This document shows, one piece after another, positions 1 through 44,103 of a stretch of DNA of 44,103 nucleotides. How positions within the stretch are numbered: position 1 is the stretch's first letter; the number at the start of each line of letters is the position of its first letter. The notes under the pieces are model-generated. The model did not search any database. It had not been told where the DNA came from and saw nothing but the letters and a program-made list of their open reading frames with translations. Source of the DNA: Bacillota bacterium (GTDB lineage: Bacteria; Bacillota; Desulfitobacteriia; Desulfitobacteriales; Desulfitobacteriaceae). A program made the position numbers and the translations under genes. Location of the stretch: NCBI GenBank assembly GCA_021811425.1, contig JAJZPA010000005.1:1-44103 (forward strand), given 5' to 3'.

Positions 1-801
1 TTCCTCTTTATCACTATTGCCTGTGGGGCGATATCCGGGTTCCATGTTTTGGTAGCTGGTGGCACGGTCTCCAAGCAAGTAACGAAGGAATCGTACGCGC
101 GCAACATCGGTTACAAAGGCATGATTTTGGAATCGACCCTATCGATATTGGTCATCGCAGCGGTATCTTCCGGTATTGATTTTAAGACTTATACAGAGGT
201 GGTCTGGCCGACTGGAGCGGCAGGCAATCCGATCTTGGGTTTTTCCCTCGGCATGGGTGGGCTGTTAAACAAAGGGTTAGGTTTGCCAATGTCCTTTGGC
301 ACGGTTCTGGGTATTCTGATGCTGGAGGGATTCATCGTCACTACGCTGGATACCGCAGTGCGCTTGAACCGCTTCTTATTTGAAGAACTGTGGAGCAATC
401 TGTTCAAGAATCCGCCTGCTTTTATGAAATCCTACTATTTTAATTCCGGCTTATCGGTTGCCATCATGCTCTATCTGGCCTGGAACAATGGCTGGAAAGT
501 GATTTGGCCGATCTTTGGCTCGGCGAATCAGCTCTTGGCAGCGTTAACCCTGATTGTGGTCAGTGTTTGGTTGGCTAATAAGAGCAAGAAATATTGGTAT
601 GCCATTATTCCAGCGATGTTCATGATGGTCACAACCTTGGCTTCACTTTTAATTCTTCTTTTCAAGACCTATTTGCCGAAAGGCAACTGGCCGTTGGTTG
701 CTGCGGATCTTGTTTTGCTGGCCTTAAGTATCGGGGTCATTATTATTTCGGCCCAAAAATTTGCCAGCAAAAATAAAACGGGGACGGTTGCGGCTAAGTA
801 G
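1..801 (+). CDS. cstA: CstA-family carbon-starvation permease, C-terminal part (5' end outside window)
   Basis: The reading frame is open from base 1 and ends at TAG 799-801, so only the C-terminal ~266 residues are present. The first residues (FLFITIACGAISGFH) followed by AGGTVSKQ match the conserved CstA segment GAISGFH...SGTTSKQ. Several hydrophobic membrane helices follow, for example around LSILVIAAVSS, ILGFSLGMGG, GLSVAIMLYLAW and LLAALTLIVVSVWLA. CstA/BtsT-type proteins are cytoplasmic-membrane transporters of pyruvate or peptides. Which substrate this one carries cannot be told. The protein ends in a short basic/polar tail. A possible start at TTG 49 is only internal. A hairpin lies 56 bases downstream, consistent with the end of the transcript. 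Confidence 0.93.
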   Translation, partial: FLFITIACGAISGFHVLVAGGTVSKQVTKESYARNIGYKGMILESTLSILVIAAVSSGIDFKTYTEVVWPTGAAGNPILGFSLGMGGLLNKGLGLPMSFGTVLGILMLEGFIVTTLDTAVRLNRFLFEELWSNLFKNPPAFMKSYYFNSGLSVAIMLYLAWNNGWKVIWPIFGSANQLLAALTLIVVSVWLANKSKKYWYAIIPAMFMMVTTLASLLILLFKTYLPKGNWPLVAADLVLLALSIGVIIISAQKFASKNKTGTVAAK

Positions 802-855
802 GCAAGCCGTTTTTAAGATGATCAATCTTTACTAAATCTCAACTCAATCCTGCCG

Positions 856-885
856 GAGAGACGTGCCCAACGCGGCACGTCTCTT
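856..885 (+). terminator. Hairpin after cstA, probable terminator
   Basis: Arms AGAGACGTGCC (857-867) and GGCACGTCTCT (874-884) pair perfectly over 11 bp around a 6-base loop. Only a short, interrupted T-rich stretch follows (TTAACGTGTATTT), so termination may be inefficient. Confidence 0.6.
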
Positions 886-1146
886 AACGTGTATTTCCCC
901 AGAGTATGACCTCCACCCAGTTCCGACGGGCCATGACCACGGCGTACAACATACGCTGAGGTGTATGGTCAGAATCCGCGTCTCCAACAGTCTGCCACCA
1001 TGCCGGGAATTTTGGGTCAGGGAACGAAATTTTCGGTAAGAGTACCGCTTGAGGTGAAAGGCAGGGATGGCGGTCAAGGTCTCCGTAGCTTATAATGGTT
1101 GTGGTGAGAGCATGCGAGGTAGGTAAACTTTGCGAAAGGAGTCAGC
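885..1146. other. Intergenic stretch upstream of the Crp/AAA/Fe-S fusion gene
   Basis: No gene is recognised here. TATAAT at 1091-1096 is a possible -10 box for the next gene, but no good -35 hexamer sits 16-18 bases upstream. Small inverted repeats (CATAC...GTATG near 950-965, inside TGAC...GTCA) suggest some RNA structure. AAAGGAG at 1135-1141 is the ribosome site of the next gene. Confidence 0.35.
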
Positions 1147-3594
1147 ATGGCCGATGAGAGAACAGAAAAACTATACGTTTTGTCTAAGGTGAGTTTTCTG
1201 TCTGACCTGACGACCGAGGAACTTACTGAACTGGCCGATGATTTCACCTGGGAAGACTATTCTGCGGGATCAGACATTATCCAGCAAGGGGAGCAGCAGC
1301 ACCGATTTTATGTTCTGGCCCGGGGACGGGCCAAGTCTTTAGTGACCCAGGAGGCGAGAAAGGCCTGGCAAGTTACTGCTTTCGGCGAGGGAGATGCTTT
1401 TGGCGAAATATCCCTGTTTACAGGAAGAAAAGCTCCGACTTCGGTGCGTAGTACGGAGAACTGCCGGGTATTGGTGCTGGATGCGGAGCATTTTGCCCGC
1501 ATGATGGTGCGCTGGCCTAAGCTATACCCACGTTTTATTGAAAAACTTTCTAAGAGTCTGAATCGGGCCAACGATATCGTGTGGCAGACAAAGCATAAGG
1601 AATTCTTGCGTTCCGCCTTGCAGTTGACGCAAAATGAGGAGAAATATTACGGCCTTTGGGGCAGTGCCCGGACGACGAAGGAAGTTGAAAGCAAGCTGGC
1701 CGAATTTGCGGAAAATGGCGGGAATATACTCATCGTCGGCGAACGGGGTACAGGGCGGCAGATGCTGGCCTGGCTCGTCCATAAACGGCGTTGGGGGGAG
1801 GCTGCGCCTTTTATCGTTATTGACGGTCGCCGCTTTGACAGGCAGTGGGGTGACCAGCTGCTTAATGCCGGAGACACAGGAGAACAGGGGCCCGGCTTGG
1901 GGAGCAGCCTCTTGGATGTTGCTGAGGGAGGTACATTGCTGATCCGGGAGATTAACCTTGTTTCACCCCGGGCCCAGTTAAAGTTGGTCCAGTCTTTACA
2001 ATCCCAAAAACATGGTTGCCTCATCGTGGGCACATTGCAAGCGGATCCCGAGCGCTTGGCTCACAAGCTTATCCCCGAATTAAGGGCAAGTTTTCCGCAA
2101 AGTTACACGATTTCGCCTCTGAGGGAACGGAAAAGGGATATTCCGGTTATTGCTCAGGGAATTTTGGAGAAGTTGGCCAGTCAATATCGGCGCCCTGTCC
2201 CTGTTCTTCATTCAGAAGCGACGAAGTTGCTTTTATCGCATCAATACAGGCAAGGAAATGTCACGGAACTGATCCGGGTCATGGAACGAGCCTTTTTTTT
2301 GGCTGAGGATGTCGGCATTGGCTTGGAACACATTTTCTTCGGACCGACAGCTGAGAAAATCGGCCGTACGCTTGATCTCTTTTCCTGGCCGCGCATCGAG
2401 AACCTGTTCAAGCAAGGGCGTTTGGTTTTATGGTTGCAGCGGTTAGCGGCAGGAATTTTTGTTTCTATCCAGCTGTTCTTATTACTGATGCCGGCTACAC
2501 GTTACACCGGTGTGGCCTTAACCCTGATCTTTACCTTGATCTGGGGTCTGTGGTGGCCTGTCTTGACCGTGATCTCGCCTTTTCTCGGCAGAGTTTGGTG
2601 TACGGTTTGTCCTTTTTCTTTTTTCATGGAACAAGTTCAGAAAAAATGGCATTTGAACCGTCCAGTTCCGGATCTTCTTAAAAAATATAACTATATCACC
2701 GTCACCTTTTTGTTTCTGCTTATCTTTTGGATCGAAATCGTGACCGGAATGCGTTCCCACCCGGGATACACCGTCGCCTTACTGATTGCCGTGCAGGCTG
2801 CTGCTACTGTAACTGGGGTTATATACCAAAGACATGCCTGGTGTAACTACCTCTGCCCGTTGGGAGGGTTTGTCGGCATAGCGTCAATCGGGGCCATCAT
2901 GGAGATACGCTCCGATGCCACAGTTTGTTTAAATAAATGTACGACGGCCGATTGCTACCGAGGAAACGGAACCATTGCCGGTTGCCCTATGTCGCAACAC
3001 CTGCCGTATTTGGATAATAATCTCAGTTGCAAGTTCTGTTTTAATTGTGTTCGCACCTGTCCCCATGGAGCGATCAAGTTTAACCTGCGAGTTCCTGCCC
3101 GGGAGATTTGGCATTTGGTGAGGGTGAATCAAGGTTTTGCCGTCTTTATCGGAGTAACTTTGGCGATTCTGATCCCGATCAACTATTTTGAACCCTTGCA
3201 AACCGTATGGCCTCTGGGGTTATGGCGTTTGTGGTTTAGTCTGACCTATTGGGGAGTGGCATCAGCCACAGGTGTAATTTTTTGGTATATCGCCCGGCCT
3301 TTTAAAACCAAAGCGGCCTCCCGCCGGATCAAGCTGACTTTTGCTTTGATTCCTTTGGTCATAGCCGGACATATCATCTACCAGTTGCACTTTGTTCCGG
3401 GAGTATCATCCCTGCTGCTGGGGATGGGCTGGTTGACCGAGGCTGGAGAGGTTCGTTTTACTTCTGTTTCGCTTGACGTCGTAGGACAGGCGGTAGCTTT
3501 GACCACTGGTCTGGCTTTAAGCGGATTTACGCTAGCTATGGTCTTGCTGCACACCCGTAAGAAAAGGATGGAAAAGCCGCCGACTCCCCATTGA
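1147..3594 (+). CDS. Membrane fusion protein: Crp-like domain, degenerate sigma54-activator AAA+ domain and NapH/NosR-like Fe-S module
   Basis: Three modules are visible in 815 residues. Residues ~10-135 form a cyclic-nucleotide/Crp-type beta-barrel (GDAFGEISLFTG). Residues ~165-400 align with the central AAA+ domain of NtrC-type activators: GERGTGRQ at 198-205 in the Walker A place, GGTLLIREI in the Walker B place, SPLRERKRDIP, and QGNVTELIRVMERA. Key residues are lost: the Walker A Lys is Arg, the Walker B Asp is Arg, and no GAFTGA loop is present. ATP hydrolysis and sigma54 activation are therefore unlikely. No helix-turn-helix follows. From ~425 the chain has membrane helices with CTVCP (485-489), CNYLCP (566-571), an irregular Cys set (594, 598, 603, 613) and a ferredoxin motif (Cys 628, 631, 634, 638), as in NapH/NosR/CprC membrane proteins. 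The role is probably redox or ligand sensing, or electron transfer at the membrane. ATG 1147 follows AAAGGAG. The stop lies inside the recA -35 box. Confidence 0.85.
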   Translation: MADERTEKLYVLSKVSFLSDLTTEELTELADDFTWEDYSAGSDIIQQGEQQHRFYVLARGRAKSLVTQEARKAWQVTAFGEGDAFGEISLFTGRKAPTSVRSTENCRVLVLDAEHFARMMVRWPKLYPRFIEKLSKSLNRANDIVWQTKHKEFLRSALQLTQNEEKYYGLWGSARTTKEVESKLAEFAENGGNILIVGERGTGRQMLAWLVHKRRWGEAAPFIVIDGRRFDRQWGDQLLNAGDTGEQGPGLGSSLLDVAEGGTLLIREINLVSPRAQLKLVQSLQSQKHGCLIVGTLQADPERLAHKLIPELRASFPQSYTISPLRERKRDIPVIAQGILEKLASQYRRPVPVLHSEATKLLLSHQYRQGNVTELIRVMERAFFLAEDVGIGLEHIFFGPTAEKIGRTLDLFSWPRIENLFKQGRLVLWLQRLAAGIFVSIQLFLLLMPATRYTGVALTLIFTLIWGLWWPVLTVISPFLGRVWCTVCPFSFFMEQVQKKWHLNRPVPDLLKKYNYITVTFLFLLIFWIEIVTGMRSHPGYTVALLIAVQAAATVTGVIYQRHAWCNYLCPLGGFVGIASIGAIMEIRSDATVCLNKCTTADCYRGNGTIAGCPMSQHLPYLDNNLSCKFCFNCVRTCPHGAIKFNLRVPAREIWHLVRVNQGFAVFIGVTLAILIPINYFEPLQTVWPLGLWRLWFSLTYWGVASATGVIFWYIARPFKTKAASRRIKLTFALIPLVIAGHIIYQLHFVPGVSSLLLGMGWLTEAGEVRFTSVSLDVVGQAVALTTGLALSGFTLAMVLLHTRKKRMEKPPTPH

Positions 3595-3619
3595 CAAGCT
3601 TACGCTACTCGCATATAAT
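3591..3619 (+). promoter_or_regulatory. Sigma-A promoter of recA
   Basis: TTGACA at 3591-3596 and TATAAT at 3614-3619 are separated by exactly 17 bp, a perfect consensus. The -35 box overlaps the stop codon of the upstream gene. Predicted transcription start is near 3625, inside the LexA box. Confidence 0.93.
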
Positions 3620-3623
3620 TAAT

Positions 3624-3637
3624 CGAACAAGTGTTTC
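3624..3637. promoter_or_regulatory. LexA (SOS) box
   Basis: CGAACAAGTGTTTC fits the Bacillus/Firmicutes SOS-box consensus CGAAC-RNRY-GTTYC at every position. It sits 5 bases after the recA -10 box, where bound LexA would block initiation. recA, and probably recX, should therefore be DNA-damage inducible. Confidence 0.92.
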
Positions 3638-3666
3638 GTGTGTTTTTCTGAGAGGGAGGAATGGAT

Positions 3667-4707
3667 ATGGCGGGTATAGACAAGTTAAAGGCTCTCGATA
3701 CAGCCTTAAGTCAAATTGAGAAGCAATTCGGCAAAGGCTCGATCATGAGGCTGGGTGAGGCTTCAGCGAAAATGTCCGTGGAAACGATTCCAACCGGGGC
3801 CTTAGCTTTGGATATTGCCCTAGGGGTAGGCGGCGTTCCTCGCGGGCGGGTGATCGAGATTTATGGTCCAGAATCCTCAGGAAAGACAACGGTAGCCCTG
3901 CACATTGCCGCAGAGGCGCAGAAATTGGGCGGGGTCGCTGCTTTCATTGATGCTGAGCATGCTCTCGATCCGCTTTATGCCCGAGCTTTGGGCTTAAATA
4001 TTGATGATTTGTTGATATCTCAGCCTGACACTGGGGAGCAGGCTTTGGAAATCTGCGAGGCGCTCGTTCGCAGCGGAGCGGTCGACATTGTGATCGTGGA
4101 CTCGGTCGCGGCTTTGGTTCCACGGGCGGAGATCGAAGGGGAAATGGGAGATGCGCATGTCGGGCTGCACGCGCGCTTGATGTCCCAGGCTCTGCGCAAG
4201 CTGACCGGAGCGATCAGCAAGAGCCGTACCTGTGTCGTTTTTATCAATCAGATCCGGGAAAAAGTCGGGGTGATGTTTGGCAACCCAGAGACGACGACGG
4301 GTGGTCGGGCCTTGAAGTTTTATGCTACGATTCGCCTGGATGTACGGCGGCAGGAAACCTTAAAACAGGGCCAAGAGATGATTGGCAACCGTACCCGGGT
4401 CAAGGTTGTCAAGAACAAAGTGGCTCCTCCGTTTAAACAAGCGGAATTTGATATTATCTACGGCCAAGGGATCTCGCGGGAAGGCAGCATTATTGATGTC
4501 GGTTCGGATATGGAGATTATCAATAAATCAGGGGCCTGGTACTCCTATCAAGGGGAAAGAATGGGTCAAGGGAAAGAAAATGTGAAGGAATATCTACGGC
4601 TGCACCCTGAGGTGGCGAACGAAATTGAAGAGAAAATCCGCAGCAATATGAGTACAGCTGTGGTTTCGACAGTGGACGAGGATGCCATTGAAACTGAAGA
4701 AGTGTAA
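3667..4707 (+). CDS. recA: Recombinase RecA
   Basis: RecA forms filaments on single-stranded DNA, catalyses strand exchange, and stimulates LexA self-cleavage. The 346-residue product has the normal family length. Walker A GPESSGKT is at residues 67-74. The conserved [27 protein letters not shown] and [20 protein letters not shown] segments are intact, and the C-terminus is acidic, as usual. ATG 3667 is preferred because GGGAGG at 3654-3659 lies 7 bases upstream, whereas the in-frame ATG 3661 is only one base from it. Transcription comes from the LexA-controlled promoter just upstream. recX follows after 3 bases, so the two are probably co-transcribed. Confidence 0.98.
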
Positions 4708-4710
4708 CCG

Positions 4711-5181
4711 GTGATGGGAAAAAGTCTTGAATCCGCCTTGGGGGCTCTGTCGCGCCGAGCACTTACCGTCTCGGAACTGAGGCAGCGTCTTGAACGTAAG
4801 GGATTTGGCAGGGCAGACATTGAAGAGACTCTGACGCGGTTAAGCGAATGGGGATACTTGGACGATCAGCGCTTAGCTATGGCTTATGCCAAGAACCGCT
4901 GCGCTCGCTATTCGCGTCAGCGCATTCGTGTAGATTTGCTCCGGCGCGGCGTGGAGCGATCCCTAGCTGAGGAGGCTGTTCGGGGGATTTCAGAAGAGGA
5001 AGAACTGCGGCAGTGTCTGCTGGCTGCAGAAAAGCTGGTTTCACAAGAAGGGAGGCGTGCCCAAACGGGAAAACCCGGCTGGGTTTCGGCACGCCAGAGG
5101 GTAGGAGCTAAACTGCTTAAGCAGGGTTATCAACGGGACATGGTGCTCATGGTTCTTGACAATTTTTACAAAAGTGATTAA
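4711..5181 (+). CDS. recX: Regulatory protein RecX
   Basis: RecX binds RecA filaments and modulates their activity. The 156-residue product has the repeated three-helix RecX layout: LSRRALTVSELRQRLERKGF, LSEWGYLDDQRLAMAYAKNR and RQRIRVDLLRRGV, with a third repeat near the C-terminus. It begins 3 bases after the recA stop, so translational coupling is likely. The start is GTG 4711 or the adjacent ATG 4714. The ribosome site is weak, as expected for a coupled gene. A short hairpin with T-run at 5217-5237 ends the operon. Confidence 0.93.
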   Translation: MMGKSLESALGALSRRALTVSELRQRLERKGFGRADIEETLTRLSEWGYLDDQRLAMAYAKNRCARYSRQRIRVDLLRRGVERSLAEEAVRGISEEEELRQCLLAAEKLVSQEGRRAQTGKPGWVSARQRVGAKLLKQGYQRDMVLMVLDNFYKSD

Positions 5182-5216
5182 TATGTATACCAGTGGATCT
5201 GTCTCTGTCCGTTGTT

Positions 5217-5237
5217 AACCTTTTGAAGGTTTTTCTT
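5217..5237 (+). terminator. Terminator after recX
   Basis: AACCTT (5217-5222) pairs with AAGGTT (5226-5231) over a 3-base loop and is followed by a T-rich tract TTTTCTT. Confidence 0.6.
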
Positions 5238-5264
5238 ATAGATTTCATCCTAGTTAGGCTGGTA

Positions 5265-5380
5265 TATACTGGAGGGTTTTGACTAGCGAGCGTAAGTTTG
5301 TAGGAAAATTCAGGGCTTTTTCCCTGCTTAAAAAGGTTAGAATCGCACAAGAGACTGGTCAAGGAACCAGTTTTTTTTGT
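5265..5380 (+). ncRNA. Possible small RNA or attenuated leader ahead of rny
   Basis: A -10-like TATACT (5265-5270) is followed by ~85 non-coding bases. These contain a small hairpin (CAGGG-loop-CCCTG around 5310-5326) and end in a terminator-like hairpin at 5354-5378. An ACTGG at 5268-5272 could compete with the terminator arm for CCAGT, which would allow attenuation. No -35 box is convincing, and the sequence matches no riboswitch class that I recognise. Read-through into rny or a separate short RNA are both possible. Confidence 0.3.
5354..5378 (+). terminator. Intrinsic terminator upstream of rny
   Basis: ACTGGT (5354-5359) and ACCAGT (5366-5371) form a 6-bp stem with loop CAAGGA, followed directly by eight T. 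It lies 63 bases before the rny start, so it either ends an upstream short RNA or attenuates rny. Confidence 0.7.
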
Positions 5381-5441
5381 TTCCTATGTTTCCTATGGTA
5401 AGAATGCTTGAGTTAAATTTTTAGACGTAGGGAGGTGAGAT

Positions 5442-6995
5442 TTGTTGGATTTAACAGGGGTTATTATAGCAGGTGTGCTCCTGATCGTTGGACTGGGGAC
5501 TGGCGGCACGGCTGGTTGGATTGTTCGCAGGACAACGGCTGAAAAGACGATCGGCTCGGCTGAGCAAGAAGCGCGTAAGATTGTTGAAAACGCCAAAAGC
5601 GCTGCCGAGGCCAAGAAGCGGGAAGCGGTTGTCGCAGCCAAAGAAGAGGTTATGCATATCCGCAACGAGGTGGAGAAAGAAACTCGGGAACGGCGCAACG
5701 ACGTTCAACGTCTCGAACGACGGATTATGCAAAAGGAAGAGACCCTCGACCGCAAGATGGAATCCCTTGAGCGCAAGGAGGAAAACTTGCACCGTAAAGA
5801 AGGGGAAGTTGATCGCCAAAAGGACGAACTCAACCAGTTGGTCATGAAGGAGCATGCGGAGTTGGAGCGTTTGTCCGGGTTAACCTCGGATGAGGCGAAA
5901 CAGCTGTTGCTGAAGAGTGTTGAGGAAGAGGTTCGCTACGAATCCGCGATTATGATCAAAGACATCGAGTCAAAGGCCAAAGAAGAAGCGGAGAAACGGG
6001 CGAAGAATATTATCGCTTTGGCTATCCAGCGCTGTGCGGCCGACCACGTGGCTGAAACGACGGTCTCCGTTGTGGCATTGCCAAATGATGAAATGAAAGG
6101 CCGGATTATTGGCAGGGAAGGCCGTAATATCCGTACCCTGGAAACCTTGACCGGGATTGATCTTATCATTGATGATACGCCGGAAGCGGTGATCCTCTCC
6201 GGTTTTGACCCGATTCGCCGTGAAGTTGCTCGGGTAGCGTTGGAAAAACTGATTTTAGATGGCCGGATTCATCCTGCTCGTATTGAAGAGATGGTGGAGA
6301 AAGCTCAGAAGGAAGTTGACCAAAAAATCCGGGAAGAAGGGGAACAGGCCACCTTTGACACGGGTGTGCATGGTCTGCACCCTGAGCTGGTTCGTCTTCT
6401 GGGGCGTCAAAAATTCCGCACGAGCTATGGGCAAAATGTTCTGAAACATTCCATTGAAGTTTCGCATTTAGCGGGATTGATGGCAGCTGAACTTGGAGTG
6501 GATGTCACGCTGGCCAAACGCGCCGGGTTACTGCATGATATCGGCAAAGCGGTTGATCACGATACGGAGGGAACACACGTCCAAATCGGGGTTGAACTCG
6601 CGAAGAAATACAAGGAATCTTGGGATGTTATTCATGCGATAGAGGCCCATCATGGGGATGTAGAACCGAAGACGGTTGTCGCTGTCCTGGTTGCAGCTGC
6701 AGATGCGGTATCAGCAGCGAGACCGGGAGCGCGCAGGGAAACCTTAGAATCGTATATTAAACGTCTCCAGAAACTAGAGGAGATCGCTGAGTCGTTCGAC
6801 GGCGTCGAGAAGTCTTTCGCGATCCAAGCCGGTCGAGAAGTTCGGATTATCGTGAAGCCCGATAAAGTGGATGATGTCTTGGCTCCGCGGATTGCCCGTG
6901 AGATCAGCAAGCGGATCGAAGAGGAACTTGAATATCCAGGACAGATCAAAGTGGTTGTCATCCGTGAAACACGAGCCATTGATTACGCTAAATAA
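5442..6995 (+). CDS. rny: Ribonuclease Y
   Basis: RNase Y is the membrane-anchored endoribonuclease that starts mRNA decay in Firmicutes. The 517-residue product has the family layout and length. One N-terminal membrane helix (~5-28) is followed by a long charged coiled coil (~30-190). A KH RNA-binding domain carries [12 protein letters not shown] at 220-231. The HD phosphohydrolase domain carries [10 protein letters not shown] and LLHDIGKA, with the HD pair at 366-367. The start is one of two adjacent TTG codons, 5442 or 5445, both well placed after GGAGGTGA (5431-5438). The gene order rny-(unknown)-ymdB-spoVS resembles the B. subtilis rny-ymdB-spoVS order. Confidence 0.97.
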
Positions 6996-7011
6996 TAGCC
7001 TATGCTATTTC

Positions 7012-7046
7012 AAAAGGACAGGTGATGGGTTCACCTGTCCTTTTGT
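7012..7046 (+). terminator. Strong terminator after rny
   Basis: A 13-bp perfect stem AAAAGGACAGGTG (7012-7024) / CACCTGTCCTTTT (7032-7044) has a 7-base loop. The A-run and T-run flanks make it usable on both strands. Confidence 0.85.
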
Positions 7047-7140
7047 ATTGCCAGACATTAATTGTAAAAACATCGTGGGCAGGACTTTGCCGCTTTGTGC
7101 CGAATTACTAAGGTACAGGTATTGAAGAGGGAGGACGCAC

Positions 7141-7656
7141 ATGGCGGCGCACAGTTTGCAGTATAAAAACGGGGGAAATGTGCCAGAAGGTGTCGGATTG
7201 CTGATTTCCATTTTGCTGCGTTATGCTGAAGTGGGCTCAGTATATTACTGGTCTGAGAGGCAGGCGCTTAAGTTTACGTTCATGCTTAGGGGCGAAGCGG
7301 ATATCGAGCGTTTACGCAACAATTTACCGCTGGCACTTGAGGTGTATCATCAATTAGAAGGGCATACGATGCATGATTGCGAGATAGGATGCCGCAGCGA
7401 GGATAAAATTCATGTCTTGACGATCGTGCGTGATGTGGATAGTATGACGCAAAATGAGGTCGGGCTGATTGTGGATTTTGTGAAACGGGAATGTGCAGAA
7501 TTTCTAGTCTGTGACGAAGTGAATTTGCCTGAAGATGAACTGCAGTTCCAAGAAGAACTCATTGACCATATGTTGGCCAACATCCATAACAACGTGATGG
7601 ACAAGAACGTAGTGGCAGTTCGTGAAGAGGGGCGCGTTCTCGTCTTCAGAAACTGA
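7141..7656 (+). CDS. Conserved-looking protein of unknown function between rny and ymdB
   Basis: This is a 171-residue soluble, acidic protein that I do not recognise. There is no signal peptide, and the only hydrophobic stretch (GVGLLISILLRYAEVGSVYYW) is too polar overall for a clear membrane helix. The middle part (LKFTFMLRGEADIERLRNNLPLALEVYHQLEGH...KIHVLTIVRDVDSMTQNEVGLIVDFV) alternates strands and helices as in a small alpha/beta domain. ATG 7141 follows GAGGGAGGA with good spacing, and codon use matches its neighbours, so it is very likely real. It sits where B. subtilis has rny next to ymdB, which suggests a lineage-specific gene in an RNA-turnover and sporulation neighbourhood. Confidence 0.85.
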   Translation: MAAHSLQYKNGGNVPEGVGLLISILLRYAEVGSVYYWSERQALKFTFMLRGEADIERLRNNLPLALEVYHQLEGHTMHDCEIGCRSEDKIHVLTIVRDVDSMTQNEVGLIVDFVKRECAEFLVCDEVNLPEDELQFQEELIDHMLANIHNNVMDKNVVAVREEGRVLVFRN

Positions 7657-7741
7657 AGTTCGCCCTGTCCGGGCGCCCATGTTTTAGGATGTAGTTCGCG
7701 TGACATACTAGGTGAAGAAATGGATGCAAAGGAGCGAGTAG

Positions 7742-8524
7742 ATGAACGTGCTCTTCATCGGCGATGTTGTCGGAAAGCCAGGCCGCCAAGCGGTTCAGGC
7801 TTTTTTAAAACCGATCCAATCTGAGTATCACATTGACTTGACGATCGCTAATGGGGAAAATGCGGCTGGCGGCAACGGTTTAACTAAGGATGTGGCTCAA
7901 GAACTTTTTGGCTTTGGTATTGAGTTTATTACGATGGGTAACCATGTTTGGGATAAACGGGAGATCATGACCTATATTGAGGAGGAGGCGCGCATTATCC
8001 GCCCAGCCAACTATCCGTTGGGTGCGCCTGGCAAAGGGTATGGTATCATCCGGCGTAAAGGGGTAAAAGTGGGGATCGTCAATCTTTCCGGGCGAATTTT
8101 TATGCCAACGTTGGACGATCCTTTTAGCATGGCCAGTCGGCTGGCAGAGATGATCCGGCAGGAGACCCCCAATATTTTCCTGGACTTTCATGCAGAGGCG
8201 ACGTCAGAGAAAATCGCTTTGGGATGGTTTTTAGACGGAAAGGTATCTGCAATTCTCGGCACCCACACGCATGTGCAGACGGCGGACGAACGTCTGCTCA
8301 CCCGAGGGACAGCCTATATTACGGATGTCGGCATGACAGGCCCTCGGGATTCGGTTTTGGGAGTCAAAAAGGAACTCATCATTAATCGCTTTTTGACACA
8401 GTTGCCGACAAAATTTGAGATTGCTGCAGGGGTACTGCAATTTAATGCTGTCGTCGTCGATCTGGACGAAACCAGCGGCAGAGCCAGGGGTATTACCAGG
8501 ATTCAGCGTCTTTCCGAAGATTGA
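7742..8524 (+). CDS. ymdB: YmdB-type metallophosphoesterase (TIGR00282 family)
   Basis: The family is a di-iron calcineurin-like phosphodiesterase. B. subtilis YmdB hydrolyses 2',3'-cyclic AMP and influences biofilm and motility choice. The 260-residue product has the family length and all metal-site motifs: GDVVGKPGR with Asp8, NGENAAGG with Glu39, GNHVWD with Asn67/His68, DFHAEATSEK with His150, and GTHTHVQTAD with His175/His177. ATG 7742 is 7 bases after AAAGGAG. It sits in the conserved rny-ymdB-spoVS order, and spoVS follows after ~155 bases. Confidence 0.95.
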   Translation: MNVLFIGDVVGKPGRQAVQAFLKPIQSEYHIDLTIANGENAAGGNGLTKDVAQELFGFGIEFITMGNHVWDKREIMTYIEEEARIIRPANYPLGAPGKGYGIIRRKGVKVGIVNLSGRIFMPTLDDPFSMASRLAEMIRQETPNIFLDFHAEATSEKIALGWFLDGKVSAILGTHTHVQTADERLLTRGTAYITDVGMTGPRDSVLGVKKELIINRFLTQLPTKFEIAAGVLQFNAVVVDLDETSGRARGITRIQRLSED

Positions 8525-8596
8525 GGAAATTAAGGGTGAGGCCTTATAAAAACCGATAAAACCTGCGCTAAAGTCAGAAAATTCATGGAACCAAAA

Positions 8597-8623
8597 AAAG
8601 GATTTTTTGATTTTGTCTAGAAT
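8597..8623 (+). promoter_or_regulatory. Possible sigma-H promoter of spoVS
   Basis: AAAGGATTT (8597-8605) and GAAT (8620-8623) match the sigma-H pattern RNAGGAWWW-N11-RNNGAAT except for the first base of the -10 element. The B. subtilis spoVS gene is known to depend on sigma-H, which makes the match more believable. Confidence 0.5.
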
Positions 8624-8680
8624 ACCTTTAGAACAGAAGAAGTGGAAATACATGTAAGCGCAGAACAGGAGGTTGTCGGT

Positions 8681-8941
8681 ATGGATGTGTTAAAAGTCTC
8701 AGCCAAGTCAAGCCCAAATTCAGTGGCCGGAGCATTAGCCGGGGTTCTTCGCGAACGGGGTGGCGCCGAATTACAGGCCATTGGGGCGGGCGCACTCAAC
8801 CAAGCGGTGAAAGCAGTCGCTATCGCCAGAGGATTTGTCGCCCCAAGTGGAGTAGATTTGATTTGCATTCCAGCCTTTACGGACGTTCAAATTGACGGGG
8901 AGGAGCGAACAGCGATTAAGCTTATTGTTGAACCGCGTTGA
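8681..8941 (+). CDS. spoVS: Stage V sporulation protein S
   Basis: SpoVS is a small Alba-like protein needed for progress of sporulation. Its exact biochemical role is not settled. The 86-residue product MDVLKVSAKSSPNSVAG... has the full family length and its conserved GAGALNQAVKA-IARG segment. ATG 8681 is chosen because AGGAGG at 8667-8672 lies 8 bases upstream; an in-frame extension to 8642 would add 13 residues absent from the family. The gene is followed by a strong terminator. Its presence indicates a spore-forming or formerly spore-forming lineage. Confidence 0.96.
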   Translation: MDVLKVSAKSSPNSVAGALAGVLRERGGAELQAIGAGALNQAVKAVAIARGFVAPSGVDLICIPAFTDVQIDGEERTAIKLIVEPR

Positions 8942-8956
8942 TTTAGTAGCGATCAG

Positions 8957-8989
8957 AAACCTGTCTGCAGGCTGCAGACAGGTTTTTTT
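8957..8989 (+). terminator. Strong terminator after spoVS
   Basis: CCTGTCTGC (8960-8968) pairs with GCAGACAGG (8974-8982), extended by AAA/TTT, around a 5-base loop. A run of seven T follows. Confidence 0.92.
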
Positions 8990-9101
8990 AGGTCTCATGT
9001 GCATACGGTTAAGAGTGAAGTATCTTTAGAGTGCCAGATTTTGCTGAGACTGCTAGCGCAGTTTCCGCTGTTTAGACAGTGATGAGCGAGGAGGTTTTAG
9101 T

Positions 9102-10052
9102 ATGGATGGAATGTGGGTGGTTGATGGGCATTGTGACAGCTTGATTGATTTCTGTTCCGGGAAGCGCTCCTTGAGAGAGGAGCAGGAAGGACAGTGGGAA
9201 CTCGAACGCGCACGTCAAGGGAAGATAGGGCTGCAATTTCTGGCAGTCTATATCGAAGCACAATATAAGCCTGAACGCGCTCTCTCCCGAGGGCTCGAAC
9301 TCATTCAGGCAGCCCACCGTTTTCTCTCAGCGAATCTCGATGCGGTCTTTATCGTCCGCGAGCCTAAGGATCTGGAGCGACTAGCACCAGAAGGGAAGCT
9401 GGGGGTCTTGCTGAGTGTAGAAGGCGGGGAGATCCTCGGAGAGAATCTCTACCTGCTGGATATCATTCACCACTTGGGGGTTCGGGCCTTGGGGCTTACC
9501 TGGAATCAGCGCAATGCGATCGGGGATGGGGCCGGTGAAACAAAAACCCAAAGCCGCTTGACCCGTTTTGGGGAATCGGTGGTACGGCGGATGAATGAAC
9601 TCGGGATGGTTGTGGATGTGTCTCATCTCAATGAAGCAGGGTTCTGGCATGTCTTAGAGATTTCTTCCCAGAGTGTCATCGCTTCTCACTCCTGTGCGGC
9701 TGCGCTCTGTCCTCATCCCCGTAACCTGAGTGATGCTCAGTTACAGGCTTTGGCGCAGTGCGGCGGAGTCGTCGGAGTCAACTTTTACCCGAGTTTCTTA
9801 AATTCTAGCGGGCAGGCCAAGCGAGAGGATGTTGTCAGGCACATTGTGCATATTGCGGAGGTGGCCGGAGTGGACGCCGTCGGGCTGGGCTCCGATTTTG
9901 ACGGGATTTCGGAGGTGCCGGAGGGTTTGGAGCGTGTAGAAAAGATGGCTCTTTTAATCGGCGATCTGCAGCAGGCCGGCTTTAATAAAGATGAAATCCG
10001 CAAGATTTGCTCTGGAAACTTTATGCGTTTACTGGCGAACGTGATAAAATAG
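9102..10052 (+). CDS. Membrane-dipeptidase family (peptidase M19) protein
   Basis: This is a renal-dipeptidase-like zinc hydrolase expected to cleave dipeptides, including those with a D-residue. The 316-residue product carries the M19 metal ligands in order: DGHCDS (HxD) at the N-terminus, LLSVEGGE, VVDVSHLN, VIASHSCA and GLGSDFDG. It has no signal peptide, so it should be cytoplasmic. ATG 9102 follows GAGGAGG (a second ATG at 9108 is possible). It is followed after 56 bases by a PHP phosphoesterase gene, and then by an aminotransferase. The three look like one transcription unit. Confidence 0.92.
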   Translation: MDGMWVVDGHCDSLIDFCSGKRSLREEQEGQWELERARQGKIGLQFLAVYIEAQYKPERALSRGLELIQAAHRFLSANLDAVFIVREPKDLERLAPEGKLGVLLSVEGGEILGENLYLLDIIHHLGVRALGLTWNQRNAIGDGAGETKTQSRLTRFGESVVRRMNELGMVVDVSHLNEAGFWHVLEISSQSVIASHSCAAALCPHPRNLSDAQLQALAQCGGVVGVNFYPSFLNSSGQAKREDVVRHIVHIAEVAGVDAVGLGSDFDGISEVPEGLERVEKMALLIGDLQQAGFNKDEIRKICSGNFMRLLANVIK

Positions 10053-10108
10053 CAACAGAAACGCATGTGTCACATCAGCACAGATGCAGGTGGAAAAGGG
10101 GTATTAGG

Positions 10109-10966
10109 GTGGGCTTGATTGAAGCAGATTTGCACTGCCATACCACGGCTTCCGATGGGCTGCTGACTCCCTCTGAGGTGGTCAAGCTGGCTCAGGGTCG
10201 TGGTCTTAAAGCGGTGGGGATTACGGATCATGATACCGTTCAAGGATGGCAGGAGGCAGAAAGAGCTGGGCAGGAATGGGGAGTGGAAATCCTCAAAGGA
10301 ATTGAGCTGAATACGGATTGGCAGGGAACCGAAGTGCACATTCTCGGCTATGAATTGGATCCGGATTCTCCGAATCTGATGGAGCGCCTGGAGACTTTGC
10401 GCAGGGCTCGCGAAGCACGGATGTTGGAAATTATTGAACGACTGCACACGTTGAAGATTGCGCTGACTGCGGAGGATGTCCGGAAGTTTGCCTCCGGAGA
10501 ATCCATTGGCCGCCCGCACGTCGCTCAGGCCTTAATGGCTCAGGGCTATGCCACAAGCATTCGTGATGCCTTCAAGCGTTATATCGGACAAGGGGCACCC
10601 GCCTATGTTCCGCGCTCTAAGTTGAGCCCTGAAGAAGGGATTGCTTTAGTGCATGGAGCCTCTGGAGTGGCCGTGTTGGCCCATCCGGGGGTGCATCGCT
10701 TGGAACGGGGGATTCCGGCCTGGGCTGAAAGCGGTTTACAGGGGATTGAAGTGAGCCATTCGGAACACTCTCCCGAAGCTGAAAGGCGCTGTCGCGAGAT
10801 GGCAGCGAAGTACGGTCTCTTGATGACGGGAGGCTCGGATTTTCATGGAGAAAAGCGGAAACCGGGCGTGAAGCTGGGCGACTGGGGGGTTCAAATGGAG
10901 GTCGTGCGCCAGCTCAAGGAATTGGCAGAGCGGGCGCGGCGCCTTTCATTCACACCGAAGCATTGA
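10109..10966 (+). CDS. PHP-domain metal-dependent phosphoesterase
   Basis: The N-terminus EADLHCHTTASDGLLTP and GITDHDTVQGW are the first PHP motifs. AVLAHPG and the C-terminal GSDFHGE complete the trinuclear metal site. The family includes RNase AM/YciV-type nucleotide phosphoesterases that act on 3',5'-bisphosphates or short RNAs, which is the best guess for the role. GTG 10109 gives 285 residues starting just before the PHP domain. An in-frame extension back to 10007 would overlap the dipeptidase gene and is not protein-like. The ribosome site (AAAAGGGG) is modest. Confidence 0.9.
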   Translation: MGLIEADLHCHTTASDGLLTPSEVVKLAQGRGLKAVGITDHDTVQGWQEAERAGQEWGVEILKGIELNTDWQGTEVHILGYELDPDSPNLMERLETLRRAREARMLEIIERLHTLKIALTAEDVRKFASGESIGRPHVAQALMAQGYATSIRDAFKRYIGQGAPAYVPRSKLSPEEGIALVHGASGVAVLAHPGVHRLERGIPAWAESGLQGIEVSHSEHSPEAERRCREMAAKYGLLMTGGSDFHGEKRKPGVKLGDWGVQMEVVRQLKELAERARRLSFTPKH

Positions 10967-11004
10967 TCACTCCAGGGAGAAAGAGAAAAGGAAGGGATGT
11001 TTCT

Positions 11005-12171
11005 ATGTTAGCCGAGCGGATGCAGGGGTTGGGAGTTTCTGTCTTTTCACAAATGGATGAACTGCGCTCGGAACTCAGCCGCCAGGGCAAAGAGTTTATA
11101 AACCTAAGCATTGGGAGTCCAGACCGGCCTCCCGCATTAGCAGTGCGTCAGGCTTTGAGCACAGCGGCATTAGATGGGTCGCTTTATGGCTATACCTTGA
11201 CGAGAGGTACGGCAGTTTTTCGCCAAAGTTGTGCGGCTTGGTATCAACACCGTTTTGGAGTAAGCTTGGATCCCGAACGCGAGGTATTGCCCCTCATGGG
11301 CTCGCAGGATGGGCTTGCCCATGTTTTTTTGGCCTATATTAACCCTGGGGATCTGGCTTTAATTCCCGATCCGGGGTATCCGATCTATACAGCAGGGCTT
11401 ATGCTTTCAGGAGGAAGGAAAGTGGCGCTCCCGTTGCTGGAGGAAAACGGGTTTTTGCCTGATCTTCAGGCTATTGCGCCGGAAACTGCTGGGCGGGCCA
11501 AACTTATGTTCTTAAATTATCCCAATAACCCCACGGCCGCGACGGCATCACTTTCCTTTTTTGAAGAGGTTGTCGCGTTCGCTGGGGAATACGGTATCCT
11601 GGTTTGCCACGATGCGGCTTACTCCGAGTTAGCATTTGACGGCTTTCGGCCTGTGAGTTTTCTTCAGGCTGAAGGTGCCAAAACGGTGGGGATTGAGTTT
11701 CATTCTTTATCGAAAACCTTTAATTTTGCCGGGGCGCGGTTGGGGTTTGTAGTCGGCAACTCGGATGTTATTACGCAATTGACCCTGCTGAAATCTAACA
11801 TTGATTACGGGGGTTTCGCTCCGGTCTTGAGGGCTGGTGCAGCCGCGTTGGCCGGTTCTGGGGCCGAAGTGGAAGAGAACCGTCAAGCTTACCAGCGGCG
11901 GCGGGATGTGTTTCTCCAAGGATGTGCCAAGGTCGGTTGGCAGATTCCTGCCCCTAAGGCATCTATGTTCGCCTGGGCTCCCGTGCCTACGGGGCAGGAC
12001 TCTTTCACCTTTGCGGTTAAACTTGCCAGAGAAGCGGGGGTTTTAGTCGTTCCTGGCGTGGCCTTCGGCGGACATGGGGAAGGGTTTGTGCGGGTCGCCC
12101 TGGTGCAAGAGGCTGATGTGATGCAGGAAGCGGCTAAACGGATCCAGGAGTTTTTGCGCCATAAGGGTTAA
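11005..12171 (+). CDS. Class I/II PLP-dependent aminotransferase (LL-DAP aminotransferase/AspC-like)
   Basis: The 388-residue product is a fold-type I aminotransferase. Visible motifs are NLSIGSPD, YTLTRGTAVFR, PDPGYPIY, FLNYPNNPT, CHDAAYSEL and the PLP-lysine segment EFHSLSKTFNFAGARLGF. The closest recognisable subgroup is the DapL/alanine-aspartate aminotransferase type. A role in lysine/diaminopimelate or general amino-acid synthesis is possible but not provable here. ATG 11005 is chosen for the AGGAAGGG site upstream. The longer frame from 10963 overlaps the PHP gene stop. Confidence 0.9.
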   Translation: MLAERMQGLGVSVFSQMDELRSELSRQGKEFINLSIGSPDRPPALAVRQALSTAALDGSLYGYTLTRGTAVFRQSCAAWYQHRFGVSLDPEREVLPLMGSQDGLAHVFLAYINPGDLALIPDPGYPIYTAGLMLSGGRKVALPLLEENGFLPDLQAIAPETAGRAKLMFLNYPNNPTAATASLSFFEEVVAFAGEYGILVCHDAAYSELAFDGFRPVSFLQAEGAKTVGIEFHSLSKTFNFAGARLGFVVGNSDVITQLTLLKSNIDYGGFAPVLRAGAAALAGSGAEVEENRQAYQRRRDVFLQGCAKVGWQIPAPKASMFAWAPVPTGQDSFTFAVKLAREAGVLVVPGVAFGGHGEGFVRVALVQEADVMQEAAKRIQEFLRHKG

Positions 12172-12217
12172 AAGGGTGCAGCCTGGCATAGAATACCAGT
12201 GTAGTTTCTAGCCGGGG

Positions 12218-12511
12218 GTGCATAACGATTTGGATGCGCAGGAAGAGTTAATCATGCTGAGGCTCCGGGCGACGGGGCTGGAGCAAAAGGTCAGCGAATT
12301 GGAGCAGAGGGTGGAACACTTGCGGGTCAGCCGACGTGTGTTGATGAATCTTCTGGAGAAGGTGGAACGTGAGAAGATTGCCCTCGTCCATAACCTAGAA
12401 AAAGAAAACACGCGCTTGCAGCGGGATAACACCCGTTTTGCGCAGTGGCTTTTTTCCAAGAACCGTCAGATCGTCGAACTGCAAGAACGGATTGAAGAAG
12501 AAAAAGCATGA
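12218..12511 (+). CDS. Small coiled-coil protein, unknown function
   Basis: This 97-residue protein is almost wholly heptad-patterned and charged (ATGLEQKVSELEQRVEHLR, LEKVEREKIALVHNLEKEN), so it is predicted to be one continuous coiled coil. It has no Cys, no signal peptide and no membrane helix. The start is GTG 12218, or ATG 12254, which has AGGAAGAG upstream. Its stop codon lies inside the stem of a bidirectional terminator shared with the convergent HD-domain gene. The function is unknown. Confidence 0.75.
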   Translation: MHNDLDAQEELIMLRLRATGLEQKVSELEQRVEHLRVSRRVLMNLLEKVEREKIALVHNLEKENTRLQRDNTRFAQWLFSKNRQIVELQERIEEEKA

Positions 12512-12535
12512 GACCCAAGGGTTTCATGCTTTTTC
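12501..12535. terminator. Bidirectional terminator between convergent genes
   Basis: A 15-bp stem (12501-12515 with 12520-12534, one G-T pair) has AAAAA on one side and TTTTT on the other, so it can end transcription from both directions. It overlaps the stop of the coiled-coil gene and lies 12 bases from the end of the minus-strand HD gene. Confidence 0.9.
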
Positions 12536-12546
12536 TTATTTGGACG

Positions 12547-13047
12547 CTAGTTGAGGTTGTCTGCTTTTTGTAAAAGCAGGCTCAGGTGAGACTTGGGTTG
12601 GTGGTGTTCACGAATCAGATCGCAAACGGTGGGAGACAGGCCAGCTTCCCTAGCTAATTCAGAGCCCCAATGGGCATGCTCTGCGGCAATCTGCAGCACC
12701 GAAGTGATGATGCGGGTCTGTTCAGCCTTTGATCTTATGCCTGCAGGAACATGTTCTAGCAGAACAGTCGCTACGCGTTGCCAGAGCTTTATCCCCGTCA
12801 AGGATTTACCGCAGTCATGGAAGAGGGCGGCTAAAATCAAACCCCGGTGCTCACTCTCGGACAGGGGAATTTCCCAAGATTCAAGATCGCGAGCGACATC
12901 GAGGGCATGGCGTTGTTCAGTTGCAGACTGCCGGAAGAAAAGGGGGAGGGCTTCAGGAGGAATGTGTTGTTTGACATAAGCCCGTTCAGAGGTACTGATT
13001 AGGGGAAATAAGGCACGCCAGAATTGTTTTACACGGTAGTAGAGCAT
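12547..13047 (-). CDS. HD-domain phosphohydrolase-like protein
   Basis: This 166-residue protein has a typical HD metal-site signature: QRHALDVARDL, then LAALFHDCGKS, with HAHWGSELA and IREHHQP further on. The family hydrolyses phosphate esters, often of nucleotides; the substrate is unknown. ATG at 13047 is preferred, since on the coding strand GGAGG lies 6 bases upstream; the longer frame from 13104 has no such site. It is convergent to the coiled-coil gene and divergent from guaB. Confidence 0.88.
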   Translation of the reverse strand: MLYYRVKQFWRALFPLISTSERAYVKQHIPPEALPLFFRQSATEQRHALDVARDLESWEIPLSESEHRGLILAALFHDCGKSLTGIKLWQRVATVLLEHVPAGIRSKAEQTRIITSVLQIAAEHAHWGSELAREAGLSPTVCDLIREHHQPKSHLSLLLQKADNLN

Positions 13048-13138
13048 CGGATCCTCCAGAAACTTGATTGATTTGATCTTAACCGTTTTTGACAACCCTG
13101 GCAAGTTCCAGACGCTAGTTATATTTTCCGTCCATTTG

Positions 13139-13168
13139 TTGAAAAATAACCTGTCCAGTAGGCATAAT
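13139..13168 (+). promoter_or_regulatory. Probable sigma-A promoter of guaB
   Basis: TTGAAA (13139-13144) and CATAAT (13163-13168) are spaced by 18 bp. A second -10-like TATACT lies at 13175-13180 with a poor -35. Predicted leader ~50 bases. Confidence 0.55.
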
Positions 13169-13199
13169 ATCTGCTATACTATTAGGAAAACCAAAATAA

Positions 13200-14675
<1,476 letters not shown>

Positions 14676-14685
14676 GGGGAAGGAA

Positions 14686-15828
14686 ATGAATATAGTCATT
14701 GCCCCAGATTCTTTCAAAGGGTGCTTGAGCGCCATTGAAGTGGCAAAGGCCTTAGCCCGAGGCGTACAGCGCGTTTTTCCGGAGGCCAGGATTGCCCTGA
14801 TCCCAATGGCTGACGGGGGAGAGGGTACAGTGGATGCGGTCTTGGCGGCTGTCGGAGGCAAAAAAGTGAGCGTGAGGGTCACTGATCCTCTTGGGCGTCC
14901 CCGCCTGGCGGATTACGGGTTGCTGGACGGGGGACAAACCGCCATTTTGGAAATGGCTGCGGCTTCGGGTTTGCCGCTGCTTACAGACACTGAGCGTAAT
15001 CCACTTTTGGCTTCAACACATGGCACCGGGGAATTAATCAAGGATGCACTGGCTAAGGGAGTGAAGAAAATCCTGATCGGGATCGGTGGCAGTGCCACTA
15101 ACGATGGAGGGGCCGGGATGGCGGAGGCTTTGGGAGTTCGCTTTCTTGATGCAAAGGGTCACTTTCTCCGGTCGGGAGGAGCCGACCTTGAGCGCTTGGC
15201 CAGGATTGATCCGTCAGGGCTGGACCCGCGTCTTCAGGATGTAGCGATCGAGGTAGCTTGTGACGTACAAAACCCGTTGTGTGGTCCGCAAGGGGCAAGT
15301 GCGGTTTATGGTCCTCAAAAAGGGGCGACTCCTGAAATGGTTGAGCGCTTGGATAGAGCCCTCTTGAACTATGGACTACAGCTGAGTGAACTGGCTGGAC
15401 AAGATATCATTAATCTGCCTGGGGCCGGGGCTGCCGGTGGCTTAGGGGGCGGTCTGGTTGGGTTTCTAGGCGCCAAGCTGCGCTCAGGGACGGAGATCAT
15501 TCTCGAGGCGGCCCGCGCTTCGGAGACAATTCCGCAGGCTGATCTTGTGCTTACCGGAGAGGGAAAGACGGATTTTCAGACCGCTTATGGTAAGGTGCCG
15601 GTCGGCGTGGCGCGTTTGGCTAAGGATGCTGGGGTGCCGGTCGTGGTGCTTTCCGGAGCGGTCGAGGGTAATCCGGATATGCTTAAAGATTATGGGATTA
15701 CGGTCTGTTTCAGTGTGGCTGAAGGCCCCATTGCCTTAGCCGAGGCTTTGGAGCGAGCCCGAGAGCAGCTGGAGCGGGCGGCCTGGAGGCTACTTCTTGT
15801 GTGGAAGGCAGTACAGGGCAGAGCCTAG
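14686..15828 (+). CDS. glxK: Glycerate kinase (GlxK/GarK family)
   Basis: The family phosphorylates D-glycerate to 2-phosphoglycerate with ATP. The 380-residue product has the family N-terminus MNIVIAPDSFKG, the PMADGGEGTVDA motif, GIGGSATNDGGAGMAEALG and the C-terminal TGEGKTDFQTAYGK segment. ATG 14686 follows GGGGGAAGG. The start lies 10 bases after guaB, so read-through from guaB is likely. Glycerate could come from a glyoxylate-linked pathway, but nothing nearby proves this. Confidence 0.95.
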   Translation: MNIVIAPDSFKGCLSAIEVAKALARGVQRVFPEARIALIPMADGGEGTVDAVLAAVGGKKVSVRVTDPLGRPRLADYGLLDGGQTAILEMAAASGLPLLTDTERNPLLASTHGTGELIKDALAKGVKKILIGIGGSATNDGGAGMAEALGVRFLDAKGHFLRSGGADLERLARIDPSGLDPRLQDVAIEVACDVQNPLCGPQGASAVYGPQKGATPEMVERLDRALLNYGLQLSELAGQDIINLPGAGAAGGLGGGLVGFLGAKLRSGTEIILEAARASETIPQADLVLTGEGKTDFQTAYGKVPVGVARLAKDAGVPVVVLSGAVEGNPDMLKDYGITVCFSVAEGPIALAEALERAREQLERAAWRLLLVWKAVQGRA

Positions 15829-15883
15829 TGAACTTATTAAAAAATATGAGCAATCCCCCCAATAGTCGGAAGGAAATTTATGG

Positions 15884-15904
15884 TAGATGCCGAATTGGTA
15901 TCTA
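15884..15904. promoter_or_regulatory. Candidate TetR operator
   Basis: An inverted repeat with arms TAGATGCC and GGTATCTA (one G-T mismatch) around GAATT lies 25 bases before the tetR start. Position and 21-bp size fit an autoregulatory TetR-family site. Confidence 0.45.
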
Positions 15905-15929
15905 AAGTCCGGTGACGGGGGGGGTTTTT

Positions 15930-16508
15930 ATGGAAGAATCGCGGCGCGAAAGAAAGAAAAGGGAAACCCAGGAAAAGATTTATACATCAGCTATGCACTT
16001 GTTTCGCCAGCGGGGATTGGCAGGAACATCCATTGAGCAGATTACCCAACATGCAGATGTAGGCAAAGGGACGTTTTATAATTATTTCTCTTCAAAAGAA
16101 GCGGTTGTTCTGGAGTTTTCACGGCGTGCCTACCGGGATATTTTGGCGCAAGGCCGGGAGAAAGGGAGTTTGGGGATTCGACACCGTCTAGAAGAACTGC
16201 TTGAGGATTGGGCGGAGTTTATGATCGCAGAACGGGAAATGGCTTGGGTTGCGGTGCGCAGCCGTGAGGGTGCAGAATCTGATTTAGGCCTCCACTATGC
16301 GATTCAGGGAATCTTAACCTTAGGCCAGAGGGAAGGGCAGATTCGAGCGGATTTTGACCCGGTTTTCCTGGCGGAAACCTTGGAAGGGATGATGATCCAG
16401 CATTTTATCAGCTGGTTTGTGCAAAGCCGCGGGGATCTGAAGGAGGAACTTCGCCGTGTCTTGAAAGTGTTCTTGGATGGGCTCAGCGAGGAAAAACACC
16501 GCGCCTAG
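15930..16508 (+). CDS. TetR-family transcriptional regulator
   Basis: The 192-residue protein begins with a standard TetR helix-turn-helix (residues ~8-57: KRETQEKIYTSAMHLF, GTSIEQITQHADVGKGTFYNYFSSKEAVV). A variable all-helical ligand domain follows, as in the family. ATG 15930 is preferred over the in-frame GTG 15912 because the G8 run just before it can act as ribosome site. A palindrome at 15884-15904 may be its own operator. No obvious target gene (efflux pump or fatty-acid enzyme) is adjacent, so the regulon is unknown. Confidence 0.93.
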   Translation: MEESRRERKKRETQEKIYTSAMHLFRQRGLAGTSIEQITQHADVGKGTFYNYFSSKEAVVLEFSRRAYRDILAQGREKGSLGIRHRLEELLEDWAEFMIAEREMAWVAVRSREGAESDLGLHYAIQGILTLGQREGQIRADFDPVFLAETLEGMMIQHFISWFVQSRGDLKEELRRVLKVFLDGLSEEKHRA

Positions 16509-16562
16509 CGGAACCCGAAGACCGGGCAGATTGGCAGGTCCGGCAGGCTTGGCGCAATAGCT

Positions 16563-16590
16563 TTGCAGATGGGCATCTTTGTGATATATT
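16563..16590 (+). promoter_or_regulatory. Possible promoter upstream of uppP
   Basis: TTGCAG (16563-16568) and TATATT (16585-16590) are spaced by 16 bp. Transcription would cross the heptamer repeat and the four-helix-bundle relic before uppP. Confidence 0.4.
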
Positions 16591-16600
16591 GTTACTCGGG

Positions 16601-16621
16601 AGTCAGAAGTCAGGAGTCAGA
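16601..16621. repeat. Short heptamer array (3 units)
   Basis: AGTCAGA, AGTCAGG and AGTCAGA stand head to tail. This is the same 7-bp family as the large array at 32433-32569, and it directly precedes the relic ORF at 16622. Confidence 0.7.
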
Positions 16622-16717
16622 ATGAGAAGACCGGCGAAAACATGCGAAGGCTTACTGGTATGGCAGAAGGCGCATTTGTTCGATATATTTAGGTTATCTT
16701 TGGAGCTTGGGGGTTGA
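16622..16717 (+). pseudogene. Relic of a four-helix-bundle (23S rRNA intervening-sequence-type) protein gene
   Basis: A 31-codon frame from ATG 16622 to TGA 16715-16717 encodes MRRPAK...CEGLLVWQKAHLFDIFRLSLEL. The LxVWQKAHxF...IYRLT-like segment is the hallmark N-terminus of the S23/four-helix-bundle family, normally ~115-125 residues. Everything after the first helix is missing, and uppP starts 4 bases later. It therefore looks like a truncated remnant. It could still be a short leader peptide translated ahead of uppP. Confidence 0.5.
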
Positions 16718-16721
16718 AAAT

Positions 16722-17504
16722 GTGACAGTTTTGCAAGCATTGGTTTTAGGAGTTGTGCAGGGTTTAGGGGAATTCTTGCCGATTTCAAGTTCAGCTCATC
16801 TTGTACTCATTCCCTGGTTGTTTGGCTGGGATCAGGACCCAGGACTCACGTTCGATGTGGCCTTACATATGGGCACCTTGCTTGCCGTCGTGCTCTATTT
16901 CTGGCATGACTGGCTCAACCTTTTGCGGGGGGCTGTGCGAAGAGGGCCGTCAGATGAAAAACGTTTGTTTTGGTACTTAGTTCTAGCAACAATACCTGGA
17001 GGCCTCTTCGGGTTGGCTTTAGAGAGTAAGGCCGAAACGGCTTTTCGGGCACCGCTTTTAATCGGCATCATGCTCATCCTGATGGGGGTTGTCCTCTATC
17101 TGGCAGATAGACAACGGCAGGCGCGCAACCTAGATACAGTGACTTTGGGGGATGCGGTAGGCATTGGTTTAGCCCAAGCTTTAGCCATCATTCCCGGGGT
17201 TTCGCGTTCGGGGATCACGATGGCTGCCGCCCGTTGGTTTAATCTAAGCCGAGAGGCCGCCGCGCGGTTTTCTTTTCTCTTGTCAACGCCTATTATCTTA
17301 GGGGCGGGTGTACTTAAACTGAGGCATTTGAGTTTAGCGGATGTCAATTTGCCATTTGTGACGGGAGTCGTGTCCTCCTTTTTGGTTGGGATTTTGAGCA
17401 TCTCCTTTTTGCTGCGTTATTTGCGACGGAGCAATTTCGGTATTTTTGTTATTTATCGTTTCCTCTTAGGTGCGGTCGTGATTTTGGTTGCCTTAATGCG
17501 TTAA
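16722..17504 (+). CDS. uppP: Undecaprenyl-diphosphatase (UppP/BacA)
   Basis: This integral membrane enzyme dephosphorylates undecaprenyl diphosphate to recycle the lipid carrier of peptidoglycan synthesis; it also gives bacitracin resistance. The 260-residue product has the family motifs GVVQGLGEFLPISSSAHL near the N-terminus and IIPGVSRSGITM in the middle, plus about eight membrane helices. GTG 16722 is preferred: GGGGG lies 8 bases upstream. The longer TTG 16707 adds five residues with no good ribosome site. Confidence 0.96.
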   Translation: MTVLQALVLGVVQGLGEFLPISSSAHLVLIPWLFGWDQDPGLTFDVALHMGTLLAVVLYFWHDWLNLLRGAVRRGPSDEKRLFWYLVLATIPGGLFGLALESKAETAFRAPLLIGIMLILMGVVLYLADRQRQARNLDTVTLGDAVGIGLAQALAIIPGVSRSGITMAAARWFNLSREAAARFSFLLSTPIILGAGVLKLRHLSLADVNLPFVTGVVSSFLVGILSISFLLRYLRRSNFGIFVIYRFLLGAVVILVALMR

Positions 17505-17620
17505 AACCTCTTCCATGCGTCTCAGTAGAAATATACAACGAATTCCCTTCGCTAGCAGGATTTTTATACTTTAGATCGAAGTGATAGATAGGAAGTGCCT
17601 CAGGAAGGGGGGTATATGAT

Positions 17621-18367
17621 ATGGGAGAAAAGGTTTTTGACCAGAAGCTTAACAAAATTTACACATGGGTTGGGCAAAGGCTGAGTGCTTGCCCAATTCG
17701 AGATGGGGTCACGTTTTACCATCGCACCGAAAAGGTTTTTAAGGTGGTGAAACAAAAAGCAGGATGGCATCTGCAGTTTAATGTTCCAGTTCCAGAGTGC
17801 TCTGGATTGGTAAGGCTTGCGCCTGAGGAAGCCCGGAAACGCAAGTTGGGTAAGGCCCAGTGGATCTATAAAGGGGATTCAGATAGTGATGCACAACATC
17901 TCGTTCAAGCGGCTTTGGACAGTTTGCCCCAGCGCTGGGTGATTGAACCCGCCTTAAGCCGGGATATCGCGACCGTCTGCGGGGGAACGTGTCCTTGTTT
18001 TAGGAAGATGGAACGCTTGGCAAAGGCGACAGGTTTGCCTGAGGATTTGCGGGGCCTATTGGAAAATGCTTATTCCTTGTTATTGAATGGCCAATACGTT
18101 GAGTTTGTGGAACGTATGCAGGTGGGGATTGCTGAAGCCGTCGGCTATCTGCTTCGGGAACAAGGAGAAGAACCCAGCGGGGATGTCCAAACGAAAATAC
18201 AGGCACTTGTTCGTTTACATGTCATTCCGAAAAGCATGGGGGCTGAAGGGGAAGTGCTCTTTACCCGCCGAGGGTACGAAAGCTTTTACACGATGCAGGA
18301 GAGGGTATATCCTCTGGCCTTGATGTTCATATCCTTCTTGACGAAACTTCTGAAAGACAAAATATAA
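17621..18367 (+). CDS. Protein of unknown function, 248 aa
   Basis: I do not recognise this protein. It is soluble and basic in the N-terminal half, with an aromatic, mixed-strand N-terminus (GVTFYHRTEKVFKVVKQKAGWHLQFNV). A compact cysteine cluster CGGTCPCF sits near the middle, and an earlier CPIRDG adds one more Cys. The helical C-terminal part ends in a hydrophobic stretch YPLALMFISFLTKLL that could associate with membrane. ATG 17621 has a G-rich ribosome site (AGGAAGGGGGG). It lies alone between uppP and the P1 peptidase and is followed by a hairpin at 18379-18417. Confidence 0.8.
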   Translation: MGEKVFDQKLNKIYTWVGQRLSACPIRDGVTFYHRTEKVFKVVKQKAGWHLQFNVPVPECSGLVRLAPEEARKRKLGKAQWIYKGDSDSDAQHLVQAALDSLPQRWVIEPALSRDIATVCGGTCPCFRKMERLAKATGLPEDLRGLLENAYSLLLNGQYVEFVERMQVGIAEAVGYLLREQGEEPSGDVQTKIQALVRLHVIPKSMGAEGEVLFTRRGYESFYTMQERVYPLALMFISFLTKLLKDKI

Positions 18368-18378
18368 GGATGGGTTCT

Positions 18379-18420
18379 AACCACCTTGGTCAACCGATAG
18401 GGTTCATTGAGGTGGTTTTT
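18379..18420 (+). terminator. Hairpin with T-run overlapping the next gene's ribosome site
   Basis: AACCACCT (18379-18386) pairs with AGGTGGTT (18410-18417), with an inner AACC/GGTT pairing and T's to 18420. The 3' arm contains GAGGTGG, the ribosome site of the gene starting at ATG 18421. The structure could end the upstream transcript or hide that ribosome site. Confidence 0.6.
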
Positions 18421-19518
18421 ATGTTGACTCGTCGGAGCGCTCGGGAGTACGGATTTTGGCTGGGGATGCTGTCTCCAGGGTTTAATAATGACATTACAGA
18501 TGTCCCCGGGGTTTGTGTCGGCCATGTCTCTCTGATCTCAGGGGAAGGCCCTCTGATCCCAGGCAAGGGGCCTGTGCGCACAGGGGTTACGGCAATCCTG
18601 CCGCACGGGGGGAATCTTTATCGACACCCCTGCAAGGCGGGAATTTATGTGTACAATGGTTTTGGCAAGTCGCTCGGGATACCCTATATTAGCGAAACCG
18701 GGGTGCTGAATTCTCCCATTCTTCTCACTAACACTCTGAGTGTAAATGATGTAGCCCAGGGAGTGCTCACATATTTATTGCGGCAGAACCCAGAGATTGG
18801 CAATGATGCCCGTACGCCCAATGTGGTTGTGTTTGAGTGTGATGACTCTTATCTCAATGATATGCGGGGACGCCATGTTAAACCCTGGGATGCCCTATTG
18901 GCCATCTCTCGGGCAGTACCAGGTCCAATAAGCCAAGGCAATGTGGGAGCCGGAGTGGGAATGTCTTGTTTCCAGCTCAAGGGAGGGATCGGCAGCTCTT
19001 CGCGGAAAGTACGTTTGCCTCAGGGACCGGAATACATGATCGGTGTTTTGGCTTTAGCCAATTTTGGGCTTTTGGAGGATCTCTGGTTGGCTGGGGCCCC
19101 GCTCGGGTGGTTGTTGCTAAGGGAATGGCCGGACGGGGATCCAGGAATGGATTATGTTCCGGGATCCCTTATTTTCGTTGGTCTAACAGATGCCCCTCTC
19201 ACAAGCTCACAATTAGAAAAGTTGGCCAAACGCATGGCTTTGGGACAGGCTCGCACAGGCTCGCTTTCACGTACAGGAAGTGGGGATTTTGCGCTCATGG
19301 CAAGTACGACATCGGAAGGCGCCGGCGCGATCTCGGATTGGGAACTGGATGTCTTCTATCAGGCGGTGGTGGAAGCCAGTGCGGAGAGCATTTGGAATGC
19401 TCTTTTCTATGCTGAGACCATGGTGGGACGGGATTGGCATCGGCGTCAGGCTTTGCCGATAGGGAAAGCCCTACGATTTCTCCGGAATTGGCAGGGTGGG
19501 GTTGTGATTGACAACTAG
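18421..19518 (+). CDS. P1-family (DmpA/L-aminopeptidase D-esterase) peptidase
   Basis: DmpA-type enzymes are N-terminal-nucleophile aminopeptidases that activate themselves by cleavage before a Ser. The 365-residue product has the family signature segments NNDITDVPGVCVGH, RTGVTAILPHGG, GIPYISETGVLNSPILLTNTLSV, QGNVGAGVGM and GGIGSSSR; the nucleophile is probably the first Ser of the last. There is no signal peptide. ATG 18421 follows GAGGTGG (spacing 5), which lies in a hairpin arm. An upstream in-frame ATG 18370 would place 17 extra residues across that hairpin. Natural substrates of this family are mostly unclear. Confidence 0.92.
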   Translation: MLTRRSAREYGFWLGMLSPGFNNDITDVPGVCVGHVSLISGEGPLIPGKGPVRTGVTAILPHGGNLYRHPCKAGIYVYNGFGKSLGIPYISETGVLNSPILLTNTLSVNDVAQGVLTYLLRQNPEIGNDARTPNVVVFECDDSYLNDMRGRHVKPWDALLAISRAVPGPISQGNVGAGVGMSCFQLKGGIGSSSRKVRLPQGPEYMIGVLALANFGLLEDLWLAGAPLGWLLLREWPDGDPGMDYVPGSLIFVGLTDAPLTSSQLEKLAKRMALGQARTGSLSRTGSGDFALMASTTSEGAGAISDWELDVFYQAVVEASAESIWNALFYAETMVGRDWHRRQALPIGKALRFLRNWQGGVVIDN

Positions 19519-19563
19519 GGTAAATCCGATCTATGCTATTTGTGAAAGAAAGGATAAATGTAG

Positions 19564-20166
19564 GTGAATCCTATGGTAAAAAACCAACGCTACTGGAACT
19601 GGGCCTTCATGAGCGCAATGTTTTTTTTCTTCTTATTGCTTGCCCAGATTAACTGGAAACTTGCCCTAAACCTGGGGTTAGGGGTTGGACTTGGATTTGC
19701 TTTGGAAAAATCACGCTTTTGCTTTGTGGCTGCCTTCCGTGATCCGATCCTGACCGGGATGACGGCGCTAAGCCAGGCGCTTATCCTGCTCCTTGGCGTG
19801 AGCATTCTGGGGTTTGCGCTGGTCGCTGGATCCGGACAAGGATATGCCCTGAATGTTTATCCACTGGGGGCGAACACGATCGTGGGCGGGCTTCTCTTTG
19901 GCATAGGGATGGTTCTGGCCGGAGGGTGTGCCAGCGGCATTCTGATGCGAATTGGCGAGGGATTTGCCATGCAGATGCTGGCATTGGCCGGGGCTTTGGT
20001 GGGTGTTTTTTTCGGGGAAAGGAGCCTCAGGTGGTGGCAAGGGTGGGGCTGGGAGCAGCCTGGAATCTTCTTGCCGGCTAAGCTTGGCTGGCTTTCCACC
20101 TTGAGTTTGGAAATGGCCGTTCTTGTGGTCTTATGGCTTCTTGCCCGCTGGTGGCAAAATCGATAA
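19564..20166 (+). CDS. YeeE/YedE (TsuA-like) sulfur-compound transporter, first half
   Basis: This is a 200-residue membrane protein with about five or six helices. TsuA/YeeE proteins import thiosulfate through conserved pore cysteines. Here the two expected N-half cysteines are present in LEKSRFCFVAAFRD and LAGGCASGIL. E. coli YeeE and Spirochaeta TsuA are about twice as long, and the missing half appears to be the 163-residue gene at 20425, with a TusA-like gene between them. The start is GTG 19564 or ATG 19573; ribosome sites are moderate. The neighbouring Psr/Phs-type reductase supports a sulfur role. Confidence 0.9.
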   Translation: MNPMVKNQRYWNWAFMSAMFFFFLLLAQINWKLALNLGLGVGLGFALEKSRFCFVAAFRDPILTGMTALSQALILLLGVSILGFALVAGSGQGYALNVYPLGANTIVGGLLFGIGMVLAGGCASGILMRIGEGFAMQMLALAGALVGVFFGERSLRWWQGWGWEQPGIFLPAKLGWLSTLSLEMAVLVVLWLLARWWQNR

Positions 20167-20182
20167 GGACAGGGGCATAGTT

Positions 20183-20410
20183 ATGGAATACTATCTGGAT
20201 ATTTGGGGCGAAATGTGCCCGATTCCGATCATTAAGTCCCAGCGCCAACTCAAGGTGATGGCCATTGGGGACATTTTGGTTCTGGAGACGGAGCACAGTT
20301 GCACGGCTCGGGGGCTGGTGGTCTGGGCCCAAAAACAAGGCTACCCCATTTCTGAAAGTGAGGTAGCGGCAGGGATCTGGCGTTTAACGATTACGAAAGT
20401 GCATGATTAA
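20183..20410 (+). CDS. TusA/TsuB-like sulfur carrier
   Basis: This 75-residue SirA/TusA-fold protein has the sulfur-carrying CPxP motif (EMCPIPII, Cys12). A second segment EHSCTARGLVVWAQKQGY resembles the CTQATEAIPQWAAEEGH region of E. coli YeeD (TsuB) more than TusA. TsuB works with TsuA in thiosulfate uptake and probably accepts sulfur at the cytoplasmic side. ATG 20183 follows AGGGG. It sits 16 bases after the first transporter half and 14 bases before the second, a tight three-gene operon. Confidence 0.9.
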   Translation: MEYYLDIWGEMCPIPIIKSQRQLKVMAIGDILVLETEHSCTARGLVVWAQKQGYPISESEVAAGIWRLTITKVHD

Positions 20411-20424
20411 GAAAAGGGTGTTGC

Positions 20425-20916
20425 ATGATGAAGGAGAACTGGCGAACTGCCGTGCACGGCCCTTGGCCATATTGGGTCGGAGCCATGGTACTGGGCGGAC
20501 TGAACATCCTGGTTCTTCTAGTGCGCAAAAGGCCTTGGGGAGTGACAACAAACCTTCAAGATTGGTCCGTGTGGTTCGCTCACTTGCTGGGGCTGGCTTC
20601 TGAACGCATTCCCGTGAGCCAGCTGCTGCTGGCTGAAGGGACCTATCTTAATCTTGGGGTTGTTCTTGGAGCGCTTTGGGCGGCTTTAGCAGCCTCCCAG
20701 TGGCGATTTCGCCCGCTGCGTCAGCGTAAATTTGGCTTTTCAGCCTTGATTGGCGGTCTATTCTTAGGGTATGGGGCCAGGATTGCCTATGGGTGCAATG
20801 TTGGCGGACTCCTAAATGGGATTGCCTCCAGTTCTCTGACGGGCTGGGTATTTGCCCTGGCCGTTTTTCTTGGCACCTGGATCGGGGCGAAGATTTTGCT
20901 GAAATTCCTGGTCTAA
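20425..20916 (+). CDS. YeeE/YedE (TsuA-like) sulfur-compound transporter, second half
   Basis: This is a 163-residue membrane protein with about four helices. The conserved YeeE/YedE C-half motif GARIAYGCNVGGLLNGI carries the third pore-type cysteine. Together with the 200-residue gene at 19564 it would make one full-length TsuA-type channel. ATG 20425 follows AAAAGGG. Its stop overlaps the LysR gene stop on the other strand by 4 bases, with no room for a dedicated terminator between them. Confidence 0.9.
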   Translation: MMKENWRTAVHGPWPYWVGAMVLGGLNILVLLVRKRPWGVTTNLQDWSVWFAHLLGLASERIPVSQLLLAEGTYLNLGVVLGALWAALAASQWRFRPLRQRKFGFSALIGGLFLGYGARIAYGCNVGGLLNGIASSSLTGWVFALAVFLGTWIGAKILLKFLV

Positions 20917-21815
20917 CAGAAGAAGTTTTCGTCAGGATTCGTTAAAAACTTGACAAAGCGCTTGGCCGGGCTGGACAAGGATTTATGAGCGGGATAGACA
21001 ATGTGGTAGGTCAGCGGCATGGGAAGATCTTCTATTTGCATGACATTTAACGTTTTGAGATAGGCTTCCTTGCGCACCGTTAACTTGGGAACCACCGCGC
21101 CCCCTAGCCCCGCTTCCACCGCAGATTTGATCGCATCAATCGTGCTCATCTCTGCAATTACATTTAAGTCATTAACGGAATAGCCATGACGTTCCAGGGC
21201 TGCAGCCAGGATTTTGCGCGAACCGGAGCCATCTTCACGCAGGATGAGCGGGTGGCGGAGGAATTCCTGAAGCGGAAACGTATCCCCGGTGTGGGGGTGA
21301 TCCATAGGGACAATGAGCAGGAGTTCGTCCGAGGTTACGGGGATGGCTGCTAGATCAGGCGAATCGGTATAGGTTTCCACGACCCCAATGTCGGCTTCAT
21401 CGGCCATGATTTTGCGAATTACTTCTTCTGAATTGGCAATATCTAAACGAATGGTGACTTCTGGGTGTTCTTCCTTAAATAAATAAATCGTACAGGGAAG
21501 GGAAACGTTTCCGATCGTGGTGCTGGCAGCTACAACCATATGGTTGTTTTCACGGAGCAACACGGCTTCCAATTGCTGCTCCATTTCATCTTGGAGTTCA
21601 AGAATTCGCTTTGCATAAACGTAAAAGGTTTCGCCGGCCTTGGTCAAAGTAACGCCGTGTGGAGTGCGTTCAAAAAGCTGGCCGCGATAGTACTCTTCGA
21701 GGTTCTTAACATGCGTGCTCACCGCAGGTTGGCTCATGTGCATTATTTTGGCTGCTTTTGAAAAACTCTGTAACTGGGTGACCATACAGAAGATTTTCAA
21801 TTGATAGCTATCCAT
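20913..21815 (-). CDS. LysR-family transcriptional regulator
   Basis: The 300-residue product has the standard N-terminal winged helix (LKIFCMVTQLQSFSKAAKIMHMSQPAVSTHVKNLEEYYRGQLFER, ~5-60). A LysR co-inducer domain of two alpha/beta lobes follows, of the CysL/CysB-like group. ATG 21815 is 7 bases after AGGTGG on the coding strand. It is divergent from the molybdopterin reductase operon and convergent with the TsuA/TsuB-like operon, so it is the natural regulator of both. A perfect T-N11-A site lies 21 bases upstream of its start. Confidence 0.94.
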   Translation of the reverse strand: MDSYQLKIFCMVTQLQSFSKAAKIMHMSQPAVSTHVKNLEEYYRGQLFERTPHGVTLTKAGETFYVYAKRILELQDEMEQQLEAVLLRENNHMVVAASTTIGNVSLPCTIYLFKEEHPEVTIRLDIANSEEVIRKIMADEADIGVVETYTDSPDLAAIPVTSDELLLIVPMDHPHTGDTFPLQEFLRHPLILREDGSGSRKILAAALERHGYSVNDLNVIAEMSTIDAIKSAVEAGLGGAVVPKLTVRKEAYLKTLNVMQIEDLPMPLTYHIVYPAHKSLSSPAKRFVKFLTNPDENFFC

Positions 21816-21835
21816 ATATAAACCACCTGCCTTAC

Positions 21836-21856
21836 GGTATAAGCATTTATAATACC
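21836..21856. promoter_or_regulatory. LysR-type binding site
   Basis: GGTAT-N11-ATACC is a perfect 5-bp inverted repeat of the LysR T-N11-A form, placed between the divergent regulator and reductase genes. It is probably the autoregulatory recognition site. Confidence 0.65.
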
Positions 21857-21871
21857 ATTGTAAAGCGCCCA

Positions 21872-21899
21872 GCCTAAAATATCAAATTGAGTTTTAGGC
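21872..21899. repeat. Perfect 8-bp inverted repeat in the lysR/reductase intergenic region
   Basis: GCCTAAAA and TTTTAGGC flank a 12-base spacer. It may be a second regulator site or a hairpin. No T-run of terminator type follows. Confidence 0.5.
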
Positions 21900-22013
21900 C
21901 CGTCCAACAAAGCAAGGACAACTCGTCCAATCCATAAATAGTTCTTATAGTCACATAAACATATTGAATAAAAGAACAAAAGGAAAGTGCATAAGATATG
22001 TCGAACTTAATAC

Positions 22014-22042
22014 TTGAGATAACATTCTCAAGGTTATACAAT
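22014..22042 (+). promoter_or_regulatory. Probable promoter of the Psr/Phs-type operon
   Basis: TTGAGA (22014-22019) and TACAAT (22037-22042) are spaced by 17 bp. An inverted repeat CTTGAG-N8-CTCAAG (22013-22032) covers the -35 region and spacer and could be an operator. Confidence 0.55.
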
Positions 22043-22088
22043 CGTTCAATTGGAACCAATGGGTGCAAATAGGGATAGGAGGGAATGT

Positions 22089-24332
22089 ATGAAAAGGAGA
22101 GACTTCTTAAAAGGAGCGCTCTATGGGACGGGCGGTACCATGATCGCCTTTGGGGGCTTCGGCACCTTGACGAAGCTCGATCCGAAAAAAGCAGCAGCGG
22201 CCGAGCAGGACGCTCTGTCCACTGTCTTTTCGACTTGCGAAATGTGCACTTCTCGCTGCACGGTGGCCTTAAAGGTAAAGAATGGCAAGGTGGTTAAGGC
22301 GGAGGGGCATCCCAATGATGCGTCAACCGGCGGCTCCATCTGTGCCAGAGGTAATGCTGCACCATCGCTGCTCTATGATCCGGAGCGCATTAAGAAACCG
22401 ATGCTGCGGACGGGTGAGCGTGGCGATGGGAAGTTTAAAGAAGTAAGTTGGGAGGAAGCCTACAGTTATATTGCCGAGAAGCTTAAGAATGTACAGAAGC
22501 AGTACGGGGGGGAAGCCTTGGCTGTGACAAGCCGGGTCAATCCCAATGACATCTTTTTTCGTTCCATTGCCCGGGCTATGGGCAGTCCGAATATGTTTTC
22601 ACATGAAGCGACTTGTCCAATGACACGGACGGTGGCGCTCGAGGCGACCTTTGGCAATCCCTATATCGGGGCTGATTATGGCAATGCCAAATATATCATT
22701 ACCAATGGACGCAATTTCTTCGAAGGAATTCATGTCCCAATGGTTAAAGGGGTTATGAAATCCATTAGTAATGGAGGCAAGCTGGTTGTCCTTGATCCGC
22801 GTTTTAGTGTGACGGCGGCCAAAGGGGAATGGGTTCCAATTAAAGGGGCGACAGACCTGGCGTTCATCATGGCTATGGCCAATGTCATGATTAGTGAAAA
22901 TCTTTATGACAAGGAGTTTATTGCGCAATATTCGGTTGGGTTCGACAAGTGGGTCGAAGCGGTCAAAGACAAGACCCCAGCCTGGGCAGAACAGGAAACC
23001 GGGATTCCCAAGGATAAGATCGTGCAAATCACCCGTGATTTCGCCAAAGCAAAGCCGAATTGCCTACTCGAATACGGCTGGCGGACACCGTGGACCGGAA
23101 ATGATTATCAACTGCGCCGAGCGATCATGATCGTCAACATGATGATGGGCAACTGGGAAGTCCCGGGCGGGTATTTCCGTAAAAAGGGCGCGGCCCTCTT
23201 GAAGCCCTATCCTGAGCTGCAGCAATACGCCAAAAGCCTAGGGGGGGGAATGGTACAGCCCGCGTTTCCCAAGCCGGCGAAAGGGCGGATCGACGGAACG
23301 GGGATCAAGGGTACACCCGGGCAGGTCATCCCGGTTCCGGACGGAGCAGTGGGTCAGATTCCCGAGAGCATCCTGACGGGCAAGCCCTATCCGATCAAAG
23401 CGTGGATGGTCTACCGATTCAATCCCGTGATCAGTATGCCGGAAAGTGAGCGGGTGATCGAGGCGATAAAGAAGCTGGATCTGATGGTTACTTGTGATGT
23501 CTATATGACCGATGCCGCTTATTACTCCGATGTCGTGCTGCCAGAGTGCACCTATATGGAACGTTATGATCCGATGATTGATAATACCGGACTCACTCCC
23601 AAGTTTCAGATCCGGCAGCCTGCCGTGCCCGTGGTTTACCCAGATACAAAACCAGCTTGGCAGATTTTTAAAGAACTGGGTGAGAAAATGGGCTATGGTC
23701 AGTATTTTCCCTTCAAAGATATGGAGGAATATTTGACGAAGCAACTCGCAGCGGCAGGACTCACCTTAGCCGAGATGAAGGAGAAAGGTTTCTGGGTACC
23801 GCCGGGCATGAAGCCCTTCTTTATGCGGGGTAAGGATCCTAAAGCTCCGGCTCCGACGGCGAGCGCGGATCAAAAGATTCAGATCTTCTCTGAAGAACTG
23901 GAAGAAGCGACCAAGCAGGGAATACCCGAGTACAAGCACTATCCACAGCCGGAAAATGGGAAGTTCCGCTTCATCCAGGGCAAAGTGGCTGTGCACACCA
24001 ATGCCGGAACCCACAACGTGCCGGTGCTCAATGAACTCATGCCAACCAATACCCTTTGGATCAACTCTGTCAGTGCCGGGAAGCTCGGGATCAAAGAAGG
24101 TGACAGCATCATCATCTCGGCAGGTAAATATGAACACAAAGGGATCGCCAAAGTTACCGAAGGCATTCGTCCGGATACGGTGTTTACGTATCACGGATTC
24201 GGACGCATCTCGCCCAAGATGACACGGGCCTATGGCAAAGGAATTAATGATAACAAACTCATCCCGAATGAGCTTGGGGAAGTCGGGAATGTTGTGAGTT
24301 CGACGACGTTTGTCACGGTGCGCAAGGCCTAG
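22089..24332 (+). CDS. Molybdopterin oxidoreductase, PsrA/PhsA-like catalytic subunit
   Basis: The 747-residue product starts with a twin-arginine signal (KRRDFLKGALYGTGG), so it should be exported folded. Cys50, 53, 57 and 85 form the C-x2-C-x3-C-x27-C site for a [4Fe-4S] cluster. Cys176 in HEATCPMT is the likely Mo/W ligand, as in polysulfide and thiosulfate reductases. The length fits PsrA/PhsA (~740-765). ATG 22089 follows AGGAGGG. Neighbours are a TorD-like chaperone, a PsrB-type Fe-S subunit and a PsrC/NrfD membrane subunit, plus thiosulfate-transporter genes upstream. Polysulfide or thiosulfate is the favoured substrate; arsenate, tetrathionate or another oxyanion cannot be excluded. 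Confidence 0.93.
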   Translation: MKRRDFLKGALYGTGGTMIAFGGFGTLTKLDPKKAAAAEQDALSTVFSTCEMCTSRCTVALKVKNGKVVKAEGHPNDASTGGSICARGNAAPSLLYDPERIKKPMLRTGERGDGKFKEVSWEEAYSYIAEKLKNVQKQYGGEALAVTSRVNPNDIFFRSIARAMGSPNMFSHEATCPMTRTVALEATFGNPYIGADYGNAKYIITNGRNFFEGIHVPMVKGVMKSISNGGKLVVLDPRFSVTAAKGEWVPIKGATDLAFIMAMANVMISENLYDKEFIAQYSVGFDKWVEAVKDKTPAWAEQETGIPKDKIVQITRDFAKAKPNCLLEYGWRTPWTGNDYQLRRAIMIVNMMMGNWEVPGGYFRKKGAALLKPYPELQQYAKSLGGGMVQPAFPKPAKGRIDGTGIKGTPGQVIPVPDGAVGQIPESILTGKPYPIKAWMVYRFNPVISMPESERVIEAIKKLDLMVTCDVYMTDAAYYSDVVLPECTYMERYDPMIDNTGLTPKFQIRQPAVPVVYPDTKPAWQIFKELGEKMGYGQYFPFKDMEEYLTKQLAAAGLTLAEMKEKGFWVPPGMKPFFMRGKDPKAPAPTASADQKIQIFSEELEEATKQGIPEYKHYPQPENGKFRFIQGKVAVHTNAGTHNVPVLNELMPTNTLWINSVSAGKLGIKEGDSIIISAGKYEHKGIAKVTEGIRPDTVFTYHGFGRISPKMTRAYGKGINDNKLIPNELGEVGNVVSSTTFVTVRKA

Positions 24333-24361
24333 GAATTTGAAAAGAGCCGGGGGTGGTCATT

Positions 24362-24931
24362 ATGGTTCAGGAAACACGCGGCGAACTCTATCTTTCCTTT
24401 GCCGGGATTTGGCAAAGGCCCCGCCGTGAGATAGCCGATCATCTGGAGGAAATCATCGAACTTTGGTCAGAGGAAATAGAGATCCCCCCGGAGACCGTTG
24501 CCGTTTTGTCGGCGTTTTGCCAAAGGTATCCAGCGGGGGAGGAGCGGCTGAATGCCCTTTGGGCAGAGTATATTCCTCTTTTTGAAACGGGTGCAGTGGA
24601 GGCACCGCCCTACGCTTCCGTTTACCTGGATAAGGGAAGACAGGTGCTGGGAGCAGAGACTCGGGCCGTGCAGGCATTTTATGCCTCGACTGGGTATGGC
24701 ATGGGGAATGATAACCAGGAATTATCGGATCATTTGGCCGTTGAACTCGAATTCTTGGCACTGCTTGCACGCGACGGCGAAGAAACGTCTGGCGAGACCT
24801 TTCGGCAAAAGCATCTGCTCCCATTCCTTCAGGCTATCCTGCCTCGGATTAAAGGTTCACGACGCCCGGTTTATGCACAGGCCGCTGAGATCCTGGATAA
24901 CTGGCAGTTAAAATCTTACGAAAGAGGGTGA
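24362..24931 (+). CDS. TorD/DmsD-family molybdoenzyme chaperone
   Basis: The 189-residue all-helical protein carries the family pattern AEYIPLFETG...PPYASVYLD, then VQAFYASTGY, and DHLAVELEFLALLARDG. These chaperones bind the Tat signal of the catalytic subunit and hold it until cofactor insertion. ATG 24362 is preferred because GGTGG lies 5 bases upstream; GTG 24353 is possible. It sits between the catalytic and Fe-S subunit genes of the same operon (29 bases after, 5 bases before). Confidence 0.9.
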   Translation: MVQETRGELYLSFAGIWQRPRREIADHLEEIIELWSEEIEIPPETVAVLSAFCQRYPAGEERLNALWAEYIPLFETGAVEAPPYASVYLDKGRQVLGAETRAVQAFYASTGYGMGNDNQELSDHLAVELEFLALLARDGEETSGETFRQKHLLPFLQAILPRIKGSRRPVYAQAAEILDNWQLKSYERG

Positions 24932-24936
24932 CTTGA

Positions 24937-25497
24937 ATGGCAAAGCATTATGCCATGGCCGTTGTCGTTGCGAAGTGCATCGGGTGCCAGGCTTGTACCG
25001 TTGCCTGCAAGTTTCAGAATAATGTCCCGGAAGGCCAATACCGGACCAAGACTCCGGTGGTCGGGCCTAAGGGAACTTTTCCGAATGTGAGCATGTATTT
25101 TGAAAAACAAGCGTGTCAGATGTGTCAGAATGCTCCCTGTGTTGAGGTGTGTCCGACAAAGGCTTCTCATTATAATGAGGCCGGGGTTGTTTTAGTGGAT
25201 GTCGATAAATGTGTGGGCTGCAAATACTGCTTAACGGCTTGCCCGTATGATGCTCGTTTTATTAACAAAGACACCGGAGCGGCCGACAAGTGTACGTTTT
25301 GCTGGGAAGCACGCGTATCCAAAGGGCAAGTGCCTGCCTGTGTCTCTACCTGCGTCGGAGGGGCTCTGGTGTTTGGAGACGAAAAGGATTCCAATAGCGA
25401 GATTGCGAAGCTCCTGTCTAAGAACAAGGGAGAAGTGCGCAAAGAGGAGTTCGGTACCCGCCCAAGCATCTACTATATCTTCGAGGGGGTGAAGTAA
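24937..25497 (+). CDS. Four-cluster ferredoxin subunit (PsrB/NrfC/DmsB-like)
   Basis: The 186-residue protein has the four cysteine groups of the DmsB/PsrB type: CIGCQACTVACK, CQMCQNAPCVEVCPT, CVGCKYCLTACPYDA, and CTFCWEARVSKGQVPACVSTC. These should hold four [4Fe-4S] clusters, passing electrons between the membrane quinol site and the molybdenum subunit. It has no signal peptide of its own and would be exported in complex with the Tat-bearing subunit. ATG 24937 follows GAGGGTGA. The next gene starts at the very next base after its stop. Confidence 0.96.
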   Translation: MAKHYAMAVVVAKCIGCQACTVACKFQNNVPEGQYRTKTPVVGPKGTFPNVSMYFEKQACQMCQNAPCVEVCPTKASHYNEAGVVLVDVDKCVGCKYCLTACPYDARFINKDTGAADKCTFCWEARVSKGQVPACVSTCVGGALVFGDEKDSNSEIAKLLSKNKGEVRKEEFGTRPSIYYIFEGVK

Positions 25498-26427
25498 ATG
25501 GATATCACTTGGGGTGCAAGTGCGAGCCATGAAATAGCCTGGGGTGGCATGATTGCCGTTTACCTCTTCTTAGCCGGGATTGCCGCTGGGGCTTTCCTCA
25601 CAGCCGCGCTGACGGATCTTTTTGGCAAAAACCGGCCGGCGAAACTGATCCGGGCTGGGGCCTATATCCCACCCATCGCCATTGTGGTTGGACTTCTGCT
25701 TTTAGTCTTTGACTTGGGGCGTCCGCTCAGCTTTTGGAAGCTGATCTTTAACGTCAACTTTAGTTCAGTGATGTCACTGGGCACGTTTATCATCTCCATC
25801 TTTACTGCCGTCGCCTTGGTCTATGCCTACTTGATCTGGGCTTGGCCTGTCGCTCAAGCGCGCGGGATTCAGATTACCGTGGCTGGAGTGGAAGCGGCTG
25901 CTGCTCGGGAGGTTCCGGCTTCGGGACTCCAAGCTTTGCGCAAACCGGTAGCGGTTGTCGGCTCCCTACTGGCGTTCGGAACTGCAACCTACACGGGATT
26001 TCTACTCTCCGCTGTTTCCACCAACACGTTTTGGAGTGTGCCTTTTCTTGGAATTTCAGGTGTGCCGTTTCTGCCGTTTTTATTCCTCGTTTCGGCCATT
26101 TCCACCGGTTTGGCGGCTACCCTGATCGGAGCAATTGACTGCAGCGATTTGACGTTGTACAAGAAAGTAGACATCGTCCTCCTGGCGATTGAAATTCTCC
26201 TTCTCATCATTCTCTACACTTCTGTGAGTTCGGCCTTCTTCCAAGGTGGTCTGGCTAACTTGTTCTGGATTGGCGTCGTTGTTATCGGCCTGCTCCTGCC
26301 TTTAATCCTAGCTATCTATGGGGTGAGCAAACACAAGAACTTGGTGGTTCCCGTCTGCGGCATGGTGGTTGTCGGAGGGTTAGCGCTCCGTTACTTCGTG
26401 GTTTATGCGGGACAAATGGTAAGATAG
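25498..26427 (+). CDS. NrfD/PsrC-type membrane anchor and quinol subunit
   Basis: The 309-residue protein has eight or more predicted membrane helices in the NrfD pattern. Recognisable parts are the N-terminal GMIAVYLFLAGIAAGAFL segment, VFDLGRPLSFWKL, and GFLLSAVSTNTFWSVPFL. It would oxidise menaquinol and pass electrons to the Fe-S subunit. ATG 25498 directly abuts the stop of the Fe-S gene and has GAGGGGGTGA upstream, so translation is probably coupled. It is the last gene of the operon; a hairpin follows at 26459. Confidence 0.95.
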   Translation: MDITWGASASHEIAWGGMIAVYLFLAGIAAGAFLTAALTDLFGKNRPAKLIRAGAYIPPIAIVVGLLLLVFDLGRPLSFWKLIFNVNFSSVMSLGTFIISIFTAVALVYAYLIWAWPVAQARGIQITVAGVEAAAAREVPASGLQALRKPVAVVGSLLAFGTATYTGFLLSAVSTNTFWSVPFLGISGVPFLPFLFLVSAISTGLAATLIGAIDCSDLTLYKKVDIVLLAIEILLLIILYTSVSSAFFQGGLANLFWIGVVVIGLLLPLILAIYGVSKHKNLVVPVCGMVVVGGLALRYFVVYAGQMVR

Positions 26428-26458
26428 ACTGCAAGTGGGCTTTGCAGCGTGCTAAAGC

Positions 26459-26488
26459 AAGAAACTGGGAATTACATCCCGGTTTCTT
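26459..26488 (+). terminator. Hairpin after the reductase operon
   Basis: A 12-bp stem (26459-26470 with 26477-26488, one G-T pair) surrounds a 6-base loop. The following bases (GGCATTTTC) give only a weak T tract. Confidence 0.6.
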
Positions 26489-26561
26489 GGCATTTTCAGG
26501 TATTTTGCTTGCTTCAGACGCGTACATATGGATAGGAGTAATACTTGGGGAGGATGCCTTT

Positions 26562-27773
26562 GTGAGCAGCACCTGGAACACGACTTGGGAAGCCCATCCA
26601 GATCTATTCCTAACGAAGAAGTGGCAAGAATGCCCGCCTGAAAAGAAAAAGGCCTGGCATTTGCCAAACAAGTTTGCTTTTTTCCAAGGTGGAGAAACCC
26701 CGTTAAGGGTTGGAATAGTAGCTAGTTCCAGCATTCCTCGCGAGGAGGAATTTTTGTTGGCTGGTATGCTCTGGGGGAATCGGCTGAGCAATGGGGCCAA
26801 GACCGTAATCTATTTTGTCGCTCCTGATTTTTCACCCTTTTTTCTCTATGCCTTGGGGAAGGTTGGCGGGACGCTTAGCGTACGAGCGGTCTATTTTCGA
26901 GAACGCTTGAGCCCGAGCTTGTATCTGATCCCAGAGAACCAATATGGGAAAGGGGTTTCTGCTGAACCTCTGGGGGAACTGCGTCCGGATTTTCAGCGCT
27001 GGGGTATGGGATTGAACCCAGTGGCTCGTGGGCAGTTGGAAGTCGTCCGCGAATTTTTTGATAGCTTGGCCGGGCGCGGGGTGAGAACCTATGTCAAATC
27101 CCAGGCTGTTTCAATTCTCTGGGGTAACTTGGAAATCGCCGAGATAACTCGAAGAGGCAAGAAATTCGAACTCTTGACCAAGACAAAATGGGCTAAGAGT
27201 GCACAAGAAGCCCAGGCGTTTCAAAAGGCAGGCTGGGTTGATACCTCAGGAAAATTGAACCCGGAGTTTTGTCAGGTTGTCGAAAAAATAATTCATTACT
27301 TGGATGAATTAAAAGAAAAGGGTGAGTTGCGGCTAAAAGATTTGCTGAGTGCCAGGCTTTACCAAAGTGAAGGGATCATTTCCACGCTCTGGGGGAGACC
27401 CTGGGAATGGCCCTGGCAAGCCACAGACCGAAATCAGAACTGGGTCGGAGTTTTGAGCCAATGGCACTATTTCCAGGGAGAAGGGCAACTGAGTGTGGTC
27501 TGCCCGATTTTGGAAAAACCGCTGCCAGAGGGAAGCTTAAGCTTTCTTCTAGCGTGCGTTCTGGAGAGAAGCCGTTTGCTCGTCGGGGCTAAAAGCCAGG
27601 GAGAAAGCATTGAGTGGGATGGTCGGATCCATTGGCTAACGCTGCCGAGCTTGGAGGAAGAATTGAGGCGTTGGCATTTTTGGCTGAAAGCCCCAGAACA
27701 GTTTCCAATTTGGACTTTGCCGGAATCCTGGAGGAGGGAAAAGTTAGAACACTTATCCGGGAGTTTCGACTAG
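26562..27773 (+). CDS. Protein of unknown function, 403 aa
   Basis: I do not recognise this protein. It is soluble and rich in Trp (WNTTWEAHPD, WGRPWEWPWQATDRNQNWVGVLSQWHYF). A plausible alpha/beta core near the N-terminus (LRVGIVASS...KTVIYFVAPDFSPFFLYALGKVGG) looks like strand-helix units, and a more helical middle follows. No catalytic signature is evident. GTG 26562 is chosen because GGGGAGG lies 8 bases upstream; the frame is open further back to 26442 but crosses the operon's terminator hairpin region. It converges with the sensor kinase gene. Confidence 0.78.
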   Translation: MSSTWNTTWEAHPDLFLTKKWQECPPEKKKAWHLPNKFAFFQGGETPLRVGIVASSSIPREEEFLLAGMLWGNRLSNGAKTVIYFVAPDFSPFFLYALGKVGGTLSVRAVYFRERLSPSLYLIPENQYGKGVSAEPLGELRPDFQRWGMGLNPVARGQLEVVREFFDSLAGRGVRTYVKSQAVSILWGNLEIAEITRRGKKFELLTKTKWAKSAQEAQAFQKAGWVDTSGKLNPEFCQVVEKIIHYLDELKEKGELRLKDLLSARLYQSEGIISTLWGRPWEWPWQATDRNQNWVGVLSQWHYFQGEGQLSVVCPILEKPLPEGSLSFLLACVLERSRLLVGAKSQGESIEWDGRIHWLTLPSLEEELRRWHFWLKAPEQFPIWTLPESWRREKLEHLSGSFD

Positions 27774-27832
27774 ATAAGTGCTCCGTGCCTACGGACGAAT
27801 GAGTTGGAGTCTCCAGAAGTTAAGTTGCTAAA

Positions 27833-29197
27833 TTATAGTTCGGAAAGTCTGGGAAAGGCGAGGGTAATGCGAGTGCCCTGCCCAGAGGCTGGGGTTGCCA
27901 GAAGAAGGTCACCGTGATGGGCGAGCATGATCTTTTGGGCAATGGTCAGCCCCAGCCCTGATCCCTCCCTGCGTGTCGTAAAAAAGGGGTCAAAGACCCG
28001 TTCTTTGATCCCTTCTGGAATACCGGGGCCGTCATCTTCCACGGTGACCAAGACTCTATCTTTCATGACAGCCGGTTTGAGCCGGATGGTCGATCCGTAG
28101 GGAGATGCCTCAACGGCATTTTGCAGGATGCTCAGGAGTGCATGGAGGAGTTGATCCTGATCCCCCAAGATATACGGGCCGACATTCGGCCAGTCAAGTG
28201 CAAAGTCCACCTCCGACATGAGAGCGGTCGGATGAAGCATTTGCGTGGCGGAGACGGATAATTGTTTGAGATCAAGGGTATCGAGCCTCGGAGCGGGGGG
28301 ATTTGTGAGGAGCAGGAAATGACTGAGGATTTGGTCTGTTACTTTAATTTCATCGAGAATAAGCTGATGGTATGACCTTAGATGGCTAGGCCACTGCTCT
28401 GGGGTTATGAGCTGCATGAAGCCCTTGATGGTTGTCATGGGGTTGCGCAGTTCATGGGCTAGTCCAGCCGAAACTTGGCCGATGACGGTAAACTTTGCAG
28501 CCTGCAGATATGCTTCAAAGCGTTTCCGTTCGGCGCTGATGTCTGAGAGGATGAGGAGAATCCCGCGTGGCACCCCTCGCTCAAGGAGCGGGCGCCTGTG
28601 GTATTGCAGGGTCATGGTTTCATTGTGCCTGTTCCAGGGGAATTCCCCTTGGGTGCTGCTAGGCAGGGGAAAGGACAACGGAGGGATGCCGAGGATTTTG
28701 CAGGCGGTTTTCCCGTGAAGGGCGTTTTTGGGGAGACCCAGTAGGGTGCATGCTTCGGGAAAGGCATCCTCGATCACCCCCCTGAGGTTCAGGATGAGTA
28801 CTGCTTCCTCGGTGAGATCGAGCGTCTGGCTCTCGTTTGACCTGAGGAGAATCTTAAGCGTCCGCAGGTTTTTTTGATGTTCGCTATGAAGTGCTCTGTG
28901 ACTTTGCTGGACGAGGGCGAAGAGCATCAAAAGGGATGTGCCATGGATTAAGACCAAGAGTTTCGGCGAGTCCGGATACAGTTCTTGGGAGATAACGAGG
29001 AAAACCCCTGATAAAGCGGCCCAGACTCCCCAACGGTAGTTTAGACCGAGGCTAAAGAGAAGGGTGGCTGTCATCCAGAAGAAAGTAGAAAAGATAGGGG
29101 AAAAGGGCAGAAAAAGATAGAGCAAGACAAAGGCGAAGCTCAAGAGGGGAAAAACCCTCTGTTTCGCGTTCGCCAAAAGGGTTTCACTAGAAAGCAA
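27833..29197 (-). CDS. Membrane sensor histidine kinase with PAS-like domain
   Basis: Four or so membrane helices at the N-terminus (SFAFVLLYLFL, MTATLLFSLGL, WGVWAALSGVFLVI, LLVLIHGTSLLMLFALV) are followed by a PAS-like domain (AVLILNLRGVIEDAFPEACTLLGL). The kinase core has the H-box AGLAHELRNPMTTIKGF, N-box LQNAVEAS, and G-boxes VEDDGPGIPEG and GSGLGLTIA. It resembles sporulation or NtrB-like kinases. No response-regulator gene is adjacent, so it is an orphan kinase. The start is uncertain: TTG 29197 with GGAAGGAG 11 bases upstream gives 454 residues, while the frame stays open to ATG 29449. The extra part covers a regulatory-looking inverted repeat. Confidence 0.88.
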   Translation of the reverse strand: MLSSETLLANAKQRVFPLLSFAFVLLYLFLPFSPIFSTFFWMTATLLFSLGLNYRWGVWAALSGVFLVISQELYPDSPKLLVLIHGTSLLMLFALVQQSHRALHSEHQKNLRTLKILLRSNESQTLDLTEEAVLILNLRGVIEDAFPEACTLLGLPKNALHGKTACKILGIPPLSFPLPSSTQGEFPWNRHNETMTLQYHRRPLLERGVPRGILLILSDISAERKRFEAYLQAAKFTVIGQVSAGLAHELRNPMTTIKGFMQLITPEQWPSHLRSYHQLILDEIKVTDQILSHFLLLTNPPAPRLDTLDLKQLSVSATQMLHPTALMSEVDFALDWPNVGPYILGDQDQLLHALLSILQNAVEASPYGSTIRLKPAVMKDRVLVTVEDDGPGIPEGIKERVFDPFFTTRREGSGLGLTIAQKIMLAHHGDLLLATPASGQGTRITLAFPRLSEL

Positions 29198-29509
29198 GAT
29201 TGACCAGGCTCCTTCCCGATAAAGAAACAATTCTCGTTCTAGTGTAGCATAAGGAATTCGAGAATAATGTAAAAATATAGGGTAAGCCACGAAATAGGAC
29301 TCAATTGGCCCGATCCCGCTTGCCAACCCGTTTGAAATTGTCGACACAAGGTAAGGTAGAGAAAATACGACAAAATAAGGCGCCGGCCCCCCGGCGTTGG
29401 CTCCGTGAAAGCCGCCGGATGTTAGGAATGGACTATCCATAAATTGCACGCGTTTCCTTATTCAACCATAGTATGGGATGGAAGACGTTACCAGAATGGA
29501 GACGGTGCA
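29198..29509. other. Divergent intergenic region between sensor kinase and cyclase-like gene
   Basis: It contains an inverted repeat ATTCTCG (29230-29236) / CGAGAAT (29259-29265) with a 22-base spacer, close to AT-rich sequence that could hold the kinase promoter on the minus strand. If the kinase starts at ATG 29449, most of this stretch is coding instead. No clear promoter for the cyclase-like gene is visible. Confidence 0.4.
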
Positions 29510-31075
29510 ATGAGACTGGAGCGGGATGTTCAGCCCTGCCTTGTGGAGGCAAAGGGCTTCGTAGAAGATGGGATCAAACAGATTCTTAGGGGCCAAGTCG
29601 ATGAACGGCATGGGGTCTCACCGAGCCCCGGAGCTACGGCCTTAGCCACATTGGCCCTCCTCGCCTCAGGACGAAGTTTCGAAGCCGTTGAACGTCGGGG
29701 CAGCCAGTGGCTATGGCGACAACGGCAGCCCTCGGGCTGGGGTAAATTCCCCGGCGGGCCGGCGGATGCAGAGATTTCCCGTCTAGCTATGGCCGTGATT
29801 CAGGGAAGTCAAGGAGGCCTTTTGGGGCGGATTACCTTACTCGGCAAGGCCCGGCAGTTTTCCGAATTAATCCTGACACTGGGTGAACGGGTGGTCCCTG
29901 GGCTTGAGGGTCCGAGGTCTGATGAAATTCTCCTGCCGCACATCTTAGAGCGGAGCGTTTTGGCAAAACTTCCACCTTACGGGAGACCGGTCGTAATTGC
30001 CGCCTCCCTATTGGCAGCGGGGAATCAGCAAACGGGGGTGAGCCAAGCCCTAGAATTTCTGGCACATTCCCAGATGCCGGATGGTTCCTGGTCAGAGGAT
30101 ATCGTAGCAACGAGCATGGGGATTCTGGCTTGCGTGCGCTTTCGTTATGCCCTAGAAGGGGCCAGGCGGGCCGGGCTTTGGCTGGCTAAAAAACAATATG
30201 CAAGCGGGGCTTGGCCCGCGTTTGATCAGTTGCATACTTGGTCCATCGGTTGGGCTTTAACGATATTGGGAAACAGCGATCGCAGGACTGAGAAATGGCT
30301 TACGGCTGCGGCAGAATGGCTGCGTGCCGGCCAAAATGGGGACGGGAGTTATGGAAGTACGCCCCCTTCGACACATCCGGATTTAGATGATACGGCTGTA
30401 GCCCTCATGGGGCTCCCACTCTCGAAGGATAGTCGCAGGAGTGTCGACCTTTTAAAGCATCTACAAAACAAAGATGGGAGCTGGGGGACATTTCCGGATT
30501 TTGACGGCGTGCCGCCCGAAATCACCTCAAAGTTTCCAGTCTATATCCCTAGCCCCGATGTGACGACTCATGTCCTGGAGGCTCTCTGGAAACACCGGAT
30601 GCCTGCTGACGAGCAAGCCATCCGCCAGGGTCTTCATTGGCTTATCGGTCAGCACCGGGAGGATGGTGCGGTTGATTCCAGTTGGTACGAGGGGAGCGTA
30701 TATGGGACGGCTCAATGGGTTGAGCTTCTGGGCAAGTGGCGTTTTAGCTGGGAGCATTGGAAAACGGCTCGGATGCTCGAGCAAGCACGTAAAAAAGCCC
30801 GAGACTTCCTCTTTTCCGCGCAGAACGAGGATGGAAGCTGGGGCTCTTCGACGGTAGAGACTGCCTTGGCACTGGCCGCCTTATGGCGGTCTAAACAGGA
30901 AGTGTCTGCAGCATGTATGGAAAGGGGGATTAAGAAGATATTGTCATGGCAAAAGTCAGATGGATCATTTCCAGCGGCCTATGGCGGAATCTATGCCAAG
31001 GGTTGGAATTATGAAGAACCTTTGGCAACCGCCTTAACGGTCATTCGTGTGTTAGAAAGCTATCTATTGGAATGA
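29510..31075 (+). CDS. Squalene-hopene-cyclase-like (class II terpene cyclase fold) protein
   Basis: The 521-residue product is made of alpha-alpha-barrel repeats with QW-type motifs (PDGSWSEDI, NGDGSYGS, NKDGSWGTF, NEDGSWGSS, KSDGSFP). The class II cyclase acid motif DXDDT is present as DLDDT at 291-295. The segment IPSPDVTTHVLEAL also matches hopene/sporulenol cyclases. It is ~110 residues shorter than squalene-hopene cyclases (~630), and the chain begins directly in repeat structure. No prenyl synthase is nearby, so the substrate is unknown; cyclisation of a linear isoprenoid is inferred. ATG 29510 has GGAG 8 bases upstream. Confidence 0.88.
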   Translation: MRLERDVQPCLVEAKGFVEDGIKQILRGQVDERHGVSPSPGATALATLALLASGRSFEAVERRGSQWLWRQRQPSGWGKFPGGPADAEISRLAMAVIQGSQGGLLGRITLLGKARQFSELILTLGERVVPGLEGPRSDEILLPHILERSVLAKLPPYGRPVVIAASLLAAGNQQTGVSQALEFLAHSQMPDGSWSEDIVATSMGILACVRFRYALEGARRAGLWLAKKQYASGAWPAFDQLHTWSIGWALTILGNSDRRTEKWLTAAAEWLRAGQNGDGSYGSTPPSTHPDLDDTAVALMGLPLSKDSRRSVDLLKHLQNKDGSWGTFPDFDGVPPEITSKFPVYIPSPDVTTHVLEALWKHRMPADEQAIRQGLHWLIGQHREDGAVDSSWYEGSVYGTAQWVELLGKWRFSWEHWKTARMLEQARKKARDFLFSAQNEDGSWGSSTVETALALAALWRSKQEVSAACMERGIKKILSWQKSDGSFPAAYGGIYAKGWNYEEPLATALTVIRVLESYLLE

Positions 31076-31079
31076 TGCC

Positions 31080-31313
31080 TTAAGCAATCGTGACTTTTTT
31101 CTTTCGAGGAGCAAAATTGTGGGCACTGCGCCCCGCTGAACGCCGTGGGTGCAACGGATGTTTTTGGAGTATGGTATGCAGGAATTGCCACTGCAATTCG
31201 AGGTGGGCGTTCGCAACATCGTGTTCGCCCACTCCTTTCGAGCGCAAGTATTCGCGGGAAGTGATCTCAAACTCGTTAAGAAAACGCAAAACCTCTTCTT
31301 GATGTGACAGCAT
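31080..31313 (-). CDS. Small protein of unknown function, 77 aa
   Basis: The frame reads MLSHQEEVLRFLNEFE...LRSKGVGEHDVANAHLELQWQFL, a helical N-terminal part with a very basic C-terminal tail (HPRRSAGRSAHNFAPRKKK). There are no known motifs. ATG 31313 has a G-rich stretch just upstream on the coding strand. The gene ends only 4 bases from the convergent cyclase-like gene. A real small gene is likely but not certain. Confidence 0.55.
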   Translation of the reverse strand: MLSHQEEVLRFLNEFEITSREYLRSKGVGEHDVANAHLELQWQFLHTILQKHPLHPRRSAGRSAHNFAPRKKKVTIA

Positions 31314-31459
31314 TTTTCTGCCCCCCAATCATTTTATCCCCTTAATTTTCAGTTCTTAGCAGCGAGCGAACGAGTTAACACTATTATAGACAGCATTGAG
31401 CGTGAATTCTGTTGGAATACGGAGGTTGATTCGGATAAATTGAGGAAAAGAATGGAGAA

Positions 31460-32242
31460 TTAGCTGGATTTAGTAAAAGATTTCGCGGATCGCCGCGATA
31501 ACCCTTGCTTAGTGGAGCGCCAAAGCGAAATATCGATGAGGCGCAGATTACCTGCACGGTAATGTTTTTTTGCTGAGGGAATATCTTTCAAGATTGTGTA
31601 ACAATCGGCTAAAGCATGATGAATGCTCGCAGTATAGCTCAGCGTGAGCAGAAATTGGGTGAAGGGGTGGGCTCCATTGTGTGGAAATCCGGCTTCTTTG
31701 GCTAAGCGGAGACAACGCTCATAGAGCCGTGCGGCTTCATTGATTTTGCCGTTTCGTCGTAGAATATGTCCTTGCGTGGCTAGGAGTAGCGGGTTGGCCA
31801 GGGCATAAGGATTCTCACGCAAAATCGATAGGGCTTTGCGCGATTTGCCTTCACGTAAAAAGATCTCTGCCAGAGTGGCACAAAGCAAGGGGTCTTGGCT
31901 CGGCAGGAATTTCTCCAGGAGGGCCACTGAACGTTCGGTATCATTGAGATAGTAATAGAGCTGGCTGGCGAAGCGGGCAATGGCTAGCGGGCTCGTATCT
32001 TGAGAAATTTCTTTCGCCATGCGTTTGGCGATCAGCTTTTTGTCCGGCATAGCAAAGGAGCGTTTGGTGATCATGGCGATGTAGGATAGAGAAAGCCCCA
32101 CACCAAACGTCAAAGCCCCCCTGTACAAGCCCAATTTCCAGCCTGCAAAAACAGCGGCTATTGCTGAACAGGTTGCGAGGAATAAAAAATAATAGAGCTT
32201 TTGGACATAAAAAACTTCTGGATCCAGTTGGCTATTTTTCAT
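31460..32242 (-). CDS. Membrane protein with TPR-like repeats
   Basis: The 260-residue protein has two membrane helices near the N-terminus (LYYFLFLATCSAIAAVFAGW and GALTFGVGLSLSYIAMI). Tetratricopeptide-like helical pairs follow (LLEKFLPSQDPLLCATLAEIFLREGKSRKAL, ATQGHILRRNGKINEAARLYERCL, HALADCYTILKDIPSAKKHYRAG), and the C-terminus is basic. TPR domains usually mediate protein contacts; the partner is unknown. ATG 32242 follows AGGAG by 8 bases on the coding strand. The gene is divergent from the tRNA-Ala gene. Confidence 0.82.
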   Translation of the reverse strand: MKNSQLDPEVFYVQKLYYFLFLATCSAIAAVFAGWKLGLYRGALTFGVGLSLSYIAMITKRSFAMPDKKLIAKRMAKEISQDTSPLAIARFASQLYYYLNDTERSVALLEKFLPSQDPLLCATLAEIFLREGKSRKALSILRENPYALANPLLLATQGHILRRNGKINEAARLYERCLRLAKEAGFPHNGAHPFTQFLLTLSYTASIHHALADCYTILKDIPSAKKHYRAGNLRLIDISLWRSTKQGLSRRSAKSFTKSS

Positions 32243-32314
32243 GACATCACTCCTGATTTAGTTTACGTTCCTGAATTTGCAATTAGAACATACATAGAAC
32301 ACACAGGATAAGCC

Positions 32315-32343
32315 TTGCAATTTCTGCGTGGGTTCGTTATACT
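32315..32343 (+). promoter_or_regulatory. Promoter of the tRNA-Ala gene
   Basis: TTGCAA (32315-32320) and TATACT (32338-32343) are spaced by exactly 17 bp. The -10 box ends 11 bases before the tRNA. Confidence 0.8.
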
Positions 32344-32354
32344 AAAAAAGGTTC

Positions 32355-32430
32355 GGGGGTATAGCTCAGCTGGGAGAGCGCTAGAATCGCACTCTAGAGG
32401 TCAGCGGTTCGATCCCGCTTACCTCCACCA
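32355..32430 (+). tRNA. tRNA-Ala (anticodon CGC)
   Basis: A 76-base cloverleaf can be folded by hand. The acceptor arms GGGGGTA/TACCTCC contain the alanine-identity G3:U70 wobble pair. The D-arm is GCTC...GAGC. The anticodon stem is CTAGA/TCTAG with loop ATCGCAC (anticodon CGC, reading GCG). The T-arm is AGCGG-TTCGATC-CCGCT. The 3' CCA is encoded. A heptamer repeat array starts 2 bases after the CCA. Confidence 0.97.
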
Positions 32431-32432
32431 TT

Positions 32433-32569
<137 letters not shown>

Positions 32570-32655
32570 TTTGGAAGGGGTTTAGTGTTTGTATATGACG
32601 CTGAACCTCTTTTTACGTATGAGAGGACGTATGGCTTTGGGGTGGCGGAAGTCCC

Positions 32656-32725
32656 TGTCATTCTGAACGAAGTGAAGAATCTTACTAAGAAGTTTAAAAG
32701 ATCCTTCGCTGTGCTCAGGATAACG
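32656..32725. repeat. Imperfect inverted repeat of the dispersed CATTCTGAACGAAG...GAAGAATCT type
   Basis: The left arm 32656-32682 (TGTCATTCTGAACGAAG...) and right arm 32699-32725 (...CTTCGCTGTGCTCAGGATAACG) pair over most of 27 bases. The arm sequence belongs to a widely dispersed bacterial repeat family, typically found between genes. It is probably a non-autonomous element. Confidence 0.75.
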
Positions 32726-32785
32726 CTTACTGTCAAAAACACGGGGTGCAGTAAAAGAAATATATTTTTCTTCTCCAGGAAATCC

Positions 32786-32814
32786 TTGACTAATCGCTTC
32801 GAAATAGAGATAAT
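32786..32814 (+). promoter_or_regulatory. Probable promoter of the CoA-ligase/lyase operon
   Basis: TTGACT (32786-32791) and GATAAT (32809-32814) are spaced by 17 bp. The predicted leader to the first gene is ~270 bases and contains two perfect inverted repeats. Confidence 0.6.
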
Positions 32815-32831
32815 ATACCCATACCTAACAA

Positions 32832-32846
32832 TGAAACACTGTTTCA
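32832..32846. promoter_or_regulatory. Palindrome just downstream of the promoter, candidate operator
   Basis: TGAAAC-ACT-GTTTCA is a perfect 6-bp inverted repeat at about +12 to +26 relative to the predicted start, where a bound repressor would block transcription. The cognate regulator is not in the window. Confidence 0.5.
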
Positions 32847-32969
32847 AATGTTAAAACATATGCTGAGCCTTTCTCGGAAACTAGCTTAGAAATGTGTATT
32901 GGGGGTGGTTGCATTTAACAATTCATCAAGGGGTATGCTAAAGGGCAGAAAGTCTAGCTGACAAAAGTT

Positions 32970-33004
32970 CATTACAGGCTGAATGTTGTGTTATTGCTGT
33001 AATG
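32970..33004. repeat. Perfect 8-bp inverted repeat in the leader of the CoA-ligase operon
   Basis: CATTACAG (32970-32977) and CTGTAATG (32997-33004) flank a 19-base spacer. It could be an RNA hairpin or a protein site. Apart from this, the promoter and the 32832 palindrome, nothing else is recognised between 32726 and 33089. Confidence 0.45.
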
Positions 33005-33089
33005 AGATGGCTGAAGGGGGGGTTCTCTTCAGATAGGGTGGCCTGATCATCTGGCTGTTTAGAAATTTCTATGTGGAAGGGATCAGAAG

Positions 33090-34367
33090 ATGGCAAAATT
33101 CTTAGAGTATCAAGGAAAGGAATGGCTGAGGAAAGCTGGCCTCCCCGTTCCGAATGGGCGTGCAGCTTCGTCTCCGGAAGAAGCGAAGGAAATCGCCCGG
33201 GAAATCGGCAAACCAGTGGCTGTGAAAGGCCAGGTCCAAGCGGGCGGACGTGGCAAAGCCGGGATTGTTAAACTCGTAAATACGCCGGAGGAAACGGAAA
33301 GTGCCGCTCGCGAAATCATGGCTAAGACGGTGAAAGGTCTTTCGATTCGCCAAGTGCTTATTGAGGAAAAGCTTGACATCAAAAAGGAGTTTTATTGTTC
33401 TTTTGTGGTTAATGGTGCTCGGGAAGCCCGTTCCCCTATGCTCATGTTCAGTACTGAGGGGGGGATGGATATTGAGAGTGTTCCTGAAGAGCAGCTTTTC
33501 AGAGTCAATATCGATCCGATTTTCGGGCTGCAGACTTATGATGCAGTTGATATCTGCGCACGGGCCGGTATCCCGGCTCAAGATTTGAGTAAGTTTGCAA
33601 ACTTTCTCTCTCGACTCTCGCAGACGTATAAGAAATATGATTGCCAGACTTTGGAAATCAATCCGTTTGTCCTGACCGGGAGTGGGGATCTGGTCTGTGC
33701 GGACTGTAAGATGGAAATTGATAACAGTGCTGTCGGACGCCATCCGGAATTTGCCATTAAAATTGCGCGTGATCTTCCGGGTGAACCTACTGAGCTAGAC
33801 TACATGGGTTGGAGTATTGAAGAGACGGATGCCCGTGGAACGGGTTTTCTCATGAACATGGGGTATGATGAAGTCAGCCCTGGCTACATCGGATATCACC
33901 CTATCGGTGGTGGATCAGCGATGATGGGCTTAGATGCCTTGAATCAAGTGGGATTGAAACCTGCGAACTATGCAGACACGAGCGGCAACCCCGTAGCCTC
34001 CAAAATTTATCGCGTTGCAAAGGCGGTACTTTCCCAGCCGAACATTGATGGGTATTTATTGGGTGGCTTCATGATGGCTAACCAGGAACAATGGCATCAT
34101 GCCCATGCAATTGTCAAGGTACTTCGGGAAGTTCTACCGGAGCAAAAACCGGGATTACCCTGTGTCTTGCTTCTGTGTGGCAACCGGGAAGTGGAATCTT
34201 TGGAAATTCTTCATAAAGGTTTAGACGATCTCATGGCAGCGGACGGCCCAGGGAAACGGATTGAGATTTACGGTAAGGAGCATGTGACCGATACGAAATT
34301 CATCGGGGAACGCCTCGCGGCTCTGAGCAAGGAATACAGGGCTGAGAAAGACGCTCAAGGAAAGTAG
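33090..34367 (+). CDS. ATP-grasp CoA ligase, SucC/MtkA-like beta subunit (divergent)
   Basis: The N-terminal half is a clear succinate/malate-CoA ligase beta chain: FLEYQGKEWLRKAGLPVP, KGQVQAGGRGKAGIVKL, FSTEGGMDIE and DCQTLEINPFV. The C-terminal half diverges. The usual NGAGLAMATMD...FLDVGGGA region is replaced by RGTGFLMNMGYDEVSPGYIGY and PANYADTSGNP, and the chain is longer (425 vs ~390). It should form an acyl-CoA from a carboxylate with ATP, together with the alpha-like subunit at 34730. ATG 33090 begins the first gene of a ligase-ferredoxin-ligase-lyase operon. Malate, citramalate or a related hydroxy acid is an inferred substrate. Confidence 0.85.
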   Translation: MAKFLEYQGKEWLRKAGLPVPNGRAASSPEEAKEIAREIGKPVAVKGQVQAGGRGKAGIVKLVNTPEETESAAREIMAKTVKGLSIRQVLIEEKLDIKKEFYCSFVVNGAREARSPMLMFSTEGGMDIESVPEEQLFRVNIDPIFGLQTYDAVDICARAGIPAQDLSKFANFLSRLSQTYKKYDCQTLEINPFVLTGSGDLVCADCKMEIDNSAVGRHPEFAIKIARDLPGEPTELDYMGWSIEETDARGTGFLMNMGYDEVSPGYIGYHPIGGGSAMMGLDALNQVGLKPANYADTSGNPVASKIYRVAKAVLSQPNIDGYLLGGFMMANQEQWHHAHAIVKVLREVLPEQKPGLPCVLLLCGNREVESLEILHKGLDDLMAADGPGKRIEIYGKEHVTDTKFIGERLAALSKEYRAEKDAQGK

Positions 34368-34377
34368 GGGAAAACCA

Positions 34378-34671
34378 GTGCTGGAATTCGCAGAAAAAAG
34401 CATTAAGGTTCGTATCGATACCAGCAAGTGCGATACGTGCGAAACCAAGGCCTGTGCCGATGCGTGCAAAAAGTATGCGCGTAGCTTGCTTGGGATTGAT
34501 GATCAGGGCAGAGCTTCTGTGGCTCACCGCAATGAAGAAGAAGTCATGCGCCTGGGTACGGAGTGTTTGGCGTGTGAATTCGCCTGCAAGTTTTATGGTA
34601 ACGCTGCGATTAAGATTGATGTAGCGGTTGAAGGCTTGGATGAGTACGTCAAGAAGCGCAGTCTAGTCTAA
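34378..34671 (+). CDS. Ferredoxin-like protein with seven cysteines, between the two CoA-ligase subunits
   Basis: The 97-residue protein has Cys18-x2-Cys21-x4-Cys26-x3-Cys30 and Cys63-x2-Cys66-x3-Cys70. The layout is ferredoxin-like, but one cysteine short of two full [4Fe-4S] sites and without the usual Pro after the fourth Cys. It could carry one [4Fe-4S] plus a [3Fe-4S] or an open-site cluster. It starts at GTG 34378, 10 bases after the beta-subunit gene (AGGGGA upstream), and is followed 58 bases later by the alpha-subunit gene, so it is almost certainly co-expressed. Ordinary succinyl-CoA synthetases have no such partner. Confidence 0.85.
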   Translation: MLEFAEKSIKVRIDTSKCDTCETKACADACKKYARSLLGIDDQGRASVAHRNEEEVMRLGTECLACEFACKFYGNAAIKIDVAVEGLDEYVKKRSLV

Positions 34672-34729
34672 GGCGTTCCTGACGCACTGCAGGGTAAGAC
34701 CAAAGCAAACTGTTAAAGAGGGATTTAGA

Positions 34730-35626
34730 ATGGGCATATTGATTAGCAAAGAGACCAAGGTCGTCGTACAGGGGATCACCGGTCGTGAGGGATCGGTGCG
34801 GACCAAATACATGAAAGAATATGGGACAAAGCTGGTTGGGGGCACTAGCCCCGGCAAGGCCGGACAAGAAATCCACGGTGTTCCCGTATTTAATACCGTG
34901 AAAGAAGTCGTGCGTGAACACGGCGAACTTGACTTCAGTGTCATTTTCGTTCCTGGACGCGGGCTGAAAACAGCGGTGATGGAAGCGGCTGATGCCGGAG
35001 TCAAAAATATTATCCCCTGTGTGGAAGGAACCCCCATCCATGACATCATGGAAATGATCGCCTATGCCAAGATGAAGGGTTCACGGATTATTGGGCCGGG
35101 ATCCATTGGCATCATCACCCCGGGCGAAGCCGTTGTCGGCTGGCTGGGCGGGAACACGGAATGGGCTAACCAATTTTTTAAACGGGGTAGTATTGGCGTA
35201 TTCTCACGCAGTGGCGGGCAGTCAGGGACCATACCCTGGGTTCTACGAGAAGGCGGCTTCGGGGTCAGCACGGTAGTGCATACCGGAACCGAACCAGTAC
35301 TCGGCACATCCATGGCGGATCTGCTGCCATTCTTCGAAGCCGACCCGGAAACCCAAGGAGTTGCCGTCTACGCTGAAATCGGCGGTACCCAGGAAGAGGA
35401 ATGTGCTGAGGTCATTGCAGCGGGTAAGTTTACTAAGCCCTTTGTCATTTATGTTGCAGGAGCATGGGCTCCTGAGGGGCAGCGTTTCTCCCATGCGTCC
35501 AACATCGTGGAGCGGGGGCGTGGCTCAGCGAAAAGCAAAATGGAAGCGATTCGCCAAGCCGGCGGTTTTATCGCCGACACACCTACGGATATTCCTCTGA
35601 TCCTTAAAGAGAAGGTCAAAGCCTGA
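34730..35626 (+). CDS. CoA-binding ligase alpha subunit (SucD/MtkB-like)
   Basis: The 298-residue product matches the alpha subunit of succinate/malate-CoA ligases: VVVQGITGREGSV, GGTSPGKAG, a Rossmann CoA-binding fold, SRSGGQSGTIPWV, YAEIGGTQEEECAE, and the phosphohistidine segment APEGQRFSHAS with His255 in place. The usual GPNCPG is GPGSIG, and GDPIIGT is TEPVLGT, which suggests altered substrate recognition. ATG 34730 follows AGAGGGA. It is the partner of the beta-like subunit at 33090. Confidence 0.9.
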   Translation: MGILISKETKVVVQGITGREGSVRTKYMKEYGTKLVGGTSPGKAGQEIHGVPVFNTVKEVVREHGELDFSVIFVPGRGLKTAVMEAADAGVKNIIPCVEGTPIHDIMEMIAYAKMKGSRIIGPGSIGIITPGEAVVGWLGGNTEWANQFFKRGSIGVFSRSGGQSGTIPWVLREGGFGVSTVVHTGTEPVLGTSMADLLPFFEADPETQGVAVYAEIGGTQEEECAEVIAAGKFTKPFVIYVAGAWAPEGQRFSHASNIVERGRGSAKSKMEAIRQAGGFIADTPTDIPLILKEKVKA

Positions 35627-35693
35627 TCAGCTCAAAGCGTTTTGCCTTGAGGGGTAAACTCATATAAAAGGAATTTTAGGAGGTAGAAAGCAA

Positions 35694-36581
35694 ATGACAA
35701 TCATGCGCTCAATCATGTACATCCCTGGAAACAACCCGAAGATGCTCGCCAAAGCTCCGGAGATTCCGGCAGACATCATCACCCTGGATTTGGAAGATTC
35801 TGTTCCACCGGCGGAGAAAGAAACGGCACGTAAGCTGATTCGGGAAAACCTGAAATTGGCAGGGACGGGCGGAGCACAAGTCTATGTTCGGATCAACAAC
35901 TGGGAAACCGAGCTGACCAATGATGATTTGGAAGCCATTGTCTATGAGGGTTTAGCTGGGGTCACCCTGGCTAAGACCGGGTGTGCTAATGATGTGTTGC
36001 GGCTCGAATGGAAGTTGGAAGAGCTGGAACGTCGTCGGGGTCTGGAAGTTGGAACGGTTAAGATTTCTATGCTTCTTGAAACTGCCAAGGGAGTTATCAA
36101 CGCAGCCGAATGCTGCCTTGCCAGCAAACGCAATGTGAATGCGATCTTTGGTGCGGTGGATTACTGTCGTGACATGCGGGTTAAACTGACATCAGAAGCT
36201 GTTGAACAACAATATGCCCGTGCTCATGTGGCCGTTGCCTGCCGGATGGCAGGAATTGTGGCGATTGATGCTCCGTTTGTCGATTTCAAGAACATTGAGG
36301 CCTTTGAAAAGAACGTGGCCGAAGGTCGCCAAATGGGTTATGAAGGTCGTATGATCATTCATCCAGGACAAGTGGAGCCCTCTAATAAGATGTACTCGCC
36401 TGATCCGGCCGATGTTGAATGGGCACATGGAGTCGTAAAAGTTTTCGAAGAAGAAGGAATTGCCAAAGGAAAGGCTGCTGTATCCTACAACGGAAAGATG
36501 GTGGATACTCCGGTTTACCTGAATGCAAAAGATATCTTGGCTGCTCAGGCAGAAATCGACGCCAAGAACGCCGGGAAATAG
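35694..36581 (+). CDS. HpcH/HpaI-family acyl-CoA lyase (CitE/malyl-CoA-lyase-like)
   Basis: The 295-residue product has the CitE/malyl-CoA lyase fold signature: MRSIMYIPGNNPKMLAKA, DIITLDLEDSVPPAEK, VYVRINNW, ISMLLETAKGVIN with the metal-binding Glu, and IFGAVDYCRDMR with the Asp. MIIHPGQVE near the end is also typical. Such enzymes cleave malyl-, citramalyl- or related beta-hydroxyacyl-CoA into acetyl-CoA plus glyoxylate or another oxoacid. Placed after a CoA-ligase pair, it would split the CoA ester they make. ATG 35694 has AGGAGG 10 bases upstream; ATG 35703 is an alternative. Confidence 0.9.
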   Translation: MTIMRSIMYIPGNNPKMLAKAPEIPADIITLDLEDSVPPAEKETARKLIRENLKLAGTGGAQVYVRINNWETELTNDDLEAIVYEGLAGVTLAKTGCANDVLRLEWKLEELERRRGLEVGTVKISMLLETAKGVINAAECCLASKRNVNAIFGAVDYCRDMRVKLTSEAVEQQYARAHVAVACRMAGIVAIDAPFVDFKNIEAFEKNVAEGRQMGYEGRMIIHPGQVEPSNKMYSPDPADVEWAHGVVKVFEEEGIAKGKAAVSYNGKMVDTPVYLNAKDILAAQAEIDAKNAGK

Positions 36582-36601
36582 GCTCGATTCGCTGACGCAA
36601 A

Positions 36602-36669
36602 ACGTTGAGATTCAGTTTGAGACGACAGGTTGGTCGATTCCAATAAGCGGCTCGCCTGTCCCTCAACGT
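36602..36669. repeat. Long interrupted hairpin after the lyase gene
   Basis: Outer arms ACGTTGAG/CTCAACGT (36602-36609, 36662-36669) and inner arms GACAGG/CCTGTC (36624-36629, 36655-36660) nest within each other. It lies 20 bases after the lyase stop and may end or protect the transcript. No T-run follows. Confidence 0.5.
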
Positions 36670-36759
36670 GTGGAGGATCATTTATACAATATTTAGAATT
36701 AAGAATACCCTCAAATGACCGCATTTTTCTGCTAAAATATTCCTAGATAGGTGTTCAGG

Positions 36760-36798
36760 ATATTAGGAAAGGCTATGAAAAATAGCCTTTCCTAATAT
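36760..36798. repeat. Perfect 17-bp inverted repeat upstream of malic enzyme
   Basis: The arms at 36760-36776 and 36782-36798 (ATATTAGGAAAGGCTAT and its exact complement) surround a 5-base loop GAAAA. It ends 30 bases before the malic enzyme start and is not followed by T's, so it is not a standard + strand terminator. A weak -10-like TAAAAT (36733-36738) would put it in the 5' leader. Confidence 0.8.
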
Positions 36799-36828
36799 GG
36801 ATAATACGGTAAAAGAAAGGAACGGTGT

Positions 36829-38064
36829 TTGCCTGTGTCTCTTCGTGATGATGCGTTAAAACTTCATCTTGATAATCGAGGAAAGATTTCTGTCGAGAGC
36901 AAAGTCACTGTCCGCGATGCGCGGGATCTCAGTTTAGCGTATTCCCCAGGAGTGGCTGAGCCCTGCAAAGACATTGCTCAGAACAGGGATCTTGTCAACG
37001 TCTACACTAACCGCGCCAACATGGTTGCGGTAGTCTCGAATGGAACAGCAGTTCTTGGCTTAGGAGATATCGGGGCCTATGCCGGGATGCCGGTTATGGA
37101 AGGAAAGGCAGTCTTATTTAAGTCGTTTGCCGGAGTTGATGCGTTCCCGCTCTGTCTGGATACGAAAGATATCGATAAAATAGTGGAAGCGGTTAAACTG
37201 ATGGCTCCCACCTTTGCGGGGATCAACCTGGAAGACATTTCTGCTCCCAGCTGTTTCGAAATCGAAGAGCGGTTAAAAGCACAAATGGATATTCCGGTTT
37301 TCCATGATGATCAACATGGGACAGCCGTCGTCGTCATGGCAGGTCTCATCAATGCGCTAAAGCTGGTTAAAAAAGACCTAAAGCGAATCAATGTTGTGAC
37401 CAATGGCGCCGGTGCTGCCGGAACAGCTATTATTAACCTTTTGATGAGCATGGGCGTACAAAATGTGATCATGTGTGACAGTAAAGGTGTGATCTATGAA
37501 GGCCGTCCGACGGGAATGAATAAATACAAAGATAAAATTGCCAAAGTGACCAATCGGAAAATGCTTAAAGGTTCTCTGGCCGACGCCTTACAGGGCGCAG
37601 ATGTCTTTATTGGGGTGTCTGTGGCCAATGCGGTCACTCCGGAAATGGTCAGGAGCATGGCTAAAGATCCGATTATTTTTGCCATGGCCAATCCGAATCC
37701 GGAAATCCTCCCCGAACTTGCGCTAGAAGCAGGGGCTGCGGTTGTGGGTACAGGACGTTCGGACTACCCGAACCAAGTGAACAACGTCACGGCTTTCCCC
37801 GGGATCTTCCGGGGCGCACTCGATACCCAGGCCCGTACCATTAACGAAGAAATGAAAGTGGCGGCGGCCTATGCGATTGCCAGCCAAGTCTCTGATTCGG
37901 AACTCAGTGCGGATTATATCACGCCGAAAGCTTTTGATCCGCGGGTCGGCCCGGCGGTTGCCGCAGCGGTAGCTAAAGCGGCCATGGACAGTGGCGTAGC
38001 CAGGGTTAAGGTGAATCCGGATGATGTGGCTGAGCGGGTGCGCCAGTTGACCGGTCGCAGGTAA
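36829..38064 (+). CDS. Malic enzyme (NAD(P)-dependent, oxaloacetate-decarboxylating)
   Basis: The enzyme converts malate to pyruvate and CO2 with reduction of NAD(P)+. The 411-residue product has the short bacterial malic-enzyme layout: SLAYSPGVAEPC with Tyr38, GLGDIGAYAGMPVMEGKAVLFK, NLEDISAPSCFEIE, FHDDQHGTAVV and the Rossmann motif TNGAGAAGTAI. IFAMANPNPEILPE is also conserved. TTG 36829 is favoured by the AAAGGAA site; GTG 36835 is possible. It sits between the ligase/lyase operon and the 2-oxoacid oxidoreductase operon, but separate hairpins suggest its own transcription unit. Confidence 0.95.
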   Translation: MPVSLRDDALKLHLDNRGKISVESKVTVRDARDLSLAYSPGVAEPCKDIAQNRDLVNVYTNRANMVAVVSNGTAVLGLGDIGAYAGMPVMEGKAVLFKSFAGVDAFPLCLDTKDIDKIVEAVKLMAPTFAGINLEDISAPSCFEIEERLKAQMDIPVFHDDQHGTAVVVMAGLINALKLVKKDLKRINVVTNGAGAAGTAIINLLMSMGVQNVIMCDSKGVIYEGRPTGMNKYKDKIAKVTNRKMLKGSLADALQGADVFIGVSVANAVTPEMVRSMAKDPIIFAMANPNPEILPELALEAGAAVVGTGRSDYPNQVNNVTAFPGIFRGALDTQARTINEEMKVAAAYAIASQVSDSELSADYITPKAFDPRVGPAVAAAVAKAAMDSGVARVKVNPDDVAERVRQLTGRR

Positions 38065-38110
38065 AGTCATCTGTAGCAGAATCGATGATGAAAACTGAAC
38101 TGGAGATGTG

Positions 38111-38146
38111 AACCCTGTTTTTCTGTATGGGAAAACAGGGTTTTTA
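38111..38146 (+). terminator. Terminator after malic enzyme
   Basis: AACCCTGTTTT (38111-38121) and AAAACAGGGTT (38132-38142) form an 11-bp stem with a 10-base loop, followed by T's to 38145. Confidence 0.88.
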
Positions 38147-38186
38147 ACATTTAGAAAGGGCAGGAAACATTCAGAAATTGTCGAAT

Positions 38187-38211
38187 AGAATTGATAGGTT
38201 CTCTCAATTCT
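38187..38211. promoter_or_regulatory. Perfect inverted repeat upstream of the kor operon, candidate operator
   Basis: AGAATTGA and TCAATTCT flank a 9-base spacer, 35 bases before the first kor gene. Size and place fit a dimeric repressor site. No clear -35/-10 pair was found. Confidence 0.45.
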
Positions 38212-38245
38212 AAGGTACGCGAAATGGTGAGGAGATGGTTCAGTT

Positions 38246-38452
38246 TTGGTCAGTCAAAACACCAAAATTCTAGTTAACCAGGATTGGTGCAAGAAATGCG
38301 GCATCTGTGTAGCTTTTTGTCCGAAGAAAGTCTTAGGTCAAGACGAGCTGGGCCGGGTCGTGATCGTGGCGCCAGAGCAGTGTATCGCCTGTAAAACCTG
38401 TGAGCGCCTCTGCCCGGATTTTGCCATCAACATCGAGGTGAACAAAGAATGA
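38246..38452 (+). CDS. korD: 2-oxoacid:ferredoxin oxidoreductase, ferredoxin (delta) subunit
   Basis: The 68-residue protein has two complete [4Fe-4S] motifs: Cys15, 18, 21, 25 and Cys46, 49, 52, 56, in the KorD/OorD style. It passes electrons from the thiamine-bound intermediate to external ferredoxin. The start TTG 38246 is the only in-frame choice before the first motif, with GAGGAG 11 bases upstream, which is a rather long spacing. Its stop overlaps the next gene's ATG by 4 bases. Confidence 0.9.
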   Translation: MVSQNTKILVNQDWCKKCGICVAFCPKKVLGQDELGRVVIVAPEQCIACKTCERLCPDFAINIEVNKE

Positions 38453-39573
38453 GTAAAGCAAGATTAATGCAAGGCAATGAGGCCTGTGCCGAAGGCGCGC
38501 TCGCGGCCGGAGTTAAATTTTATGCCGGTTATCCTATTACCCCCTCAACCGAAATTGCCGAAATCATGGCCGAAAAGCTGCCGCTCATCGGTGGCACCTT
38601 CATCCAAATGGAAGACGAAATCGGGAGCATGGCAGCGATTATCGGGGCCTCCCTCACGGGAGCCAAAGCCCTGACTGCCACCAGTGGTCCGGGTTTTTCG
38701 CTTAAGCAAGAAAACCTGGGCTTTGCCATCGCCACCGAAGTCCCCTGTGTCCTCGTCAACGTCCAGCGTGCGGGCCCAAGCACGGGCCTTCCGACCTCAC
38801 CCGCCCAGGCGGATGTCATGCAAGCCCGCTGGGGCACGCACGGAGATCACCCGATCATCGCTCTTTGCCCCTCTTCCGTGCAGGAGTGTTATGAACTCAC
38901 CGTTAAAGCCTTTAACTTCGCCGAAGAATTCCGCCAGCCCGTAATCATGCTCATGGACGAAGTCGTCGGGCATTTGCGGGAAAAAGTTGTCCTTCCGGAG
39001 AGCGTCGAAATTGTCGGGCGCAAAAAGCCGAGCGTATCCCCGGACGAATACATTCCTTATGAAAACAATGAAAGCCGGATTCCGGCCATGGCTAACTTTG
39101 GGGATGGCTACCGCTACCATGTCACCGGGCTCACGCACGGTGAAAACGGGCTGCCCACGGGCAAACCCGCTGTCGCGGAGAAATACCTGGAGCGCCTCAT
39201 GCGGAAATTAGACCCTTATCTCGATCGCATTCAGCGCTATGAAGAAATCCTCCTGGAGGATGCCGAACTCATCGTCGTCGCCTATGGCGGCCCGGCCCGT
39301 TCCGCCCTTGAGGCGGTGCATGCCGCCCGCTCTGAGGGGCTCAACGTTGGCTTTTTCCGTCCCATCACCATCTGGCCCTTTCCCCAAGACGCCCTCGAAA
39401 GATATGCCGATCGCCGCTTCCTCGTCCCGGAAATGAACAGCGGCCAACTTGTCGGAGAAATTGAGCGGGTCGTCGGCCGCCGTCAGGTCGAACGCTTCAA
39501 CCGCATTGACGGGGAACTCATCACCCCCGATCAGATACTCACGAGAATCCAGGAGGTGATGATCCATGTTTAG
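38449..39573 (+). CDS. korA: 2-oxoacid:ferredoxin oxidoreductase alpha subunit
   Basis: The 374-residue product matches KorA/OorA: GNEACAEGALAAGVKFYAGYPITPSTEIAE, QMEDEIGSMAAIIGAS, TATSGPGFSLKQENLG, and a C-terminal transketolase-like domain (ELIVVAYGGPARSALEAV, VGFFRPITIWPFP). With KorB it decarboxylates a 2-oxoacid, most likely 2-oxoglutarate, to the acyl-CoA while reducing ferredoxin; the reverse reductive reaction is also possible. It overlaps korD by 4 bases and korB by 8 bases. The codons are strikingly C-ending compared with upstream genes. Confidence 0.93.
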   Translation: MSKARLMQGNEACAEGALAAGVKFYAGYPITPSTEIAEIMAEKLPLIGGTFIQMEDEIGSMAAIIGASLTGAKALTATSGPGFSLKQENLGFAIATEVPCVLVNVQRAGPSTGLPTSPAQADVMQARWGTHGDHPIIALCPSSVQECYELTVKAFNFAEEFRQPVIMLMDEVVGHLREKVVLPESVEIVGRKKPSVSPDEYIPYENNESRIPAMANFGDGYRYHVTGLTHGENGLPTGKPAVAEKYLERLMRKLDPYLDRIQRYEEILLEDAELIVVAYGGPARSALEAVHAARSEGLNVGFFRPITIWPFPQDALERYADRRFLVPEMNSGQLVGEIERVVGRRQVERFNRIDGELITPDQILTRIQEVMIHV

Positions 39574-40366
39574 TGACATTGCCCAATACTTTCGCACTGA
39601 GGCACTGCCCCATATCTGGTGTCCGGGCTGTGGCATCGGCACCATCACGGCCGCCATTGTCCGCTCCATTAAGACCCTCCAGCTGGATCAGAACAAGGTC
39701 GTCATCGTCTCCGGCATCGGTTGTTCCTCACGCATGCCAGGATATCTTGACTTTAACACCCTGCACACTACGCACGGGCGGGCTCTGGCCTTCGCTACCG
39801 GCATCAAAGCATCCCGGCCAGAACTGGATGTCTTCGTGATCATGGGAGATGGGGATGCCTCCGCCATCGGCGGTAATCACTTCATCCATGCGGCCCGGCG
39901 CAACATTGATTTAACGGCCATCATCATCAATAATAGTATCTATGGCATGACCGGCGGCCAAAGTTCGCCCATGACTCCGCATGACAAACGGGCGACAACT
40001 TCTCCGTATGGCAACCTAGAGCGGCCCTTTCAAATCCTTGAAGTCGCCAAAGCAGCTGGAGCCACCTATGGTGCCCGAGCCACCGCTTTCCACAACCAGC
40101 TCCTCACCAAACTCATCGTCAACGCCTACAATAACCCCGGCTTTTCCGTCGTTGAAACCATCTCCCAGTGCCCGGTTGCCTATGGGCGGCGCAACAAATT
40201 CAAAACCCCGGCCGATATGCTCCTGTGGCAGAAAGAGCATGGCATCAGCGCCGGACGCAAAGAACTCGGTGCAGAAGACTTTCTCATCGGCGAAATCTTC
40301 AAAGCGGAAGCGCCGGAATACACCCAGGAATATGCCAAACTGCGTCAGCGCTTGAAGGGGGAATGA
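39566..40366 (+). CDS. korB: 2-oxoacid:ferredoxin oxidoreductase beta subunit (TPP-binding)
   Basis: The 266-residue product carries the thiamine-diphosphate site GDGDASAIGGNHFIHAARRN...IINNSIYGMTGGQ. The N-terminal cysteine motif WCPGCGIG and GIGCSSRMPGY are typical of KorB. ATG 39566 has AGGAGGTGAT nearby, inside the end of korA. It forms the catalytic core with KorA, and korC begins 2 bases after its stop. Confidence 0.95.
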   Translation: MFSDIAQYFRTEALPHIWCPGCGIGTITAAIVRSIKTLQLDQNKVVIVSGIGCSSRMPGYLDFNTLHTTHGRALAFATGIKASRPELDVFVIMGDGDASAIGGNHFIHAARRNIDLTAIIINNSIYGMTGGQSSPMTPHDKRATTSPYGNLERPFQILEVAKAAGATYGARATAFHNQLLTKLIVNAYNNPGFSVVETISQCPVAYGRRNKFKTPADMLLWQKEHGISAGRKELGAEDFLIGEIFKAEAPEYTQEYAKLRQRLKGE

Positions 40367-40368
40367 GC

Positions 40369-40923
40369 ATGGCGAAGCAGCAATTTATCTTTAGCGGAAC
40401 CGGTGGCCAAGGGCTCATCCTTGCCGCCATCATGCTCGCCGATGCGGCGGTCCTTGCCGGACAAAATGTCGTTCAGTCCCAAAGTTACGGCCCGGAAGCC
40501 CGCGGAGGAGCGAGCAAAGCGGAAGTCATCATCAGTGATGAAGCCATCAACTACCCGAAAGTGCAAAAGCCGGATTTGGTACTCTCTATCAGCCAGGAAG
40601 CGTACAAAAAATATGGTCTCAGCCTCGATGAAGAGGTCGTCCTCATCGTCGACGACACCTATGTCCCTGAAACCAAACCCAGGAGCCGCAACTTCTATTC
40701 CCTGCCGCTCACCAAAGTGACGCGCACGGAATTCGGCAGTGAACAAAGTGCCAACGTCGTGGCCCTGGGAGCCGTGGCCGCCATCAGCCGTCAACTCAGC
40801 CTGGAACAGGTGCGTGAAGCGGTTCGCCAGCGCGCTCCGAAAGGCACCGCCGATCGCAACCTCAAAGCCCTGGAACTCGGCTGGCAGCTTGGGATAGGAG
40901 CGCTCAAGCGAGCCAAAGCATAA
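40369..40923 (+). CDS. korC: 2-oxoacid:ferredoxin oxidoreductase gamma subunit
   Basis: The 184-residue product has the gamma-subunit signature FSGTGGQGLILAAIMLADAA...QSQSYGPEARGGASKAEVIIS. The gamma domain helps bind CoA and completes the KorDABC set. ATG 40369 is chosen (GGGGG 7 bases upstream); ATG 40363, which overlaps the korB stop, is too near the ribosome site. A frame that stays open back to 40168 overlaps korB and is a shadow. Confidence 0.94.
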   Translation: MAKQQFIFSGTGGQGLILAAIMLADAAVLAGQNVVQSQSYGPEARGGASKAEVIISDEAINYPKVQKPDLVLSISQEAYKKYGLSLDEEVVLIVDDTYVPETKPRSRNFYSLPLTKVTRTEFGSEQSANVVALGAVAAISRQLSLEQVREAVRQRAPKGTADRNLKALELGWQLGIGALKRAKA

Positions 40924-40992
40924 CAGCTTAAAAGGGATCTTGACCAGCACAAAGCGAATCGGCACCCGAATAATGCCGACCGACTCCCAACT

Positions 40993-41034
40993 ATGGACAG
41001 TGATGCTTTATAATGAATATCGATGGACAGTGAT
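40993..41034. repeat. Two direct copies of a 12-bp core at 30-bp period
   Basis: ATGGACAGTGAT occurs at 40993-41004 and 41023-41034, with partly conserved flanks (ATATCG after each). It lies between korC and the heptamer array. Confidence 0.7.
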
Positions 41035-41058
41035 ACTGGATAGAATATCGGCGCTGAA

Positions 41059-41114
41059 TTCGGATTTCGAACGTCGGACCTCGGACCTCGGACTTCGAAC
41101 TTCGAACTTCGAAC
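41059..41114. repeat. Heptamer tandem array (8 units) before the HEAT-repeat gene
   Basis: Eight consecutive 7-bp units of the form NTCGRAY follow each other (TTCGGAT, TTCGAAC, GTCGGAC, CTCGGAC twice, TTCGAAC three times) with no spacers. TTCGAA is itself palindromic. The array lies 23 bases before the proposed GTG start of the next gene. Confidence 0.9.
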
Positions 41115-41137
41115 ACGCGGAAGGTGATGAATGGAAA

Positions 41138-42550
41138 GTGCTTGATTTAAAAGACAACAATAAGGAATGGGCTGAAGAAACGCTCACGCATTTAAGCGAA
41201 GCCCTAGCGGCTGTCTTTCTGGAAGACTGGGGCGGCCCGCGCAGCCCCATGGCCCTGCGCTACATCCATGAGACAATCATCCCTGACCTGATGCATTGTC
41301 TGCGCCATAATGGAGACTTAATCCAGAACCCGAGCTTTGCGGAAGTGATCAGTTGGAAACTCAAAACCCAATTTGCCTACCCAACCAGCATTGCCGGTTC
41401 TTTAGCTACGGATCTCCTGCAAGCGGCCCAAGAAATCGTCATTATCCCGCAGGTCACCGATCCCAGAGAGCCTTGGCGGCGGACTTTCCGGCTCTGGGTG
41501 AGCGGGGAAACGCTGCCCAATATCGTGGAACGCACGGGTTATCCGTTGGATTACCTGGATCTCCTCCTGCTCCGGCTTAAAAAACTGCGCCGCTTTATTG
41601 CCGGACGCCGAGTGAGCCTTCTCGAATGTCTGCAGCACGAGGAACTCAAAGCTTATGGCTTTGAACAACTCAGTTTTCTCTACCAGTTTGAATCCTCCCT
41701 TGCGGGAGAACCCCTCTTTAGGGAGAGACTCGCTCTAGAGCAGGTGATTCACGAACTCGGCCTCCCGCTGGAAGTCTCCGACCTCGTAACCCTCCTCGAA
41801 GTCATCCACCAACAGGAAGGTCGGTTGGATGAGCCCTCCTTAATTGCGGCGTTAAGGGAAGTCACTGTCCCCGTGGGTGATGGAGGGAGTGGTAAAGCCT
41901 ATCTCTTCCCAGAGATCCTCAAAGGGCTCATTTCCGTCTATTGGGTGCACAAAAACAAAGCGGGGAAACTGGCTTTAAGTGAAAAGAGCGCCCAGATCCT
42001 CGCCGGCTTCCTTCTCCCCCGTTTGACTGAACGGGTAGAGGAAGCCATCCTGGCCAAAGACATGGCTCAGGCGAAGGAAATCCTTTTAGAGCAAAACCCA
42101 GAGATTCTCGCCAGGCTCATCGGCAGGCTTGCGAAAGAGCTGAACGCGGCAGAAAGCTTTGAACTCTTAACGAGTGCTTATAAGCAAGTGAGCCGGAGGA
42201 TTGACCTGGAGATCCTTGAGGGTCTCGGACAAATCGGGTTCCGAGAACCGATGCCGGAACAGGCCCAAGTGTTTCTTCTCGGGGCCTTAAATGACAAAGA
42301 CAGCCTCATCCGGGCGAAAGCCTGTGAAGCCCTTGGCCGCCTGGGGAAGGAAGAAGCCATAGCGCCGCTCATGGAACGTTTAGAAGATGAAGTCCCTGGT
42401 GTGCGGGAAAAGGCAGCGGAGGCCTTGGGCAAGCTCAAAGCTCAGGCGGCTGCCGAGGCCTTGGCTGACAGGGCCGGGGATATCGCGGAGGCTATCTTGG
42501 TGCGTGAAGCGGCGCGGGAGGCGCTGCAGCAGATATCGGTAAGGAAGTAG
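41138..42550 (+). CDS. HEAT-repeat protein
   Basis: The 470-residue soluble protein is mostly helical. The C-terminal ~110 residues hold clear HEAT/armadillo-type repeats (LNDKDSLIRAKACEALGRLGKEEAIAPLMERLEDE, VPGVREKAAEALGKLKAQAAAEALADRAGD). The larger N-terminal part is unrecognised. GTG 41138 is preferred: GGAAGGTGA lies 10 bases upstream. The frame runs open to 40940, but that would translate the heptamer array and 30-bp repeats. HEAT domains usually bind proteins, and its place after kor suggests a helper role, unproven. Codon use is C-rich like kor. Confidence 0.82.
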   Translation: MLDLKDNNKEWAEETLTHLSEALAAVFLEDWGGPRSPMALRYIHETIIPDLMHCLRHNGDLIQNPSFAEVISWKLKTQFAYPTSIAGSLATDLLQAAQEIVIIPQVTDPREPWRRTFRLWVSGETLPNIVERTGYPLDYLDLLLLRLKKLRRFIAGRRVSLLECLQHEELKAYGFEQLSFLYQFESSLAGEPLFRERLALEQVIHELGLPLEVSDLVTLLEVIHQQEGRLDEPSLIAALREVTVPVGDGGSGKAYLFPEILKGLISVYWVHKNKAGKLALSEKSAQILAGFLLPRLTERVEEAILAKDMAQAKEILLEQNPEILARLIGRLAKELNAAESFELLTSAYKQVSRRIDLEILEGLGQIGFREPMPEQAQVFLLGALNDKDSLIRAKACEALGRLGKEEAIAPLMERLEDEVPGVREKAAEALGKLKAQAAAEALADRAGDIAEAILVREAAREALQQISVRK

Positions 42551-42590
42551 CCATTTGAGGCTGTGTGTTCTCCTGAATACTAAGGATCTT

Positions 42591-42624
42591 ATGCTCATTG
42601 TCGTTTGGCACAATGAGCATTTTT
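42591..42624 (+). terminator. Terminator after the HEAT-repeat gene
   Basis: ATGCTCATTGT (42591-42601) and ACAATGAGCAT (42610-42620) form an 11-bp perfect stem with an 8-base loop and a run of five T. Confidence 0.92.
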
Positions 42625-42675
42625 CGTATTGCAGAATAGTCGGCTAAGCTGTTCCTGAAGTTGTCAGAATTGATC

Positions 42676-42705
42676 CCCATTGTGCGGGGGTCAGACCCCA
42701 ATGGG
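42676..42705. repeat. REP-like cruciform with GGGGTCAGACCCC core
   Basis: GGGG-TCAGA-CCCC (42687-42699) is nested in CCCATT/AATGGG (42676-42681, 42700-42705) with a 5-base bulge. The core resembles intergenic REP elements linked to Y1/RAYT transposases. No transposase is present here. Between 42706 and 42777 nothing else was recognised. Confidence 0.6.
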
Positions 42706-42777
42706 ACCCTTGAAATAGCGGATAGATAGTACGCGAAATGAATAGACTAAAATATTAGAATTTTGGATAAATAGGTC

Positions 42778-42806
42778 TTGACGATGAGGATAGAGGCGGG
42801 TATACT
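42778..42806 (+). promoter_or_regulatory. Sigma-A promoter of the TctC transporter operon
   Basis: TTGACG (42778-42783) and TATACT (42801-42806) are spaced by exactly 17 bp, with an A/T-rich stretch upstream. The predicted leader is ~170 bases. Confidence 0.85.
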
Positions 42807-42814
42807 GTAATAAA

Positions 42815-42839
42815 GTGGAACACGTATTCCACCAGGTGG
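42815..42839. promoter_or_regulatory. Overlapping palindromes at the transcription start, candidate operator
   Basis: GTGGAA-CACGTA-TTCCAC (42815-42832) is a perfect 6-bp inverted repeat. CCACC-A-GGTGG (42829-42839) overlaps its right end. They begin 8 bases after the -10 box, a typical repressor position. The regulator is not in the window. Confidence 0.6.
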
Positions 42840-42989
42840 TACAATGGGCTTAACGTAGCTAGTCTATGTAAGTAAAGCAATGAGGTGATTTTATAGAGTG
42901 AAAAACTAGCGCGCAATGGAGGTGGAGGATTAGTGAAAAGACAAGGGAAACTCAGGGGATTTTTTAAAGCGGAAGGGAGAAATGGTTTG

Positions 42990-43997
42990 ATGAAAAAGAA
43001 AACGGGTTTAATAGCTTTAATTGGGCTGATGCTTATTTTGTTGGTTACAGCTTGTGGACAACAGCCCACAAAACAAACGTCGGCAAATGAAGGGGCCGAT
43101 TATCCGAACAAACCGATAAAAATAGTTGCACCCAGCGGTACGGGAGGCGGTTGGGACACCACTGCTCGACTTATGTCCAAAGTTATGGGCGAAACAAAAC
43201 TGATCAAGGTGGGTTTACCCGTTGAAAATGTCGAAGGTGGAAGCGGTAAGGTTTTTCTGGAGGGATTCCTGAAAAATAATGTCGGTGATCCCTATACCAT
43301 TTTTGTTAACTCTCCGCCCATGCTCATTAATACCGCACAGGGATTTAAGTATTCTTATAAAGATGTAACTCCGATTGCAGGAATTATTTCGGAATATGAT
43401 TCCTTTGTCGTTCCAGCCAATTCCAGATATAAGACTCTCAAAGAAGTCATGGATGCTTTAAAGCAAAATCCCGCGTCTGTTAAGATTGGAGGGGGTTCCG
43501 CCCCCGGAGGAATGGATCATCTGGCGTTTATGGCAGCAGCGAAGAAAGCCGGAATTGAGATTACAAAGATCAATTATGTTCCCTTCCAAGGCGGAGGTCA
43601 GGTCATGACGGCTTTGTTAGGCAACAATATTGATTTGGCTTCGACGGGAATTTCCGAAGTACAGGGACAAATGCAAGCGGGTACGGTGCGCATGCTTGCC
43701 GTCACTTCATCTCAACGTATTGAGGGGTTAGATGTGCCTACGGTAAGAGAAGCAGGCTATGATGCCACTTTTGATATCTGGCGCGGATTCTTTGGAGCTA
43801 AGGACATGCCCGCCTATGCCAAAAAGTATTGGGAGGATAACTTAGCCAAGATGGTAAAGACTCCAGAGTGGCAACAGGTCGTAAAGAACCAAAAATGGAC
43901 GAGTTCCTATCGCAACAGTGAGGAATTCACCAAATTTCTGGGTGAACAAACTCAAGTGATTTCCAATTTGATGAAAGAACTGGGTCTAAGCAAATAG
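42990..43997 (+). CDS. tctC: Tripartite tricarboxylate transporter solute-binding lipoprotein (TctC/Bug family)
   Basis: The product (335 residues from ATG 42990) has a lipoprotein signal with lipobox VTAC (Cys22). Next is the Bug/TctC fold: YPNKPIKIVAPSGTGGGWDTTAR, and the ligand-loop segments VKIGGGSAPGGMDHL and INYVPFQGGGQVMTALLGNNIDLAS. Such proteins capture a carboxylate outside the cell for the TctA/TctB permease. GTG 42933 has a strong GGAGG site and would add 19 residues; ATG 42990 (GGAAGGGAG upstream) gives a normal signal peptide. Its tctB follows 12 bases downstream. The ligand is probably a di/tricarboxylate, possibly the substrate of the upstream CoA-ligase/lyase enzymes. Confidence 0.92.
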   Translation: MKKKTGLIALIGLMLILLVTACGQQPTKQTSANEGADYPNKPIKIVAPSGTGGGWDTTARLMSKVMGETKLIKVGLPVENVEGGSGKVFLEGFLKNNVGDPYTIFVNSPPMLINTAQGFKYSYKDVTPIAGIISEYDSFVVPANSRYKTLKEVMDALKQNPASVKIGGGSAPGGMDHLAFMAAAKKAGIEITKINYVPFQGGGQVMTALLGNNIDLASTGISEVQGQMQAGTVRMLAVTSSQRIEGLDVPTVREAGYDATFDIWRGFFGAKDMPAYAKKYWEDNLAKMVKTPEWQQVVKNQKWTSSYRNSEEFTKFLGEQTQVISNLMKELGLSK

Positions 43998-44009
43998 GGA
44001 GGGAATCAG

Positions 44010-44103
44010 TTGGAGAAGAACTCGGTATTCGACCGCTATGTCAGTGGATTTACTTTCCTCTTAGGCTTATTGGTTATTATCTATTCAATGGTACTTCCTA
44101 AGC
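44010..44103 (+). CDS. tctB: TctB-like small membrane subunit, N-terminal part (3' end outside window)
   Basis: TTG 44010 has AGGGAGGG 6 bases upstream and opens a frame MEKNSVFDRYVSGF followed by the hydrophobic helix TFLLGLLVIIYSMVL, running off the window. This short hydrophilic start and first helix are typical of TctB, the small membrane subunit encoded after TctC. The large TctA subunit would be expected next, outside the window. Confidence 0.75.
   Translation, partial: MEKNSVFDRYVSGFTFLLGLLVIIYSMVLPK

Follow-up and report, generated by a model that had tools for sequence, protein, structure and literature searches.

The window, the whole stretch of 44,103 nucleotides that we analysed, contains ORF 1147-3594, which has an ATG start with AAAGGAG upstream and is followed after 66 bp by a recA gene (Table 1). 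In Pfam, the encoded protein matched cNMP_binding (PF00027, aa 37-120, 57.5 bits, cut-off 27.5), Sigma54_activat (PF00158, aa 172-288, 40.4 bits) and AAA_lid_14 (PF25601, aa 326-396, 47.9 bits), the latter two also above their cut-offs, and it matched Fer4_5 twice (PF12801, 39.8 bits, cut-off 22). No HTH or other DNA-binding domain was matched by Pfam in the 815-aa protein, and the membrane module stands there instead. The original prediction was that a CRP-like domain, a sigma54-activator AAA+ domain and a NapH/NosR-like membrane Fe-S part are joined in one chain, and this was borne out by the Pfam matches and the motifs. The residues behind its view of the AAA+ domain were also confirmed in ORF 1147-3594: the Walker A Lys is Arg, the Walker B Asp is Arg, GAFTGA is missing, and no DNA-binding domain is present.

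Table 1. Features of ORF 1147-3594, with positions in the window
Feature	Position	Strand	Basis
Whole gene: CNB / pseudo-AAA+ / membrane Fe-S protein, 815 aa	1147..3594	+	ORF, Pfam, orthologues
CRP-type cyclic-nucleotide-binding-like (CNB) domain, aa 12-140	1180..1566	+	PF00027, alignment to PKA, column counts
Degenerate sigma54-activator AAA+ core, aa 166-320	1642..2106	+	PF00158, PF14532; phmmer matches to NtrC1/NifA/PspF chains
Walker A remnant GERGTGRQ, aa 198-205 (R204 for Lys, Q205 for Thr/Ser)	1738..1761	+	Alignment
Segment where the GAFTGA loop is expected, loop absent; Walker A-B gap of 41-58 residues across the family	1762..1926	+	46-row alignment
Walker B remnant GGTLLIREI, aa 261-269 (R267 for Asp)	1927..1953	+	Alignment
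AAA+ lid, aa 321-400, sensor II Arg lost	2107..2346	+	PF25601, alignment
Eight predicted TM helices, aa 433-801	2443..3549	+	TM prediction, positive-inside count
CX2CP motif, C485 and C488	2599..2613	+	Invariant in 46/46
CX3CP motif, C566 and C570	2842..2859	+	Invariant in 46/46
Ferredoxin-like insert: C594/C598/C603/C613 and CX2CX2CX3CP, C628-C638	2926..3063	+	Cys invariant in 46/46

Full-length orthologues with 43-66% identity were found in 35 of the 83 class genomes (one of them a fragment), closed genomes included, and in the phylum sample they occurred in 14 of 398 genomes and 10 of 267 genera. The distribution is patchy: the window's genus has one other genome, and it has no orthologue. 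The closest orthologue (66%) is from another family of the same order (G041), and some genomes have two copies. Family f75 (G229 and G279) has divergent forms with about 31% identity. Furthermore, a plasmid search identified two cyanobacterial proteins with the same Pfam architecture, one on plasmid2 of Aulosira laxa NIES-50 and one on pPg_03 of Pseudanabaena galeata CCNP1313. Since the full-length family alignment (46 rows) spans many genera of the phylum and the cyanobacterial plasmid proteins share the architecture, ORF 1147-3594 is not a chimera. With 269 contigs, the assembly of the window genome is fragmented, which could point to a chimeric or pseudogene artefact, but the same full-length open frame with invariant cysteines in closed genomes and many genera makes this extremely improbable. 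Chimeric assembly itself was ruled out by the orthologues in closed genomes.

Some copies are interrupted or truncated. In a one-contig genome (G016), the orthologue L023 has a single in-frame TAG at RFEXQWG in the AAA+ part and is otherwise intact; the TAG may be an error, decay or read-through. The copy in G160 (L112:4938-7089) consists of two ORFs with an in-frame TAG, and it is probably a pseudogene or an assembly error. In Pseudanabaena galeata, the N-terminal part is present a second time, in truncated form, on another plasmid (NZ_CP112876.1:26991-27654), where it is annotated as a sigma 54-interacting transcriptional regulator. A scan of genome contigs with exact-peptide seeds did not find the fusion, and these seeds were probably too strict.

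The Arg substitutions in the AAA+ part are conserved in the homologues. At the Walker A Lys position, 40/46 rows have Arg followed by Gln, and the remaining six, all divergent Firmicute rows, have Lys. The Walker B Asp position is occupied by Arg (27 rows), Lys (9), Gln (6), Asn (2), Gly (1) or His (1), and never by Asp. GAFTGA is present in none of the 46 rows, nor is Asn at the sensor I position, while Arg at the sensor II position (T373 in ORF 1147-3594) was found in one row. In the putative Arg-finger region, judged from sequence alignments, an ELRASFPQS-like sequence stands in place of the canonical FREDLYYRL. Both cyanobacterial proteins keep the Walker A Lys-Thr and have lost the Walker B Asp and GAFTGA. 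Thus no homologue with intact Walker motifs and GAFTGA was found among the 46 rows and the two cyanobacterial proteins, and the conserved losses support the original prediction of a scaffold that very probably does not hydrolyse ATP.

In the AAA+ tree, the fusions were separated from the canonical activators by a branch with support of 100/99, and the cyanobacterial and Lys-retaining fusions were nearest to the activators. The tree includes only six canonical activators; this position fits a stepwise decay, in which hydrolysis and sigma54 contact would have been lost first and the P-loop Lys later, and the tree also fits one origin of the fusion. The tree of the C-terminal module has a three-way split and cannot decide on an independent fusion in cyanobacteria.

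The window genome has rpoN (203 bits for PF04552) and many activator genes. TIGR02395 found rpoN in 75 of the 83 class genomes, and it had no match in the fusion carriers G080 and G081, in which PF04552 gave nothing over the cut-off either. These genomes are 94% and 98% complete, and G081 is a single contig. A further carrier with no rpoN match (G018) was left out of the rpoN-less count because it is only 82% complete. Moreover, sigma54 and its activators were reported to be absent from all 29 cyanobacteria examined (PMC3162934). Since the fusion occurs in carriers without detectable rpoN and in cyanobacteria, reported to lack sigma54, its AAA+ part is not a sigma54 motor. A regulatory role linked to sigma54 might still be considered, such as poisoning of activator hexamers by an inactive subunit or binding to sigma54, and the clear descent of the protein from activators (phmmer, AAA+ tree) as well as the rpoN and activator genes of the window genome agree with this. 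However, such a role is very unlikely given the loss of GAFTGA in every row, and as a general function it is contradicted by the rpoN-less carriers and by the occurrence in cyanobacteria. In the rpoN-less genome G081, there is also an NtrC-like response regulator (L100, G081:C1:3082173-3082658 region) that has lost GAFTGA and has GGTLYLKEI as its Walker B, a decay that parallels that of the fusions in a protein outside their family.

The N-terminal domain had been described as a cytoplasmic ligand sensor. The CNB fold is present, but the sensing role is weakened. When the domain was aligned to PKA and the columns were counted, the Gly-Glu of the phosphate cassette was kept (Glu in 37/46), whereas the phosphate-binding Arg was found in none of the 46 rows and its position is A96 in ORF 1147-3594 and Ala or Ser in 41/46. 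In addition, about 20 residues of the domain are deleted in the clade of L023 and L026-L028. A ligand sensor is therefore doubtful; canonical cAMP or cGMP binding is unlikely from these residues, and another ligand is possible. In NCBIfam, CRP gave 36.4 bits for positions 1180-1566 of the window, and a higher score, 53.2 bits, was obtained with family 2B encapsulin shell proteins.

The Walker A and CNB residues bear on whether the protein is an electron carrier gated by a nucleotide or ligand, in which the AAA+ pocket would bind ATP or another nucleotide without hydrolysing it, or the CNB domain would bind a small ligand, and electron transfer would be opened. The good score of the CNB fold and the Walker A Lys kept in the six divergent rows and both cyanobacterial proteins are in its favor, but Lys and Thr are replaced by Arg and Gln in 40/46 rows, ORF 1147-3594 included, and the CNB domain has lost its phosphate-binding Arg and, in one clade, about 20 residues. 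We consider this gating quite unlikely.

Twelve cysteines of the membrane module are invariant in all 46 rows (485, 488, 566, 570, 594, 598, 603, 613, 628, 631, 634, and 638), and from their spacing the ferredoxin-like insert probably binds two 4Fe-4S clusters. Lys and Arg are concentrated at the C-terminus and in the loops carrying the Fe-S motifs, and thus both protein ends are predicted to be cytosolic and the Fe-S motifs to be on the cytosolic side. The module falls into the broad NapH-like class, with Fer4_5 over the cut-off and eight predicted TM helices, but it is not NapH itself, since NapH TIGR02163 gave 30.3 bits, far under its curated cut-off of 213.05. There was no Pfam match to an FMN-binding domain in the 815-aa protein, and a phmmer search of PDB with the C-terminal module gave weak ferredoxin matches only. 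A common membrane module is found in PceC, NosR, and NapH. All three are regarded as carriers of electrons, NosR and PceC having initially been called regulators (PMC5928378), and NapH-like proteins have been presented as a modular apparatus for electron transfer (PMC8238504).

No conserved neighbor or operon was found for the fusion in Firmicutes. The neighbors vary by lineage, are shared locally among close relatives only, and point to no substrate, and a conserved Firmicute operon was ruled out on these differences. A shared upstream motif was likewise rejected, as the only words that exceeded shuffles were AT-rich and promoter-like. In cyanobacteria, where the two fusion genes (L096:5653-9344 and L097:5803-9440) are on plasmids of two different orders, the cysteine synthase gene cysK lies directly downstream within 20 bp. 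Genes for an ArsP-type permease and thioredoxin, or for DsrE and rhodanese, are nearby, and one copy has a divergent MerR gene alongside. These neighbors suggest sulfur or metal(loid) redox work in cyanobacteria, and two such loci are too few to extend this to Firmicutes. The stand-alone relatives of the C-terminal module adjoin FtrD-like (PF10080) and MacB/FtsX-type genes and small Met/His-rich proteins, a weak hint of metal or thiol redox work. In L057:6219-7953 and L061:6864-8655, the stand-alone Fe-S membrane protein comes immediately after small Met/His-rich proteins with a membrane anchor, and these are perhaps its metal-binding partners.

The mean pairwise identity is 73.2% in the ferredoxin part, 66.8% in the lid, 51.2% in the AAA core, and 47.8% in the CNB domain. 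Because the ferredoxin part and the lid are the most conserved, we favor electron transfer as the function, with the CNB/pseudo-AAA+ arm serving as a platform for docking or assembly. The support for electron transfer in NapH, NosR, and PceC, the relatives of the module, was counted for this by analogy. Judged from sequence, there is about an even chance that the fusion transfers electrons as a self-contained membrane protein of the NapH/NosR-like class, with a cytosolic arm for docking or oligomerization that combines a CRP-type domain with a pseudo-AAA+ domain derived from a sigma54 activator. Through its polyferredoxin, electrons would pass between a partner and either the quinone pool or a metal or thiol substrate. 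With both protein ends predicted to be cytosolic, the arm would no longer hydrolyse ATP or contact RNA polymerase; it would oligomerize and dock the partner, chiefly through the conserved lid, and electron transfer would thereby be assembled or gated from the cytosol. The conservation of the lid may also reflect folding only. Single-sequence AlphaFold models were uninformative (pLDDT 36 for aa 1-405 and 38 for the full protein), so ring assembly and docking by the lid are guesses.

The main rival is a membrane redox sensor that works by protein contact. The Fe-S module would read the redox state of quinone or metal, and the pseudo-AAA+ arm would relay it through a regulatory protein that it binds or releases, with electron transfer as input and protein contact as output. 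An arm descended from a transcription activator, a well-conserved lid, a solitary gene with no enzyme alongside, and the divergent MerR gene beside one cyanobacterial copy would all suit a sensor, and as NosR was initially regarded as a regulator, a signalling output is also possible for the fusion. On the other hand, the protein lacks a DNA-binding domain and a conserved partner gene, and NosR and PceC, the earlier putative regulators, are now seen as electron carriers. We therefore regard the sensor as rather unlikely, and electron transfer is the favored output. More broadly, and with somewhat less confidence than an even chance, we propose that in this cross-phylum family the AAA+ motor of a sigma54 activator lost its catalysis and its ties to sigma54 and RNA polymerase, and that it now serves a membrane electron-transfer protein as a platform for regulation or assembly. 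If so, respiratory, metal, or thiol redox flow would be controlled by a pseudo-AAA+ ring.

Each part of the fusion is already known. Among the open-access papers searched, we found no description of the domain combination, the stepwise motor loss, or the life outside sigma54, and an earlier one may exist elsewhere. Sigma54-activator AAA+ domains have been treated as dedicated sigma54 partners, and this family shows such a domain persisting in hosts that lack sigma54, coupled to a membrane redox module and with the steps of its decay preserved. The role of a pseudo-AAA+ platform can be addressed in this tractable family. Proteins of this kind are entered in public records as 'sigma 54-interacting' or 'nitrogen assimilation' regulators, misleading gene names that the family would correct in Firmicutes and cyanobacteria.

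In sigma54-dependent activators, a DNA-binding HTH is usual but not universal. Compared with bacterial enhancer-binding proteins of the NtrC1, NifA, and PspF class, whose AAA+ core and lid are recognizable along their length in the fusion, the fusion has lost the Walker A and B, GAFTGA, and sensor motifs, has a membrane module in place of an HTH, and occurs without sigma54. VpsR and YplP are soluble DNA-binding regulators. Both were named as activators with a deletion in GAFTGA (PMC3162934), and like the fusion they have an activator-type AAA+ domain that probably does not work on sigma54, but in the fusion a membrane Fe-S module follows this domain. The CNB fold is common to the fusion and the CRP/FNR family, from which the fusion differs in having no HTH and in the loss of its phosphate-binding Arg.

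NapH, NosR, and PceC (RdhC) share with the fusion a polytopic module with two CxxCP-type motifs, and NapH and NosR also have ferredoxin-like cysteine motifs. The fusion differs from them in its first motif (CX2CP), its eight predicted TM helices, and its lack of an FMN domain; NosR and PceC have an N-terminal extracytosolic FMN domain, whereas the fusion has a cytosolic CNB and pseudo-AAA+ arm. Stand-alone 4Fe-4S membrane proteins of about 460 aa (for example L057:6219-7712) are about 30% identical to the C-terminal module of the fusion, but they have no CNB or AAA+ part and form a clade separate from the fusions.
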